Assembly: GCA_021800795.1 (NCBI GenBank)
Contig: JAJYYO010000003.1
Location: 62,001-126,000 of the forward strand
Direction of reading: 5' to 3'
Source: Pseudomonadota bacterium
Lineage (GTDB): Bacteria; Pseudomonadota; Gammaproteobacteria; Burkholderiales; Gallionellaceae
DNA length: 64,000 nt
Part shown: positions 1 through 64,000 of the stretch, in pieces
Numbering within the stretch: position 1 is the first letter of the stretch
Layout: every line of letters starts with the position of its first letter
Notes under the pieces: model-generated
What the model saw: the letters and a program-made list of their open reading frames with translations, nothing else
Databases searched by the model: none
Told to the model about the DNA's origin: nothing
Position numbers and translations under genes: made by a program

Positions 1-198
1 CAGATCGACAAGCGCGTCTCGATGCATACGCTTCGTCACTCCTTTGCCACCCATTTGCTTGAGCAGAAGGTGGATATCCGGGTGATCCAGGTGCTGCTCG
101 GGCACAAGAAACTGGAGTCCACCGCGCTGTATACGCAGGTGGCGACCAAGATTCTGCGCGAGGTGGTCAGCCCGCTGGATGGCCTGCCGCCGGTATAG
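1..198 (+). CDS. Tyrosine recombinase/phage-type integrase, C-terminal part (5' end outside window)
   Basis: Frame 1 is open from the first base to the TAG at 196-198, giving 65 residues. They contain the C-terminal catalytic box of tyrosine recombinases: [11 protein letters not shown] (HxxR), then [18 protein letters not shown], with the second catalytic His in LLGH and the nucleophilic Tyr in the LYT motif. This is the DNA cleavage and rejoining core. The close packing with the IS91 transposase suggests it belongs to the mobile unit rather than to XerC/XerD. Family assignment is firm; the exact subgroup cannot be judged from the fragment. Confidence 0.85.
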
Positions 199-218
199 AT
201 CGAATGTAGATCACGATC

Positions 219-1406
219 ATGGTGCGTCCCGCACTGGAGGTCGCGGATATTTTTCGCGCCCACGGTCCGGCGTGGCGGCAGGCTCAACAATCCCACCTGA
301 GTCTGGGACAACTCAAGGTCATGTCGGCCATCGAACAGTGCCGCAGCGCGGCGCTGGGAGGACATGTGCTGCATTGCCCGGCGTGCGATCATCACGAAAT
401 CTCCTATAACTCCTGCCGTAACCGGCATTGCCCCAAGTGTCAGGCCAGTGCGGCGAAGCGCTGGCTGGAAGCCCGTCAGACCGAGTTGCTGCCGGTGGAC
501 TATTATCATGTGGTGTTCACCTTGCCCGCACCGATCAGCGAAATCGCCTACACCAACAAGGCGGTGATTTACCGTCTGCTGTTCGAGGTCGCCGCAGAAA
601 CGCTGCGCACCATTGCCGCCGATCCCAAACACCTGGGCGCGCGGATCGGTGCGACGCTGGTACTGCACACATGGGGGTCGGCGCTGACGCATCATCCACA
701 TGTGCATGGCATCGTTCCCGGCGGCGGACTGTCCTTTGACGGGGAGCGCTGGATTGCTTGTCGCCCGGGGTTCTTTCTGCCGGTGCGGGTGTTGTCGCGG
801 CTCTTCCGGCGGCGCTTTCTGGAAGAAATTGGACAGGCACATCGCACCGGTCAGCTACAGTTCTTCGGTGAACGCGCGCAGCTTGCCGACGCAAATACAT
901 TTGCCGACTGGCTGGCACCGCTGCGCAACTGCGAATGGGTGGTGTATGCCAAACGCCCGTTCGCAGGCCCTGCAGCGGTATTGGCGTATCTGTCGCGTTA
1001 CACCCATCGGGTGGCGATTGCCAATTCGCGACTGGTCTCGCTGGACCAACGCGGCGTGACCTTCAACTGGAAAGACTATCGCGCCAAGGGCGCGACACGC
1101 TACAAGACCATGACGCTCAGTACCGACGAATTCATGCGGCGCTTCCTGTTACATGTTCTGCCCGGTGGGTTTCACCGTATCCGCCACTACGGATTGATTG
1201 CCAATGCCGGACGCAGCGAGAACCTGGCGAAGGCGCGCGAATTGCTGCATGTTGTTCCCATGCCAGCCAAGATTGATGAGGCGTCGGCTGAACCCGTTCA
1301 GCCGACTTTCATCTGCCCTGACTGCTGTGCAGCGATGGTCGTGATTGAAACGCTGGCACGCGAATATCGAATCCGCGCGCCACCACAGCTCAGGGGTGTG
1401 CCATGA
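219..1406 (+). CDS. IS91 family transposase (Y2 HUH type)
   Basis: A 395-residue protein of full family length. The N-terminal zinc-binding region (about residues 48-80) shows the CPAC...CRNRHCPKCQ pattern. The core carries the HUH metal motif in HHPHVHGIVPGGG and the paired tyrosines in YLSRYTHR, the two nucleophiles of rolling-circle-type IS91 transposases. The C-terminus ends in the usual RAPP-like tail, so the gene seems intact. It would nick and transfer single-stranded DNA from one terminus of the element. It starts 20 bases after the recombinase stop, probably in the same transcript. Confidence 0.93.
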   Translation: MVRPALEVADIFRAHGPAWRQAQQSHLSLGQLKVMSAIEQCRSAALGGHVLHCPACDHHEISYNSCRNRHCPKCQASAAKRWLEARQTELLPVDYYHVVFTLPAPISEIAYTNKAVIYRLLFEVAAETLRTIAADPKHLGARIGATLVLHTWGSALTHHPHVHGIVPGGGLSFDGERWIACRPGFFLPVRVLSRLFRRRFLEEIGQAHRTGQLQFFGERAQLADANTFADWLAPLRNCEWVVYAKRPFAGPAAVLAYLSRYTHRVAIANSRLVSLDQRGVTFNWKDYRAKGATRYKTMTLSTDEFMRRFLLHVLPGGFHRIRHYGLIANAGRSENLAKARELLHVVPMPAKIDEASAEPVQPTFICPDCCAAMVVIETLAREYRIRAPPQLRGVP

Positions 1407-1651
1407 TCCTCGTCATTACTCGATGCAGAAACCGTCATCGGCCAGCACCGGTACGGGAAGCTGTTGTCATGCGCTGTAATAACGCTGATTATTGCGCTCT
1501 ACCGCAACTGAGAATCATGGCTGTCCACGTCGACACGGGGCATCTGAACCATGACATCATCAGTCAAATCGACGTGATCACCCCGTCAAGCGGCAGAGCA
1601 ATCATTCAAATCCCCATAGTCCATCGTCTAATCTGACGGACATCGGCAACA
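1407..1651. other. Gene-free stretch after the IS91 transposase
   Basis: Probably contains the right end of the IS91-type element. I see no convincing gene. A 77-codon open frame starting at 1403 has no recognisable domain and no good ribosome site. Confidence 0.4.
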
Positions 1652-2005
1652 TCACGCGGTTTCGTCCCTCGAGGCTTGTCCGACACCTGCCAGCAGCGTT
1701 CTGTTGTATCCTGACAGCCTTGTGTTTGAAGGCAGGTATCCGACAACCCTTAACATCAGGAGATAGTCGCGAGTATCCGCTTTCAGGAAGCGTAATTTAA
1801 AATGCATGAAAGCAAGGCAGGCGTCTGACAACTGGTGTCCGATCAAGTTTGAACTGCTGCACCCGGCTACGGTTTCGATCCAATCGGTCAACTCCATCGC
1901 AGATCTGAACGCATCGTTTCTGGGTAAACCATTCAAAACCGCTTGCGCAGATTTGACGCCCGCCATAGGATGGTCGGGCTTTTTGCCAAACAATTTTGTC
2001 AGCAT
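1652..2005 (-). pseudogene. Frameshifted remnant of a conserved betaproteobacterial protein
   Basis: The start (ATG at 2003-2005) gives MLTKLFGKKPDHPM followed by LPRNDAFRSAMELTDWIETV, which resembles the N-terminus of a conserved, roughly 500-600-residue betaproteobacterial protein whose function I cannot name with confidence. After about 45 residues the similarity moves to another frame (QFKLD near 1840-1860) and then hits a stop. Only the 5' end survives and it carries a frameshift. It lies just beside the IS91-type unit, so loss of the rest may be linked to that insertion. The parent family is recalled from memory and should be treated as tentative. Confidence 0.5.
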
Positions 2006-2084
2006 TACGCAGCCTCTGTTGGTTTACACGACCCGGCCTGTGGCAATATAACAATAAATCGTTTAATCGTGTACACGTTTACTT

Positions 2085-2801
2085 ATGATTCCCTGGTTAA
2101 CCGGAAACATGCCCTTCCCGCCTGTCACGCAGGCATTACAGGAACCAAACGGCCTGTTGGCGGCAGGCGGCGAGCTGACCTCCGCCCGCCTGCTGGAAGC
2201 CTACCGCTGCGGAATTTTTCCGTGGTTCAGTCCTGGTGAGCCTGTGCTTTGGTGGAGCCCTGATCCGCGCATGGTGCTGTTCCCGGCAGAATTCAAACTC
2301 TCCGGTTCACTGGCAAAGGTATTGCGTAAACGCAACTATCAAGTGCGCACCGACACCGCATTCGAGCAGGTGATGCGCGCCTGCGCCGCACCCAGAGACG
2401 AGCAGCGAGGCAGCTGGATAGACGAGCGGATGATTACGGCATATTGCGCATTGCACGAGCTGGGCTATGCGCATTCGGTGGAAACCTGGATGGATGACAA
2501 ACTGGTCGGCGGCTTGTACGGCGTGGCGATCGGCCAGATGTTCTATGGTGAATCGATGTTCAGCCTCGCGAACAACGCGTCGAAAATAGCGTTGGCGCAC
2601 CTGACCCGCCAACTGCAACGCCGGCAATCCGCCCGCGCGATCTCGATGATCGACTGCCAGATGTATACGTCCCACCTCGCTTCACTGGGTGCGAGGCTCA
2701 TCCCGCGCGATATATTTATGACAAGGCTCGAAGAATTGGTAAACTGCGCTCCTGTCGCAAACTGGCAATTCGATGGCGACCTGTTTTCAGGTAAATCCTG
2801 A
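2085..2801 (+). CDS. aat: Leucyl/phenylalanyl-tRNA--protein transferase
   Basis: 238 residues, the normal length. It moves Leu or Phe from tRNA to proteins with N-terminal Arg or Lys, marking them for ClpS/ClpAP degradation in the cytosol. Family blocks are clear: MIPWL at the start, FPPV, NGLLAAGGELT, YRCGIFPWFSPGEPVLWWSP, GLYGVAIGQMFYGESMFS and MIDCQMYTSHLASLGA. The start is set by the typical MIPWL N-terminus; no strong ribosome site is visible. It precedes bpt, the other N-end-rule transferase, an arrangement often seen in proteobacteria. Confidence 0.96.
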   Translation: MIPWLTGNMPFPPVTQALQEPNGLLAAGGELTSARLLEAYRCGIFPWFSPGEPVLWWSPDPRMVLFPAEFKLSGSLAKVLRKRNYQVRTDTAFEQVMRACAAPRDEQRGSWIDERMITAYCALHELGYAHSVETWMDDKLVGGLYGVAIGQMFYGESMFSLANNASKIALAHLTRQLQRRQSARAISMIDCQMYTSHLASLGARLIPRDIFMTRLEELVNCAPVANWQFDGDLFSGKS

Positions 2802-2941
2802 ATCCTTAACGCAGCAACTTGGGACACAGTCCCTTAGTTGTGCGGGGATAAATGTAAACTTGGCTCATGTCTTGTTAAACCTGGTTGAATTTAGTGTTTC
2901 ATCAAGACCCTTGCGCTCTCAATCCACGATCCTGAATCTTA

Positions 2942-3700
2942 ATGAGCTCACTCAACGACATTCCCATCTCCGCGCTGCACTTCTATCTGACCGCACCCTA
3001 CCCGTGCAGTTATTTGCCGGATTTGCAGGCGCGCTCACAGGTTGCCACGCCTGCCTTTCTGATCAATACACCGCTGTATTCTGAACTGGTGCGGCACGGC
3101 TTCAGGCGCAGCAGCACCTACATTTACCGCCCGCGCTGCGACAACTGCAGCGCATGCGTGCAACTGCGCGTGCTGGCAAAACCATTCACTGCAAACCGCT
3201 CGCAGCGCCGCGCCTGGAAACAGCATGCCTCACTCGTCGCCACGCTGCATCCGCTGCAAGACAAAGCCGAGTATTACGAGCTGTATCAGCGCTATCAGCG
3301 TGCGCGCCATCCTGGCGGCGGCATGGACAACGACGATCGCGATTCCTATCAGACCTTTCTGCTGCAAAGCCATGTCGATACGCTGCTGGTAGAGTTCAGG
3401 GATGAGGGCTTGCTGCGCATGGTCAGCGTGATTGATCTGCTGGGTGACGGCCTGTCTTCGGTGTACACTTTTTACGATCCCGATTTACCTCAGGCGAGGT
3501 TCGGGGTATACAACGTGCTGTGGCAAATCGAACTTTGCCGCAAACTCGATCTGCACTATGTCTACCTGGGTTACTGGATAAAAAACAGCCGAAAAATGTC
3601 GTACAAAACTCAATATCAGCCCGCAGAAGGTCTGCTAAATGGCATCTGGCAGACGCTCGAAGGGCCTGTCCTGAGCGAAGTCGAAGGAAAAAATACATGA
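2942..3700 (+). CDS. bpt: Aspartate/glutamate leucyltransferase (Bpt, ATE family)
   Basis: 252 residues. Bpt adds Leu to proteins beginning with Asp or Glu, completing the N-end rule with Aat just upstream. Family features visible are PYPCSYLP near residue 20, [21 protein letters not shown] (the CxxC pair), [14 protein letters not shown] and the C-terminal [20 protein letters not shown]. The last 11 residues ([12 protein letters not shown] region) are encoded by an interspersed repeat and are not part of the family. The stop overlaps the start of the next gene by two bases, so the two are probably co-translated. Confidence 0.95.
3665..3687 (+). repeat. Short interspersed repeat at the 3' end of bpt
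   Basis: The unit CCTGTCCTGAGCGAAGTCGA is a sequence known to be scattered through many bacterial genomes. A diverged copy lies at the 3' end of ftsE (58095-58120). Here it supplies the Bpt tail, and its GAAGGA end sits 9 bases before the next ATG as a ribosome binding site. Confidence 0.7.
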
Positions 3701-4560
3701 AAACGCGTCTGGCAATATTTGCAATCGCTGTGCTGCTTTTACCGCCGGCAGGTCTTTTTCTGAGCGGCACGGGCTTGAGTCCTCTTTCAATCAGTCCGCC
3801 CGCTGGCGATGACAGCATACCCGCCACACTGCGCACCACCATCATGCTGCTGCTCTACGTGCTGCTCATCAATCACACCATCAAACGCCTTACCGGCAGC
3901 GGCCCGCTGGAAAGCGGGCGCGCATATTTCATAAGGGTGAGCATCGCCAGTGCATTGACAGGCTGGCTGCTCAGTTATCTGAATCTGTTTGCAGCAAGCT
4001 GGACAGTGCCGCAAAACCATACCTTTATCCTGCAAATTTTGCTCTACACCCCGTTATTCGCCCTGCTCGTCCCCGCCGTTCTGGTCACCCGCGACCTGTT
4101 TGGCAGCTTCCCGGGCCTGCGCAATTCCCTCATTTTCCGCCGCGCCCTCCCGGACATCGGCCTGACGGCACGGGTGCGCACCCTGGCAGCCGTGGCGATA
4201 CTCGGCCTGACAGGCGGCGCTGTATGGCCTGCACACTTGTTCTGGTTATTCTGGATGTCACCGCTCGCGCTGCTGCTTGCATTGCAATTATCATGGCAGG
4301 AGAAAACGATATTTTCCGGAGCACAATCGGGCAGCCGCCTGGTTTTTTCCGCATTGTCGGGCATCTTCATAGGCAACCTCGCCGTCATCACCTACCAGTC
4401 GAACGCTTACCTGCAAATCAATCTGCCCAATATGATGGCGGCACAGGCAGGCCTTGCCCTGTTCGGTCTGCTGTGTTTACAACTCGGCGACTTGCTCGCC
4501 CAAGAGAGCAATCCACTCTCATCCCAGCCCGAGTCCGTTGCCGTCATCAGGAAAAGCTAA
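3697..4560 (+). CDS. Polytopic membrane protein of unknown function
   Basis: 287 residues with an N-terminal hydrophobic segment (residues 4-24) and about seven further membrane spans, including stretches around [28 protein letters not shown] and [18 protein letters not shown]. No catalytic motif or known domain is recognised. The start ATG overlaps the bpt stop and has an AAGGA-type ribosome site supplied by the repeat. The stop is two bases before pyrD, so it sits within a bpt-pyrD operon. Its position suggests co-expression, not a function. Confidence 0.75.
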
Positions 4561-4562
4561 CC

Positions 4563-5585
4563 ATGTATACGCTGCTCCGTCCCGCACTGTTCCGGCTATC
4601 CCCGGAAACTGCCCACCATCTCACCTTAGCCAGCCTGCAAGCTGCCTGTTCATTGGGCTTGAGCGGTCTGATCGCCCCGCGGATTGCCGATGACCCGCGC
4701 ACCGTGATGGGACTGTCTTTCCCCAATCCGGTCGGTCTTGCCGCAGGACTGGACAAGAACGGCGAGTGCATCAACGGCCTTGCAGCGCTGGGATTCGGTT
4801 TCCTCGAAGTCGGCACCATCACCCCGTTGCCGCAGCCGGGCAACCCCAAACCGCGCCTGTTTCGCCTGCCGGAGGCTTCCGCCATCATCAATCGCATGGG
4901 TTTTAACAACCATGGCGTGGATGCGCTGATCGCCAACGTAAAGCTTGCAAACTACCACGGTATCTTGGGCATCAACATCGGCAAGAATGCCGCCACACCG
5001 ATCGAGCATGCCGCAAGCGATTACCTGATCTGCCTGCGTAAAGTTTACCCGCATACCGACTACATCGCCGTCAACATCTCGTCCCCCAACACCAAAAATC
5101 TGCGCGAATTGCAGAACGATGCAGCGCTGAACGACCTGCTCGCGCAACTTAAACATGAACAACAGATACTCTCCGACAAACACGGCAAATATGTGCCCAT
5201 TGCCCTGAAAATCGCGCCCGACCTGACGGATGAACAGATCGCACAAATCGCCCGCCTGCTGATGCAGCATTCGCTGGACGGCGTGATCGCCACCAATACC
5301 ACGCTGTCGCGCGAGGGCGTGGAACGCTTGCCGCATGCCGGCGAGACAGGCGGCCTGTCAGGTTTGCCGGTGCGTGACAAATCCAACCGTGTCATCCGCA
5401 AACTCGCCGCACAATTACAAGGCGCACTGCCCATCATCGGCGTGGGCGGCATATTGAGCGGCGCGGACGCAGTTGAAAAAATTCAGGCAGGGGCATCGCT
5501 GGTACAGATTTACAGCGGCCTGATCTATCGGGGACCTGCGCTGGTGCAAGAATGCAGAGCGGCAATGCGAACAACACCAACATGA
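4563..5585 (+). CDS. pyrD: Dihydroorotate dehydrogenase (quinone), class 2
   Basis: 340 residues. It oxidises dihydroorotate to orotate in pyrimidine synthesis, passing electrons to membrane quinone through FMN. The N-terminal amphipathic segment ([20 protein letters not shown]) marks the membrane-bound class 2 enzyme. FMN and substrate motifs are [49 protein letters not shown] (with the catalytic Ser), [13 protein letters not shown] and IIGVGGI. ATG follows the preceding stop by two bases. Confidence 0.97.
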
Positions 5586-5740
5586 AAAAAGGTTTAATTA
5601 CTGGTAAAGTAGGCCGACATTAAAATAAACATGGTTTTTCCGCCATGAAAATCGTCCGTTACACACTGTTTTAACAGGGGATAAATCAGGCAAGCACGAA
5701 CCAGACCATGCACAATGATCCGGCAACCACAGGAAACCAC

Positions 5741-7429
5741 ATGCGCATCAGCAAATTATTTAATCAGGTTCAACCCTATCTTGCAGCCATGGCAACCGTT
5801 ATCGTCGTGGGTTTGCTGGTTGCTGCAATCTATTTCTCGGAAGTCAATAAACAGTGGATCGTCTTCCTGAGCGGCGTTCTGGTCGCGGCGACGCTCGGAC
5901 TGACCAGCCGGGCATCCCGCGCGGAGTTGCTGAGCTCCAGCCGTACCGCTGAAGTCGCTTTGCTCAAGGACAAACTGGAACATGAAATATTTCAGAGCAA
6001 ACAGGTCAGCGAACAATACCGGGAATTACGCGCGCGTATGGAACAAACCAAAAGTGCATTCAGACGCCTGATCCCGCACCAACTGCTCGAACTGATGGGG
6101 AGAAACAGCATTCTGGACGTACAACTCGGCGACCAGTTTGAACGCAAGATGACCGTCATGTGTACGGATATCCGCGACTTCACCATGCTCTCGGAGAACA
6201 TGACACCACAGGAGAACATCGACTTCCTCAATGCCTATCTTGCACAGATGGAACCCGTCATCTGTGAGCACGGCGGCATTATCGACAAATATATAGGCGA
6301 TTCCATACTTGCTCTGTTCACCCAGGGCGCCGACGATGCGCTGGTAGGCGCCATCCACATGCTCGACAAACTCGACAAGTACAATTCCAGTCGTGCGCGG
6401 GCTGGCCACGCACCGCTGCAAATCGGCGTCGGATTGAACACCGGACTGGCCATGATAGGCACGGTCGGCGGGCCGACCCGCATGGAAACCACCGTGATCG
6501 GCGATGCAGTCAATCTGACATCGCGCATCGAGGGCGCCACCAAGATTTACTACACGCCGTTGCTGATCAGTCAAAACACCCTTTATGATCTTGCCGTCCC
6601 GGGCAAATACGACATCCGTTTTCTCGATCGCATACGCGTCAAGGGTAAAACTCAACCTCTGTCCATCTATGAAGTGTTCGACAACGACCCGATCAAGTTG
6701 AGGGACAGCAAACGCACGGACAAGGTAAAATTCGAATCGGCAATCGCTTCATATCATTTGAAGGACATCGCAACTGCGATGAAGCTGCTCAACGAATGCA
6801 TAGAAAAATCACCGAAAGACATTCCTGCGCATATCTATCTGGCGCGCTGTGAACAGTATCAAAATACCGGGCAGCATTTCACCACGGGCGAATTGAATAC
6901 CCAGATGGAATGGCGCAAGGAATATCAGGTTCATGTGATCACCATGGATCGTTCACACCGCCACTTATTCAACAAAATCAACGAGCTTATTGCCGCTTCC
7001 ATTTCAGGAAACAGCACCGAGATGCGCCTGGTATTCTGCTACCTTGCCAGCCACTTCATTGAAAGCCGTGACGAGGAAGAGGAATTGATGTCCCGCTACG
7101 ACTACCCTTTTGCCGAAGAACATCTGCGGGAACACAAGCGCCTGATTGAAGATTTCACGGCACTCAAGGAAGAGGTCGATTCGGGAGAGTACAACACCCC
7201 CTATCTTGCCTTCCGCGCCCAGCTTCTGCTGTTCGACTGGTTTAGCGGACATATAGCCCAGAGCGATCGTCACCTCGGGCGCCACATCATCAGGGCGAGT
7301 CCGACGGATTCCATGGGAGCAACCACCCTGCGATTGCGGGCCTTCCTTGATTCCGCCACCCAGAAACCCCGCAGCATCGCGTTGCCCGCCGACCAATCCG
7401 GCGCCGTGGCGCCTGCGCGCGTCTCATGA
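5741..7429 (+). CDS. Class III nucleotide cyclase with C-terminal hemerythrin domain
   Basis: 562 residues. Two N-terminal membrane spans (about 13-32 and 39-56) lead into a coiled segment and a class III cyclase domain (about 135-315). Metal-binding Asp143 (CTDIRDF) and Asp187 (DKYIGDS) are present, as is VIGDAVNLTSRIEGA with the transition-state Asn/Arg. A linker of about 75 residues precedes a bacteriohemerythrin-like domain (390-518) with His406, His438, His461-x3-His465 and His504-x4-Asp509. The Glu cluster (445-448) lies about one helical turn further from His438 than in the usual HxxxE. This suggests an oxygen- or NO-responsive cyclase; cAMP versus cGMP is not settled. The start at 5741 has AGGA eight bases upstream; an in-frame ATG at 5708 lacks a ribosome site. 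Confidence 0.85.
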   Translation: MRISKLFNQVQPYLAAMATVIVVGLLVAAIYFSEVNKQWIVFLSGVLVAATLGLTSRASRAELLSSSRTAEVALLKDKLEHEIFQSKQVSEQYRELRARMEQTKSAFRRLIPHQLLELMGRNSILDVQLGDQFERKMTVMCTDIRDFTMLSENMTPQENIDFLNAYLAQMEPVICEHGGIIDKYIGDSILALFTQGADDALVGAIHMLDKLDKYNSSRARAGHAPLQIGVGLNTGLAMIGTVGGPTRMETTVIGDAVNLTSRIEGATKIYYTPLLISQNTLYDLAVPGKYDIRFLDRIRVKGKTQPLSIYEVFDNDPIKLRDSKRTDKVKFESAIASYHLKDIATAMKLLNECIEKSPKDIPAHIYLARCEQYQNTGQHFTTGELNTQMEWRKEYQVHVITMDRSHRHLFNKINELIAASISGNSTEMRLVFCYLASHFIESRDEEEELMSRYDYPFAEEHLREHKRLIEDFTALKEEVDSGEYNTPYLAFRAQLLLFDWFSGHIAQSDRHLGRHIIRASPTDSMGATTLRLRAFLDSATQKPRSIALPADQSGAVAPARVS

Positions 7430-7530
7430 CAGTCATTTAATAACCTGCAACCATATAGTTATACCGATAAAGCGGTTGAAGCCGCCCATGAATCAACGGA
7501 TAATCCGTCCCTGCTTTAGGAATCATCATA

Positions 7531-8106
7531 ATGACTGAATACTTATTGATTTTGCTGGGCGCGGTGTTTGTGAACAACGTCGTGATGGTCAGAATACTCG
7601 GGCTCTGTCCGTTCATGGGAGTTTCCAGGAAGCTGGAGGCGGCCGTCGGCATGGGAGCGGCAACTGCCTTCGTGCTGACGCTGGCTTCAGGCTCCAGCTA
7701 TCTGATCAACCATTACCTGCTGGGTCCTGATCTTGCCTATCTCACCACCTTGTCGTTCATCGTGGTGATCGCCGGCATCGTGCAGTTCACCGAAATGCTG
7801 ATACAGAAGACCAGCCCGGAACTGTACCAGACGCTGGGCATCTACCTGCCGCTGATTACCACCAACTGTGCCGTGCTGGGCGTGCCATTGCTCAACGTGC
7901 AGGCCAAACACAATTTCATGGAATCCCTGGTCTTCGGCATGGGCAACGCGTTGGGCTTCACGCTGGTCATGATTTTATTCGCCGGACTGCGTGAACGCAT
8001 GGAAGGCGCTGACGTGCCCGGCATATTCAAAGGTTCGGCAATTGCCATGGTCACTGCGGGGCTGATGAGCCTGTCCTTCATGGGATTTTCCGGGCTGATC
8101 AAATAA
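7531..8106 (+). CDS. rsxA: Electron transport complex subunit RsxA/RnfA
   Basis: 191 residues with six membrane spans. This is one of the two homologous channel-like subunits of the Rnf/Rsx complex, which couples electron transfer between ferredoxin and NAD to ion movement or, as Rsx, keeps SoxR reduced. Typical text includes [29 protein letters not shown] (with the Cys of the membrane iron site) and FAGLRERME. The stop overlaps the rsxB start by one base. It opens an operon whose order A-B-C-D-G-E matches the gammaproteobacterial one. Confidence 0.97.
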
Positions 8107-8666
8107 TGCTCAGTGCATTGCTGGCAATGTCCGTGATCGCCATCGCGCTGGGCGCGGTGCTGGGTTTTGCCGCGATCAGATTTCGCGTCGAAGGAAACCC
8201 GCTGGTGGACAAGATCGACGCCGTTCTGCCGCAGACGCAATGCGGTCAGTGCGGTTATCCCGGTTGCCGACCCTATGCGACTGCCATAGCCGAAGGCTTG
8301 GCCGACATCAATCAATGCCCGCCCGGCGGCGAAGAAGGCATACACAAGCTGGCAGACCTGCTCGGCATGGAGTTCAAACCGTTCGGCGGTGAGACCGTTA
8401 CCAAACCAAAAGCGGTGGCGTTCATCGACGAATCCACCTGCATCGGCTGCACGCTGTGCATCCAGGCCTGCCCGGTGGATGCCATCGCCGGAGCCGCCAA
8501 ACAGTTGCACACCGTGATCGCCTCAGAATGCACGGGTTGCGAGCTATGCATACCGCCGTGCCCGGTTGACTGCATCAGCATGGTGGCAATCATCGATACA
8601 ACCACCAGCTGGAAGTGGAAATACCCCGTGTACGCGCTGACTCCTGCACCAATAGACACGCCATGA
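8106..8666 (+). CDS. rsxB: Electron transport complex subunit RsxB/RnfB (ferredoxin-like)
   Basis: 186 residues. An N-terminal membrane anchor (about 3-25) is followed by the Fe-S domain with [13 protein letters not shown]...CPPGG. Two 4Fe-4S clusters follow in [12 protein letters not shown] and [12 protein letters not shown]. It is the ferredoxin-like entry or exit point of electrons in the complex. It starts on the last base of rsxA, and its TGA overlaps the rsxC ATG. Confidence 0.96.
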
Positions 8667-10444
8667 GAACGCTCTACCAGTTTCATGGCGGAATACATCC
8701 GCCTACCGACAAGACGCAATCGAATCAAAAACCGATCGCGCAGTCGGCGCTCCCCGCAAAACTGGTGATTCCGCTGCACCAGCATGTCGGCAACAGCGCC
8801 AAAGCCGTGGTCGAAACAGGTGAGCGCGCGCTCAAGGGACAGATCATCGGCAGGCCCGAAGGTCACTTGTCCAGCGCGGTGCATGCGCCGACCTCCGGCA
8901 CGGTCGCCGCCATCGACTTGCAGCCGGTTGCCCACCCCTCCGGCATCCCCGACCTGTGCATCACGCTGATCCCTGACGGCCTTGACGAATGGGCGCTACG
9001 GGATGCGTGCGAGGACTGGCGGGCCCTGTCCCATACCGATCTGCGTCATCGCCTGCGCAACGCCGGCGTGGTAGGTCTGGGAGGCGCGGTATTCCCCAGC
9101 GACATGAAGCTGTATGCGCACAAACACAAGATCACCACGCTGGTGCTCAACGGCGCCGAATGCGAACCCTATATCACCTGCGACGACCTGCTGATGCGCG
9201 AACGTGCGGCTGAAATACTGCAAGGCGCCGAGATCATGCGCGCCCTGCTGTACGCCGACGAGGTGCTGATCGGCATCGAGGACAACAAGCCGGAAGCCAT
9301 CAATGCCATGAAAGCTGCCGTGGCAGCGGGCGGACACGCGCGCATGGAGGTGATCGCGGTGCCGACGATTTATCCCGGCGGCGGCGCGAAACAGCTGATC
9401 CGCGTGCTGACCGGCATCGAGGTTGCGGCAGGCGTGCGTTCAACCGACCTGGGCGTGCAATGCTTCAACGTGGGCACCGCCTACAGCGCCTGGCGCGCCA
9501 TCCGTCACGGCGAACCGCTGATCTCGCGCATCGTGACCGTGACCGGCAATGTCGATCATCCGCAGAATTTCGAGACGCTGATCGGCACCCCCGTCGCTGA
9601 ACTGGTCGCCCAGGCAGGCGCTCTGCCCGGTACCACCGGCTACATCATGGGCGGCCCGATGATGGGTGTGCTGCTGCCATCCGACCAGGCGGGCGTCATC
9701 AAATCGACCAACTGCATCATCGCCGCATCCGACAAACTCTTTCCGCCGCCCAAACCTGTGCTGCCCTGCATACGCTGCACACGCTGCGCAGACGTCTGCC
9801 CGGCGGAATTGCAGCCTCAGGAACTGTACTGGTTTGCCCGCGCCAAAAATCTGACCAAGGCCGAGGATTACCATCTGTTCGATTGCATCGAATGCGGCGC
9901 ATGCAGCTACGTTTGCCCCAGCAATATTCCGCTGGTGCAATATTACCGTTTTGCCAAAAGCGAGATATGGGCTCAACAGGCCGGCAAAAAGGCCGCCGAT
10001 GCCGCGCGTGAGCGGCACGAATTTCGCGAGAGCCGCATGGAACGGGAAAAGCGGGAAAAAGCCGAGAAGCTGGCCGCCAAGGAAAAAGCCGCGCTGGCCG
10101 CCGCCAAAGAAAAAGCCGCAGTTGCCCACTCCCCTCTCCCAAACCCTGATAAAACAACTAGCCATTCGACTAAGCTGCCAAACGACGGCAGCCAAGTCGC
10201 TGGTTATCTCCCAAAGGGAGAGGGGACGAACGAATCGCTGCGCGAACTTCAGGTTGACGATACCATCCAACTCAAGATTCAGGCGGCCATCGATCATGCC
10301 AAAGCGCAGGCGGCCGCCATCAAACCGAAAAACACCGGGCAGTTGACGCCGCAGCAACAGGCGGAAATCGCCGAGATTGAGGCGCGACGCGCAAGAATAC
10401 GCGAAATTGCCAAAGACGCCACCGAAGAACAACCATCAAAATGA
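8663..10444 (+). CDS. rsxC: Electron transport complex subunit RsxC/RnfC
   Basis: 593 residues; the peripheral NADH/FMN-binding subunit. The N-terminal biotinyl-lipoyl-like fold begins [13 protein letters not shown]. The nucleotide region has [26 protein letters not shown] and [10 protein letters not shown]. Two 4Fe-4S motifs are [12 protein letters not shown] and [12 protein letters not shown]. The C-terminal tail is rich in Ala, Lys and Glu. Residues about 489-529 are encoded by a palindromic repeat that kept the frame, so this part is an addition. The ATG at 8663 overlaps the rsxB stop, which fixes the start. Confidence 0.95.
10132..10256 (+). repeat. Composite palindromic repeat, copy A, in frame inside rsxC
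   Basis: Outer arms are CTCCCCTCTCCC and GGGAGAGGGGACGAACGAAT. The middle has CTAGCCATTCGACT, a variable stem GCTGCC/GGCAGC and AAGTCGCTGGTTATC. Related copies lie at 10764-10830 (copy B, split), 27966-28082 (copy C, opposite strand) and, without the middle part, in mutM (46363-46420). The variable stem differs in sequence between copies but still pairs (copy C: GGGCATC/GATGCCC). Confidence 0.75.
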
Positions 10445-10489
10445 AGCGAATACTGCCCTTCTTCACCCCTAGTTACTTTGGCGAAACAA

Positions 10490-10763
10490 CTAGGAGCCTG
10501 TCGGACTTCTTTCGCGAGATGCGTTGTCGGCAAAAAATGGATGGATGCAAGGCACAAATTGCAGACAATGGTTATTCCATTGTCAAGATTTGTAACACCG
10601 CAGACGCCATTTTTGCTGACAACCCTCCGGGACGGGGTGATTTTTACGTATTGCTGCGTTGCGGCTTGCTTGTTTGGAATAACCAAACGGCGCTTTACCG
10701 TTCCTTGCACTACAAAAAAATCATCCCCGTCGCACTCGCGAAAGAAGTCCGACAGGCTCCTAG
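10490..10763. repeat. Structured mobile element E1 (MITE-like, non-coding) between rsxC and rsxD
   Basis: 274 bases, with perfect terminal inverted repeats GAGCCTGTCGGACTTC (extending to about 25 bases), flanked on both sides by CTAG. Inside are two large hairpins. Hairpin A has the stem GTTGTCGGCAAAAA (from 10523) with CCATTTTTGCTGACAAC (10607-10623) and the loop GGTTATTCC (10570-10578). Hairpin B has the stem GACGGGGTGATTTTT with AAAAATCATCCCCGTC and the loop GGAATAACC (10676-10684). The two loops are exact complements. No open frame of note. The same skeleton with different stem sequences recurs at 51868-52141. Confidence 0.8.
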
Positions 10764-10830
10764 TCAATCGACCAAGCCCGCAAGCAGGCAAGTCGCTGCT
10801 TATCTCCCTTGTGCGGGCGCAAGCAGTGTA
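10764..10830 (+). repeat. Composite palindromic repeat, copy B (right half), split by element E1
   Basis: After the CTAG at the right edge of E1 comes TCAATCGACCAAGC, then GCAGGCAAGTCGCTGCTTAT, matching copy A from its CTAG onward. The left half, ending GCGAAACAACTAG, lies at about 10465-10493 and matches AAAACAACTAG of copy A. Joining the two sides at CTAG rebuilds one repeat, showing E1 landed inside it. The rest of 10445-10858 holds no gene. Confidence 0.7.
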
Positions 10831-10858
10831 GTTTCGCAGACTCTCATCGAAGGCTAAT

Positions 10859-11890
10859 ATGTCCGGATTTTTCTCTCCCTTTATCACCAAGCCTGCCAGC
10901 GTATCGCAGATCATGCTGAACGTGCTGCTGGCGCTTGTTCCCGGCATCATTCTTTATGTGTGGTTTTTCGGCCCGGCAATACTGGTTACCCTCACCCTGG
11001 CCAGCATCACCGCACTCGCTACCGAGTCGCTGATGCTAAAGCTGCGCAACCGCCCGATCGCCCCCTTCCTCAAGGACAACAGCGCACTGCTCACCGCCTG
11101 GCTGCTCGCCCTGTCCATTCCGCCGCTGGCCCCCTGGTGGCTGGTGGTGGTCGGCACTGGCTTTGCCATCAGCATCTCCAAACACCTGTACGGCGGCCTG
11201 GGCAGCAATCCGTTCAATCCGGCGATGGTAGGCTACGCCGTGCTGATCATTTCATTCCCGGCACATATGACGCACTGGCTCACGCCGGCCGGGCTTGCCG
11301 AAATACCGCTGAGCTTCTCCGACCAACTGAACTATATTTTTCACAGCCTGTTACCCGGCGACATCAAGATCGATGCCGTCACCATGGCCACGCCGCTGGA
11401 TACCCTTAAAACACAACTGCACATGAACGGACAGATCAATGCCATTCTGAACATGCCGATTTATGGATATCTGGCAGGACGGGGCAGCGAATGGGTAGCG
11501 GCAGGATTCCTGCTGGGCGGCATTTACCTGTTCGCCAAAAACATCATCAGCTGGCACATACCGGCAGCCTTCCTTGCCACCCTGTTCATCACGGCAGGCC
11601 TATTTCATCTGCTGGACCCGGCCCGCTATGCAGCGCCGCTGTTTCACTGGTTCTCAGGGGCCGCAATGCTGGGCGCATTTTTCATCCTCACCGACCCTGT
11701 GACCTCGCCGACCACACCCAAGGGCCGTCTGATCTTCGCCTTCGGTGCCGGACTGCTGACCTATCTGATCCGCGTCTATGGCGGCTTTCCGGATGGCGTG
11801 GCATTCGCCACCTTGCTGATGAATATCTGCGTGCCGCTGATCGACGCATGGACACAGCCTGCCGTATTCGGCAAGAAGGAAAAATCATGA
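10859..11890 (+). CDS. rsxD: Electron transport complex subunit RsxD/RnfD
   Basis: 343 residues, multi-span membrane subunit carrying covalent FMN. Family text includes FSPFITKPASVSQIMLNVLLALVPG at the N-terminus, KLRNRPIAPFLKDNSALLTA, GGLGSNPFNPAMVGYA and FFILTDPVTSPTTPKGR. The FMN site is the Thr in the DAVTMATPLDT stretch (about residue 178). It is separated from rsxC by a 414-base repeat-filled gap, unlike the tight junctions elsewhere in the operon, so coupling with rsxC may be weakened. Confidence 0.96.
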   Translation: MSGFFSPFITKPASVSQIMLNVLLALVPGIILYVWFFGPAILVTLTLASITALATESLMLKLRNRPIAPFLKDNSALLTAWLLALSIPPLAPWWLVVVGTGFAISISKHLYGGLGSNPFNPAMVGYAVLIISFPAHMTHWLTPAGLAEIPLSFSDQLNYIFHSLLPGDIKIDAVTMATPLDTLKTQLHMNGQINAILNMPIYGYLAGRGSEWVAAGFLLGGIYLFAKNIISWHIPAAFLATLFITAGLFHLLDPARYAAPLFHWFSGAAMLGAFFILTDPVTSPTTPKGRLIFAFGAGLLTYLIRVYGGFPDGVAFATLLMNICVPLIDAWTQPAVFGKKEKS

Positions 11891-12525
11891 GACGCACCAT
11901 GACAAAGGCTGCATTTCACACCGCGCTCAATCTGTCTGTTTTCGCGCTGATCGGCACGGCCATACTGGCATTCACCTACGATCAGACACGTGAGCGAATT
12001 GCGCAAAGCGTTGAAAGCGAAAAGCTCAAACTCATCTCGCAGATCGTGTCGCAGCCCTTGTACGACAACGACATCATCAACGACACGCTGAAGATCCAAC
12101 CCGATGTCTTGCTGGGCAATGAGGATGCCACGACAGCCTACCGCGCACGCCTGCACAGCAAACCGTCCGCACTGGTACTCGAAGCCGCAGCGCCCGATGG
12201 TTACAGCGGCAGGATCGGCTTGCTGGTCGCCATACGCGAGAATGGCGAAATAGCGGGGGTGCGCGTGGTCAGCCACAAGGAAACGCCGGGCCTGGGCGAT
12301 TATATCGACATCAGCCGGAGCGACTGGATCAGGGGGTTTGATGGCGCATCGCTTGCGAAGTATACTGACGCCGACTGGAAAGTCAAAAAGGACGGCGGGC
12401 GGTTCGATTACATGGCGGGCGCCACCATCACGCCACGCGCAGTCGTCAAGGCCGTGCACAAGGCCTTGCAGTATTTTGCATTACACCATGACGCGCTGTT
12501 CGCCCAAACGGGCGCGGCAAAATGA
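11887..12525 (+). CDS. rsxG: Electron transport complex subunit RsxG/RnfG
   Basis: 212 residues with one N-terminal membrane helix (about 15-33) and a periplasmic domain that binds FMN covalently through Thr. The flavinylation motif is seen in YMAGATITPRAVVKAV; the family's SGAT has become AGAT, keeping the acceptor Thr. HKETPGLGDYID is also characteristic. Its ATG overlaps the rsxD stop (ATGA), and a GAAGGAAAAA ribosome site lies just upstream. Confidence 0.95.
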   Translation: MRRTMTKAAFHTALNLSVFALIGTAILAFTYDQTRERIAQSVESEKLKLISQIVSQPLYDNDIINDTLKIQPDVLLGNEDATTAYRARLHSKPSALVLEAAAPDGYSGRIGLLVAIRENGEIAGVRVVSHKETPGLGDYIDISRSDWIRGFDGASLAKYTDADWKVKKDGGRFDYMAGATITPRAVVKAVHKALQYFALHHDALFAQTGAAK

Positions 12526-12547
12526 TGAAACCGGCCAAGGAGTAGCC

Positions 12548-13258
12548 ATGACCTATCAGGAATTCAAGGACATCTTTTACAACGGAATGTGGAAGCAAAA
12601 TACCGGCGTGGTACAGTTGCTCGGCATGTGTCCCATACTGGCCGTCAGCACTTCGGTGGTGAACGGCGTGAGCCTGGGGCTGGCCACCTCGGCGGTAATG
12701 TCGCTATCGGGCGCGGTCATCGCGCCTATCCGTCAGGTCGTCCCCAATGAGGCGCGCATACCGGTCTTCATCCTGATCATCGCCGTACTGGTTACCGTCA
12801 TCCAGTATCTGATGAACGCCTATATGTACCCGCTTTACGTGGTGCTGGGCATATTCATCCCGCTGATCGTCACCAACTGCATCGTATTGGCGCGCATCGA
12901 AGCCTTTGCCGCCAAGAATCCAGCCATGCAATCCGCACTCGATGGTCTGGCGATGGGGCTGGGCCTGACCGCCGTACTGGCCGTGCTGGGCGGCATACGC
13001 GAGATCGCAGGCCACGGCACCCTGTTGTCGGGCATAGATCTGGCATTCGGCGCATCCGCCAAGTCGCTGGTAATCACGGTTGTGCCGGATTATCACGGCT
13101 TTCTGTTGGCCATCCTGCCGCCCGGCGCCTTCATCACACTGGGACTGCTGATCGCCGGCAAGAACTGGCTCAATCTGCGGGCTGAGCAGAAACTCAAGGG
13201 CAGCAATGCCAGCATCACCCCGGTTGACGGCGGTTGCAGTCCCGCAGCCCACGCATAA
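12548..13258 (+). CDS. rsxE: Electron transport complex subunit RsxE/RnfE
   Basis: 236 residues; the membrane paralogue of RsxA with inverted topology. Family motifs are NGMWKQNTGVVQLLGMCPILAV, YPLYVVLGIFIPLIVTNCIVLARIEAFA and LAMGLGLTAVLAVLGGIREI. The ATG at 12548 follows an AAGGAG ribosome site. In many proteobacteria nth follows rsxE directly; here about 1.6 kb of foreign-looking DNA lies between them. Confidence 0.96.
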   Translation: MTYQEFKDIFYNGMWKQNTGVVQLLGMCPILAVSTSVVNGVSLGLATSAVMSLSGAVIAPIRQVVPNEARIPVFILIIAVLVTVIQYLMNAYMYPLYVVLGIFIPLIVTNCIVLARIEAFAAKNPAMQSALDGLAMGLGLTAVLAVLGGIREIAGHGTLLSGIDLAFGASAKSLVITVVPDYHGFLLAILPPGAFITLGLLIAGKNWLNLRAEQKLKGSNASITPVDGGCSPAAHA

Positions 13259-13271
13259 ATACTACAAAACC

Positions 13272-13634
13272 ATGCGCCTGAACGATCAACAGCGTTCCAT
13301 CATACGCACCGCCGTTACCGAAAACTTTGGTGCGGGGGCGAACGTCTGGCTGTTTGGATCGAGGGTGGATGATGCCGCGCGGGGCGGCGATATTGATTTG
13401 TATATCGAACCTGCCACCGACGATGTTAACGATGCGCCTCCTTCGTCGGCACATCCTACGCTTGAAACAAACCGGCGTGAAACTCTCATGAGTTTTACCT
13501 ACACTGCGTCATTGGACGTATGTAAACGCCACGCGGAGCACAAAGCACAAACCCGCCACGAATCATCCCTGAAGAAAAAAGTCCGTCGGCAAGTCCGCCC
13601 ACGACGGGCAACCAGCGACATCGTAGCAAAATGA
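13272..13634 (+). pseudogene. MNT-type nucleotidyltransferase, truncated
   Basis: The first 50 residues match the minimal nucleotidyltransferase family (MNT of MNT/HEPN toxin-antitoxin pairs): MRLNDQQRSIIRTAV, then the catalytic GSRVDDAARGGDIDLYIE with all three acidic residues. After DDVND the similarity ends abruptly near 13430 and the remaining 70 residues look random and basic. The C-terminal half and any HEPN partner are missing. It is probably a remnant left when the repeat and Mrr gene arrived. Confidence 0.65.
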
Positions 13635-13738
13635 AAACAGGAAAAGCGGACATTTCTATTTAGCGTTGACAAAGCTATAGCGGCGGGGTTGAAAAATGAT
13701 GCAAATATTAAACTCAGACAGTTCATTAGCACTAAACT

Positions 13739-13869
13739 GTCATTCCCGCGAAAGCGGGAATCCAGACTATCAGATAATGCCCCACGAAGCGGGGCAACAT
13801 CGCGGTTTGGTCGTTTTGTCGGCTTCGCCGGACATTTTAAGGCTGGATTCCCGCTTTCGCGGGAATGAC
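13739..13869. repeat. Paired inverted repeat of the GTCATTCCCGCG family
   Basis: Begins GTCATTCCCGCGAAAGCGG and ends with the reverse complement CCGCTTTCGCGGGAATGAC, each arm itself a small hairpin. This is a widespread interspersed repeat of proteobacteria. A single diverged unit occurs at about 54922-54948. It marks the left edge of the Mrr gene. Confidence 0.85.
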
Positions 13870-13930
13870 GAGGTTTAAGGATTATTTTGGATGAAGTCAG
13901 CTCCTCCTTGGTCTCAAGAAAGGGAACATT

Positions 13931-14866
13931 ATGGCTGTGCCAGGATTTCAAGATTTAATGCTCCCGTTTCTGCAAATATGCAAAGATGGAAAAGAAAGAA
14001 CCGTTTCAGAAGTAGGTGAAGTTATTGCAAATCAACTTCAACTGTCTGAAGGAGACCTTCAAGAGACAATGACGTCAGGCCAAACCAAATTTTACAATAG
14101 GGTAGCTTGGGTTAAGTCCTACTTTGGAAAAGCATGCTTACTTGATTTTCCATCAAGGGGAAAGTTTAAGATTACTCAACGTGGATTGGATTTATTAAAA
14201 TCCAATCCAAAAGCAATACATATTAAGACACTGAATCAATATCCTGAATTTGTTAAGTTCCACAAAAAGAATAACAACATCCAATCGGAAGGAAATGAAC
14301 AAAATATCAATACCATTATTCAAGAAGAAATTGAACCAACCACACCCGAAGAACAACTCGAAAATGCATACCAGGATTTAAGAAGCCAACTTGCCTCCAG
14401 CCTACTAGAAACAATCCTAAAGAATCCTCCTGCTTTTTTCGAACAACTCGTAGTCGATTTGCTCGTCGCGATGGGATATGGCGGTTCAAGAAAAGATGCT
14501 GGTCAAGCATTGGGAAAAACTGGTGATGGCGGTATAGATGGAATCATAAAAGAAGACAAGTTAGGGCTGGATATTATTTATCTACAGGCAAAAAGATACG
14601 GTGTTGATAAGGTTGTTCCATCTCGTGAAGTAAGAGATTTCACGGGAAGTCTTGAAGGGTATGGCGCTCAAAAAGGAGTTTTAATTACGACTTCAAGTTT
14701 CACACGAGATGGCATTGAGTTTGTAAGACGTCTTCAACAAAAGAAGATTGTGTTGATTGATGGAGAAAAACTAACACAACTAATGATTGATAATGATATT
14801 GGTGTTTCAACAACCAGTACATACACAATAAAGAAAATAGACATCGATTACTTCGATATTGACTAG
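13931..14866 (+). CDS. mrr: Mrr-type restriction endonuclease
   Basis: 311 residues. N-terminal winged-helix Mrr_N domain (about 8-95, including SEVGEVIANQL and FPSRGKFKITQRGLDLL). C-terminal Mrr catalytic domain (about 170-295) of the PD-(D/E)xK fold: FFEQLVVDLLVAMGYGG, the GDGGIDGII Asp and IYLQAKRY, with the QxK form of the final motif. It would cut DNA carrying foreign methylation. The gene is strikingly AT-rich with Lys/Asn/Ile-heavy codon use against a GC-rich background, so recent transfer is likely. It ends 10 bases before nth, and no methylase lies nearby. Confidence 0.92.
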   Translation: MAVPGFQDLMLPFLQICKDGKERTVSEVGEVIANQLQLSEGDLQETMTSGQTKFYNRVAWVKSYFGKACLLDFPSRGKFKITQRGLDLLKSNPKAIHIKTLNQYPEFVKFHKKNNNIQSEGNEQNINTIIQEEIEPTTPEEQLENAYQDLRSQLASSLLETILKNPPAFFEQLVVDLLVAMGYGGSRKDAGQALGKTGDGGIDGIIKEDKLGLDIIYLQAKRYGVDKVVPSREVRDFTGSLEGYGAQKGVLITTSSFTRDGIEFVRRLQQKKIVLIDGEKLTQLMIDNDIGVSTTSTYTIKKIDIDYFDID

Positions 14867-14876
14867 AGCAATATCT

Positions 14877-15509
<633 letters not shown>

Positions 15510-15935
15510 ATGTTCTTCAATCCCTCACGCAATGAGGCCAGAAATTTCCTTGTTGAATCATGGCGCAAACGAAGAGCGAATGAAATACTGACGCCGCTGG
15601 AAGATCTGGCCGCTCAACTGATCGAAAAGCATCCCGAGTATTTTGCGGTGCTTGAAGATCCGGAACGCTTCCTTGATCGCGACTACTCGCCCGAACAGGG
15701 CGAGCCCAATCCCTTCCTGCATCTGATGATGCACCTGACTATCGAAGAGCAGATCTCCATCGATCAGCCACCGGGCATCCGCGCGCATTTCGTGCGCCTG
15801 ACCCATCAGTTCGAATCCGAACACGACGCACAGCACCGCATGATGGAATGTTTGAGCGAAATGATCTGGCAGGCGCAGCGGAATCGCACACAGCCGGACG
15901 CCTCGGTTTATCTGGACTGTTTGTCCGTCAGTTGA
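15510..15935 (+). CDS. DUF1841 family protein
   Basis: 141 residues, full family length and beginning immediately after the nth stop, so co-transcribed with it. Typical features are MFFNPSRNEARNFLVESW and NPFLHLMMHLTIEEQISIDQP, with a His-rich pair of segments (HLMMHL, HDAQHRMMECL). The family is common in beta- and gammaproteobacteria; its function is unknown. Protein is predicted cytosolic. Confidence 0.88.
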   Translation: MFFNPSRNEARNFLVESWRKRRANEILTPLEDLAAQLIEKHPEYFAVLEDPERFLDRDYSPEQGEPNPFLHLMMHLTIEEQISIDQPPGIRAHFVRLTHQFESEHDAQHRMMECLSEMIWQAQRNRTQPDASVYLDCLSVS

Positions 15936-15970
15936 TCTTCCCGGATACGCCGGGAAGCGCCCCGGGTGAA

Positions 15971-18052
15971 TCAGGTTTGCCGGTTTAACTGTCTGATCAT
16001 CGCCTGCAACTCCACCGCCGATCTGGACAACTCCTGAGAGGCCGTCCTTGCGTCTTCCGCGATGCGCGCATTGCTGTTGACCAACTCGGATACATGCTCA
16101 AGGTTGTTCGAGACATCCGCGCTTGCGACTGACTGATTTTTGGACACTTCGGCGATATGCTGCGCATTCTCGGCAACCTGCCTGCCCGTGGCCATGATTT
16201 TCCTCAAGGTTTCCCCGTTTTCCTTGACAATCGCAGCCTCATCCTCAACCTCCCGGATGGCCTGCTGCATCGATAGAACCGCGCTCTGGCTCACCGCATG
16301 AATGTTGCCAACCATGTTGGTTATATCGGTTGTGCTCGAACCCGTCCGTTCCGCCAGTTTTCTGACCTCATCGGCCACGACGGCAAACCCTCTGCCCTGC
16401 TCGCCTGCACGTGCCGCCTCGATCGCCGCATTCAGCGCGAGTAAATTGGTTTGTTCGGCGATTTCCTTGATGACTTTGCTGATGTCGCCTATCTTCTGTA
16501 TGGCCTCTTTAAGATCATTTATGGTATTGCTTGAGGATCGCACAGCCTGAACCACTCTGGCGGTTGACTCGATGGTTTTCTCCATCCGCTGATTGCTCTC
16601 CTCTATCATGACCTGGGAACTGATTGCCGCCCCCGCAGAGTTTCCGGCATCCTGAGCCACCTGAGAAACGGATTTACTGAAATCCTCCATGGCGCTGCTG
16701 ATCTGCTGAATATTGTTGCGTTGATTGGTCGAGTGTTCGGCAACCTGCACCACTTTTTCATCCAGCTCCGTGCTGCGTTCCATGATGATGGATGCAGCCA
16801 GCGCCATCTCGTCAAGCATGACCTGAATCTGCGATTGCATGACTTGCAACTTGCAGTACAGACGACCGGTTTCATCCCGTCCGGAAATATCGATATCGCT
16901 CGTCAGATTGCCTTCAATAACGCCCTCGAACTGTTTCTCCATACCGATCAGCGGACGCTCGACAAATCTCTTGAAGCTCATTCTCAGCACAAGAAAAATG
17001 AATAACTGTATCGCGATCTGGGATGAAATCAAAATAATCAACAAATCATGAAGGTGCTTGAAGTCCCCGGTCAAATCCAGTGTGATGTCGGAAGCGCCGT
17101 TGGAACTGCCTGCTTCGACCGCGTGGCAGGTTAAACAGTCGGTGCCGTGAAACGAATGGGATTCGATGTATGGCGTAATTGCCCTGAACATCAGCTTCCC
17201 GTTTACGGTTGACTGTGCGAAATAAGGAACGGGCTTGCCTTGCCTTACCGATTCCTCGATCACCTGTTTCACCAGCGGATCGTCCAGATGCTCTTCAGGC
17301 AACCCCGGGCCGAATTGCTTAACCACCTGATCGGTGCGCATCAGTCGCAATGATGCGAGTTGCTGGCCCTCGATAATTTTTCTGATCATCAATTCCCGGT
17401 TGGCGGGATCGGAAATCATCCCAGTGACCATCAGCATGTTGGCGCTGTCTATCACCTGCATGGCAGTCGCCTCGGAACGCTGTTTGGCCGTATTCAGCAA
17501 GGAAGTTTTCATCTGCCCGTATAACATAAACGTCGCACTGGCCAGCACGACAAACAACATAGGCTGAATAAGCAATTGAATCTTCAGGTTAAGGGAAAGA
17601 TTTTTGAATTTGTAACGGTCAAATTTCGATCCGATCTGTGCGCCGGGCTCATTGAGTTTCTTGTAGAGTGTTTCGGCTTGCGCAATTTCGTTTCTGGATG
17701 GGACAGTCCTCACCGAGAGATAACCGACCACCTTGTCTTCCGATTTGATGGGCGATATCAATGCCTTGACCCAATAATGGTCGCCATTCTTGCAGCGATT
17801 TTTAACAATACCGCGCCAGGGCAGTCCCTCTGACAAGGTATTCCAAAGCCATTTGAAAGCCTGCGGCGGCATATCGGGATGGCGCACGATATTGTGGCTT
17901 TTCCCGATCAACTCTTCCCTGGAAAAACCGCTTATTTCGACAAAAGCGTCGTTCGCATAGGTAATCACGCCCTTGAGATCAGTTTTTGAAACGAGAAGCG
18001 CACCCCGTATCAAAGGATGCTCATGTTGCGTGACCGGCAAATTATTTTTCAA
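15971..18052 (-). CDS. PAS-containing methyl-accepting chemotaxis protein with a heme-c motif
   Basis: 693 residues. N-terminal Aer-like PAS domain (about 18-120, with [18 protein letters not shown]). First membrane span 158-178. Periplasmic region 180-334 containing C306-LT-C309-H310, a c-type heme attachment site, followed by a second span at 335-358. Then HAMP-like region and the chemoreceptor signalling hairpin ([20 protein letters not shown] near 540-560). It should signal to CheA/CheW, sensing redox through PAS and possibly heme outside the membrane. Start is TTG at 18050-18052 with GGGAG seven bases upstream and an in-frame stop just before it. Confidence 0.92.
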
Positions 18053-18185
18053 TCCCTACTCCCTTTTCTTATAGACTATCCAGGCATGACGCCCGCTCAG
18101 TATAGAATAACTTTGATCTTTGTAAAAACCGTTATCGGCAGATCTTGCAGATGCATGAGGTCCGCTGGATTTATTCCTGACGTGC

Positions 18186-18212
18186 AAAAAAAATCCCCGC
18201 GCACGGGGATTC
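18186..18212 (-). terminator. Rho-independent terminator of the globin gene
   Basis: On the minus strand AATCCCCGTGCGCGGGGATT is followed by a run of Ts. It lies 25 bases after the globin stop. Confidence 0.8.
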
Positions 18213-18236
18213 TTTCCTTCCTTAAAACGCGATATT

Positions 18237-18698
18237 TTACTTGCCCAACACATCCTTCCTTGTGCTTTCGGCAATGGCTGCACATTGAGCGATCAAGTCA
18301 CCCGGCACATTGAGTTCTTTCAAGGTACTGCCCAGATGTTCCATCACCGCATCAAAATGAGCGTCATTCAGCCCTTGTGCCACAAGATGAGCGTGACCTT
18401 TTCTCATATCCGCGCCAGTGTAATTGCTCGGTCCGCCAAACGCCATGGTCAGAAATGCCTTTTGTTTGGCGGCCTGACGGGTCATGTCGGTATTGGCGAA
18501 AAAATGCTTGATGCGGTCATCCTTCAACACCTTGCGGTAAAAAATATCCACCGCCGCATTGACGGCAGCTTCTCCGCCCAGTTTTTCGTAAAGCGATTCC
18601 GGCGCCGCCATCGGGGCAGCTTTGCCGCTGAAAATGATCATCAGTGCCAGACCTAAAAATGGCGACATAACTAAAAAAAGTGGCAGTGCATTTTCCAT
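18237..18698 (-). CDS. Group I truncated hemoglobin with N-terminal membrane anchor
   Basis: 153 residues. A hydrophobic N-terminal helix (about 5-24) precedes a group I truncated globin (33-150): SLYEKLGGEAAVNAAVDIFY with the distal-side Tyr54, the GG motif and the proximal His102 in DMRKGHAHLV. Likely binds O2 or NO at the membrane. The first 28 residues are almost the same as a separate small frame at 18998-19084. GGAGAG lies seven bases before the ATG. A terminator follows. Confidence 0.92.
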   Translation of the reverse strand: MENALPLFLVMSPFLGLALMIIFSGKAAPMAAPESLYEKLGGEAAVNAAVDIFYRKVLKDDRIKHFFANTDMTRQAAKQKAFLTMAFGGPSNYTGADMRKGHAHLVAQGLNDAHFDAVMEHLGSTLKELNVPGDLIAQCAAIAESTRKDVLGK

Positions 18699-18997
18699 TT
18701 GTAAACTCTCCGTGATTAAATGACCCCGCCTTCAGTCGAGCAGGTTGCAACATGATAAAACAAATCGAAAAATAAACATATATTTTAAATAAATTATATA
18801 AAAATTATCGGCCAGAAAACCGGATGGCGACACGGCTGTCGGCTCATCTCATGAGCGCCGGCCAGTATTGTGGAAAAAAACGGAGGGAAGTGCAGTTCAA
18901 ACCTGCAAGACAACGCGACAGAAGAGATTAAAAGCCGAATTGAGGGCAGCATCGCCCCCAATCTTTCATAAAACCATTTCGCAGCCAGGGTGATAAC

Positions 18998-19084
18998 CTA
19001 GGCAGCTTTTCCACTGAAAATGATCATGAGCGCCAAACCAAAAAAAGGTGACATGACAAAAATAATTGGTATTGCATTTTCCAT
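18998..19084 (-). CDS. 28-residue membrane peptide, duplicate of the globin's N-terminal helix
   Basis: Starting at ATG 19082-19084 the frame reads MENAIPIIFVMSPFFGLALM and on to IIFSGKAA, then TAG. It matches residues 1-28 of the downstream globin with only a few changes, all conservative. GGGGGA lies eight bases upstream, and an FNR-like site with a -10 box lies further up. It is either a functional single-span micropeptide or the leftover of a duplicated globin gene. Its ribosome site and promoter, and the substitutions keeping hydrophobicity, favour a real peptide. Confidence 0.55.
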   Translation of the reverse strand: MENAIPIIFVMSPFFGLALMIIFSGKAA

Positions 19085-19142
19085 TTTGTAAATCCCCCAT
19101 AGTTAAATAATCCGACCCGGATCAGCCCCAGCCGTGGCCCAG

Positions 19143-19182
19143 AATATATTCAGATGTACTTAACGATATTGATCTATATCAA
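19143..19182 (-). promoter_or_regulatory. FNR/Anr-type site and -10 box (class II arrangement)
   Basis: TTGATCTATATCAA at 19169-19182 is a perfect TTGAT-N4-ATCAA palindrome. On the minus strand the TATATT at 19143-19148 lies about 30 bases downstream (centre to centre), which puts the site near -41 of the predicted start, the normal place for FNR activation. The small membrane peptide (ATG 19084) and then the globin follow. Confidence 0.65.
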
Positions 19183-19306
19183 TATGAGTGCTGATATTGC
19201 GGGGGGTACTGATTGTTTTTTACGTGACAACAGGCTTTGCACAGGCAACCGCTGACATCAAAACCGTTCAAGAAAAGGTATTCCTAGGAGCCGATAACCT
19301 GATTCA

Positions 19307-20164
19307 TCAAGTGCGCTTGCTGACGGGCAGGCCAGCGGCTGATTTGGTTCGTTCCACCAGCAGGGTATACAGCCTGCGGCTGTCCGCGCGCAGCACGGTA
19401 AAAGTCAGTTCGCCCAAATAAAGCCTGTCGCCGCACTTGGGCAGTTGTCCGGCGGCTTTGAGCACCAGACCGCCTATGGTGTCGCACTCTTCGTCGCTGA
19501 AGTCAGAACCCAGGGCTGCATTAAAATCGGCGATCTCGGTATCCGCCTTGACCCGGTAGTGTCCAGATCCGTCGGCGATGATGTTGTCCTCATCGGCATC
19601 GAAGTCATATTCATCCTCGATGTCGCCGACAATCTGTTCCAGCACATCTTCTATCGTCACCATGCCCGACACGCCGCCGTATTCATTCACCACCAGCGCA
19701 ATATGATTGCGGTTGCTGCGAAAATCGCGCAGCAGCACGTTCAGCCGCTTGGCTTCCGGCACGAACACCGCCGGGCGCAGCATATCGCGCACATCGAACT
19801 CTTCTCCTGCATGGTAACGCAGCAAATCCTTCGCCAGCAGAATGCCGATGATATTGTCCCGATCACCCTCGATCACGGGAAAACGCGAGTGCGCCGTTTC
19901 AATGACAAAGGGGATGAATTCTTCAGGAGAGAGGCCGATGTCGATGACATCCATTTGCGCGCGGGGGATCATGATTTCGCGCACCTGCCGTTCGGAGACT
20001 TGCAGCACGCCTTCCATCATGGACAGCGCATCCGCATCCAGCAGATTATTTTCATACGCACCGTGCAGCAATTTGACCAGCTGCTCACGATCTTCCGGTT
20101 CGCGCAGCAGCAGCGCGGACAGGCGTTCCAACAAGGTCGGTTTATGACTCTCAGGCTCAGGCAT
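19307..20164 (-). CDS. corC: CorC/HlyC family CBS-domain protein
   Basis: 285 residues without the N-terminal DUF21 membrane part, as in the short CorC form. Tandem CBS domains span about 65-185 (VREIMIPRAQMDVID, SRFPVIEGDRDNIIGILLAKDLL, NHIALVVNEYGGVSGMVTIEDVLEQIVG). A CorC_HlyC domain spans about 200-280. It is linked to magnesium/cobalt efflux in enterics. It follows ybeY on the same strand with a 9-base gap, the usual proteobacterial order; the lnt gene that often follows corC is not present in the window. Confidence 0.93.
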   Translation of the reverse strand: MPEPESHKPTLLERLSALLLREPEDREQLVKLLHGAYENNLLDADALSMMEGVLQVSERQVREIMIPRAQMDVIDIGLSPEEFIPFVIETAHSRFPVIEGDRDNIIGILLAKDLLRYHAGEEFDVRDMLRPAVFVPEAKRLNVLLRDFRSNRNHIALVVNEYGGVSGMVTIEDVLEQIVGDIEDEYDFDADEDNIIADGSGHYRVKADTEIADFNAALGSDFSDEECDTIGGLVLKAAGQLPKCGDRLYLGELTFTVLRADSRRLYTLLVERTKSAAGLPVSKRT

Positions 20165-20173
20165 TTTTCGGTT

Positions 20174-20617
20174 TCAGACTTCCATATAGGGATCAGGATA
20201 ACGCAATCTTACCATCAAGGCGCTTTCCAATGCTTCCATCTTGACTGCATCGGCATCTTCTTCATGATCGTAACCCTGCAAATGCAGCGCGGCGTGGATG
20301 GCCATGTGCGCGTAATGCGCCTCCAGATCCCGCCCCTCTGCCTCGCTTTCCACAACCGGCGCACAGATCACCACATCGCCTGACAACGGCTCCGTGTCGT
20401 CATACACGAAAGTCAGCACATTGGTCGCATAATCACGGCCGCGATAGGCCTTGTTAAGCTCCCGGCCTTCCGCCTCATCCACGATGCGCAGCGTCATAGA
20501 CACATCGCGCTGCAAGGCGGCTTTGATCCAGCGCCGCCACTGTGGCCGCGTCGGCAGAGTCTCAGCCGCGCTTGCGTACTGCACGGTCAAGGAAAGTACG
20601 GGTTTGGCATCGCTCAT
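20174..20617 (-). CDS. ybeY: Endoribonuclease YbeY (16S rRNA maturation)
   Basis: 147 residues. The zinc-binding signature [14 protein letters not shown] (HxxxHxxGxDH) is complete. Upstream lie [16 protein letters not shown] and [11 protein letters not shown], both typical. It takes part in 16S rRNA 3' processing and ribosome quality control. The start overlaps the miaB stop, so translation is probably coupled. The phoH (ybeZ) gene that usually separates miaB from ybeY is missing here. Confidence 0.95.
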
Positions 20618-21945
20618 GCGATCGTCCCTGCCAGCTCACCGCGCAGGGTATGCCTGACCACCTGAGTCACCTTCACATCCACAAAGCGCCCTATCATGCC
20701 GGGCGAACCCCTGAAATTGATCACGCGGTTGTTGTCGGTGCGCCCTGCCAGCTCCAGCACATCCTTTTTCGATACGCCTTCAACCAGCACGCGCTGCACG
20801 CTGCCCAGCATGGACTGCCCTACTGCATCCTCCTGCGAAGACAGTCTGTCCTGCAAACGTTTCAAACGCGCCGCCTTCACTTCATGGGTGGTATCGTCAT
20901 GCATTTCCGCAGCCGGCGTACCCGGGCGCGGGCTGTACAGATAACTGAAACTGTTATCGAAACCGATTTCATCGATTAATTTAAGCGTCGCCTCGAAATC
21001 CTGCTCGGTCTCGCCGGGGAAGCCTACGATAAAATCCGACGTGATGCAGATGTCAGGGCGCAAGGCGCGCACGCGGCGAATGATGGATTTGTATTCCAGC
21101 ACAGTATGGCCGCGTTTCATCGCCGCCAGCACCCTGTCAGAGCCTGACTGCACCGGCAGATGCAGATGGCTGACCAGCTTGGGCGTATTCGCATACACAT
21201 CGATCAGGCGCTGACTCATATCCTTCGGATGCGAGGTCGTATAGCGGATGCGTGCGATCCCCGGCAGAGCGGCAATGGCCTGCAACAGATAGGCAAAGTC
21301 CACCGTGTCGTCATCCTCTGTCGCACCGGCATAGGCGTTCACGTTCTGACCGATCAGCGTCACCTCTTTAACACCCTGCGCAACCAGTTCTTCCACGTCA
21401 TGCATCACGTCCTTCAGGGGGCGCGACACTTCCTCGCCGCGCGTATAGGGCACCACGCAGAAGGTGCAGTATTTGCTGCACCCTTCCATGATGGCCACAA
21501 AAGCGGAGGATGACGTGGTCTCCGGGGTCGGCAGATGATCGAATTTTTCGTTCTCGGGAAAACTGATATCCACCTGCGAGCGACCCGACTCACGGCGCGC
21601 CTTGATCAGCTCCGGCAAACGGTGCAGCGTCTGCGGCCCGAACACCACATCCACGTAGGGCGCGCGCTTGATGATCACGTCGCCCTCCTGGCTGGCGACA
21701 CAGCCGCCGACGCCGATCAGCAGGTTGGGATTGGCGAGTTTTAGCGTGCGCACCCGCCCCAGGTCGGAAAACACCTTTTCTTCGGCCTTCTCGCGTATCG
21801 AACAGGTATTGAACAGGATGACATCGGCCTCTTCGATCTTGTCGGTCTGCACCATCCCGTCGCAGGCGCGCAACACATCCGCCATCTTGTCCGAGTCGTA
21901 CTCGTTCATCTGGCAGCCATAGGTTTTTATATAGAGTTTATTCAT
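20614..21945 (-). CDS. miaB: tRNA-2-methylthio-N6-dimethylallyladenosine synthase
   Basis: 443 residues, full length. Radical-SAM methylthiotransferase acting on i6A37 of tRNAs reading UNN codons. N-terminal MTTase domain binds a 4Fe-4S cluster ([28 protein letters not shown]). The radical SAM cluster motif is [19 protein letters not shown]-terminal TRAM domain occupies about residues 375-440. Start ATG at 21945. First gene of a miaB-ybeY-corC operon. Confidence 0.97.
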
Positions 21946-22039
21946 TGCGGCGTGATGATACCCGTATATTCAGGAAACTTTTATTAATACCAACTTGCGC
22001 CCGATCAGGACACGCAGCATCGGCCGTGATATACAAACG

Positions 22040-22062
22040 AAAAAACCAGCCTGAGCTGGTTC
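22040..22062 (-). terminator. Terminator downstream of tRNA-Met
   Basis: Minus strand: AACCAGCTCAGGCTGGTT followed by a T run, 15 bases after the tRNA 3' end. Confidence 0.8.
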
Positions 22063-22077
22063 TTTCGTGCAACAATT

Positions 22078-22154
22078 TGGTGGTGATAGGTGGATTTGAA
22101 CCACCGACCTCAGCGTTATGAGTGCTGCGCTCTAACCACCTGAGCTATATCACC
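22078..22154 (-). tRNA. tRNA-Met (anticodon CAT)
   Basis: 77 bases with encoded CCA. The acceptor stem pairs GGTGATA with TATCACC, the anticodon loop is CTCATAA, and the T arm contains GGTTCAAATCC. The sequence resembles elongator tRNA-Met of betaproteobacteria and lacks the unpaired first base of the initiator. A lysidine-modified tRNA-Ile(CAT) cannot be fully excluded without a model search. Confidence 0.9.
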
Positions 22155-22191
22155 GAAGAGGTCGGCATTGTCCGGATTTCACCCCACCCTG

Positions 22192-22890
22192 TCAATGGCA
22201 AGCAACACGCTTTAGCTCGCTTGTTGCAAAATTTTTCTGCAATACGGTCAATTTATCGCTCGTTTGTGCATCCAGACCGTTCATGACAAACACCACCGTA
22301 TGGCTTTTGCTGGATTTCTCACCCAGTTGCGCTGTACGAATATCTTTGCTGCGCAATCCGTCGAGGAAATTTTGCGCCGATTCCCGCGTCTTGAATACCC
22401 CGAGCGAAATGGCATTCAGCCACTCGCCCGCATCCTGCACCACAAAATAATCCATCACGCCGCGCGCCTTGAGCTGTGCCAATTTTTCGTTCACCGCCGC
22501 TTTATCCTTTAACGGCGCAATGTATACCCAGTAACCCGTCGCATGACTGGTTTCACGCTGGCTCAGTTTATCGCCCAGTTGCAATTCCTTCAAACTCTTC
22601 GCGACACGGTCGATATCCGCGCCTGAAAACTCGCCCCATTCAAAACAGCCGGGTTTAACCGCCACCGCAGGGGCGGAAGCCGGCAGCGCCGGCGCCGCAG
22701 AGATGGCCGCCGCAGACGCTACCGATGCAACAGCCGAAGCCGCCTGCTTTTTCTCATTGATCAGACTGATTTTCTCTTCATGCAGGGGCGTCGGCGCCGA
22801 TGCGGTCTGCGCGTCATCCAGTATGCCCGACTTCATCACTGCAAATAAAATCACGTTCACTGCGACCAGCAGCCAGAAAAATATTTTCAT
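22192..22890 (-). CDS. SPOR-domain protein, membrane-anchored
   Basis: 232 residues. N-terminal membrane helix (about 4-20), a long Ala/Pro/Ser-rich linker (30-78), and a C-terminal SPOR-like domain (about 110-185, with GYWVYIAPLKDKAAVNEKL and FFVV-type strands). SPOR domains bind denuded peptidoglycan, often at the division site. It overlaps the coaX stop by four bases, an arrangement common in betaproteobacteria. Its precise role is not known. Confidence 0.8.
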   Translation of the reverse strand: MKIFFWLLVAVNVILFAVMKSGILDDAQTASAPTPLHEEKISLINEKKQAASAVASVASAAAISAAPALPASAPAVAVKPGCFEWGEFSGADIDRVAKSLKELQLGDKLSQRETSHATGYWVYIAPLKDKAAVNEKLAQLKARGVMDYFVVQDAGEWLNAISLGVFKTRESAQNFLDGLRSKDIRTAQLGEKSSKSHTVVFVMNGLDAQTSDKLTVLQKNFATSELKRVACH

Positions 22891-23594
22891 GCTCTATCCG
22901 CTTCCTTGGCGATTAACAACAAACCCTGCAATACCAGATTATCCACGATCTGCACCTTCAGGTGCGGCGACAACAAATGCGCAGCCCCCCCGCTCAGCAA
23001 CACGGGCGCTGCGGCATCCAGCAGCGCATGCTGCCGCTGTATGGCGCCACAGCTGGCCTGTATCGCACCGCTGTAGATGGCATCATTCGTGTTGCGCGGA
23101 AAATCGGCATAGCCGCCTCCCGCCACCCCCAACTGCGCTGTTCCTGCGGTCAAACTACGCTGCATCAATTCGACCCCGGGCAATATCAGTCCACCCATGA
23201 ACTCGCCTGCGCCGGAGAGCGCATCTATCGTGGTTGCCGTACCGCTGGAGACCACCAGACAGGCCGCGCCGACAAGATGCCACGCCGCGATCAGCGCCGC
23301 CCAGCGATCACTGCCCAGTTGATCGGGACGGTCATAACGGTTGCGCACCCCGCATTGCGCCGCCTGCGCCACTATGAATTCCAGAGGCCAATGCGCGCAG
23401 GCATCGCTGATCTGCCGCGCAACGTCATCGCCTGCCACATTGCTTGCCCAGACTTGTTGCACAGGACCGTATTCTGCAAGGTTCAATTCGCCTGCCCGAC
23501 TGACAGGCAAGGTCCGCACAGCCGACCAGTCACCGCCCTCTACACTGGCCAACTTGATATTGGTATTTCCCGCATCGATCAGCAATCTTTTCAA
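22887..23594 (-). CDS. coaX: Type III pantothenate kinase
   Basis: 235 residues. Phosphorylates pantothenate, the first step of CoA synthesis. ASKHA-fold motifs are LLIDAGNTNIK (phosphate binding), LGSDRWAALIAAWH, VSSGTATTIDAL and GGLILPG. The best start is TTG at 23594, whose TGA-overlapping position (TTGA) couples it to birA; an upstream in-frame start would lie deep inside birA. CoaX beside BirA is the usual arrangement in this class. Confidence 0.94.
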   Translation of the reverse strand: MKRLLIDAGNTNIKLASVEGGDWSAVRTLPVSRAGELNLAEYGPVQQVWASNVAGDDVARQISDACAHWPLEFIVAQAAQCGVRNRYDRPDQLGSDRWAALIAAWHLVGAACLVVSSGTATTIDALSGAGEFMGGLILPGVELMQRSLTAGTAQLGVAGGGYADFPRNTNDAIYSGAIQASCGAIQRQHALLDAAAPVLLSGGAAHLLSPHLKVQIVDNLVLQGLLLIAKEADRA

Positions 23595-24550
23595 GATGCC
23601 ACTCCCACTTCGCCGGAATTGAATTGCCGGATTCCCTGTGCCGTTTCCAGACGCAACTCTCCGGCATCCGTCACGCCGCGTGCGATCCCCTGAACGCACG
23701 AGCCATCCGGCATTTTCAGCTGGATGGGCATATCCTGCTGCGCGTGATAACGCTCCCATTCACGGCAAAAAGGTGCAAAACCCGCAATGGCGAATTCATC
23801 CAACACCCGCGCCAGCTCCTGCAATAAAGCCGCCAGCAACGGATTGCGCGTGGGCGGCGCAGCACATACCTGATTAAGTGCTGCGGCAGGCTGATCGATT
23901 GCCCGAGCGATCATCAAAGGCAGGCTGCAATTGATGCCGATGCCGATCACCACGGTGCTCGGGCCATACATATCGCCCTGCGCCTCGATCAGCACGCCGC
24001 CCAGCTTGCCACCAGGCGCCAGAATATCGTTCGGCCACTTTAGTCCCACACCCGCTGCGTTAAATTTTTCAAGTGCGCGGAAAATAGCCACGCCCACCGC
24101 CAGGCTCAATCCGGACAAGGCATTCAGACCGCAATCGAAGCGCCACAACAGCGAAAAGGTCAACGCATTGCCCAGACCGGAATGCCAGACACGACCGATA
24201 CGGCCGCGTCCGCCCGTCTGCAATTCCACCGCCAGTACCGTACCGCAAGGTGCGCCAGCACGCCGCATCAACTCGGTGTTACTGGAGGCTGCCTGTTGCA
24301 ATATTTCAATCTGAAAACGCGCCGCATCCGCACCCAGACAGCGCCCGATCTCATCACCATCCAGAAAATGCCAGGGCTCGGCCAGACGGTAACCGCGTCC
24401 GCGTATGCGCTGCAACTGCACGCCCGCTACACCGGCCAGCGCGTTGTGCACCGAGGCGCGCGAAATGCCCAGCTGACGCCCCAGCGCCTCCCCCGAATGA
24501 AATTCGCCGTCAGCGAGCTGCCGCAACAATTGCCAGGTGCGCGGAGTCAT
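23591..24550 (-). CDS. birA: Biotin--[acetyl-CoA-carboxylase] ligase / biotin repressor
   Basis: 319 residues. N-terminal helix-turn-helix (about 5-60: GEALGRQLGISRASVHNAL) suggests the two-role form that both attaches biotin and represses. The ligase domain holds the biotinyl-AMP loop GGRGRIGRVW, then LKWPNDILAPGGKLGGVLIE and VIGIGINC. It ends overlapping coaX by four bases. Confidence 0.95.
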   Translation of the reverse strand: MTPRTWQLLRQLADGEFHSGEALGRQLGISRASVHNALAGVAGVQLQRIRGRGYRLAEPWHFLDGDEIGRCLGADAARFQIEILQQAASSNTELMRRAGAPCGTVLAVELQTGGRGRIGRVWHSGLGNALTFSLLWRFDCGLNALSGLSLAVGVAIFRALEKFNAAGVGLKWPNDILAPGGKLGGVLIEAQGDMYGPSTVVIGIGINCSLPLMIARAIDQPAAALNQVCAAPPTRNPLLAALLQELARVLDEFAIAGFAPFCREWERYHAQQDMPIQLKMPDGSCVQGIARGVTDAGELRLETAQGIRQFNSGEVGVAS

Positions 24551-24566
24551 TTAACGTTCCGAGTCA

Positions 24567-24965
24567 TCATTTCAAGGTCAGATGCACAACCAGTTCCGAG
24601 TACAAACGCAGCACGCCATCCGTAGTCAGCAAATGGGCAGGCAGGGACTGCGCCTGAGCGATGAGCAAACGGTCAAACGGATCGCGATGGTGCCAGGGTA
24701 AACTCGCCAGCAGGTAGCAATCCTCACCCTTCACAGGCAACTCTGAAAAACCGGTATCAAGGGCGAGCCTGTGTATATCTTCCGGATTAAAATCAAAATT
24801 ATTGCGATTCAACGAACGCTTGACCGCCACTTCCCAGATACTGGCAGAACTGAAATAAACCGTATTGGACTGATCGGACAAGTCGGCGGCAACCTGCTGC
24901 GGCAGGCGCTCCGGCGCGAGCAAAGCCGCCAGCAATATATTGGTATCCAGCAAATAAACGCGCAT
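24567..24965 (-). CDS. vapC: PIN-domain ribonuclease toxin (VapC family)
   Basis: 132 residues. PIN fold with the acidic set Asp7 (LLDTNILL), Glu45 (SIWEVAVK), Asp95 (RDPFDRLLIAQA) and the later TTDG. Would cut RNA, frequently tRNA, when free of its antitoxin. Overlaps the antitoxin stop by one base, the standard toxin-antitoxin layout. Confidence 0.93.
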   Translation of the reverse strand: MRVYLLDTNILLAALLAPERLPQQVAADLSDQSNTVYFSSASIWEVAVKRSLNRNNFDFNPEDIHRLALDTGFSELPVKGEDCYLLASLPWHHRDPFDRLLIAQAQSLPAHLLTTDGVLRLYSELVVHLTLK

Positions 24966-25207
24966 TACCTGCCCTGCTCGAACATCCCGGCAATTTCACC
25001 AGCGTTCAGGTTGTCGAAGTCTTCGGGAAAAGTAAATTGCGGCTTACCCAGACCCAGCATGCGCGGCGTTTTGACTGAAGTTGCCAAAGCCACCAGACGC
25101 GCCACGGGTTTACCGGCACGTGCAATGACGATCTCATCTCCCGCCTCCGCCTGCTCGACAAACCGCGAAAACTGCGTCTTGGCCTCATGGATATTAACGA
25201 TTTGCAT
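24965..25207 (-). CDS. vapB: Phd/YefM-type antitoxin
   Basis: 80 residues beginning MQIVNIHEAKTQFSRFVEQA, the DNA-binding Phd/YefM N-terminus, followed by GDEIVIARAGKPVARLV. The C-terminal 35 residues should wrap the PIN toxin. Start ATG is at 25205-25207; longer readings upstream have no domain support. It probably represses its own promoter in the 200-base gap before ychF. Confidence 0.92.
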   Translation of the reverse strand: MQIVNIHEAKTQFSRFVEQAEAGDEIVIARAGKPVARLVALATSVKTPRMLGLGKPQFTFPEDFDNLNAGEIAGMFEQGR

Positions 25208-25356
25208 GGCATACCTCTGTCTATCAAGTGGACTAATGTTAGTCCAAATTTGGATTTCCAACAAGCACCGACATGATAATCGCGGCAACGGGTGTTGCCG
25301 CACCATCCTCCGGCTACACGTTAAACCGCGATTGACAATCACAAGCGCCGAATGCA

Positions 25357-25394
25357 CAAAACCCCTGCCATCAGCCACGATGAACAGGGGTTTG
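25357..25394 (-). terminator. Terminator after ychF
   Basis: Minus strand AAACCCCTG...CAGGGGTTTT inverted repeat with a short T run, 20 bases past the ychF stop. Confidence 0.65.
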
Positions 25395-25413
25395 CAAGTA
25401 AATCCGATCCGAT

Positions 25414-26505
25414 TCAGACGTTGAACAGGAAATTCATCACGTCGCCATCCTGCACCACGTAGTCCTTGCCTTCGACGCGCATCTTGCCTTTCTCCTTGGC
25501 GCCTGCTTCACCGCCACAGGCGATGAAGTCGCTGTAGGAAATCGTCTGCGCGCGGATGAAGCCGCGCTCAAAATCGGTGTGAATCACGCCCGCTGCCTGC
25601 GGTGCGGTATCGCCCTTGTGGATGGTCCAGGCGCGCACTTCCTTCACCCCGGCGGTGAAGTAGGTTTGCAGACCCAGCAGGTCGTAACCGGTGCGTATCA
25701 ACTTATTCAGACCGGGTTCATCCAGCCCCAGATCGGCCAGAAATTCCAGTTTGTCCGCATCGTCCAGATCGGCCAGTTCGGCTTCGATCTTCGCGCACAG
25801 CGCCACCACCGGCGCGCCTTCCCTGGCCGCATGTTCGCGCAGACGGTCCAGGTGGGGATTGTTCTCGAAGCCGTCTTCCAGCACGTTGCCGACATACATC
25901 GCAGGCTTGATGGTCAACAGGCACAGGGGTTTCAGGATTTCCTTGTCGTCATCCGAGAGTGCGAAAGTGCGTGCGGGTTTGCCTTCATTCAGATGCGGCA
26001 ACAGCTTTTCCAGCACCGCCACCAGCTTGATTGCGTCCTTGTCGCCCGACTTGGCTTTCTTGCCATCGCGGTGCATCGTGCGCTCGACCACCGACATATC
26101 GGCCAGCGCAAGCTCCGTGATGATAGTTTCGATGTCGGAAATCGGATCGACGCGCCCCGTGACATGAATCACGTTCGGATCGTCAAAACAGCGCACCACA
26201 TTGACGATGGCATCGGTCTCGCGGATATTGGCGAGAAACTGGTTGCCCAGACCTTCGCCTTTTGATGCGCCCGCCACAAGACCCGCGATATCGACGAATT
26301 CGACAATGGCAGGCTGCATGCGCTGCGGCTTGACGATTTTGGCCAGCTCGGCCATGCGCGGGTCCGGCACTTCGACGATGCCGACGTTGGGCTCGATAGT
26401 GCAGAAGGGATAGTTCTCCGCTGCAATGCCTGCCTTGGTCAGCGCGTTAAAAAGTGTGCTCTTCCCTACGTTTGGCAATCCTACGATACCGCATTTCAAA
26501 CTCAT
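25414..26505 (-). CDS. ychF: Redox-regulated ATPase YchF
   Basis: 363 residues. Obg-like P-loop protein preferring [20 protein letters not shown] is the P-loop; [20 protein letters not shown] is the switch II region. A TGS domain occupies the C-terminus ([27 protein letters not shown]...). Adjacent to pth as in most proteobacteria. A palindromic AT-rich repeat separates it from pth. Confidence 0.97.
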
Positions 26506-26530
26506 GACTTATGCTTTCTATAAAAATTCA

Positions 26531-26606
26531 GGATTGAGGATTGTGGATTGAGTTAAAAACGGAGCAGGGGTTTTCTTCAATCCTCACTCCTCGATCCTCA
26601 ATCCTT
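26531..26606. repeat. Inverted GGATTGAG/CTCAATCC repeat between ychF and pth
   Basis: Runs of GGATTGAGGATTGTGGATTG face CAATCCTCACTCCTCGATCC, so the whole could fold into a long imperfect hairpin. Similar CAATCCACGATCCTGAAT text lies before bpt (about 2920-2940). Confidence 0.55.
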
Positions 26607-26608
26607 AC

Positions 26609-27184
26609 TTACTTGCTGTGCAGTTTCAGCATCGCCGCTTCGGCTTTTCCTTCGACAATCAGCGACGCAATGTTCAGCGATTGCTGCATGGCCTCATTGA
26701 TCAATTCGCGCTCTTCCTTGCGCGGATCGTTCAACACGTAATTGACCACTTCATTTCGCTCGCCAGGATGACCGATACCCAGCCGCAACCGCCAGAAATC
26801 GCGCGTCCCGAGCTGTGCGATGATGTCCTTCAGACCATTGTGTCCGCCGTGCCCGCCGCCCATTTTCAGACGCGCAATGCCGGGCTGCAAATCCAGCTCA
26901 TCGTGCACCACCAGAATTTCTGAGGGCAGAATCTTGTAGAACTGCGCCACGGCGGCAACCGAACGCCCGGACAGATTCATGAAACTCTGCGGCTTGAGCA
27001 GAAACACCTCGTTGCCGCCCACCATACCGCGCGCCAGCAGTCCGTAAAATTTGCTTTCAGAGCTGAAATTCATTCGCCCGGTGCGGGCGAGTTCATCCGC
27101 CCACCAGAATCCGGCATTGTGTCGGGTGGTTTCGTAGTCGCGACCCGGATTTCCCAGGCCTGCAATTAAACGTATTTGGCTCAT
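26609..27184 (-). CDS. pth: Peptidyl-tRNA hydrolase
   Basis: 191 residues. Releases tRNA from aborted peptidyl-tRNA. Motifs: GLGNPGRDYETTRHNAGFW with the catalytic His, KPQSFMNLSG, VVHDELDL with the catalytic Asp, and GGGHGGHNGLKDI. ATG at 27184 is preferred; a TTG twelve bases upstream adds four residues. No clear ribosome site is seen because the rplY terminator sits in its leader. Confidence 0.96.
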   Translation of the reverse strand: MSQIRLIAGLGNPGRDYETTRHNAGFWWADELARTGRMNFSSESKFYGLLARGMVGGNEVFLLKPQSFMNLSGRSVAAVAQFYKILPSEILVVHDELDLQPGIARLKMGGGHGGHNGLKDIIAQLGTRDFWRLRLGIGHPGERNEVVNYVLNDPRKEERELINEAMQQSLNIASLIVEGKAEAAMLKLHSK

Positions 27185-27186
27185 AT

Positions 27187-27232
27187 TTAAAAACAAAAAC
27201 CCGCCATGCCGTAATCAGCAATGGCGGGTTTC
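27187..27232 (-). terminator. Terminator between rplY and pth
   Basis: Minus strand AACCCGCCATTGC...GGCATGGCGGGTTTTTGTTTTT, a strong hairpin with T tail that ends right before the pth start. It may attenuate read-through into pth. Confidence 0.8.
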
Positions 27233-27247
27233 AAAGGATATATCCTG

Positions 27248-27877
27248 TTACTTCTTGGCAGCAGGTGCAGCCGCTTCAGTTTCCACCGCAGCTGCCGCTT
27301 CCACCGCGCCGCGCGGCACATGCACTGTCGCGACCACGCCTTCGCCGGTGTGCTCACCATGCGCGGCAAGCTCAACGCCTTTAGGCAGCGCCAGATCGGC
27401 CAGATGCACTGAATGGCCCAGTTCCAGACCACCCAGATCCACTTCGATAAAGGCAGGCAGATCGGCCGGCAGACAAGTGACGTCCACATCGATCATCACG
27501 TGGCTGATCTTGCCGCCGCCGGTTTTGACGCCGGGTGCGATTTCTTCGTTAACAAAATGCAAAGGCACCTTGATATGAATCTTCTTGCTCAAATCAACGC
27601 GCTGAAAATCCAGATGCTGAACCTGCTGACGGAACGGGTGATTGACAAAGGCGCGCAATTGCACGGCTTCTTCCTTGCCATCCAGGTTCATGGTCAAGAC
27701 GGATGCGTGAAACGATTCTGCGCGCAACTTGTAATACATCTCGTTGTGGTTCATTTCGATCATCACGGCATCGCCTGAACCGTAAACCACGCCGGGTACG
27801 GAACCGGCTTTACGCAGACGGCGGCTCGCACCCGTACCTTGCGTTTTGCGTGTTGTTGCGTTGAATGTTGTTGTCAT
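27248..27877 (-). CDS. rplY: Ribosomal protein bL25, CTC form
   Basis: 209 residues: bL25 core (about 5-95, with RLRKAGSVPGVVYGSG and VNHPFRQQVQHLDFQRV) plus the C-terminal TL5/CTC domain and an Ala/Glu-rich tail. Binds 5S rRNA in the large subunit. Start is ATG 27875-27877; the open frame continues upstream only through repeat sequence. It lies between prs and pth, as is usual in the class. Confidence 0.96.
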   Translation of the reverse strand: MTTTFNATTRKTQGTGASRRLRKAGSVPGVVYGSGDAVMIEMNHNEMYYKLRAESFHASVLTMNLDGKEEAVQLRAFVNHPFRQQVQHLDFQRVDLSKKIHIKVPLHFVNEEIAPGVKTGGGKISHVMIDVDVTCLPADLPAFIEVDLGGLELGHSVHLADLALPKGVELAAHGEHTGEGVVATVHVPRGAVEAAAAVETEAAAPAAKK

Positions 27878-27965
27878 TTTACTTCTCCAAAAAAAGAATC
27901 GACCGCGACCAGTCGACTCAAACAACGGCAACCAACATGGCTGCCGCAAAACCTTTAACTCTAAA

Positions 27966-28082
27966 CTTGCGCAAGCATCATTTGCCTCCTCTCCCTCCGG
28001 GATAACCAGCGACTTGGGCATCGTTTTCTGATGCCCTAGTCGAATGGCTAGCTTTCTCACCAGAGGATTGAGGTGAGGGAGA
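27966..28082 (-). repeat. Composite palindromic repeat, copy C
   Basis: Read on the minus strand: CTAGCCATTCGACTA, then stem GGGCATC/GATGCCC, then AAGTCGCTGGTTATCCC, followed by GGAGGGAGAGGAGGCAAATG. The flanks equal those of copy A in rsxC, while the inner stem has a different sequence that still pairs. It fills much of the gap between rplY and prs. Confidence 0.75.
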
Positions 28083-28113
28083 GCGCAGCGAGGGTGCCCG
28101 GGCAAAGCAGCGC

Positions 28114-28183
28114 GTAGGGTGGATAAAGCGCAAGCGCGTATCCACCATTCATCGGTGGAAACGCTACGCTTTTTCCACCCTAC
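28114..28183. repeat. Palindromic GTAGGGTGGATA repeat
   Basis: GTAGGGTGGATAAAGCG faces the inverted CGCTTTTTCCACCCTAC-like end, with an inner TCCACCATTCATCGGTGGA hairpin. It is of a type seen in many proteobacterial intergenic regions. The rest of 27878-28253 holds no gene. Confidence 0.75.
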
Positions 28184-28253
28184 ATCTTCATACGAAACGG
28201 TTCAGGCACGCAATCCGTCAAGCGGATGTTCGAACACGCTGAATTTCATAAAA

Positions 28254-29204
28254 TTATTCGGTAAACAGCGAACTGACCGACTCTTCGTTATTGATGCGGC
28301 GTATCGTCTCAGCCATCAGTTCCGCCGTGCTCAGCTGACGAATGCGTTTGCAGTTCTTCGCCTCTTCCGACAAGGGTATGGTATCGGTCACGACCAGTTC
28401 GTCGAGTGCCGAATTTTCGATGCGACCCACTGCGGGTCCGGACAATACAGGATGCGTACAGTACGCCAGCACGCGCGTGGCGCCTTTTTCCTTCAATGCC
28501 TTGGCCGCTTCGCACAGGGTGTTCGCGGTATCGACCATGTCATCCATGATCAGACAGGTGCGCCCGGCGACTTCGCCGATGATATTCATCACCTTGGAGA
28601 CATTCGGCTTGGGACGGCGCTTGTCGATGATCGCCAGATCCGCATCCAGCTGTTTGGCCAGGGCCCGTGCGCGCACCACACCGCCCACGTCAGGCGACAC
28701 CACGATCAGATTGGGGTAGTTCTGGCGCCATACGTCGGCCAGCAGAATCGGACTGGCGTATATATTGTCGACCGGAATATCGAAGAACCCCTGAATCTGG
28801 TCGGAGTGCAGATCCATGGTCAGCAGCCTGTCTACGCCTGCGCTGGTGAGCATGTCCGCGACCAGTCTTGCACTGATGGCAACACGCGCCGAACGCGGTC
28901 GCCTGTCCTGCCGTGCATAACCGAAATACGGCATCGCAGCGGTGATGCGCCCGGCGGAAGCGCGTTTTAACGCATCGGCCATCACCATGATTTCCATCAG
29001 ATTGTCATTGGTCGGCGCGCAGGACGATTGCAGAATGAAGACGTCTTTGCCGCGCACATTCTCAAGGAGTTCGACCATCACTTCGCCGTCGGAAAAACGG
29101 GCGACCGTCGCGCGGCCCAGCGTGATGTCCAGTTGCTGCGCTACGGCTTCAGCAAGCTTCGGGTTGGCATTACCCGTGAACACCATCAAGCTATCGTAGG
29201 ACAC
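28254..29204 (-). CDS. prs: Ribose-phosphate pyrophosphokinase
   Basis: 316 residues. Makes PRPP from ribose 5-phosphate and ATP for nucleotide, His and Trp synthesis. Signatures: [48 protein letters not shown] and the PRPP loop [14 protein letters not shown]. Follows the tRNA-Gln and ispE on the same strand, a conserved order. Confidence 0.97.
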
Positions 29205-29250
29205 GTGAACCCCTTAATGAATAAAAACCAAAAGGGCTGCGCCCTGAATA

Positions 29251-29325
29251 TGGCTGAGGAGGTAGGGATCGAACCTACGAATGACGGGATCAAAACCCGT
29301 TGCCTTACCACTTGGCGACTCCCCA
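29251..29325 (-). tRNA. tRNA-Gln (anticodon TTG)
   Basis: 75 bases with encoded CCA. TGGGGAG pairs with CTCCTCA in the acceptor stem; anticodon loop TTTTGAT; T arm GGTTCGATCC. Its position between prs and ispE is conserved in proteobacteria. Confidence 0.95.
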
Positions 29326-29330
29326 ATAAC

Positions 29331-30197
29331 TCAAACCGGCACCCAATCCTGCAACGGATGCCTTAATAAACCTTGTACCACCACGCCCGGATGCGACAGT
29401 TTCTGCAAAACCGTTTCAGCATGCTCGCGACTCTCGAATTCGGCAAATACACAGGCGCCGGAACCGGTCATCATCGCACGCCCGAACTTACCCAGCTCGG
29501 CAAGACTCGCTGCCACCTCCGGATAGAGTTTGCACACCACAGCCTGCAGATCATTTCTCCATGGCTGCGTTGAGAGGGCGCGCATTATTATCGAAACCGA
29601 GTTTCTTGTCAATTCGGGATGTGCAAATATTTTTGCCGTCGGCACCTGCACCGGCGGAAACAACACCACATACCAGGCGGGAGGCAGTGCATATGCCTGC
29701 AATTTTTCGCCCACGCCTTCGGCAAACGCATTCTCGCCGAACACGAATACCGGCACATCCGCACCCAGTTGCAGGCCCAGTTCCATCAGACGGGCGCGCG
29801 TCAAACCCAGCGACCACAGGCGGTTGAGCGCGATCAGCGTGGTCGCCGCATCCGAACTGCCGCCGCCCAAGCCGCCGCCCATCGGGATGCGCTTTTCAAC
29901 TGCGATATCCACTCCCAGCGAACAGCCCGTTTCTTTTTGCAGCAGGCGCGCGGCGCGCACGCATAAATCCTGATCTTCCGGCACACCCTTGATATCACTG
30001 GTACGATGCACCACACCGTCTTCGCGCAAACTGAAATGCAAGGTGTCGGCAAGATCGATGAAACGGAACAGCGTCTGCAACTCGTGATAACCATCCGCCC
30101 GACGGCCGGTGACATGCAGAAACAGATTCAGTTTGGCGGGCGCGGGACACGATAATTGTCGGGATTCATCCCGTCCGGCACTCTCCTCCTTCTCCAT
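29331..30197 (-). CDS. ispE: 4-diphosphocytidyl-2-C-methyl-D-erythritol kinase
   Basis: 288 residues from the preferred start. Phosphorylates CDP-ME in the MEP isoprenoid pathway. GHMP kinase signatures: [34 protein letters not shown] (ATP loop) and [12 protein letters not shown]. The ATG at 30197 has AAGGGAG eight bases upstream, so it is favoured over the in-frame ATG at 30242, which lies inside lolB. The first 15-20 residues are not part of the fold. Confidence 0.94.
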
Positions 30198-30220
30198 TCT
30201 CCCTTCTCCCTTATCAATTT

Positions 30221-30793
30221 TCATTTTGGATTCCATTCCCATTCGTCTATCAATAAGGTCAACTGCAAACCCTCCCTGCTCAGTTCCATGCGCGCAGGCA
30301 GGCTGTCCGCCTTATCGTCCGCATAACGCAGATAGCGCACTTCCCAGCCATCCTGATACAGCACGGTGATGCGCCCCAACTCATCCCGCTCGACCATCGC
30401 GCCGCCTTCAGACACCAGTCCCAGCACCCAATGATGCAGACCGTCCAATTGCAAGCGCCAGCCCAGCACCTGCTGCATCAGCGCCTCGACATCGCTGTCC
30501 TGATAGTGCTTGCCGCCCTCGTCCAGCGTTGCCTTATGGTCATCGCTGTAGATGCGCGCCGCCGCCTGCCCTAACGGGTTGAGCAGCAATATTTCATCAT
30601 TGTGCAACTGATGCGTCCAGCGCAGCCCGGCCGAATCCCGCTTGCCCGCATGCTTGACCAGAATCCGCCCATTCATCGCAAAAGGAACTTCTTCGACATG
30701 CGACGGATGAGGTACGACGGGCTGCGATGCGCACCCTGCAAGCAACAAAAATATCAGCAACCAGCGTATCAATGTGTACCTCTGAAAATTCAA
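30221..30793 (-). CDS. lolB: Outer-membrane lipoprotein LolB
   Basis: 190 residues. Lipoprotein signal with lipobox LLAGC (Cys21). LolB receives lipoproteins from LolA and inserts them into the outer membrane. [22 protein letters not shown] and [10 protein letters not shown] are typical. Precedes ispE as in many proteobacteria. Confidence 0.93.
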
Positions 30794-30820
30794 AATGCCA
30801 ATGGCAATTCACTCGCGCAT

Positions 30821-31801
30821 TCAAGTTCGAAGTGCAGCAGCTTTCCGGCCGGCCCAGCGCTGCGCCATAACCGCGCCCACGGCAAGTTGCAGCGGATGAT
30901 AGATCATGATCGGCATGAGGATCAAACCCAAGGCAGGATTGGCGCCGAATATCAGGTTAGCCATGGGCACCCCGGAAGCCAGGGTCTTCTTGGAGCCGCA
31001 GAACATGGCGGCGATGCGATCCTCGGTGGATAAACCGAGCAGATTCGACAAGACGCGGGTCAGCAGCAACACCAGGAAGAACAGCACGCCGGCACCGGCG
31101 ATGGTTTCCACCAGCACCATGGGGCCATAGTGGGACCATATACCCTGCTGCACCGAATCGCTGAAGGATGTATAGACCAGCGTCAGAATGGTCAGCCGGT
31201 CCACCACCTGAATCCAGCTTCTGTTGCGGATGGCCCAGACACTCAGCAACGGACGGGCGAGCTGACCCAGCGCGAGGGGCAGCACCAGCCATAGCAGCAG
31301 ATCCACAATCACCGGCCCAACGGCGAAACCGGTGCCGCTGTGGCCCAGTATCCATGCCATCCACAGCGGGGTTAACAGCACACCGATGAGGCTGGAGAGA
31401 GTGGCATTGAACACCGCCACCGGCACGTTGCCGCGGGCCGCCAGGGTGAGCGCCACGGAAGAGGAAACGGTGGACGGCAGCGCGCAGAGGTAGAAAAATC
31501 CGGTCTGCAAATCTGCCGACAGCCAGCCGCCGGTAAGCTTGATCAACCCCCATCCGAGCAGCGGAAAAATCAGGAAGGTGCTGCTCTGGATCAACAGATG
31601 CACACGCCAGCGCATTGCTCCGTCCCGCAGCGACACGAGGCTCAAGCCCAGGCCGTTGAGAAAGAATATCAGGGCGATACCTGTCTTGTTGAGCAACTCC
31701 GGATGAAGGAAGCCGCCATGAGCGCCGGGGGCCGGCCACAGAAAGGCCAGTGCCACAGCCACCAACATGCCCTTGAGAAACCAGTCGAACTTGAATTTCA
31801 T
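30821..31801 (-). CDS. Bile acid:sodium symporter family (SBF-like, YfeH type) transporter
   Basis: 326 residues with about ten membrane spans. SBF-like signatures include NKTGIALIFFLNGLGLS, the STVSSSVALTLAARGNVPVAVFNATLSS crossover stretch and FCGSKKTLASGVPMA. The substrate is unknown; relatives move organic anions with sodium. ATG 31801 with AAAGG upstream. It forms with ggt and the GntR remnant a block foreign to the lolB-TPR neighbourhood. Confidence 0.88.
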   Translation of the reverse strand: MKFKFDWFLKGMLVAVALAFLWPAPGAHGGFLHPELLNKTGIALIFFLNGLGLSLVSLRDGAMRWRVHLLIQSSTFLIFPLLGWGLIKLTGGWLSADLQTGFFYLCALPSTVSSSVALTLAARGNVPVAVFNATLSSLIGVLLTPLWMAWILGHSGTGFAVGPVIVDLLLWLVLPLALGQLARPLLSVWAIRNRSWIQVVDRLTILTLVYTSFSDSVQQGIWSHYGPMVLVETIAGAGVLFFLVLLLTRVLSNLLGLSTEDRIAAMFCGSKKTLASGVPMANLIFGANPALGLILMPIMIYHPLQLAVGAVMAQRWAGRKAAALRT

Positions 31802-31832
31802 ATCGCGCAACCTTTACAGGGGTCGTTTTTAT

Positions 31833-33422
31833 TTACCAGGCCGCCACGCTGCCGTCGCTGCGCGGGTCTTCGCCACCCTCGATCCAGCCCCCCGGATGGA
31901 GCACCAGCGCGCCTGCATGACCCATACGCTCGTCGAAATCCGCCACCACCTCCACAGGATGCCCCAGCTTGCGCAGGCCCTGAATGATAGTCGGCGAGTA
32001 ACGTGACTCCAGTTTCAACGTCGTGCTCTGCTCCGCCCAGGTGCGGCCAAGCAGCCAGCGGGGGGCTGCCACGGCAGAACGCACGTTGTGTCCGCCCCAG
32101 ACATAGCGGGAGAACACTGCGGCCTGGGTCTGGGGCTGACCTTCTCCGCCCATGGTGCCGTAGACCAGCAATCGCCCGTCGTCCAGAGCAGCCATGGCCG
32201 GATTAAGGGTATGGAAAGGCTTGCGCCCCGGTTCCAGACTGCGCAAGCGGCCCGGTTTAAGGTCGAAGCAACAGCCGCGGTTCTGCCACCAGATGCCGCT
32301 GTCCGGCAGCACCACACCGCTGCCGAATTCAAAGTAGATGCTCTGTATCATGCTCACTGCGCGTCCCGCATCATCCACCACCCCTATCCAGGTGGTATCG
32401 CCATCGGAGACGGGGGCGGGCCATGGGCTGGCATGCTGCAGCGGTACAGCGGCTGCCAGAGCGTCCAGCGTTTTCCAGTTCAACAGGTCTGCCGGATCAA
32501 TGTTCATCAGGGCAGGGTCGGTTACATGCTTGTCGCGCAGCAAAAAGGACTGCTTGGTGGCTTCCACCAGGGCGTGGATCCCCGCCACATTATCCGGGTT
32601 CCAGCCGGTTTGGCGAATCCGGTCGTAGATACCCAGAATCAGCAACGAGGCCAGCCCCTGAGTTGGCGGCGCCATGTTGTATAGCGTGGCACCGGACAGG
32701 CGCAGTTGCAGCGGGGGTTTGATCCGGGCATGGTGCCGGGCCAGATCGGCGGCTGTGACGGGGCTGCCGATGGCGGCCAGATCGGCGCCGATCTGCCGGG
32801 CCAGCTCACCTCGATAGAAGTCGTCGGCACCCGCCCGCGCCAGTTGCTCCAGGGTGGTCGCCAGTACCGGGAAACGGTGGCGCTCCCCATAGACCGGCAC
32901 CTGTCCCTGATTCAGAAAAGTCCGTGCAAAACCCGGCTGGTCGATGAGATCGCTCAGTTTGGCGCGGGTGTTTTCCTCCTGACTGTGAGTAACGGGAAAA
33001 CCCTCGTTGGCGTAGCGAATCGCGCTTTCCAGCAGACGTGCGAACGGCAGACGACCGCCCCATCGGCTACGACTGTAGTCATAGGCGGCCCCCCAGCCCG
33101 AAACCGTACCGGCAACCGTGTTGGCAGCCAGAGGGCCGCGCCAGGGAATGCTCTCCAGTTCGCCGTACAGCGCACGCGTGACGCCTGCGCCTGTTGCGCC
33201 GCAAGCGTCGATAGAGCTCACGTCCTGCCCCGGCGCGTGCAGCAGCCAGAAGCCGTCGCCGCCGATGCCGGTCATGTGCGGATAGACAACCGCCAAGGTC
33301 GCCGCCACTGCAATGGCAGCCTCGATGGCGTTGCCGCCTTCGCGCAGAATATCAAGACCGGCCTGGGATGCCAGCGTATGCGGGGCGACAACGGCGCCCC
33401 GGCTGCCAAGAATAGGATTCAC
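31833..33422 (-). CDS. Gamma-glutamyltransferase family protein
   Basis: 529 residues. N-terminal hydrolase fold (MNPILGSRGAVVAPHTLASQAGLDIL, GGNAIEAAIAVAATLAVVYP, GIGGDGFWLL) and the autocleavage site with nucleophilic Thr in DGDTTWIGVVD (about residue 344). No signal peptide is seen, so it may act in the cytosol, unlike classic periplasmic GGT. Together with the neighbouring transporter it could import and hydrolyse gamma-glutamyl compounds or acylated amides. Substrate not determinable. Confidence 0.88.
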   Translation of the reverse strand: MNPILGSRGAVVAPHTLASQAGLDILREGGNAIEAAIAVAATLAVVYPHMTGIGGDGFWLLHAPGQDVSSIDACGATGAGVTRALYGELESIPWRGPLAANTVAGTVSGWGAAYDYSRSRWGGRLPFARLLESAIRYANEGFPVTHSQEENTRAKLSDLIDQPGFARTFLNQGQVPVYGERHRFPVLATTLEQLARAGADDFYRGELARQIGADLAAIGSPVTAADLARHHARIKPPLQLRLSGATLYNMAPPTQGLASLLILGIYDRIRQTGWNPDNVAGIHALVEATKQSFLLRDKHVTDPALMNIDPADLLNWKTLDALAAAVPLQHASPWPAPVSDGDTTWIGVVDDAGRAVSMIQSIYFEFGSGVVLPDSGIWWQNRGCCFDLKPGRLRSLEPGRKPFHTLNPAMAALDDGRLLVYGTMGGEGQPQTQAAVFSRYVWGGHNVRSAVAAPRWLLGRTWAEQSTTLKLESRYSPTIIQGLRKLGHPVEVVADFDERMGHAGALVLHPGGWIEGGEDPRSDGSVAAW

Positions 33423-33435
33423 ATGCCTCTCCGTT

Positions 33436-33693
33436 TCATTTATTCGTATTGCTGTCGGCAGCCGTACTGTTCCAGACCGGGGCTGCCCGGCTGGTGGCGC
33501 TGCGGGCCGACAGCAAGTGGGTTCGCATTGCCCGGTAAGTGGTAATTACGTCGTGTGACAGGATCGCCTCCACGATGACCGAATGCTCCGCAAAAGATTC
33601 GCCCATGCGCTCCAGGTTGCGAAACTGGGTGCGGCGAAAAGGGGATATGCGGTGCCGCAGGCTCATGACCATGTCGATCAGCAATCGACGCAT
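33436..33693 (-). pseudogene. C-terminal fragment of a GntR-family (FCD domain) regulator
   Basis: The last 85 residues of an FCD ligand-binding domain are present: RRLLIDMVMSLRHRI, ERMGESFAEHSVIVEAI and the ligand His in AMRTHLLSARS. The DNA-binding N-terminal half is missing; upstream of 33700 comes unrelated sequence. Probably the former regulator of the ggt/transporter pair. Confidence 0.7.
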
Positions 33694-33819
33694 TTTTTGG
33701 GCTATTCGGCTTTATGGCTGCCAAAAACCATAAATCACCTGACAAGTCAGACAGAACGGCCACGCGACATTCGCCGGAAGCGTTTCCGGCAGACCGCGCA
33801 GCCCATGCCCGCCGGACTT

Positions 33820-35568
33820 TCAGGGGATGAACCGCTTCATCACCGCCTTGAGCGGCCTGTTATCAGGATTCGCCTTGAGGCTATCCTGCCACAACCTCGT
33901 TGCTTCTTCCTTGTCGCCTCGCGCCCACAGCGCCTCTCCCAGATGCGCTGCAATCTCAGGGTCCGGATTGCCCGCATACGCCCGCTGCAACATCGCCACC
34001 GCGTCGTCCAGGCGGCCGCCGCGATAATACGCCCAGCCCACGCTGTCCATGATGGCATGATCGTTTGGCGCCAGTTTCAGGGCTTTTTCGACCAGCGCGA
34101 GTGCTTCGACAGTACGCACATTGCGCTCCAGAAAACCATAGCCCAGCGCATTGTAGGCCTGTGCGTTATCCGGCTGAAGTTTAATCATCCGGCGCAACAA
34201 TTGTTCCGACTCATCGTAGCGACCAAGCTGGTCGGCCTGCATCGCGGTCTCGTACAGCAGCGCCGGATCGTTGGGCAGCCTGAGCAGCCCTTGCTGCAAC
34301 ACTTTGTAGGCCGCCTCGGACTGTTTCGCCTCGCGCAGCAATTGCGACTCGATAATCACCAGCTCCGGGCGACGATCAGGCATATCGACCTGCGCCTGTT
34401 GCAAAATTTGCCGCGCCTCGTCCAGACGGCCCTGGCGGCTCAACAAATAGACCACGCGCAATTGCGCCGCATACTGATACTCACCTGCATGCACTTCGCG
34501 ATAATGCGCAAGCGCCTCCGCATCCTTTTCCTTCGCCTCGTACAGTTGCCCCAGAAAATACTCCACGGCATCCTGATTCTTGCCGTTCTTGACCAGCGCA
34601 CCTCTCAATTCGGCTTCGGCGCCGGGCAAATCGTTCAACTGCAAGGAGATCAGCGCAACGGCGAACGCCAGCTCCACGCTGTCCGGAGTCTTGTTGGCCA
34701 GATACTGAAATTCCTCACGCGCGGGCTTGTACTGTTTTTGCGCCAACAGCTCGCGTGCATATTGCAGGCGAATTTCATCCGCTTGCGGAAATTCCGACAG
34801 ATAGTCGGCAAGCAGCGCCAGACTCTGATCGGGTTTCGTCTTGCTCAACAACTGCGCCTCCAGCGACACCGGCGCATCCCATTTCGGTCGCAGTTTGCGC
34901 GCTTTTCCCGCTTCTGCCAGCGCCAGCGTCTCATCGCCGGCTGCTTCGGCCAGTTGCGCCACCACCCAATGGGCCTCGGCCACCTCGGGATAGGGCGCTG
35001 CCAAATCGCGCATCAGCTTCAATGCGGCCTGTTTGTCGGGGCTATGTGCCACCAGCGGGAAGAGCTGCAAGAAGGTAATACCGACTTGCGGCCCGTCTGT
35101 CTTGAGCACCTTGACCAGATACGGGCGCGCTTCTTCCAGTTGTCCGCCGCGCAGCAACAAGGAAGACAGCATGCGTGTCGCCATATCCGAGTCGGGCTCA
35201 ACTTCCTGCCAGAGCCTGAATGCCGCAACCGATCTGTTCATGTCGCCCGATTCCAGCGCCAATTGTGCGGCGCGTTTGGCCAGACGCGGATCGCGGGTTT
35301 TCTGCGCAATATCCTCGCTGCTGTCCACGGCCAGCGCCTTGTGGCCGCGCTGATTGGCGAATTCGCTCAGCAGCATTTCATACAACAGGTCGCTGCTCAA
35401 CTCGATGTCGGGCAATGGCGTTACTGCCGGCGGGGCAGGCGGGGCCGCAGCCGCGACCGGCTCAGAAACTTTGGGCACCGGCTGTTCGAGTTGAACAACA
35501 GGTTTGGGCACTTGCGCGCATCCGCTGACAAGCAAACCGGCGAGAATTAAATGTCTGAATTTGTTCAT
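33820..35568 (-). CDS. TPR lipoprotein
   Basis: 582 residues. Signal with lipobox LVSGC, a Pro/Ala-rich linker (20-60), then tetratricopeptide repeats to the C-terminus (for example KLQPDNAQAYNALGYGFLE, PDPEIAAHLGEALWARGD). In betaproteobacteria this protein normally sits directly upstream of lolB; here it is separated by about 3 kb. Probably an outer-membrane scaffold; exact role unknown. ATG at 35568 chosen for the lipoprotein signal. Confidence 0.88.
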   Translation of the reverse strand: MNKFRHLILAGLLVSGCAQVPKPVVQLEQPVPKVSEPVAAAAPPAPPAVTPLPDIELSSDLLYEMLLSEFANQRGHKALAVDSSEDIAQKTRDPRLAKRAAQLALESGDMNRSVAAFRLWQEVEPDSDMATRMLSSLLLRGGQLEEARPYLVKVLKTDGPQVGITFLQLFPLVAHSPDKQAALKLMRDLAAPYPEVAEAHWVVAQLAEAAGDETLALAEAGKARKLRPKWDAPVSLEAQLLSKTKPDQSLALLADYLSEFPQADEIRLQYARELLAQKQYKPAREEFQYLANKTPDSVELAFAVALISLQLNDLPGAEAELRGALVKNGKNQDAVEYFLGQLYEAKEKDAEALAHYREVHAGEYQYAAQLRVVYLLSRQGRLDEARQILQQAQVDMPDRRPELVIIESQLLREAKQSEAAYKVLQQGLLRLPNDPALLYETAMQADQLGRYDESEQLLRRMIKLQPDNAQAYNALGYGFLERNVRTVEALALVEKALKLAPNDHAIMDSVGWAYYRGGRLDDAVAMLQRAYAGNPDPEIAAHLGEALWARGDKEEATRLWQDSLKANPDNRPLKAVMKRFIP

Positions 35569-35643
35569 GGCGATACAGCTTTTGTACGGACGCACATATT
35601 AGGTTATATTCAGGGCTATCCACAACCATAGTTAACACTTACT

Positions 35644-36648
35644 TTGTCAAACGCAACAACCACCCTTTCCGCTCGCAATCTGACACGCCGCTTTGGCAAT
35701 CGGCTGATCATCCATGACCTGACGCTGGAATTAAAGCGCGGCGAAGTGCTGGGTTTGCTGGGACACAACGGCGCGGGCAAGAGCACCACGCTGCAAATGC
35801 TGACCGGCTGCCTGTTGCCCGGCAGCGGCGAAATCGATATATGCGGCATCAGTTTACAAAAAAAACCCGCACTCGCCAAGGCGCATATCGGTTATCTGCC
35901 GGAAACCCCGCCGCTTTACCGAGAACTTGGCGTAGACGAATATCTGACGTTTGCGGCGCGTCTGCGCGGCATGAAACCATCCGATGTCAACGATGCGCTG
36001 ACGCAGACTATCATGCGCTGCGGACTGGAATCGGTCAGAAAAAAAATAATATCGACATTATCCAAAGGTTATCAACAGCGCGTCGGCATCGCCCAGGCCA
36101 TCATACATCGCCCCGCCGTGATCATACTGGACGAGCCTACGGTCGGGCTCGATCCCGCGCAAATCAGGGACATCCGCCGTCTGATCCGCGAATTGGGCGA
36201 TACCGGCAGCGTGATACTCTCCACCCACCTGCTGGGTGAAGTGGAAAGCGTGTGCGACCGCGTGGAAATCATGCATAAGGGGCGCCTGATCTATGGCGAC
36301 TCCAGCCAGCGGATGAAGCAATACGGCCAGGTGACAGGCTACACCGTCACCCTGCGTCACCCGCCCGCACTGAGCGAACTGCAAGCCATCCCCGGCGTCA
36401 CGAGCGTCGAACAACTGTCCGGAACACAGTTTCGCCTCCTGCATGAGTCAGGCAACAATCCCGGCGGCCTTCTGTTAAGTCTGGCTGCCGAGCGGGACTG
36501 GCAACTGGAACAGCTCACCCCGCTGTCTGCCACGCTGGAAGACGTTTTCGTCAATATTACCGGCGATGAAACCACAGCACCCGCAAGGGGCACTCCCGGG
36601 GGTGCCCCGCTGCTTTGCAGCGACCCTTCCGCAGAGGAGAAACCATGA
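35644..36648 (+). CDS. ABC transporter ATP-binding protein (GldA-like)
   Basis: 334 residues. Walker A GHNGAGKSTTLQML, signature LSKGYQQRVGIAQAI, Walker B VIILDEPTVGLDP, and the H-loop in LSTHLLGEV. Start seems to be TTG at 35644 with no strong ribosome site. A 22-base palindrome (GGGGCACTCCC...) in the tail encodes extra residues after VNITGDE. First gene of a three-gene GldAFG-like system; the ATG of the permease overlaps its stop. Confidence 0.93.
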   Translation: MSNATTTLSARNLTRRFGNRLIIHDLTLELKRGEVLGLLGHNGAGKSTTLQMLTGCLLPGSGEIDICGISLQKKPALAKAHIGYLPETPPLYRELGVDEYLTFAARLRGMKPSDVNDALTQTIMRCGLESVRKKIISTLSKGYQQRVGIAQAIIHRPAVIILDEPTVGLDPAQIRDIRRLIRELGDTGSVILSTHLLGEVESVCDRVEIMHKGRLIYGDSSQRMKQYGQVTGYTVTLRHPPALSELQAIPGVTSVEQLSGTQFRLLHESGNNPGGLLLSLAAERDWQLEQLTPLSATLEDVFVNITGDETTAPARGTPGGAPLLCSDPSAEEKP

Positions 36649-37388
36649 TCCGCCTGATCGCGATGCGCGAGTTGCGCAGCCTGCTCTCGATGCCCTCGAC
36701 CTGGTTCGTACTGGCCGCATTGCAATTTATCTTCGCCTGGTTTTTCCTGGCAAGACTGGAAGCCTTTCTGGAGGTTCAGCCGCAGCTGGCGCAACTGGCC
36801 AATCCGCCCGGCGTGACGATCACCGTTGCAGCCCCCCTGTTCAATACCGCCGCCCTGCTGCTGATGATGCTGGTGCCGATGTTCACCATGCGCCTGATCG
36901 CGGAAGAGCGGCGCAACCAGACCCTGACGCTGCTGCTGTCCGCGCCGCTGTCAGAAGTTCACATCGTGCTGGGCAAATTTGCCGGCTTGCTGATGTTTCT
37001 GCTGCTGCTGATAACAACGCTGCCGCTGATGATCGGCACGCTGGCGCTCGGCACACATCTGGATCTCGGCCTGCTGGCGGCCAATTGCATCGGCCTCGCT
37101 CTGCTCACCGCAAGCTTCATCGCGCTGGGCCTGTATATTTCCGCGCTCACCAGCCAGCCCGTCATCGCCGCCATCGGCGCGCTGGCGGTGCTGGCAGGGC
37201 TGTGGCTGGCCGACATCGGCGCATCTGACGCCCACTCCCTCTGGCATCAATTCTCGCCCCTGTATCATTTTCAGAATTTTAACGCCGGCCTGCTCGACAG
37301 CCGGGATGCTGTCTTCTTCCTGCTGTTCACGACCGTTTTCCTGTTGCTGACCATCAAGCGGCTGCACAACAACCGCATATACGGATAA
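36645..37388 (+). CDS. ABC transporter permease (GldF-like)
   Basis: 247 residues with six membrane spans; ABC-2 type. Begins MIRLIAMRELRSLLSMPSTW and has MLVPMFTMRLIAEERRNQTL, the coupling helix region typical of GldF/NosY relatives. Pairs with the ATPase upstream. Substrate unknown; related systems handle lipoprotein or envelope functions. Confidence 0.9.
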   Translation: MIRLIAMRELRSLLSMPSTWFVLAALQFIFAWFFLARLEAFLEVQPQLAQLANPPGVTITVAAPLFNTAALLLMMLVPMFTMRLIAEERRNQTLTLLLSAPLSEVHIVLGKFAGLLMFLLLLITTLPLMIGTLALGTHLDLGLLAANCIGLALLTASFIALGLYISALTSQPVIAAIGALAVLAGLWLADIGASDAHSLWHQFSPLYHFQNFNAGLLDSRDAVFFLLFTTVFLLLTIKRLHNNRIYG

Positions 37389-37391
37389 GCC

Positions 37392-38726
37392 ATGCTGCGT
37401 AATTTCCTCGAATCGACTTTTCTGCGCAATCTGATCTTCGTGCTGCTGCTGACGGGCATCGCGACTGGCCTGGGCTATCTGTCTTACCGCCACCCATTGC
37501 AACGCGACATCACTTTCAACGCCAGCAACAGCCTGGAACCTGCCAGCGTATCCGTCCTCAAACAGCTTGCCGGGCCGGTCAACATCACCGTTTATGCCAC
37601 CCTGCAGGACGCGCGTCTGGGCGACATACGCAAAATCATCAGCGAGTTTATTGGCTTGTATCAACGCTACAAACCCGATGTGAAACTGATATATATCGAC
37701 CCGGAAAAGGAACCTGAAAAAACCCGTGCCGCGCGCATCCAGCTCAACGGCGAAATGGTCGTCGAATACGCCGGACGCAGCGAACACCTTACCCTGATCA
37801 ACGAACAGACCCTCACCAGCACCCTGCTGCGCCTGGCGCATACCGCGAACCAGACTGTGACTTATCTGGACGGCGACGGCGAGCGCAAACTCGACGGGCA
37901 CGCGAACCACGACATGGGGCTGTATTTCGGTGCGAAACTCAAGGAAAACGGCTTCAAAATAAACAGCCTGAATCTGGCCATCGCGCAGGACGTCCCGATA
38001 AACACGCATGTACTGGTGGTCACCCAGCCGCAGATTGATCTGATGCCGGGTGAGGTTGACAAACTGCTGCGCTATGTCGAGCGCGGCGGCAACCTACTCT
38101 GGCTGATTGATGCCGAACCCTTGCACGGGCTGGAGCGCCTGGCTGAAAAGCTCGATCTGCAACTGCCGCCCGGCATCGTCATCGATCCTGCCGCCGCCGA
38201 TATGAACGTGCCCGCCAGCTGGTCGCTGGGCACAACCTATCCGCCGCACGCCATCACCAACGGCTTCAACCTGCTTACGGCCTACCCGGCAGCCCGTCCG
38301 CTGGTCTGGCATGAAAATCCGGGCTGGCGTCATCATATACTGGTCGATGTCACCGGCTGGATAAGCCCGGGCGGTCAGCCTGCCCCGGGCAAACAGCACG
38401 ACACATCCGCCCCCAACGTCATCGCGCTTGCGATGCAACGCAACATCAACGATGTGGAGCAGCGCATCGTGGTGGTCGGCAACGGCGCCTTCCTCGCCAA
38501 CAGCTTCGCCGGCAACGGCGGGAACGTGGATCTGGGGGTCAACATGGTGAACTGGCTGGCCCGCGATGAAAAACTCATCACCTTGCAACCGCGCGCGGCA
38601 AAGGACAGCAACATCGCGCTTTCCAGAACACAACTCACCATCATCAGCGCCACCTTTCTGTTCGGCGCGCCGCTGTTGCTGGGCGGATTCGGCACATACC
38701 TCTGGTGGGTGCGTCGCCGTACCTGA
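37392..38726 (+). CDS. GldG-family ABC auxiliary protein
   Basis: 444 residues. N-terminal membrane helix (about 12-32), large periplasmic ABC_transp_aux domain (residues 40-400; VTYLDGDGERKLDGH, NTHVLVVTQPQIDLMPGEV, NLLWLIDAEPLHGL) and a C-terminal helix (about 415-438). Three bases separate it from the permease. The trio resembles gliding-associated GldAFG systems, which are also found in non-gliding bacteria. Confidence 0.9.
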   Translation: MLRNFLESTFLRNLIFVLLLTGIATGLGYLSYRHPLQRDITFNASNSLEPASVSVLKQLAGPVNITVYATLQDARLGDIRKIISEFIGLYQRYKPDVKLIYIDPEKEPEKTRAARIQLNGEMVVEYAGRSEHLTLINEQTLTSTLLRLAHTANQTVTYLDGDGERKLDGHANHDMGLYFGAKLKENGFKINSLNLAIAQDVPINTHVLVVTQPQIDLMPGEVDKLLRYVERGGNLLWLIDAEPLHGLERLAEKLDLQLPPGIVIDPAAADMNVPASWSLGTTYPPHAITNGFNLLTAYPAARPLVWHENPGWRHHILVDVTGWISPGGQPAPGKQHDTSAPNVIALAMQRNINDVEQRIVVVGNGAFLANSFAGNGGNVDLGVNMVNWLARDEKLITLQPRAAKDSNIALSRTQLTIISATFLFGAPLLLGGFGTYLWWVRRRT

Positions 38727-38828
38727 ACGGCCGCGACGATAGGCTGGGGAACCAGCTCTTTTGGCGTAGTATAGTGCCTGACCGTAACACTCAGCCTCAT
38801 CGGATCGATCTTCAACCGGGATTTTCTC

Positions 38829-41800
38829 ATGACAACTGACTTGCAGACCGTCCTATCACGCTTGCGAGACGAACTCACCGCACAGATGCCTGAGGGCATT
38901 GCCGCGCTGCATGTCTTGCTGGATGCCGCCTCGCGAGGCGAGCCGGGCTCGCTCGAATCGCTGCGCCGCGCGACGCTCAATCTGGCCGACACCGCCCGCA
39001 CCCACGGGCTGATGAAGCTTGCCGAACTGGCGCGTGAACTGGAAAAAATCACCGCCTCTTCGACAGGCGACACACTGCATGCGCTTTGTGCCGTGCTTTC
39101 AGCAGAGGCCGCCCATCCTGCTTACCTGCCTATTCCGCCTACGATGAACAGCACCCTGTCTCGCATCCTGGTGTTGGGCAGCGATGCGCAGCATACGGAC
39201 TGGCTGCGTTGTGTGCTGGAGGATGAAGGTTATCAGGTCGTAGTGTCCAATGAACTCGCCGCCTTGCAAAGCGACAACTTGCCTGCCGCCATCATTATCG
39301 ACATGGTTTTTCCCGAAGACAGCGAAGCGTGCGCACCTGCCATCGCCTCCATGAAGCTGCCGGAATGCGCCTCCCTGCCCGTCATCTTTCTCTCGGCACG
39401 CCATGACATGGCGGCCAGACTTGCCGCGCATCGCGCGGGGGCGACCCGCTACCTGACCAAGCCGGTCGACCCGGCAGCGTTGTTGCAGATGATTTCCGCC
39501 TCTGCCTCACCGGCCCCAAAGCAGGCCTACCGTATATTGATTGTGGATGATTCAGCTTCGGAACTTGCCGCTCACGCGCATATGCTGCGCACGGTCGGCA
39601 TGGAAGTGCGCGAAGCGCTCAACCCGCTGGAGGTGCTCGACATGCTTGATGATTTTGCAGCCGAGGCACTGCTGCTGGATATGCGCATGCCGGAATGCAC
39701 GGGTCCCGAGCTTGCAGCCATCCTGCACGATGACCAGCGGCACGCCGCCATCCCGATAGTCTACCTGTCGGCGGACACCGATGTATCGAGGCAACTTTTG
39801 GCGCTGGACCGCGGCGGCGACCATTTTCTGGTCAAACCGGTCAATCCGGCGCATCTGATTTCTGTCATCACCCTGCATGCGCGACGCTACCGGCACAGCC
39901 TGGAACAGACAGCAGCCATGCAGTCGATACGCTATACGCAAGACCGCCAGCGGCAGGCTCTGGACGCTCACGCCATCATCAGCACCACCGATTTTGCCGG
40001 CAACATTCTCGAAGTCAACGATAAATTCTGCCGGCTCAGCGGTTATACCCGAGAGGAACTGCTGGGCAGCAATCATCGCATCGTCAACTCGGGTCGTCAC
40101 CCCGCCGCCTTCTTCAATGAATTGTGGAGCACCATTTCCAGCGGAAAAATATGGCAGGGGGAGATTTGCAACCGGGCAAAGGACGGGCACCTGTACTGGG
40201 TATCTTCCAGCATCGTACCCTTCCTCGATGAAAACGGCGTGCCTTACCGGTATATTTCCATACGCACCGATATTTCCAGGCTCAAGCAGCACGAAGAATC
40301 CTTGCGCAAAAACGAGATGCAGTTGCGCATGGTGCTGGACAACGCCGCAGATGCCGTGTACGTGGCAGGAATAAACGAGCGCTGGATCTACGTCAACGAC
40401 CGGGCCGTTGCATTGCTGGGTTACAGCCGTGAAGAACTGCTGGGCATGAGCATTTACGAACTGGTGCCTGCGGATTGGCGGGAAATTTACCGGAAACACT
40501 TCCAGGAAGTGCTGCTCGTCGATGGCATGATACATCAGGAAATCAGACTCATCAGGAAGGACGGTCGCAAGCTGGTGATCGAAATGAATGCAGCCATGCT
40601 GCCGGACGGCACGGTATATGGATCCTGCCGCGATATCGGCGCGCGCAAGGAAGCCGAGGCGATGATCAATGACGCCACATTGAAGATATACGACAGCGAA
40701 CAACGCCTGAATCAGGCGCAGAAAGTCGCGCATATCGGCAGTTTTGCATGGCATCCGCAGTCAGGGAAGCTGCAATGGTCGGACGAACACTTTCGCCTGT
40801 GGGGTTTGCAACCGCAATCGGCCACGCCGGATTACCAGCTCTTCCGCCAGGGGATACATCCCGAGGATGTCGCCAGGGTTGAACGTTTAACCGAGTTGGC
40901 GCTGGCGGGCGGCAGCGCATACGATTGCCTGCATCGGGTTCTCTGGCCGGACGGCAGCGAACACTATATCCATGGCATGGGTGAAGTGACATTCGATGCG
41001 GCCGGACAGCCCGCCCGGATGATAGGCACCGTACAGGATGTCAGCGAACTGAAACGGACGGAACAGGCACTGATCCAGGCCCGCGATGCCGCCGAATCCG
41101 CCAGCCGCGCCAAGAGCGAATTTCTGGCCAGCATGAGCCACGAGTTGCGCACACCGCTGAATGCGATACTGGGGTTTTCGCAGCTGTTCAGCATGGATGC
41201 GAAGTTGCCGCAGGAGACACGCGACAATGCCCGCGAGATCGAACGTGCCGGTGAACACCTGCTATCCCTGATCAACGACATGATAGATCTGGCTCGCATC
41301 GAATCGGGAAAGCTGGGACTCTCGCTGGAACCGGTACGGATAGGTAACGTACTGCAAAGCAGCCTGTCTATGGTGGAATCGCAGGCTCGCAACAGAGGCA
41401 TACAACTGACCGAAGCTGTCACTTCCGGCAAGGAAGCCACGGTGATGGCAGATCATGTCCGGCTGCGCCAGGTGCTGATCAATCTGCTCAGCAACGCGAT
41501 CAAGTACAACAGACCGCAAGGCACAGTTAAAGTAAACTGCATCCTCCATGAGGATCGGGTGCGCATCAGCGTAGTTGATAACGGCCCCGGCATTGCCGCC
41601 GATAAACAGGGGCGCATTTTCAATGCCTTCGACCGTCTTGGTGAAGAGCGCGGCGATGTGGAAGGAACCGGCATCGGTCTGGTGATCACCCAGCGCATCG
41701 TCGAAGCCATGAAGGGCGTCATCGGTTTCGAGAGCGCCGAAAAACAAGGCAGCACCTTCTGGGTCGAGTTCCCGCTTATCGACGAAACGCCCCACTGTCC

Positions 41801-42242
41801 GGCCGAACCGGCATCCGACGGTAGCACAGACAACCTCGCCCGCTTGCGGAAAACCCGCCCTATGGTGCTCTACATCGAGGACAACCCGATGAATTATCGT
41901 CTGATGCTGCAAATCTTCGACAAGCGGAAGCACCTGGAGCTGCGTCATGCCGGCACGGCTGAAGACGGTATAGCACAAGCGCAGACTCAGATGCCCGCGC
42001 TGATCATGATGGACATTAATCTGCCTGGCATGGATGGCTATGCCGCATTGAAGCGGCTCAAATCCGACGCTCGTACCGCGCACATCCCGGTCATTGCAGT
42101 CACCGCCAATGCCATGAAAGGCGACGAAAATAAAGGCATCGAATCGGGCTTTCTGCATTACCTGACCAAACCGCTTAATCTGCCGAATTTTCTGACCATT
42201 CTCGATGAAATATTCAAGGCTGATGATGAACCGCACCCATAG
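38829..42242 (+). CDS. Large soluble hybrid histidine kinase (degenerate Hpt-REC-REC-PAS x3-HK-REC)
   Basis: 1137 residues, no membrane span. Order: a helical Hpt-like bundle (1-100) in which the phosphorylatable His is replaced (LNLADTARTHGL); REC1 with Asp158/Lys211; REC2 with Asp284/Lys336; PAS domains at about 375-485, 495-605 and 630-740; HisKA with His771 ([15 protein letters not shown]); HATPase with DNGPGIAA and GTGIGL; and REC3 with Asp1062. It overlaps the next kinase gene, so the two are made together and may form one phosphorelay. Confidence 0.92.
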   Translation: MTTDLQTVLSRLRDELTAQMPEGIAALHVLLDAASRGEPGSLESLRRATLNLADTARTHGLMKLAELARELEKITASSTGDTLHALCAVLSAEAAHPAYLPIPPTMNSTLSRILVLGSDAQHTDWLRCVLEDEGYQVVVSNELAALQSDNLPAAIIIDMVFPEDSEACAPAIASMKLPECASLPVIFLSARHDMAARLAAHRAGATRYLTKPVDPAALLQMISASASPAPKQAYRILIVDDSASELAAHAHMLRTVGMEVREALNPLEVLDMLDDFAAEALLLDMRMPECTGPELAAILHDDQRHAAIPIVYLSADTDVSRQLLALDRGGDHFLVKPVNPAHLISVITLHARRYRHSLEQTAAMQSIRYTQDRQRQALDAHAIISTTDFAGNILEVNDKFCRLSGYTREELLGSNHRIVNSGRHPAAFFNELWSTISSGKIWQGEICNRAKDGHLYWVSSSIVPFLDENGVPYRYISIRTDISRLKQHEESLRKNEMQLRMVLDNAADAVYVAGINERWIYVNDRAVALLGYSREELLGMSIYELVPADWREIYRKHFQEVLLVDGMIHQEIRLIRKDGRKLVIEMNAAMLPDGTVYGSCRDIGARKEAEAMINDATLKIYDSEQRLNQAQKVAHIGSFAWHPQSGKLQWSDEHFRLWGLQPQSATPDYQLFRQGIHPEDVARVERLTELALAGGSAYDCLHRVLWPDGSEHYIHGMGEVTFDAAGQPARMIGTVQDVSELKRTEQALIQARDAAESASRAKSEFLASMSHELRTPLNAILGFSQLFSMDAKLPQETRDNAREIERAGEHLLSLINDMIDLARIESGKLGLSLEPVRIGNVLQSSLSMVESQARNRGIQLTEAVTSGKEATVMADHVRLRQVLINLLSNAIKYNRPQGTVKVNCILHEDRVRISVVDNGPGIAADKQGRIFNAFDRLGEERGDVEGTGIGLVITQRIVEAMKGVIGFESAEKQGSTFWVEFPLIDETPHCPAEPASDGSTDNLARLRKTRPMVLYIEDNPMNYRLMLQIFDKRKHLELRHAGTAEDGIAQAQTQMPALIMMDINLPGMDGYAALKRLKSDARTAHIPVIAVTANAMKGDENKGIESGFLHYLTKPLNLPNFLTILDEIFKADDEPHP

Positions 42243-45200
42243 GATCACCACCCGTTTGCTGATAGGTTTTTTACTGCTCTCGCCCCTGCCCCTGGGCGGT
42301 TTGTCCTGGTTTTATATGCAACAATTCGAGCAAACCCTGCATCAGGACGAACTGGAGAAATTTTCCGCCATTGCCGACAAAAAATACAATCAGATCAATA
42401 CTTATCTCAATGAACGACTCTCCGACAGCCGGATGTGGGCAGCGTCGCCGGTGCTGATTGAAGCGCTGCAAACATTTTCAACGCTGCACGAAAATGTCGA
42501 TTCACTCCTGCACCTTAGCCGCAAAAAATCCTATCAGGATTACATAGACACGCTGCGCCTGAAAGAATCGGGTTACCGCGATCTGATGCTCACCGACACC
42601 GCCGGCAGGGTGGTTTTCTCAACGCGACGCGAAGCCAATCCTGACAGCAATCTGAACAGCGAAACCGGACGCAACGAGCCGCTGACCATGGCACATCGTG
42701 CCGCCCTGAGCACAGGCGCGACGCAAATCACCCCGGCTTCTCTTTATCCGCCATCGGGCAACCGGTACGCAATTTTCATCGTTAGCCCTATCCTGAAAGC
42801 CGGGCAGACGATCGGTACGCTGGACCTGCAGCTGGATATCGGCCAGTTCGCTGCCGTCACCAGCGACGCCACGGGAATGGGCAAGACCGGCGCCACGATG
42901 ATAGCGCAACCGCAAGGCAAGAAAATCCTGTTCATCGGGCAGTCAGAACGTTTCCCGGACGGGAAATATTTTCATACTGTCTCACCCGACAAGTTGGGAA
43001 AACCCATGCAAGCCGCCCTGTCCGGCGTGTCCGGGCAGGGTCCAGGTGTTGACTATTCCGGGACGGAAGTCGTCGGAGCATGGCGCTATCTGCCCGCCCT
43101 GCACTGGGGTATGGTGGTCAAGGCAAATACGGCTGAGGCCTTCGCACCGCTTTACCGCCTGCAAAAATCCTTGGCGATCGCGCTGGCTTCCTCCTTGCTG
43201 CTGGCGGGCCTGGTAGCCGTGCTGTTCGGACGCACGCTGGTAGCGCCGATACGAAAACTGATCGCTGCGACCGGACAAATCGCTGAAGGCGACCTGAGCC
43301 ATCGCGCACCGGTGATCGGCTGGATGGAATTGCAGCAACTTGCGATTTCCTTCAACCGCATGGCCGAGCACTTGCAGACTTCCTATACAAAACTTGAAAC
43401 TCAGGTAGCGCGACGCACCGCCGACCTGGAAAAAGCGGAAGCCGCCAACCACAGCAAGAATCTGTTCCTGAGCAGCATGAGCCATGAGCTGCGCACGCCG
43501 CTCAACGCCATCCTGGGCTATGCCCAGTTGATGCAACTGGATACGGATTTGCCGGCTCAGGCAATCGAGAATGCAGGCGAGATCCATCGCGCAGGCGATC
43601 ATTTGCTGTCACTGCTCAATGACGTGCTCGATCTTGCACGCATCGAATCCGGAAACATGGAAATGCAGATCAGCACGATTGCGCTGTCCGATGTCGTGCG
43701 ACTATGCTGCACTCAAAACAGTCGGCTCGCCGCAAGCCGCAACATCACCCTGGTACGCGATGACAGCTGCAATCGCTTCAAAATCGATGCAGACAGCCAT
43801 CATCTGTTGCAGGTGTTGAACAATCTGCTCTCCAATGCCATCAAGTACAACCGCCAGGGCGGGCGTGTCACCCTGTCCGCTGAAGCAAGCGGTCATTGCA
43901 TACGGATTTTTGTGTCGGACACCGGCATCGGTATGACGCCCGAAGAGCAGAAGCAACTCTTTCAGCCGTTCAACCGTCTGGGTGCGGAAATGGGCGCTAT
44001 CGAAGGGGTGGGCATAGGACTTGCCGTCGCCCGACGATTAGTGGAGGCGATGCACGGGAGCATCGGCGTTGACAGCGAACCCGGCACAGGCAGCACCTTC
44101 CGGGTGGAATTGCCCGGCACGGCAATCCAAACCGCCAAACTGCCGCACATACTGGTGGTTGAAGATTATCTCCCGAACCGGAATGTGCTGCGCATGCAAT
44201 TGCAAACACTGGGCTGCAAGGTGGATATGGCCTCCAATGGCGCCGAAGCGCTGACCAAGTACCGCGCCACATCCTACGATCTCATCTTGTCCGATCTCAA
44301 TATGCCGGTGATGGACGGGCTTGCGCTTGCGTTGGCGGTGCGCGAAGACGAGAAGTCCAGCGGCAGACACATACCCATAATCGCCATCACCGCAGCCGCC
44401 GTCGATGCCGAACTGAAAAACTGCCGCACTGCGGGCATGGATGACACGCTGACCAAGCCGATTGCACTGGAAGGGTTGCGCAGCATGCTGGCGCGCTGGC
44501 TTGGAATGACATCCGTAACGTTCGGGCAAACGACCATAGCGGACGACAACGCGATACTGAATCTCGACCACCTCTACCACAATCTCGGAAAAATTGACCC
44601 GGCACAAGCGCAAAACCTGATTGCAACCTTTATCAGCGCGACCGGCGAAGGCCTTGCGCGCGCCGAATCGGGTGACAGTGCGGCCGTTTCGCGCGAAATG
44701 CACAAACAAAAATCCTCGGCCAGAACCGTAGGTGCGTTGCGTTACGCGCAACTGGCCGAGGCATTGGAACAACAAACCCGGGAAGAACAAACGATTTATA
44801 TCGAAGCATCCCTGACTGCCCTGCGGGCGGCTCTGCAAGAAGTGGCAGCCGCCGCCTGCAACCTGCACGAAACCCCCTTCGCCGGGCCTGTTGCGACGAC
44901 GAGCTTCACGACGCTGAAGTGCGTGCTGGTGATAGACGACGATCCGGTCGTCGTGCAACAGATGAGCAGCCTGCTCGCAACGCTGGGTGTACCCCTCGTG
45001 CTGAATGCCCGAAACGGACTGGAAGCCATGAAGGTACTGCTGGCAAACAAGGGCGGCATTGAATTGCTGCTGTGCGATCTCAACATGCCGGAAATGGATG
45101 GCGTTGAGCTGATACGAAATATCGGCAAAACCGGATTTGACGGAGGCGTCATCCTGATCAGCGGCGCTGACGAAAAAGTACTGGCTACCGTAAGCCGACT

Positions 45201-46107
45201 GGCAGGATTGCAGGGGTTATGCGTACTGGGACAATTACGAAAACCCGTGGTAGCCGCACAAATCGCACCTCTGCTTTCTCTGTCTTGCAAAGTGCCTGAC
45301 AGTGACCGGCCCGCCTTTGTCGCACCCGTTATCACGCAGGACGACATCATCGCCGGCATGGAGGGGGGCGAGTTCCTCGTCTGGCTACAACCCAAGGTGG
45401 TTTCATCCAGCCTGCGCACGGTAGGCGTGGAAGCGCTGGCGCGCTGGATTCGTCAGGACGGCAATTTTGTGCCGCCCGATATTTTCATTACCGTGGCCGA
45501 ACAGACTGGACTGATAGGAAAGTTATCGCAGATGTTGCTCGCCGCTGCATTAAACGAGGGAGCGAAGTTGCGCGTTGCGGGGTTTCCGTTGAAAATTGCC
45601 ATCAATCTTTCCGGTCGCTGGCTCAATGATCTGAGCCTGCCCGATTTTATCCTTGCCCGAACGCTGTCGGCGGGTCTTCAGGCTGAAGATGTCATCCTGG
45701 AAGTGACCGAAACCGGCGTACTGGAAGATCTGACCACCGCGCTGGACGTGTTGACCCGTTTACGCATCAAGGGATTCGGTTTGTCCATCGACGACTTTGG
45801 CATCGGCTATTCGTCCTTTGAACAACTGGGCCGCATACCGTTTACCGAAATGAAGCTGGATCGCAGCTTTGTCTCAAAAGGCAGCCAGGATGCAGCGGCT
45901 CGCGCAATACTGGAAAGCAGCATGGACATGGCACACAAGCTGGGTTTATCCACCGTCGCTGAAGGCGTCGAAACCGAGGCCGATCTCGAACTGATGCGCA
46001 CCCTGGGATGCGACCTGTTGCAGGGTTATTTGATCGCCAAGCCCATGCCGACAGCCGATCTGATAAACTGGCTGCATAAAAACTGCGCTGAAAATGGCGC
46101 AATGTGA
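42226..46107 (+). CDS. Membrane hybrid histidine kinase with REC-Hpt-REC-EAL output
   Basis: 1293 residues. Membrane spans at about 10-30 and 312-331 enclose a Cache-type periplasmic sensor; then HAMP, HisKA (His420), HATPase ([16 protein letters not shown]), REC (Asp690), Hpt (His826 in [13 protein letters not shown]), REC (Asp951) and a C-terminal EAL domain with E1069-[23 protein letters not shown] and EGVE all kept. It probably ties a phosphorelay directly to breakdown of cyclic di-GMP. ATG 42226, six bases after AAGG, overlaps the upstream gene by 17 bases. Confidence 0.92.
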
Positions 46108-46134
46108 TCCAGCCAATTTTCGACACCGTTGATT

Positions 46135-47049
46135 ATGCCTGAACTACCCGAAGTGGAAACCACGCGGCGCGGCCTGTCGCCTCATCTTGAGGGCGCAACC
46201 ATCAGCGGCATGGCGATCCGCTGCGCCCGCCTGCGCTGGCCCATCCCCGAAGATATGCCTTTGCCGGGCCAGACCGTTCTTGCCCTCACGCGCCGCGCCA
46301 AATATCTGCTGCTAAGTTGCGGCAACGGCCATGGCGAAATAAATGAAACTCGCCATGTCCGTTTCCCTCACCCGAACCCTCTCCCGGAAGGAGAGGGAAC
46401 AAACGAATTGCTACGCGACTTTCACATTTCTGGCACGCTGATCCTGCATCTGGGCATGTCAGGCAGCCTGCGCATTCTGCCCGCTGACACACCAGCGGAG
46501 AAACACGAGCATTTCGATCTGGTTCTGGATAACGGTCTCCTGATGCGCTTGCGCGATCCGCGCCGCTTCGGAGCCGTGCTCTGGCATGCAGGCGATATAA
46601 ACACGCACCCGCTGCTGGCCCGTCTGGGCCCGGAACCCCTGGAAGACGGTTTTGATGCCCGCTATCTCTACCGGGTCACGCGAGGCCGCAACGTTGCCGT
46701 CAAGCAATTCATCATGGACAGCCAGGTGGTGGTCGGCGTGGGCAACATCTACGCCAGCGAAGCGCTGTTCAGCGCCGGGATCAGTCCGCAACAGATAGCC
46801 GGAAAACTCAGTCTGGCACGCTGCATCAAGCTGGTTGCAGCCATCCGTGCAACCCTGAATGCCGCCATTATCGCAGGCGGCAGCACATTGCGCGATTTCG
46901 TCAACAGTTCGGGAAATCCAGGCTACTTCCAGCAACAGCATTGGGTCTATGGCCGGGCGGGTGCACCCTGTCGCCGCTGTGATGCGCCGATCAGACAAAT
47001 CAAGCAGGGGCAGCGGTCAAGTTTTTATTGCATACATTGCCAGAAATAG
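46135..47049 (+). CDS. mutM: Formamidopyrimidine-DNA glycosylase with repeat-derived insertion
   Basis: 304 residues, about 30 longer than usual. N-terminal PELPEVE gives the catalytic Pro2/Glu3 and fixes the start at 46135. [31 protein letters not shown] and the zinc finger (CRRCDAPI...CIHCQK) are intact. Residues about 64-98, between strands of the N-terminal domain, come from a repeat ([17 protein letters not shown]) and have no counterpart in the family. The enzyme excises oxidised purines such as 8-oxoG. Confidence 0.95.
46363..46420 (+). repeat. Composite palindromic repeat, short copy, in frame inside mutM
   Basis: CCCTCACCCGAACCCTCTCC, then CGGAAGGAGAGGG and ACAAACGAATTGCTACGCGA. It equals the outer arms of copy A in rsxC without the middle segment. 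Confidence 0.8.
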
Positions 47050-47167
47050 GGCACACTCCAGCCTCAGTCAGGAAAAAATCCTATAAAATACTTACCACCT
47101 TGAAGTCAGACGACACGCTTTACTCCGAGGGATACAATGGACAAAAAAGATGGGATGCCGGCTTACC

Positions 47168-47239
47168 TGCCTGCGCGACTGGCTGATAAACCATATTCAA
47201 GTCGAAGACATGCAGCTGATCGAATTGGCGCGACATTAA
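47168..47239 (+). pseudogene. C-terminal remnant of a bacteriohemerythrin
   Basis: Frame 2 reads CLRDWLINHIQVEDMQLIEL then ARH and TAA, matching the last helix of bacteriohemerythrins (WLxxHIxxxD: His and Asp are iron ligands). A possible start MDKKDGMPAYL at 47137 is in another frame, with an A6 run between. It is a decayed gene end with no complete domain. Confidence 0.45.
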
Positions 47240-47246
47240 GGAGTCT

Positions 47247-47978
47247 TCACACCCTGACATAATCCCAACCCAGCAGCAGGCGTTTGTTGATTTCCTCCAG
47301 CGCCGATGATGCTATCACGGTGTTGGGAAACAGCTTGACTATGACGCCTGCCTTACGCAATTTACTGATCGACTGGTTGCACGCAAGAAAGGTCAGGTTC
47401 GGGTATTTAGCCTTCATCGACCTTAATCGCGCGGCATAGGGCGATACATCGGTACGCAATAAATTTACCCCGCTGTCATTGGCGATGATCGCCACCTGCA
47501 ACGGACGGTGCGTACGCCTGTAAGTTTCCAGCAGGTTCTCGGTCTCATCCAGCGCCGTCTTGAGCCTGACCGGATTGGAATTACTGACCTGAACGATGAT
47601 CTTGTCCGGTTCCGAGACAACCACACTGCCCTGTATAGTCTGTAGCAGACGCACCATTTTCGTGCCGCTTTTTGAATCCGCTCCGCCGGCAATCACCCAA
47701 CCGGATGCGCCGCCCGCCAGCAACAGAAGCAGGCAGGCCGCCAGCGATTGCATGCGCCGGAAATAGGAAGGCTGTTTTTTGGCGAACGACCCGGAACGGA
47801 CCGGCAACTGATGATACGCATGCCGCACCTTTTCCTTCAGGTCGCGCAACTCGCACACCTGCTCCTTAAGCGCCCCGTCATGTCCCAGCCTCTCGAACAA
47901 TTCACTTTTTTCGTCCGAATCCAGCTCGTTATCGACGAAGGAATTCAGATATTCAATCGAGATATTTTGATCGTTCAT
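47247..47978 (-). CDS. Membrane anti-sigma factor with periplasmic DsrE-like domain
   Basis: 243 residues. Residues 1-75 form a charged cytosolic part like anti-sigma N-termini (EYLNSFVDNELDSDEKSELF). One membrane span lies at about 79-98. The periplasmic part (128-243) has the DsrE pattern: LQVAIIANDSGVNLL, NLTFLACNQS with Cys200, and the ending GWDYVRV. The same pattern recurs in the secreted protein encoded at 48744. It starts within the sigma stop (TGATG) behind AGGAGGG, so the pair is co-translated. No zinc-finger HxxxCxxC is seen. Confidence 0.8.
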   Translation of the reverse strand: MNDQNISIEYLNSFVDNELDSDEKSELFERLGHDGALKEQVCELRDLKEKVRHAYHQLPVRSGSFAKKQPSYFRRMQSLAACLLLLLAGGASGWVIAGGADSKSGTKMVRLLQTIQGSVVVSEPDKIIVQVSNSNPVRLKTALDETENLLETYRRTHRPLQVAIIANDSGVNLLRTDVSPYAARLRSMKAKYPNLTFLACNQSISKLRKAGVIVKLFPNTVIASSALEEINKRLLLGWDYVRV

Positions 47979-48556
47979 CACACAACCCTCCTGATCGGAC
48001 TGACGTTGGCAGGCTGCGTTGGCGCAAGTTCCTTCAACAAGGTTTTCAACGCCTGACGTGCCCTGCACAAGCGACTCATGACCGTTCCGATAGGAATAGC
48101 CAGCACGCTCGCCACTTCCGTATATGAAAATTCTTCGAGATCCACCAGCATCAGCACCTGGCGTTGACCGACAGGCAGCCTGGCAACCGCATCCCGCACG
48201 CAGGAAACAATTTGCGACTGTTCATGCTCATGTTCCGGTGTAATGACATTCACACAGCCGCATTCTCCGAGTTTTTCGATATCGTCGAATTCGTCTATAT
48301 CCTCCATCTCCCTGTGCCTGCGAAAATGGTCGCGCCAGCAGTTAGCCAGAATACTGAACAGCCAGCCATTAAACAGCGCCGGGTCTCGCAACTGGTTGGC
48401 ATTTTTAAACGCCTTGGCCAGCGTATCCTGTACCAGATCATCGGCAAGCGCCGCGTTGTGACTCCAGGAAAAAGCCATCCTGTACAACCTGGGCCGGATT
48501 TGCTCCAGTTGTTCCTGGAAACTGTCTGTGCGGCAGAAAAGCGAGAGAATTTTCAT
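47978..48556 (-). CDS. ECF-type RNA polymerase sigma factor
   Basis: 192 residues: sigma region 2 (about 15-80: RLYRMAFSWSHNAALADDLVQDTLAKAF and GWLFSILANCWRDHFR) and region 4 (about 125-175: LPVGQRQVLMLVDLEEFSYTEVASVL, GTVMSRLCRARQAL). It is followed by its anti-sigma, with one-base overlap. The GGAATA-N16-CGTCTT motif upstream suggests self-activation. Confidence 0.93.
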   Translation of the reverse strand: MKILSLFCRTDSFQEQLEQIRPRLYRMAFSWSHNAALADDLVQDTLAKAFKNANQLRDPALFNGWLFSILANCWRDHFRRHREMEDIDEFDDIEKLGECGCVNVITPEHEHEQSQIVSCVRDAVARLPVGQRQVLMLVDLEEFSYTEVASVLAIPIGTVMSRLCRARQALKTLLKELAPTQPANVSPIRRVV

Positions 48557-48600
48557 TATTAGGTTTCACCAAAAGATCGGAACAAATTGCCGCTCACTGT

Positions 48601-48628
48601 AAGACGCCGCAACAGGTAGAAATATTCC
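48601..48628 (-). promoter_or_regulatory. ECF-type promoter of the sigma/anti-sigma operon
   Basis: On the minus strand: GGAATA (48623-48628), 16 bases, CGTCTT (48601-48606), about 45 bases before the sigma start. Same hexamers and spacing as the divergent promoter at 48661-48688. Confidence 0.65.
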
Positions 48629-48660
48629 ATGCACCCGCACATCTTACAGAGAAACTCAAG

Positions 48661-48688
48661 GGAATAAAATTCATTCTGCACGCGTCTT
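48661..48688 (+). promoter_or_regulatory. ECF-type promoter of the secreted DsrE-like gene
   Basis: GGAATA (48661-48666), 16 bases, CGTCTT (48683-48688). The ATG at 48744 lies 55 bases downstream. Identity of both hexamers and the spacer length with the sigma promoter is unlikely by chance. Confidence 0.65.
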
Positions 48689-48743
48689 CCTCAGTAGCAC
48701 CCTGCAACGATGTAAATTCTACAATTCGAGGAGAAATCAAGCA

Positions 48744-49181
48744 ATGAAACACAGTCTTCAACTCAGCATTCTTGCTGCCGTGCTTGCCCTGCCTGCTGCA
48801 TCATTTTGCGCAACACCCGCCACGCAAACGGCGGCGGCACATGAACATGTGGTTTTTCAGGTGAGCGATGCGGCTCCCGGCAAGTGGAATCTGGCGCTCA
48901 ACAATGCAAAAAATGTGCAGGATGCCCTTGGCAAAGACAATGTAGACGTGGAAATCGTCGCTTACGGCCCCGGCATCGACATGCTCAAACTCGAATCCGA
49001 AGTCGGCGACCGGGTAGACAAGGCAATAGCTGAAGGCGTAAATATTGTCGCATGCCAAACCACCATGAAAAGCCAGAAACTGACCAAGGACGACATGCTG
49101 TCATCCGCCGGTTACGTTCCGGGCGGCGTGGTCGAACTGATGAAACGACAAAAAGAAGGCTGGGCCTATATCCGCCCCTGA
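48744..49181 (+). CDS. Secreted DsrE-family protein
   Basis: 145 residues. Signal peptide (about 1-22, ending SFCATP). The mature part follows a DsrE fold: HVVFQVSDAAPGKWNLALNNA, VDVEIVAYGPGIDML, VNIVACQTTM with Cys104, and the ending GWAYIRP. It parallels the periplasmic domain of the anti-sigma on the other strand. DsrE relatives carry sulfur on this Cys. A ribosome site GAGGAG lies upstream. A shared terminator follows. Confidence 0.87.
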   Translation: MKHSLQLSILAAVLALPAASFCATPATQTAAAHEHVVFQVSDAAPGKWNLALNNAKNVQDALGKDNVDVEIVAYGPGIDMLKLESEVGDRVDKAIAEGVNIVACQTTMKSQKLTKDDMLSSAGYVPGGVVELMKRQKEGWAYIRP

Positions 49182-49213
49182 GAAAACAGCTTCCGGACAA
49201 ATCAGCCCTGTAA

Positions 49214-49245
49214 CAATAAAGGGCGCCTGAGCGCCCTTTAATTGT
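49214..49245. terminator. Bidirectional terminator between dsrE-like gene and porin
   Basis: AATAAAGGGCGCCTGAGCGC continuing to CCTTTAATT: a hairpin with A and T runs on both sides, serving the two converging genes. Confidence 0.85.
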
Positions 49246-49259
49246 TCAGCTTGAGATGA

Positions 49260-50669
49260 TCACCAACGGTATGTCATCTGTGCACTTAACACGTTGCCCG
49301 TCGCATCCAGCACATTCATGGCATTGTTGAGTGCAATCGATGCGGGACCCGCAGCCGCAGTGCCGGGATTGACCACAGAAGCCGTGCGATAGGCGTAATT
49401 CACCGAGAAACGCAATCCCGGAGCGTAGAAATATTGCCCGCCTATCGTCCAGGTATTGAGCCTGCGTTCATCAGGCAACGAGTTCGTCATCTTGTCGTAG
49501 GAATCGAAGCGCAGATCGACCTCTAATTTCTCGGTGAATTTCCATCCCGCATCAAGATAATAGCCGCTTGCCTTGTTGGTGGATTCCACGGCCATCAGCT
49601 GTACCGGCACAAAGCCTCCGATTACCGAGTTGAATGCCGGATTCGGCCCCATATAAATCATGCCGCTACCCTGTATGTACTCGGTGCCCAGGCGCAGCGG
49701 CCCATGCAAGTATTTGAGTCCCACACCCTGCCGCAGACGGTCGTAATTGACGCCATTAAAATAGCGCTTGCCGTCCTGATGCCAGATATAAGCCGTGACA
49801 TCTTCACGCTTGGGCCCTGTACCCTCACCAAACAAATAGGAAGTCTGCAACCTAACGGTCACATCGTGATTGCCGGGATTATTTGCCGTATTGAAATTGA
49901 GACCATCGCCCTGGCTGACCATCACCGCGTAATTGTATTCCATCCTGTCTTTTCTGAACCAGTCGTAGACTTCGACGCCGGTGTCGCGGAAAGCGCCCAC
50001 CGAGCCGGCCAGTGTCCCCGCCTGATTTTTAGCGCCGTTCATGTTGATGCCTGCTGCAGGCGCCAATGCAGAAGCGGGCACGGCATAAGGGGTGACAAAA
50101 CGCTCATTGAGCAGGCCGTCGGTGACGTTGGTGAAGTTGATGTAATCCATCGCATATTCGCCCAGCATGGCTTCTTCACCGATCGGCAGACGACCCAAAC
50201 CCAGACGTATGCGCGCGCCGGAGATATAGTTCAAGGACACCGTGGCATCGGTCATCACACCCATTCTTTTGTTGTAGACACCGTTCACCGAGCCATTCTC
50301 GGTAATGGCATTATTGCCGAGCTCAGCCAACAGAAAGTAGTTGATTTTTTCGTCAGTTCCCGGCATGACCCCGCGCAAACCCGGACGAAATCGGAATATC
50401 TGCCCCTGATCTTTACTGGTCAGATCGGGCCCTACCAGATTGAGAACCGGTATTTGTCCGTTATAAGCTCGCGCGCCGGGAGCGCCGGTAAGTCCGCTGG
50501 CTGCACCGCCCAGATTGTGCTGGTATTGCGGCTGTATAAACCCCCAGAATTTATATTCCGGCGCGCCGGGTACTTCATAGTTCTGCATTTGAAACCAGTT
50601 GGCGGCTAAAGAAGCAGGTGCATGTCCGAAAGCGGCAAACATGGCAACCGCTAGTGCTGTTTTTTTCAT
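49260..50669 (-). CDS. Outer-membrane porin
   Basis: 469 residues. Signal peptide (MKKTALAVAMFAAFGHAPAS, cleavage near SLA-AN), then alternating beta strands rich in Tyr/Gly and a final strand ending TYRW, with aromatic residue close to the C-terminus as in Bam substrates. It resembles phosphate-selective or general porins of betaproteobacteria. It converges with the DsrE-like gene and diverges from the phosphoesterase at 50986, so phosphate-linked uptake is possible but not shown. Confidence 0.83.
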   Translation of the reverse strand: MKKTALAVAMFAAFGHAPASLAANWFQMQNYEVPGAPEYKFWGFIQPQYQHNLGGAASGLTGAPGARAYNGQIPVLNLVGPDLTSKDQGQIFRFRPGLRGVMPGTDEKINYFLLAELGNNAITENGSVNGVYNKRMGVMTDATVSLNYISGARIRLGLGRLPIGEEAMLGEYAMDYINFTNVTDGLLNERFVTPYAVPASALAPAAGINMNGAKNQAGTLAGSVGAFRDTGVEVYDWFRKDRMEYNYAVMVSQGDGLNFNTANNPGNHDVTVRLQTSYLFGEGTGPKREDVTAYIWHQDGKRYFNGVNYDRLRQGVGLKYLHGPLRLGTEYIQGSGMIYMGPNPAFNSVIGGFVPVQLMAVESTNKASGYYLDAGWKFTEKLEVDLRFDSYDKMTNSLPDERRLNTWTIGGQYFYAPGLRFSVNYAYRTASVVNPGTAAAGPASIALNNAMNVLDATGNVLSAQMTYRW

Positions 50670-50985
50670 GTAACTCCCCTAGATTTTAAGTATATTTGAA
50701 TTATTAACTTCGGTGAAACAGCCCGGCATCCTCATGGCTTGCCGCCCTGAAAATGCCGGTATTACTCATGAAAACAGTTACATGCATAGATTTTTTACAG
50801 AAAAACCCTATACTCCCGCGCAACAATTTCTTACAATTTGCCGCGCAATTGTAAGGTAGACGAGCGGACAGCCTGAGTTATTCCATCATTCCGGGATTTT
50901 TATTGAAATGCGTTTTGTGAATTTCCGGCTCATCTGAATTAAGTCTGGCAATGTTACAATTCGCAGAGACACTACAGACGACACC
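50670..50985. other. Divergent regulatory gap between porin and phosphoesterase
   Basis: 316 bases, moderately AT-rich, with TTACAATT motifs at about 50830-50860 and 50954. No gene and no GGAATA-N16-CGTCTT copy is seen here. Presumably holds both promoters. Confidence 0.4.
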
Positions 50986-51801
50986 ATGCGCCATACACTG
51001 ACTCTACTACTGGCTGTATTCATCGCGCCTGCGACACTCGCAAGCCCGCTGCCGCGCCCCGATCATGTCGTGGTGGTCATCGAGGAAAATCGCGGCTATG
51101 CAGAGATCATGGCCCCGCTTAACCGCAACTCCTACATCCACGCACTGGCCAGGCGCGGCGCGCTGTTCACGGAGTCATACGGCGTCACGCATCCCAGCCA
51201 GCCGAATTATCTGGCGCTGTTTTCCGGCTCGACTCAAGGCGTTGTCAACGATGACTGCCCACAGAATCTGAGCGGCGACAACCTTGCCGCCGCCTTGCTG
51301 AGCGAAAATCTGGGCTTTGCCAGCTATTCGGAAGCACTGCCCGTCACAGAGGACAAACAATGCATATCGGGCGCGTACCGGCGCAAACACAATCCGGCAG
51401 CCAACTGGCAGAGCCTGCCCGCCTCGGTCAACCGGAATTTTGACGAGTTTGCGCGGGATTTTGCCAAACTGCCTGCCGTATCCTTCGTCATTCCCGATCA
51501 GAATCACGACATGCACGACGGCAGCTTTCCTGTTGCAGACGCTTGGCTCAAGACCCATATCGAACCTTACCTGGCGTGGGCGTATAAACACAACAGCCTG
51601 TTGATACTGACCTGGGATGAGGACGACTACAAGGGGGACAACCGTATCGTCACGATACTGGCTGGACCTATGGTCAAGGCGGGAACGAGCGGGCAGCGCA
51701 TCAGCCATTACAACGTGTTGCGCACGCTGCTCGACTTCTACGGCTTACCCGCGCCTGGCGCCAGTCGGGACGCGGAGCCGATCAAGGGCGTCTGGAAGTA
51801 A
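50986..51801 (+). CDS. Secreted phosphoesterase (acid phosphatase / phospholipase C-like)
   Basis: 271 residues with signal peptide (1-19, cleavage after LAS). Phosphoesterase-family motifs: VVVVIEENRGYAEI with metal-binding Glu-Asn, THPSQPNYLALFSG, VIPDQNHDMHDG and LILTWDEDD. Members cleave phosphomonoesters or phospholipids in the periplasm. Start ATG 50986. It diverges from the porin gene. Confidence 0.88.
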   Translation: MRHTLTLLLAVFIAPATLASPLPRPDHVVVVIEENRGYAEIMAPLNRNSYIHALARRGALFTESYGVTHPSQPNYLALFSGSTQGVVNDDCPQNLSGDNLAAALLSENLGFASYSEALPVTEDKQCISGAYRRKHNPAANWQSLPASVNRNFDEFARDFAKLPAVSFVIPDQNHDMHDGSFPVADAWLKTHIEPYLAWAYKHNSLLILTWDEDDYKGDNRIVTILAGPMVKAGTSGQRISHYNVLRTLLDFYGLPAPGASRDAEPIKGVWK

Positions 51802-51867
51802 TGCCGCTGTTTTGACAAAAAACTGCGCCGGCACGGCTTGTTTTCGTGCAAGGCAGCTCGCCGGGAA

Positions 51868-52884
<1,017 letters not shown>

Positions 52885-52888
<4 letters not shown>

Positions 52889-53427
52889 ACTGCCAACCCT
52901 ATCAATTGATAATGCACCTGCCCGGCCCTGCCCGACTTTATTACCCGCCAGGGTGCCGGCGCTTCAATTTCAGCGCCGGACTCCAGATAGACAACCCCAC
53001 CATCATTCAAATGCGCAGGCAATATGTCCAGCAATTTCGGCAAATAATCGCCCTGAAAAGGCGGGTCCAGAAAGATCACATCGAAGCGCTGCGCATTGCG
53101 GCGGATGAATTCCAGCCCGTCCTGATGGCGCAACAGGACCTGGCTGCATGCCAATTTGCCGGCATTATCCTGCAAGGCGCGAAATACCGACAGGCTTTTC
53201 TCCACCATCAACACACGCTCCGCCCCGCGGGACGCCGCTTCAAAACCCAGCGCGCCGCTGCCGGCGAACAGATCCAGACAGCTGCGTCCATACAGTGTTT
53301 GCCCCAGCCAGTTGAACAGCGTCTCGCGCACCCTGTCCGGCGTCGGACGCAATCCTTCCGCATCGGGGAAAGCGATGATGCGGCTGCGCAGTTCGCCGCC
53401 GCCTATCCTGACTTTATTTATTTTCAG
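52885..53427 (-). CDS. rsmD: 16S rRNA (guanine(966)-N(2))-methyltransferase RsmD
   Basis: 180 residues if started at the CTG of 53425-53427. SAM-binding [18 protein letters not shown] and the catalytic DPPF in [14 protein letters not shown] are clear. The conserved N-terminal part [20 protein letters not shown] is encoded upstream of the first standard start (TTG 53352). No ATG, GTG or TTG precedes it in frame, so a CTG or ATA start overlapping the peptidase gene is likely. Function assignment is firm, start is uncertain. Confidence 0.85.
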
Positions 53428-54979
53428 CCCCGGCAGATTTTGACTCAGGCACAGGTGCGCCGACGATCACCGTGGCCATTTGCTCAGGATGAATGTGACG
53501 GGCAAAGGCGTCCTTGATCTGTGCTGCGGTAACCCGTTCCACACGCCCGGTGAAGTCGTCCAGATAAGTCAGCGGCAAATCGTAGAAGCCGATCAAGCTC
53601 AGGTATTCCAGTATCTTGCGGTTGCTGTCGATGCGCAACGGAAACCCGCCGATGATATTCTGCTTGGCGGCCTGCAACTCCTTTTCTGTCGGGCCATCTG
53701 CAACAAATTTCGCAACCGTTTTACGCACCAACGCCAACGCCTCATCGGCCTGCTCCTTCTTGGTTTGCAGACCGATCTGGAAGACGCCCGGCAGCTTGAG
53801 CGGCATGAAATAGCTGTACACACTGTACGCGAGGCCGCGTTTTTCGCGCACCTCATTCATCAGTCGCGACACGAATCCGCCGCCACCCAGTATGTAATTG
53901 CCCACATACAGCGTGAAATAGTCAGGATCGGTGCGCGACATGCCGGGCTGACCTATCAGAATATGGCTCTGCGTGGCCGGATGAACGATGCGTTGTTCGG
54001 ATGCCTGGATACGCATCGTCACGGCGGGTATCTCGTCCTGCACGGTCGATACCGGCAGTTCGCCGGTCAGCTGTTGTGCAATCGCTTCGGCCTCCTTGCG
54101 CGTCACATCGCCCATGATCGCCACCACCGCACGGTTAGCAACGTAGCGGGCGCGATAAAAATCCTGCAAATCCTGATCATTGATCGCCGTCACACCGGCA
54201 ACATCACCGGACACGGGCAATGCATAGGGATGCTGTCCGTATACCGCTTTCTGAAAGGCGCGACCCGCGATGAATTCCGGCTTGGTCTCATTTTCTTTCA
54301 AGGCGGCAATCACGCGCGTTTTTTCCCGAGCGAGAATCGCATCCGGAAACAGCGGGTGTTGCAGCACTTTCGCCATGATGTTCAACGCCCGGTCGCGTTC
54401 CGCCGCATGGCTCAGGGTACGCAAGGTTACGCTCGCCATATCCTGATCGATGCCGCCGCCGAGCTGCGCGCCGATATCCGCCAGACTGCTGGAAATGACA
54501 TCCTCGTTCATTCCTTCCACGCCCAGATCAAGCAGCTCATGCGTCATGCTGGCCAGGCCTGATTTTTTGTCGTAACTGCTGCCCGCAGGCAACGTCACCG
54601 CCACGTCCAGCATCGGGATATCGTGATCTTCCACAAACAGCACTTTCGCGCCGCTGGCGCTCTGCCAGTGCTGAATATTGGGAGTTGCAAACGCGATACC
54701 GGCGGCGCAACACAATGCAGTGGCTACAATTATTTTAATCGACCCAACAAACAACGCACGCGTCTTTCCCGCCCCCGACAAACCCATTCGAGGGCAGGCT
54801 ACGGCGGGAAAACGAGGCCAAAGGCCGAAGTTTCGAGGAACGACCATCCAGTTGATTATAAAGCCCCCGCGTAGCGGGACAACGATAGGGTTGTGTCCGC
54901 TACGCGGAATATTATTCTTGCTGGATTCCCGCTTGCGCGGGAATGACGGTATTAGTGAATGATTTGTTTTAACGGACAT
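53414..54979 (-). CDS. M16 peptidase family protein, non-catalytic partner, with repeat-coded N-terminal insertion
   Basis: 521 residues. The M16 core begins ATPNIQHWQSASGAKVLFVED; the zinc motif is reduced to MTHELLDLG (no HxxEH), so it is the regulatory partner of the active enzyme next door. The ATG at 54979 has an AGGAG ribosome site and overlaps the upstream gene by 11 bases. Residues about 8-75 are encoded by two interspersed repeats, which push the hydrophobic signal (SIKIIVATALCCAAGIAFA) inside; export may start from an internal ATG such as 54787. Confidence 0.85.
   Translation of the reverse strand: MSVKTNHSLIPSFPRKRESSKNNIPRSGHNPIVVPLRGGFIINWMVVPRNFGLWPRFPAVACPRMGLSGAGKTRALFVGSIKIIVATALCCAAGIAFATPNIQHWQSASGAKVLFVEDHDIPMLDVAVTLPAGSSYDKKSGLASMTHELLDLGVEGMNEDVISSSLADIGAQLGGGIDQDMASVTLRTLSHAAERDRALNIMAKVLQHPLFPDAILAREKTRVIAALKENETKPEFIAGRAFQKAVYGQHPYALPVSGDVAGVTAINDQDLQDFYRARYVANRAVVAIMGDVTRKEAEAIAQQLTGELPVSTVQDEIPAVTMRIQASEQRIVHPATQSHILIGQPGMSRTDPDYFTLYVGNYILGGGGFVSRLMNEVREKRGLAYSVYSYFMPLKLPGVFQIGLQTKKEQADEALALVRKTVAKFVADGPTEKELQAAKQNIIGGFPLRIDSNRKILEYLSLIGFYDLPLTYLDDFTGRVERVTAAQIKDAFARHIHPEQMATVIVGAPVPESKSAGAENK
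54750..54948 (-). repeat. Two interspersed repeats inside the M16 gene
   Basis: One unit is a GTCATTCCCGCGCAAGCGGG arm (54922-54948) with a GTAGCGG palindrome beside it; the second unit (about 54760-54840) encodes FGLWPRFPAVACPRMGLSGA, a translation seen for an interspersed repeat in related bacteria (from memory). Confidence 0.65.
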
Positions 54980-56333
54980 GAGTGGAATCTCCTGATTGAT
55001 GCCTGGGCTTACCTGACAAGGGTTGCGGATCGAGCACGGCAACGGTCAGGTTATCGTCCTGCAATAACATCTGCGCAACCTCCTGCACCTGCGCTGCGGT
55101 CACCGCCTGCAATTTGTCCAGCATCAACGGAATGGCCTTTTGGCCCAGCCCTATGCTCTCCATCTGGCCTATCTGCATCGCCTGATAGAACACCGAGTCG
55201 AGCTTGTACACTTCGCCTGCCATCACCTGCGCCTTGACGCGCGTAAGCTCCTGCTCGCTCACGCCGTTCTTTACAATCAGCGCAATTTCTTCACGCAGCG
55301 CCGCCTCAGTATCACTCACCGTCTTGCCCTCGCTGGGCGTCGCTTCCAGCGTAAACAGGGCAGGGCCGCGGGATGCCGAGTCATATCCTGCGCCCACATC
55401 GCTGGCAATCTGCTGCTCGCGCACCAGGTGTTTGTTTAAGCGTGCCGAGTCATTGCCGCTCAGCACGCCGGCGAGCATTTCCAGCGCATAAGGTTGCCAG
55501 TCACGCAAAGGATCAACGAGGTTGGGTGCGTGATAACTCATCACCAGCAGCGGCAGTTCGGCGGGGGCTTTCACCACCATGCGCTTGATGCCGCTCTGCG
55601 CGGGTTCGGTGTAATGTCTGCGTGCCGGCTCCACGTGTTTGGGGATGCCGCCATAGTAGCGTTGTGCCAGCGCGAACACATCGGCAGCTTTGACATCGCC
55701 CGCAATGACCAGCGTCGCGTTATTGGGGGCGTACCATTTTTTATACCACGCTCTGGCATCGTTCACGGTGAGCTGTTCAAGATCGCTCATCCAGCCGATC
55801 ACCGGATGCCGATAGGGATGTTCCTCGTAAACCACCGCGTTCATTTTTTCCTGCAACAGTGCGTGCGCATCGTCGTCGGTACGCATGCGACGCTCTTCCA
55901 TCACCACTTTAATCTCTTTGGAAAATTCAGTCTCCGAGAGATTGAGGTTGTGCATCCGGTCGGACTCCAGCTGCATCGCCAGCCCCAGCTTCGATGCGTG
56001 CAACTGCTGAAAATACGCGGTGTAATCGTTGCTGGTGAACGCATTCTCGCGCCCGCCTGCGGCGGCAATCAGCCTTGAGAATTCACCTGCCGGAACGCTT
56101 TTGGTGCCCTTGAACATCATGTGCTCCAGCACATGCGCGACGCCCGTCTTGCCGGTGCGTTCATCCATGCTGCCGGCCTTGTACCAGATCTGCTGCACCA
56201 CCACAGGCGCGCGGTGGTCTTCCTTGACGACGACTTTCAGACCGTTCGCCAGCGTGCGTTCAAATACTTCGGCGCTGGCCGCTTGTTGCACCCCGAACAC
56301 CAGCAGTGCCATACAAAACACAAAATTGCGCAT
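54969..56333 (-). CDS. M16 zinc peptidase, catalytic partner
   Basis: 454 residues with signal peptide (1-21, ending AASA). HVLEHMMFKGT gives the inverted zinc motif H67xxE70H71, with the third ligand Glu in VVMEERRMRTD. Periplasmic processing peptidase, likely a heterodimer with the following gene. ATG 56333; reading further upstream enters the divergent ftsY promoter. Confidence 0.93.
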   Translation of the reverse strand: MRNFVFCMALLVFGVQQAASAEVFERTLANGLKVVVKEDHRAPVVVQQIWYKAGSMDERTGKTGVAHVLEHMMFKGTKSVPAGEFSRLIAAAGGRENAFTSNDYTAYFQQLHASKLGLAMQLESDRMHNLNLSETEFSKEIKVVMEERRMRTDDDAHALLQEKMNAVVYEEHPYRHPVIGWMSDLEQLTVNDARAWYKKWYAPNNATLVIAGDVKAADVFALAQRYYGGIPKHVEPARRHYTEPAQSGIKRMVVKAPAELPLLVMSYHAPNLVDPLRDWQPYALEMLAGVLSGNDSARLNKHLVREQQIASDVGAGYDSASRGPALFTLEATPSEGKTVSDTEAALREEIALIVKNGVSEQELTRVKAQVMAGEVYKLDSVFYQAMQIGQMESIGLGQKAIPLMLDKLQAVTAAQVQEVAQMLLQDDNLTVAVLDPQPLSGKPRHQSGDSTHVR

Positions 56334-56433
56334 AATCCCTAACCCCAGAACGCCTAATCGGCATAAAATAACGGGCCACTCAAAGTGACCGTATATATTA
56401 TGCCCCAACTCTTGCCAGCGGAACGCATCTCAA

Positions 56434-57399
56434 ATGTTTAGTTTTCTAAAAAAGAATACGCCCGACAAAATTACCGACGTTGCCGTCGAAAAACGCAGCT
56501 GGGTCGAGCGGCTAAAATCCGGCCTTGCGCGCACCGGCAGCCAGCTGGCCGATCTGTTCAGCCGTGGCGGCAGGATCGACGACGAGTTCTACGAAGAGCT
56601 GGAAACCATCCTGATCACGGCGGACGTCGGCATGGATGCAACAAACGCACTGTTAGCCGACCTGCGCCGCCACGTCAGGGAACACAAATTATCCGAAGCC
56701 GCTGAACTCAAGGCGGGTCTGGCACACTGTCTGCTCAAATTGCTCATGCCGTTATCCGTGCCGCTGCAAGCGCACACCCACAAGCCCTTCGTCATCATGA
56801 TGGTCGGCGTGAATGGCGCAGGCAAGACCACCTCCATCGGCAAGTTGGCTAAATATCTGCAATCACAGGGTTTGTCCGTACTGCTCGCAGCCGGTGACAC
56901 CTTCCGCGCGGCGGCACGCGAACAGCTGACGACCTGGGGGGAGCGCAACAACGTGACGGTGATCGCACAGCAAAGCGGCGATGCCGCCGCCGTGATTTAC
57001 GATGCGGTACAGGCTGCTCAGGCCAGAAAAATCGACGTAGTGCTGGCCGATACGGCCGGCAGGCTCACCACGCAGGCGCATCTGATGGAAGAAATCAAGA
57101 AAGTAAAACGCGTCATAGCCAAGGTATTGCCGGATGCGCCGCATGAAGTGCTGCTGGTGCTGGATGCCAACACCGGGCAGAATGCATTAAGTCAGGTGAA
57201 AGCCTTCGATGAGGCGCTCGGCGTGACCGGGCTGATCCTGACCAAACTGGACGGCACGGCCAAGGGCGGTGTGATCGCCGCCATAGCCCGCGCCCACCCG
57301 ATACCGGTGCGCTTCATCGGGGTGGGCGAAGGACTGGATGATTTGCGTCCGTTCAATGCCGAAGAATTTATCGAAGCCTTGCTGGGTCAGTCGGCATGA
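56434..57399 (+). CDS. ftsY: Signal recognition particle receptor FtsY
   Basis: 321 residues. Short acidic/basic N-terminus and the NG domain: [15 protein letters not shown] (P-loop), [17 protein letters not shown] and [10 protein letters not shown]. Delivers ribosomes with membrane proteins to SecYEG. Its stop overlaps ftsE. The acidic A domain is very short compared with E. coli. Confidence 0.97.
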
Positions 57400-58133
57400 T
57401 TTCATTCAATCAGGTCAGCAAGCGCTATCCCGGCGGTTTTGAGGCTTTGAAAAATGTCTCTTTTGAACTTGCCAAGGGTGAAATGGCCTATCTGTCCGGT
57501 CATTCTGGCGCCGGCAAGAGCACCCTGCTCCGCCTCATCGCTGCAATCGAACGCCCCAATACGGGCGCCGTGCTGGTCAACAACCAGAACGTCAGCGCAC
57601 TCAAGAGCGGCGCCCTGCCCTATCTGCGCCGCAATATCGGCATGATCTTTCAGGATCACAAGCTGCTGTTCGACCGCAGCGTGTTCGACAATGTACAGCT
57701 TCCGCTGCAAATATGCGGCTCCGACCACAAGGAAACCGGCAAGCGCGTGCGCGCCGCACTGGACAAGGTGGGGCTGCTGGGCCGCGAAAAGTCCAACCCC
57801 ATCGCCCTGTCCGGCGGAGAACAACAACGTTTGTGCATTGCACGCGCGATTGTCAACCGTCCATCCATACTGCTCGCCGACGAACCTACCGGCAATCTGG
57901 ACGCGGAATATGCGCAGGAAATAATGAACATTTTCAATTCGTTTCATCAGGTAGGCGTCACACTGCTGATTTCCACCCACGACACCGGCATGCTGCAAAG
58001 CAACCGTGTCCGCGTGATCACCCTGAAACACGGTGAAATTCAAACCGCGCCGCCCGTTACACAAGAAGGCTCGGGGCAGGCCGCTTCGTCCAAGCCTTCA
58101 GTCCTGAGCGCAGCCGAAGGGTCAGGACTATGA
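57396..58133 (+). CDS. ftsE: Cell division ATP-binding protein FtsE, with repeat-coded tail
   Basis: 245 residues against about 220 usually. Walker A GHSGAGKSTLLRLI, signature LSGGEQQRLCIARAI, Walker B ILLADEPTGNLD. With FtsX it controls peptidoglycan amidases at the septum. The last 20 or so residues (SSKPSVLSAAEGSGL) come from an interspersed repeat before the stop and are not in the family. Confidence 0.96.
   Translation: MISFNQVSKRYPGGFEALKNVSFELAKGEMAYLSGHSGAGKSTLLRLIAAIERPNTGAVLVNNQNVSALKSGALPYLRRNIGMIFQDHKLLFDRSVFDNVQLPLQICGSDHKETGKRVRAALDKVGLLGREKSNPIALSGGEQQRLCIARAIVNRPSILLADEPTGNLDAEYAQEIMNIFNSFHQVGVTLLISTHDTGMLQSNRVRVITLKHGEIQTAPPVTQEGSGQAASSKPSVLSAAEGSGL
58095..58120 (+). repeat. 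Short interspersed repeat at the 3' end of ftsE
   Basis: CCTTCAGTCCTGAGCGCAGC then CGAAGG, a diverged copy of the unit at 3665-3687. Its end lies nine bases before the ftsX start. Confidence 0.7.
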
Positions 58134-59035
58134 GCGCACTCAGCCAGCATGCAGGTGTTGCACGTGTCGCCCTGCGACGTGTATTCGCCTCGCCCGTAGC
58201 TGGGTTTCTCAACATCCTGGTTATCGGAATAGCGCTCAGCCTGCCGGCCGGAATGTATGTATTGCTGCAAAACGCGCAGGGTCTGGTTGCGCAACTGTCA
58301 GGCCCGCCGCAAATCAGCCTGTTCCTGACGCTGGACGCCAATGCGGATAATATTGCCCAGCTGCGCCGGCAGTTGGCCCGGAACAACGCCATCGGCAAAA
58401 TCGAGTTTGTCTCCCGTGCAGACGCACTTGAAAAACTCGGACAAAGCAACGGTCTGGCCGATGTCATAGCCGGACTTGAGAGCAACCCGTTACCGGATGC
58501 ATTTGTCATCACGCCAAAAATCACCGCTGCCAGATCGCTGGAGACGCTGCGCGACGAGCTTCAAAAACTGCCCTATATCGAGCTTGCGCAACTTGATTCG
58601 GCATGGGCCTACAAGCTTGAGGCCATCCTTGAATTCGCCCGCATCATGGTGCTGATACTGACCGTTTTGCTCAGTCTCGCCCTGATCGCCATCACCTTCA
58701 ATACCATACGCCTGCAAATCATGACTCAGCGCGACGAAATCATGGTCGCCAAACTGATAGGCGCCACGAATACATTTATACGCCGGCCTTTTCTGTACTT
58801 CGGTGCGATACAAGGATTGCTGGGCGGCATTACCGCATGGCTGATCATCGCGCTGAGTCTTTATCTGTTGAAACAGCCTCTGGCTACGCTGTCGCAACTC
58901 TATGCCAGCAATTTCGCACTGCAACCGCTTACCTTCAGCGACAGTTTTTCGCTGATGCTGTTCTCGATGTACCTGGGATGGCTGGGCGCCTGGCTGTCAG
59001 TTGCCCGCCACTTATCGCGAATAGAACCGCAGTGA
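58130..59035 (+). CDS. ftsX: Cell division protein FtsX
   Basis: 301 residues, four membrane spans with the first at about 22-42 and a periplasmic loop (55-160, with LPDAFVITPK and SRADALEKLGQ). ABC-type permease-like partner of FtsE that does not transport. The ATG overlaps the ftsE stop (ATGA). Confidence 0.95.
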   Translation: MSALSQHAGVARVALRRVFASPVAGFLNILVIGIALSLPAGMYVLLQNAQGLVAQLSGPPQISLFLTLDANADNIAQLRRQLARNNAIGKIEFVSRADALEKLGQSNGLADVIAGLESNPLPDAFVITPKITAARSLETLRDELQKLPYIELAQLDSAWAYKLEAILEFARIMVLILTVLLSLALIAITFNTIRLQIMTQRDEIMVAKLIGATNTFIRRPFLYFGAIQGLLGGITAWLIIALSLYLLKQPLATLSQLYASNFALQPLTFSDSFSLMLFSMYLGWLGAWLSVARHLSRIEPQ

Positions 59036-59150
59036 ACTTCGCCTGCGCGGGCGCCGCACTGAAACCGCTTGACACGCTGATATTTTTTCAGAATCATGGC
59101 ATAATTCGCGTCACCAGCAGAACGCTTGACCACTTACAAGGGAGAAATTG

Positions 59151-59351
59151 ATGAACAAGACGGAAACGGCGGAAAAACCAGGTTGCAAAGCTCTCGTACT
59201 ACCTATCCTTTTTTCTATAGCACTGTGGATAGTGTCGGGATTTTTACTGAGCAAGGAACTTGGCATCATCGGTGTCATTATCAGCATCTGGATTGCCGGC
59301 ATGGCGGCAGGCAAGGTGATGAACTCGGAATGCCCGCTGCCGCACGAATAA
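59151..59351 (+). CDS. Small two-span membrane protein, unknown
   Basis: 66 residues. Two hydrophobic helices (about 15-33 and 38-55), the second with small-residue packing (IAGMAAGKV). AAGGGAG lies seven bases before the ATG. No family recognised. It sits between ftsX and rpoH, which are adjacent in most relatives; it has its own ribosome site and seems a genuine gene. Confidence 0.65.
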   Translation: MNKTETAEKPGCKALVLPILFSIALWIVSGFLLSKELGIIGVIISIWIAGMAAGKVMNSECPLPHE

Positions 59352-59529
59352 TCGACCTGTTTGCAGGCAAAGCGTGCGGAGCGGCGTCCGGCTTGATGCT
59401 TGCCCAAGTGCAACGCTGTCAAATGGGCCGTCGTCAGCCAGTCGAGTCCGGTTTTCCCAGTCATGATGAACCTAATTCAACTTTAGAACTCTTAGATCGT
59501 CAGTATTAAATTCCTGGGAGACAATAACT

Positions 59530-60378
59530 ATGAATTACAGCCTAACCCTACCCTCTGCCGTTGGCAGTCTGGACAGCTATATCAGTCTGGTCAAGCGATA
59601 TGCGCTGCTGACGCAAGAGGAAGAACTTGCGCTGGCAACCCGTTTTCGCGATGAGAACGACCTGGATGCTGCGCGTCAGTTGGTGTTATCTCACCTGCGT
59701 GTGGTCGTCAGCGTGGCGCGCGGCTATGCAGGATACGGCCTGCCTCAGGCCGATCTGATTCAGGAAGGCAATATCGGCCTGATGAAGGCCGTCAAACATT
59801 ACGACCCTGATTTCGGCGTTCGTCTGGTGTCTTTTGCCTTGCACTGGATACGTGCGGAAATCAACGAGTTTGTGGTGCGCAACTGGCGCATGGTCAAGAT
59901 TGCCACCACCAAGGCTCAACGCAAACTGTTCTTCAATCTTCGCAGCCTGAAACAGGGACTGGGATCGCTTAAACCCCAACAGGTCAGCGAAATTGCCACT
60001 CAACTCAACGTCAGCGAACACGATGTAGTGGAAATGGAGGCGCGTTTTTCAGGGCACGAACTCGGCCTGGATCCTGCAGGTTCGGATGAAGATGAAAGCT
60101 ACGCGCCGATACAGTATCTGGCAGACAGCCCGGATCACGAACCTTCGAACATACTTGAAAGCTCACAGAGCGATCATCTGCGCACTGCTGGTTTAGCCGA
60201 GGCCTTATCCTGCCTCGATGAACGCAGCCGCCGCATCGTGGAAGCACGCTGGCTGAACGAAGAGGGCAGCGCGACGCTGCACGAACTGGCTGCCGAATTT
60301 AACGTGTCGGCTGAACGCATCCGCCAGATCGAACAAAAGGCCATGAGCAAAATGCATGCGGCTTTATCCGCCGCATAG
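59530..60378 (+). CDS. rpoH: RNA polymerase heat-shock sigma factor RpoH
   Basis: 282 residues. Region 2 has DLIQEGNIGLMKAVKHYDPDFGVRLVSFA and HWIRAEINEFV; the RpoH box (QRKLFFNLR), which binds core and chaperones, follows. Region 4 ends LHELAAEFNVSAERIRQIEQKAM. Sits after ftsYEX as in many proteobacteria. The 290 bases after it carry nothing I can identify. Confidence 0.97.
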   Translation: MNYSLTLPSAVGSLDSYISLVKRYALLTQEEELALATRFRDENDLDAARQLVLSHLRVVVSVARGYAGYGLPQADLIQEGNIGLMKAVKHYDPDFGVRLVSFALHWIRAEINEFVVRNWRMVKIATTKAQRKLFFNLRSLKQGLGSLKPQQVSEIATQLNVSEHDVVEMEARFSGHELGLDPAGSDEDESYAPIQYLADSPDHEPSNILESSQSDHLRTAGLAEALSCLDERSRRIVEARWLNEEGSATLHELAAEFNVSAERIRQIEQKAMSKMHAALSAA

Positions 60379-60668
60379 ACCCCCCAACGTTCCGAACGAC
60401 ACCTGCATGGCTGGCAGCCATGCAGTGTCGGCACAACGTGAGCAGACGGATTTGCTCAACCGGCTGCACCGACCGCATCCTCGCAGCCTGTCAACAGTCA
60501 CCACCCCTTCCGGGGATGAAACGCTAAAAATCCCGCGTCACTGGCGTAATTTGCATTTGCATGCCTGCCGAACTAGACTTGTTCCGGAATGCCGTTGCAG
60601 CATTGCTTCGATGTATTTGAAAACAGCATCCATAAGCCGTATTTTTCTGTCAAGCGGGGAGTCATTGA

Positions 60669-63083
60669 GTGATAGCATTCTTTTCAACGTTAAAGGGCCG
60701 ACTGCTGTTGCTGGTCTGCACTGCGCTCATCCCGGCCATCCTGCTGATCCTCTACACAGTCTGGCAGTCTTATGAAAATGAACTCGGCAATGTCCGCAGC
60801 GAAGTGCTGGATCTTGCCATCTCAACCCAGCTTGAAAGGAACATCAAAACCGAAGGCACACATCAATTGTTGACGGCCCTGGCAGAGGTTCCGGATCTCG
60901 CAAATCTTCGTGTCGAGACCTGCAATCGTATTTTAGAGGCAGTCCTGAAAAACAACCTCAACTACGAGAATCTCGGCGTGATCGACAACACCGGCAATAT
61001 CCTGTGCAGCGCAGTTCCTCAGAAAACGCATCTCAACATTTCAAACGTGTCCTGGTATCGTCATGTTCTTGCAACGCATGCCTTTACCGTCAGTGAGATC
61101 AGAATCGGCCAACTCACCGGAAAACCGGTGCAGATATCGGCCTATCCGGTATTCGACGCCACGGGTCGTCTGAAGGCAGTCTTATTTTCCGCCTTGAGCA
61201 TGGATCACCTTAGTCGAATCCAGCAAGGGGGTTTTTTGCCAAAAAACTCGGAAATCCTGGTATTCGACCGTCGCGGCACCATCCTGCAAAGCGCCAGTGA
61301 TCCCCTGAAATGGACCGGCAAGACCTTGCCGGAACTGCCACTCATCAAGTCTGTTATACAGCAGAAGCGTGAAAACAGCACTATTGAAGCGACCGGTCTG
61401 GATGGGCAGGAGCGTCTTTATGGCGTGGTGAGACTGGGCCAGGAGGGTCAGCACAGCTTTTTGGCCGTGGGCATCCCGAAAAATTACGCCTATGCGGGAA
61501 TCAACAAGATATTGCTTTTCTCCTTCGCAGGCCTTTTGCTGACGACCATCATTGTGCTGGCGATAGTCTGGCTGGGCAGCACCATGCTCGCAGGCAGAAT
61601 CAACACGCTGGTCGATGTCGCGCGTCGCTTCGGTGCAGGCAACCTTGCAGAGCGAACCCGTCTTCCTCATGACAACAGCGAAATCGGGCGCCTCGCACGC
61701 AGCTTCGACGAAATGGCCGATACCTTGCAGCAACGCCAGATGGAACTGCAGAGCCAGAAATTTGCGCTGGACCAGCATGCCATCGTCAGCATTGCCGATA
61801 TTTCCGGTTTCATTACCTACGCCAATGACAAGCTTTGCGAAATCAGCGGATATGCACGCAATGAACTGATTGGACGAAATCACAACATTCTGAGTTCAGG
61901 ACTGCACGACAAAGACTTCTTCAGACATCTCTGGGAGACCATCTGTTCCGGCAAGGTCTGGCAAGGCGAGATCAGAAACAGGAACAGGAACGGTGATGAT
62001 TATTGGGTGAGTTCGACCATCGTGCCCTTCCTCGACAATGCCGGAGTTCCCTACCAGTATGTCTCGATCAGAACCGACATCACCCGCTTCAAGGAGCTGG
62101 AAGCGGCATTACAGGAAGCCAATGCTACGCTGCTGTGGCGCGTCGAAGAAAGAACGGCAGCGCTTAGCGCTGCCAAAAAACAGCTCGAACTGGATATCAT
62201 CGCGAAAACACATGCCGAAGAAGAACAACACGTCGTTATCGCCAAGCTTCAGGAAATAAATCAAAAACTCGAAGAAACCCAAAATCAGCTCCTGCAATCC
62301 GAAAAGATGGCATCGATCGGTCAGCTTGCAGCCGGGGTTGCGCATGAAATCAACAATCCCATTGGTTACGTCTACTCCAACCTGGGCAGTCTGGGCAACT
62401 ACCTGAACGATCTTTTCGAGGTGCTCGATGCCTATGGAAAACTGGAAGCCGAGATCACGGATGATGCGATGCTGAAAACGCTACGGAATATCACGGAAAA
62501 GGCCGACCTCGATTTTTTGAGGCAGGATCTGGCTGCCTTGATGAAAGAATCGAAGGAGGGCATAGTACGGGTGAAAGAAATCGTGCAGAACCTGAAGAAT
62601 TTTTCCCATGTCGACACCAGCGATACATGGCATATGGCAGATTTGCAAAAAGGTTTGGAGAGTACGCTCAATATCGTATGGAATGAGCTCAAATACAAGT
62701 GCGAGATCAGGAAGGAATACGGCGACATTCCTGACGTGGAATGTCTCTCCTCCCAGCTCAACCAGGTATTCCTGAACCTGCTGGTGAATGCCGGACATGC
62801 GATCGAAGAGCGCGGCACCATTACGCTCCGGACAGGGCAAGTCGGCGACATGGTCTGGGTGGAGGTGGCCGATTCCGGCAAAGGTATCCCGCCGGAAAAT
62901 TTGCAACGTATCTTCGATCCATTTTTCACGACCAAGCCGATAGGCAAGGGTACCGGGCTCGGTCTTTCCCTGTCTTACAGCATCGTTCAGAAGCATCACG
63001 GCAGAATCGAGGTGAAGAGCGAACCGGGCATGGGCGCTTCGTTTAAAATCTGGCTGCCCTGCACGCAGTCTGAATGGACTTGA
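60669..63083 (+). CDS. Membrane sensor histidine kinase (dCache-HAMP-PAS-HK)
   Basis: 804 residues. Spans at about 10-30 and 280-302 enclose a double Cache sensor (LSYENLG..., [14 protein letters not shown]). HAMP 303-355; PAS 365-480 ([18 protein letters not shown]); coiled coil; HisKA with His559 ([15 protein letters not shown]); HATPase with [24 protein letters not shown] and [14 protein letters not shown] start at 60669 with GGGGAG upstream. No response regulator is adjacent. Confidence 0.93.
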
Positions 63084-63144
63084 TCTCATCCACCTATTAA
63101 TGAACTGCGAACCATAAACTCTGCAACAGATTACAATTGAGACC

Positions 63145-64000
63145 ATGAAAAGATTGACAACGTTTTTGAATACTCCGGCCGGAACGGTGATCGCGATGGG
63201 CTTGATCGTACTGCTGGGCGAATTTTCGATCATGCTGCTGATAGATGGTGTCGAGTCTATCCTTAAAGACCGCATTTCCGACATCTTCTGGGAGTTATTC
63301 GATCCCATCGCGCTCGCCTTGATCGTATCCCCCGCCCTGTATTTCCTGATTTTCAGGCCGATGCGCAATCAGCAAGCCGAACTCGAACGAAAAAACGTCG
63401 AGTTGCGCGGCAAAGATCAATTGCGTGCGTTAATCGAAGCCATCCCCGATACGGTCTTGTTCAAGGACGGGGAGTCCCGCTGGCAGATCGTCAACGAACC
63501 TGCCAGACAAATGTTCAAATTGCACCATCTTCCCTGGCGGGGTAAAACCGAAATGGAATTGGCAGCTCTGCAACCGGAATTCCGCGCAGCCTATGAGGGA
63601 TGTCGCTCGACCGACGAAAATGCCTGGCAGGCAGGGCGCTTGCTGGTGGCCGAAGAAAGCTTTGCAGGTGAGGATGGTCGATGCGTGATCCTGGAGACCC
63701 GCAAGGTGCCGATGTTCGACGAGGCGGGGCGACGCAAGGGATTGGTGGTCATCGGACGCGACATCACCGAGCGCAAGGCTTCCGATGCGCGCATCGAACG
63801 CCTGACGAAACTCTACAGGGCGCTCAGCGAAGTCAATCAGGCCATCGTGCGGATGGATGAAGAGCCCGCGCTGTTTCCACTGTTGTGCAGGACGGCGGTG
63901 GAGTTCGGCGGCTTGGAGATGGCCTGGATCGGCCAGTTGAACGAGGCCAATGGCCTGATCGAGCCGGTGGTGATCCACGGTAAGGGCGCGGAATATCTGG
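63145..64000 (+). CDS. PAS-GAF sensor protein, 3' end outside window
   Basis: The first 285 residues are visible. Two membrane helices (about 15-35 and 50-72), a coiled linker, a PAS domain (about 92-210, IPDTVLFKDGESRWQIVNEP) and the start of a GAF domain (215 on, LYRALSEVNQAIVRMDEEPA...LEMAWIGQL). Proteins built this way often end in GGDEF/EAL or kinase domains, but the output lies beyond base 64000. Confidence 0.85.
   Translation, partial: MKRLTTFLNTPAGTVIAMGLIVLLGEFSIMLLIDGVESILKDRISDIFWELFDPIALALIVSPALYFLIFRPMRNQQAELERKNVELRGKDQLRALIEAIPDTVLFKDGESRWQIVNEPARQMFKLHHLPWRGKTEMELAALQPEFRAAYEGCRSTDENAWQAGRLLVAEESFAGEDGRCVILETRKVPMFDEAGRRKGLVVIGRDITERKASDARIERLTKLYRALSEVNQAIVRMDEEPALFPLLCRTAVEFGGLEMAWIGQLNEANGLIEPVVIHGKGAEYL

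Follow-up and report, generated by a model that had tools for sequence, protein, structure and literature searches.

We describe a locus whose ECF sigma/anti-sigma pair probably acts as a switch for the oxidation of sulfur in the periplasm (Sox), with a DsrE domain tethered to the membrane as its sensor. Its promoter-like sites and its linkage to sox point to genes of thiosulfate oxidation as the probable targets. That a DsrE domain forms the outer part of this ECF anti-sigma factor is well supported. Control of sulfur genes by ECF sigma factors is already known from the ECF26 group (PMC3511301, PMC6527743; these and the other papers given by PMC number are cited from parts of their text). What is new here is a predicted ECF-type promoter before the sigma and DsrE genes of the module and, in the present locus, before the porin gene.

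The locus and its genes

The genes lie in a window of 64,000 nucleotides, i.e., the whole stretch of DNA that was analyzed. The sigma, anti-sigma and divergent secreted DsrE genes are at the positions that an earlier note on this DNA had given for them:

47978..48556, (-) strand: ECF sigma factor of 192 aa, with Sigma70_r2 and Sigma70_r4_2 (Pfam E 4.5e-13 and 7.4e-16)
47247..47978, (-) strand: anti-sigma factor (P0001) of 243 aa, with an ATG start that overlaps the sigma stop
47379..47381, (-) strand: codon of Cys200 in the anti-sigma sensor domain, counted from 47978
48744..49181, (+) strand: secreted DsrE-family protein (P0002) of 145 aa, with a signal-like N-terminus (PF02635, E 1.7e-8)
49260..50669, (-) strand: Porin_O_P-family protein of 469 aa (PF07396, 24.8 bits for a cut-off of 20.9)

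The secreted DsrE gene is divergent from the sigma/anti-sigma pair and convergent with the porin gene. The pair has the features of an ECF sigma factor with a membrane anti-sigma factor: regions 2 and 4 in the former, and an adjacent helical anti-sigma with one transmembrane segment. The best NCBIfam match of the sigma factor is PRK12511, with 109.3 bits, under the cut-off of 185. The structural model and the hydropathy profile of P0001 (peak of 2.1 at residue 79) indicate a three-helix cytoplasmic part at residues ~8-56, a transmembrane helix at ~77-98 and an outer DsrE domain at ~120-243. Among the 81 anti-sigma factors that we aligned, 63 have a clear hydrophobic peak (>1.6) within residues 50-120 and the rest are without one. 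The N-terminal part gave weak Pfam matches to zf-HC2 in 17 and matches to RseA_N in 6 of the 81 relatives, with neither found in P0001, and its likeness to RseA/MucA in the PDB profile search is weak (E 0.66-0.7).

Two other genes of the window, both named by eye, have unusual stretches. The mutM-like gene at 46129-47049 contains an in-frame stretch of 11 residues (~46365-46400) that looks like the insertion of a palindromic repeat; the repeat-type pattern that we guessed for it had no match in the window. The N-terminal part of an M16-type peptidase (ORF at 53414-55042) reads SFPRKRESS, a peptide that we take to derive often from another dispersed repeat.

The outer domain of the anti-sigma factor is homologous to the secreted DsrE protein

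The earlier note had seen a kinship between the sensor domain and the secreted protein in their strand pattern, and this kinship is borne out by sequence, profile and structure comparisons. BLASTP aligns the outer domain of P0001 with P0002 at 34.3 bits (E 3e-7). Their local alignment score is 77, and none of 5000 shuffles reached this value (26 +/- 4.4). Profile-profile comparison by hhalign, which that note had called for, matches residues 120-242 of the sensor with positions 31-146 of the DsrE profile at a probability of 99.7% (E 2.2e-25). The shuffles and the profile comparison argue against a chance resemblance, and the two domains are homologous. P0002 itself matches PF02635 at 35.1 bits (cut-off 22.7) and the structure 1l1s by sequence (phmmer E 1.9e-17). 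Pfam finds no DsrE in P0001 as a single sequence, and even at E <=0.1 it detects the domain in only 15 of the 81 anti-sigmas. That Pfam rarely sees the sensor domain may be why such proteins would escape annotation as DsrE.

Structure prediction of each protein, also proposed in that note, gave confident DsrE domains. In the AlphaFold2 model of the anti-sigma factor (whole-chain pLDDT 80.2, pTM 0.52) the DsrE domain is mostly at ~90-99, and the secreted protein reaches 93-99 over its domain. A Foldseek search with the anti-sigma model returned three matches with E <0.001: MTH1491 (1l1s) at the top (TMt 0.89, E 3.9e-8), ST0148 (2pd2, E 2.6e-6) and a designed cage built from a DsrE-like protein. 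DsrEFH (2hy5) is a weak match (rank 8, E 0.033). The PDB profile searches agree with the assignment of the sensor to DsrE. The placement of the Cys typical of the DsrE fold, at the end of a strand and before a helix, is found in P0001 by the model and in P0002 by the model and the sequence match to 1l1s.

We also considered that the domain might have been captured repeatedly by anti-sigma factors. This was rejected, since in a midpoint-rooted tree the 81 sensors group together and are split from 60 free DsrE proteins; the two branches of this split print values of 0.998 and 0.34, so the root and its support are uncertain.

A single invariant cysteine in both proteins

The earlier note had pointed to one Cys in the same place of both domains and to a closing GW-x-Y-(V/I)-R. 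The first turned out to be strictly conserved. C200 is present in 81/81 aligned anti-sigmas, in each of which it is the sole Cys past residue 100, and C104 in 60/60 aligned free DsrE proteins, where it is the sole Cys past residue 30. C200 of P0001 and C104 of P0002 align with each other, and in both AlphaFold2 models this Cys terminates a strand immediately before a helix. The alignment of free DsrE comprises P0002 and 59 of 71 DsrE genes; the 12 omitted ones, which are divergent, tailed or contain unknown bases (L094), all show the Cys by eye, and the one-Cys count covers the 60 aligned. The closing motif is largely conserved in the wider form G-(W/Y)-x-Y-x-(R/K). On the anti-sigma side, the transmembrane segment has three nearly invariant residues at its end (G89, G93 and W94).

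Linkage and distribution of the module

A scan of our genome collection confirmed 170 relatives of the anti-sigma factor, and the locus counts given here cover the best 80 of these 170. The sigma gene lies directly upstream of the anti-sigma gene in 80/80 loci, and a DsrE gene is present in 60/80. It is divergent and lies within 1.5 kb of the sigma gene in 46 of the 77 loci whose upstream stretch spans at least 1 kb; 6 other loci have it directly downstream. In 20/80 loci, the stretch covered has no DsrE gene. The loci also carry Porin_O_P (30/80), at least two sox genes (24/80) or a Sulf_transp (TsuA-like) gene (9/80), whereas 11/80 have neither DsrE, porin nor sox; two of these 11 end just upstream of the sigma gene. 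The DsrE, porin, sox and transporter families were called with models built for this analysis. One representative each of SoxX, SoxY, SoxZ, SoxA and SoxB clears its NCBIfam cut-off; the representative of the transporter clears Pfam Sulf_transp and falls below the NCBIfam TsuA cut-off. Conserved linkage of the three genes in other genomes was what the earlier note had made its reading depend on. This linkage recurs across genera, and the frequencies of the sigma and DsrE genes rule out a local accident.

Among the best 80 relatives, the genera include Gallionella, Sideroxydans, Sulfuricella (which carries the module in L090 and L098), Sulfurimicrobium, Thiobacillus and Sulfuritalea, as well as Hydrogenophilus, Thiohalobacter, Thiogranum, Acidiferrobacter, Pandoraea and Cupriavidus, in addition to less exactly named MAGs. 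The system is thus found beyond Betaproteobacteria, in gammaproteobacterial lineages of sulfur oxidizers. Its distribution within the genus of our genome is patchy: a full-length match to the anti-sigma factor was found in 6 of 37 genomes including our own and not in the other 31, some genomes being incomplete. In a sample of 398 genomes of the phylum, both parts of the protein were spanned, among the matches listed, only in three genomes of the same order (G000, G627 and G056). No match to P0001 was found in 72,556 plasmid records, which rules out carriage by the plasmids covered.

The anti-sigma factor co-occurs with soxB. Among 369 genomes of the class, soxB (E <=1e-100) is present in 63 of the 65 genomes with the anti-sigma factor (best E <=1e-30) vs 87 of the 304 others; this count leaves out G113 (6.3e-27), and G319 is a partial match. 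The Fisher test gives 1.5e-26, a value uncorrected for kinship that overstates independence because the genomes are related.

A DsrE match outside the anti-sigma factor was found in each of the 12 genomes with the anti-sigma factor that were checked, although G182 has a distant one only (best E 2.3e-15). In genomes of other classes, 11 loci (L221-L229, L231 and L232; L230 and L233-L239 were left out) have a free, signal-bearing DsrE with the same Cys motif and no sigma or anti-sigma factor of the present kind within stretches of 3.4 kb. Further, 30 ECF loci from 15 genomes of other classes (probably Alphaproteobacteria) gave no DsrE match; 13 of these loci have a recognizable anti-sigma factor, and in L280 the promoter form of our module recurs.

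Three loci (L120, L138 and L153) carry two sigma/anti-sigma-DsrE modules each, suggesting duplicated switches. The DsrE protein at L102:6831-7262 has, by eye, a lipobox-like LQGC and may be a lipoprotein and not a free periplasmic protein. An apparent metallo-beta-lactamase partner was rejected, since its "MBL" cluster is contaminated by ORFs antisense to sigma; it was therefore ignored in all counts.

Promoter-like sites

The window contains exactly three GGAAT-N16/17-CGTC sites, which precede the sigma, DsrE and porin genes and were found by pattern:

48603..48628, (-) strand: predicted autoregulatory promoter of the sigma gene, GGAAT-N17-CGTC
48661..48686, (+) strand: predicted promoter of the secreted DsrE gene, GGAATAA-N15-CGTC
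50859..50884, (-) strand: predicted promoter of the porin gene, GGAATAA-N15-CGTC

Like sites occur within 250 bp before 67/80 sigma genes (0.05 expected from shuffles) and 43/81 DsrE genes (0.20 expected). For comparison, the count for the other ORFs in these loci is 5/710. The set of 80 sigma genes consists of the copies preceded by at least 100 bp of sequence, L083, L087 and L105 being dropped and the second copies in L120, L138 and L153 added. The base that follows GGAAT is outside the search pattern; among the distinct sigma sites that have the common spacing it is an A in 62/62, and among 39 DsrE sites in 97%. The -35 GGAAT and -10 CGTC correspond to the ECF26 consensus for sulfite-oxidation promoters (PMC6527743). 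The sigma factor of the module may read these sites.

The same pattern was found within 250 bp before 4/24 soxY and 1/25 soxB, and not before porins (0/30), soxX (0/6) or solute-binding genes (0/4) of the loci. Many of the porin, sox and solute-binding genes without a site sit behind DsrE or the anti-sigma gene on the same strand. Specifically, the sox genes are downstream of the anti-sigma gene and on its strand in 16 of the 25 loci with a sox gene; among the other nine, in which sox is on the opposite strand, four have a promoter site of their own and five have none.

In our whole genome, GGAAT-N16/17-CGTC is found 45 times and its reversed pattern 27 times. Only four of the 45 sites have the GGAATAA form; they precede DsrE, the porin, a second DsrE-family gene (contig C11) and soxY on contig C39, which carries soxYZ and soxB. 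Since four sites are about what is expected from base counts (estimate ~3), the evidence is in their position. The sox genes are tied to the module by linkage or promoter, and in our own genome solely by the soxY site on another contig. That contig also has, in addition to soxYZ and soxB, a run of a multihaem cytochrome, a solute-binding protein and another signal-bearing DsrE (L186, 1337-5039). Across seven other genomes, GGAATAA sites number 25, against 6 for the reversed control. Among the 25 sites, 11 precede a sigma gene (5), DsrE (2), a porin, soxXYZ, soxB or a TsuA-like gene (1 each), 6 precede genes for two PF03601 transporters and for cytochrome c', DsbH-like, HAD and LysM proteins, and 8 are without a nameable target.

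Proposed mechanism and alternative explanations

In the mechanism that we propose, the anti-sigma factor would confine sigma to the membrane and present its own DsrE domain to the periplasm. There, Cys200 would react with, or be loaded by, reduced sulfur, forming a thiosulfonate or persulfide from thiosulfate, tetrathionate or polysulfide. We suggest this chemistry because DsrE3A takes thiosulfate on its Cys and passes it on; with tetrathionate it forms a Cys-S-thiosulfonate, and the thiosulfate is then passed on (PMC4175335). The secreted DsrE shares the fold and has the equivalent Cys104, and it may join the exchange as a carrier, a partner subunit or a buffer. The earlier note had likewise seen a plausible interplay, in which the soluble protein would compete with the anti-sigma factor, modify it or report to it. 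Loading of Cys200, either direct or via the free DsrE, would free the sigma factor, which would transcribe its own operon, DsrE, the porin gene and sox genes. We infer the signaling role of Cys200, its ligand, the contact between DsrE and sensor, and the mode of release. A more specific version is put forward tentatively, as a possibility short of a probable one: the free and the tethered DsrE might form a hetero-oligomeric sulfur relay in the periplasm, in which Cys104 would collect sulfur and give it to Cys200, this sulfur being the signal that frees the sigma factor for Sox oxidation and the porin.

The main rival is that the secreted DsrE is an output only. It would then be a periplasmic sulfur carrier, the anti-sigma factor alone would sense a small sulfur compound or a carrier such as SoxYZ, and the two domains would never meet. 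We regard this as a serious possibility, if a somewhat doubtful one. The DsrE gene has its own sigma-type promoter and is absent from the stretch covered in 20 of the best 80 loci, so the protein may be an output and not an input. The 11 loci of other classes with a free, signal-bearing DsrE and no such sigma/anti-sigma pair in 3.4 kb, and the clustering of the sensors apart from the free DsrE in the tree, fit the same explanation. Against it, the gene is divergent and close to sigma in most of the loci with room for it, and a DsrE match, exported or not, was seen beyond the anti-sigma factor in each of the 12 genomes examined, if only a distant one in G182. Besides, an output can double as a feedback partner.

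Returning to a sensor that reads reduced sulfur, its signal could instead be sulfite, as proposed for RpoE4/RpoE1 of ECF26, with the system serving mainly in protection from sulfite or thiol stress and the sox linkage arising because Sox metabolism makes sulfite. RpoE1 and RpoE4 do respond to sulfite (PMC3511301) and the promoter consensus is shared with ECF26 (PMC6527743), but the linked soxXYZAB, Sulf_transp and porin genes speak of uptake and oxidation and not of detoxification, sulfite dehydrogenase being outside the families searched. Nor did the 30 ECF loci of other classes, known as ECF and not as ECF26, give a DsrE match. We consider this explanation unlikely. It is very improbable that the DsrE tail has become a structural relic, a mere handle by which the anti-sigma factor is offered to regulated proteolysis, and that its ancestry is uninformative on sulfur. 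Membrane anti-sigma factors commonly release sigma by being proteolyzed, and the near invariance of three residues (G89, G93 and W94) where the membrane segment ends would suit this; yet the sensors have exactly one Cys, which is invariant, and both the neighborhood and the set of promoter sites point to sulfur genes.

Relation to known systems

The closest systems, judged by their published description, are the ECF26 pairs RpoE4-SMc04050 and RpoE1-SMc01420 of Sinorhizobium meliloti and SigE of Starkeya novella, in which an ECF sigma factor is likewise found beside sulfur-oxidation genes, with GGAAT/CGTC promoters and a response to sulfur compounds (PMC3511301, PMC6527743). They differ in that they govern sulfite-oxidizing enzymes. 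How their anti-sigma factors sense sulfite is stated to be unknown in the discussion of PMC6527743. The term DsrE is absent from the available text of that paper, and in that of PMC3511301 it appears only as an unrelated match.

MTH1491, ST0148 and DsrEFH share with the present domains the fold and the position of the Cys. What sets the present pair apart from the DsrE/DsrF family is that one copy serves as the outer part of an anti-sigma factor in the membrane and the other is secreted. The DsrE3A-TusA pair of Metallosphaera cuprina resembles the proposed exchange, in that a DsrE protein takes thiosulfate on its Cys and hands it to a partner, but it is a metabolic carrier pair and the available text does not describe it as gene regulation (PMC4175335). 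In the lysozyme receptor RsiV-SigV the anti-sigma factor likewise has an outer domain as a dedicated receptor (PMC4183432); its signal is different, and the likeness drawn here is in the role of the outer domain.

We found no description of a DsrE-tailed anti-sigma factor in the open literature searched, in line with the earlier note, which knew of no DsrE domain described as the outside sensor of an ECF system. The term DsrE occurs 0 times in the available text of PMC7406223 and PMC8103513, and the genome described in PMC2147049 has ECF pairs as well as a sox cluster, with no link between the two stated in the available text.

Implications

Little is known of how sulfur oxidizers perceive, outside the cell interior, the sulfur on which they feed, and the module offers a candidate. 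This candidate sensor is widespread in sulfur oxidizers and combines one invariant Cys with a partner gene in many loci and a defined promoter. It would extend the DsrE proteins from sulfur trafficking into signaling. If the relay is true, many sulfur oxidizers would share a new means of measuring, outside the cytoplasm, the sulfur that feeds them.
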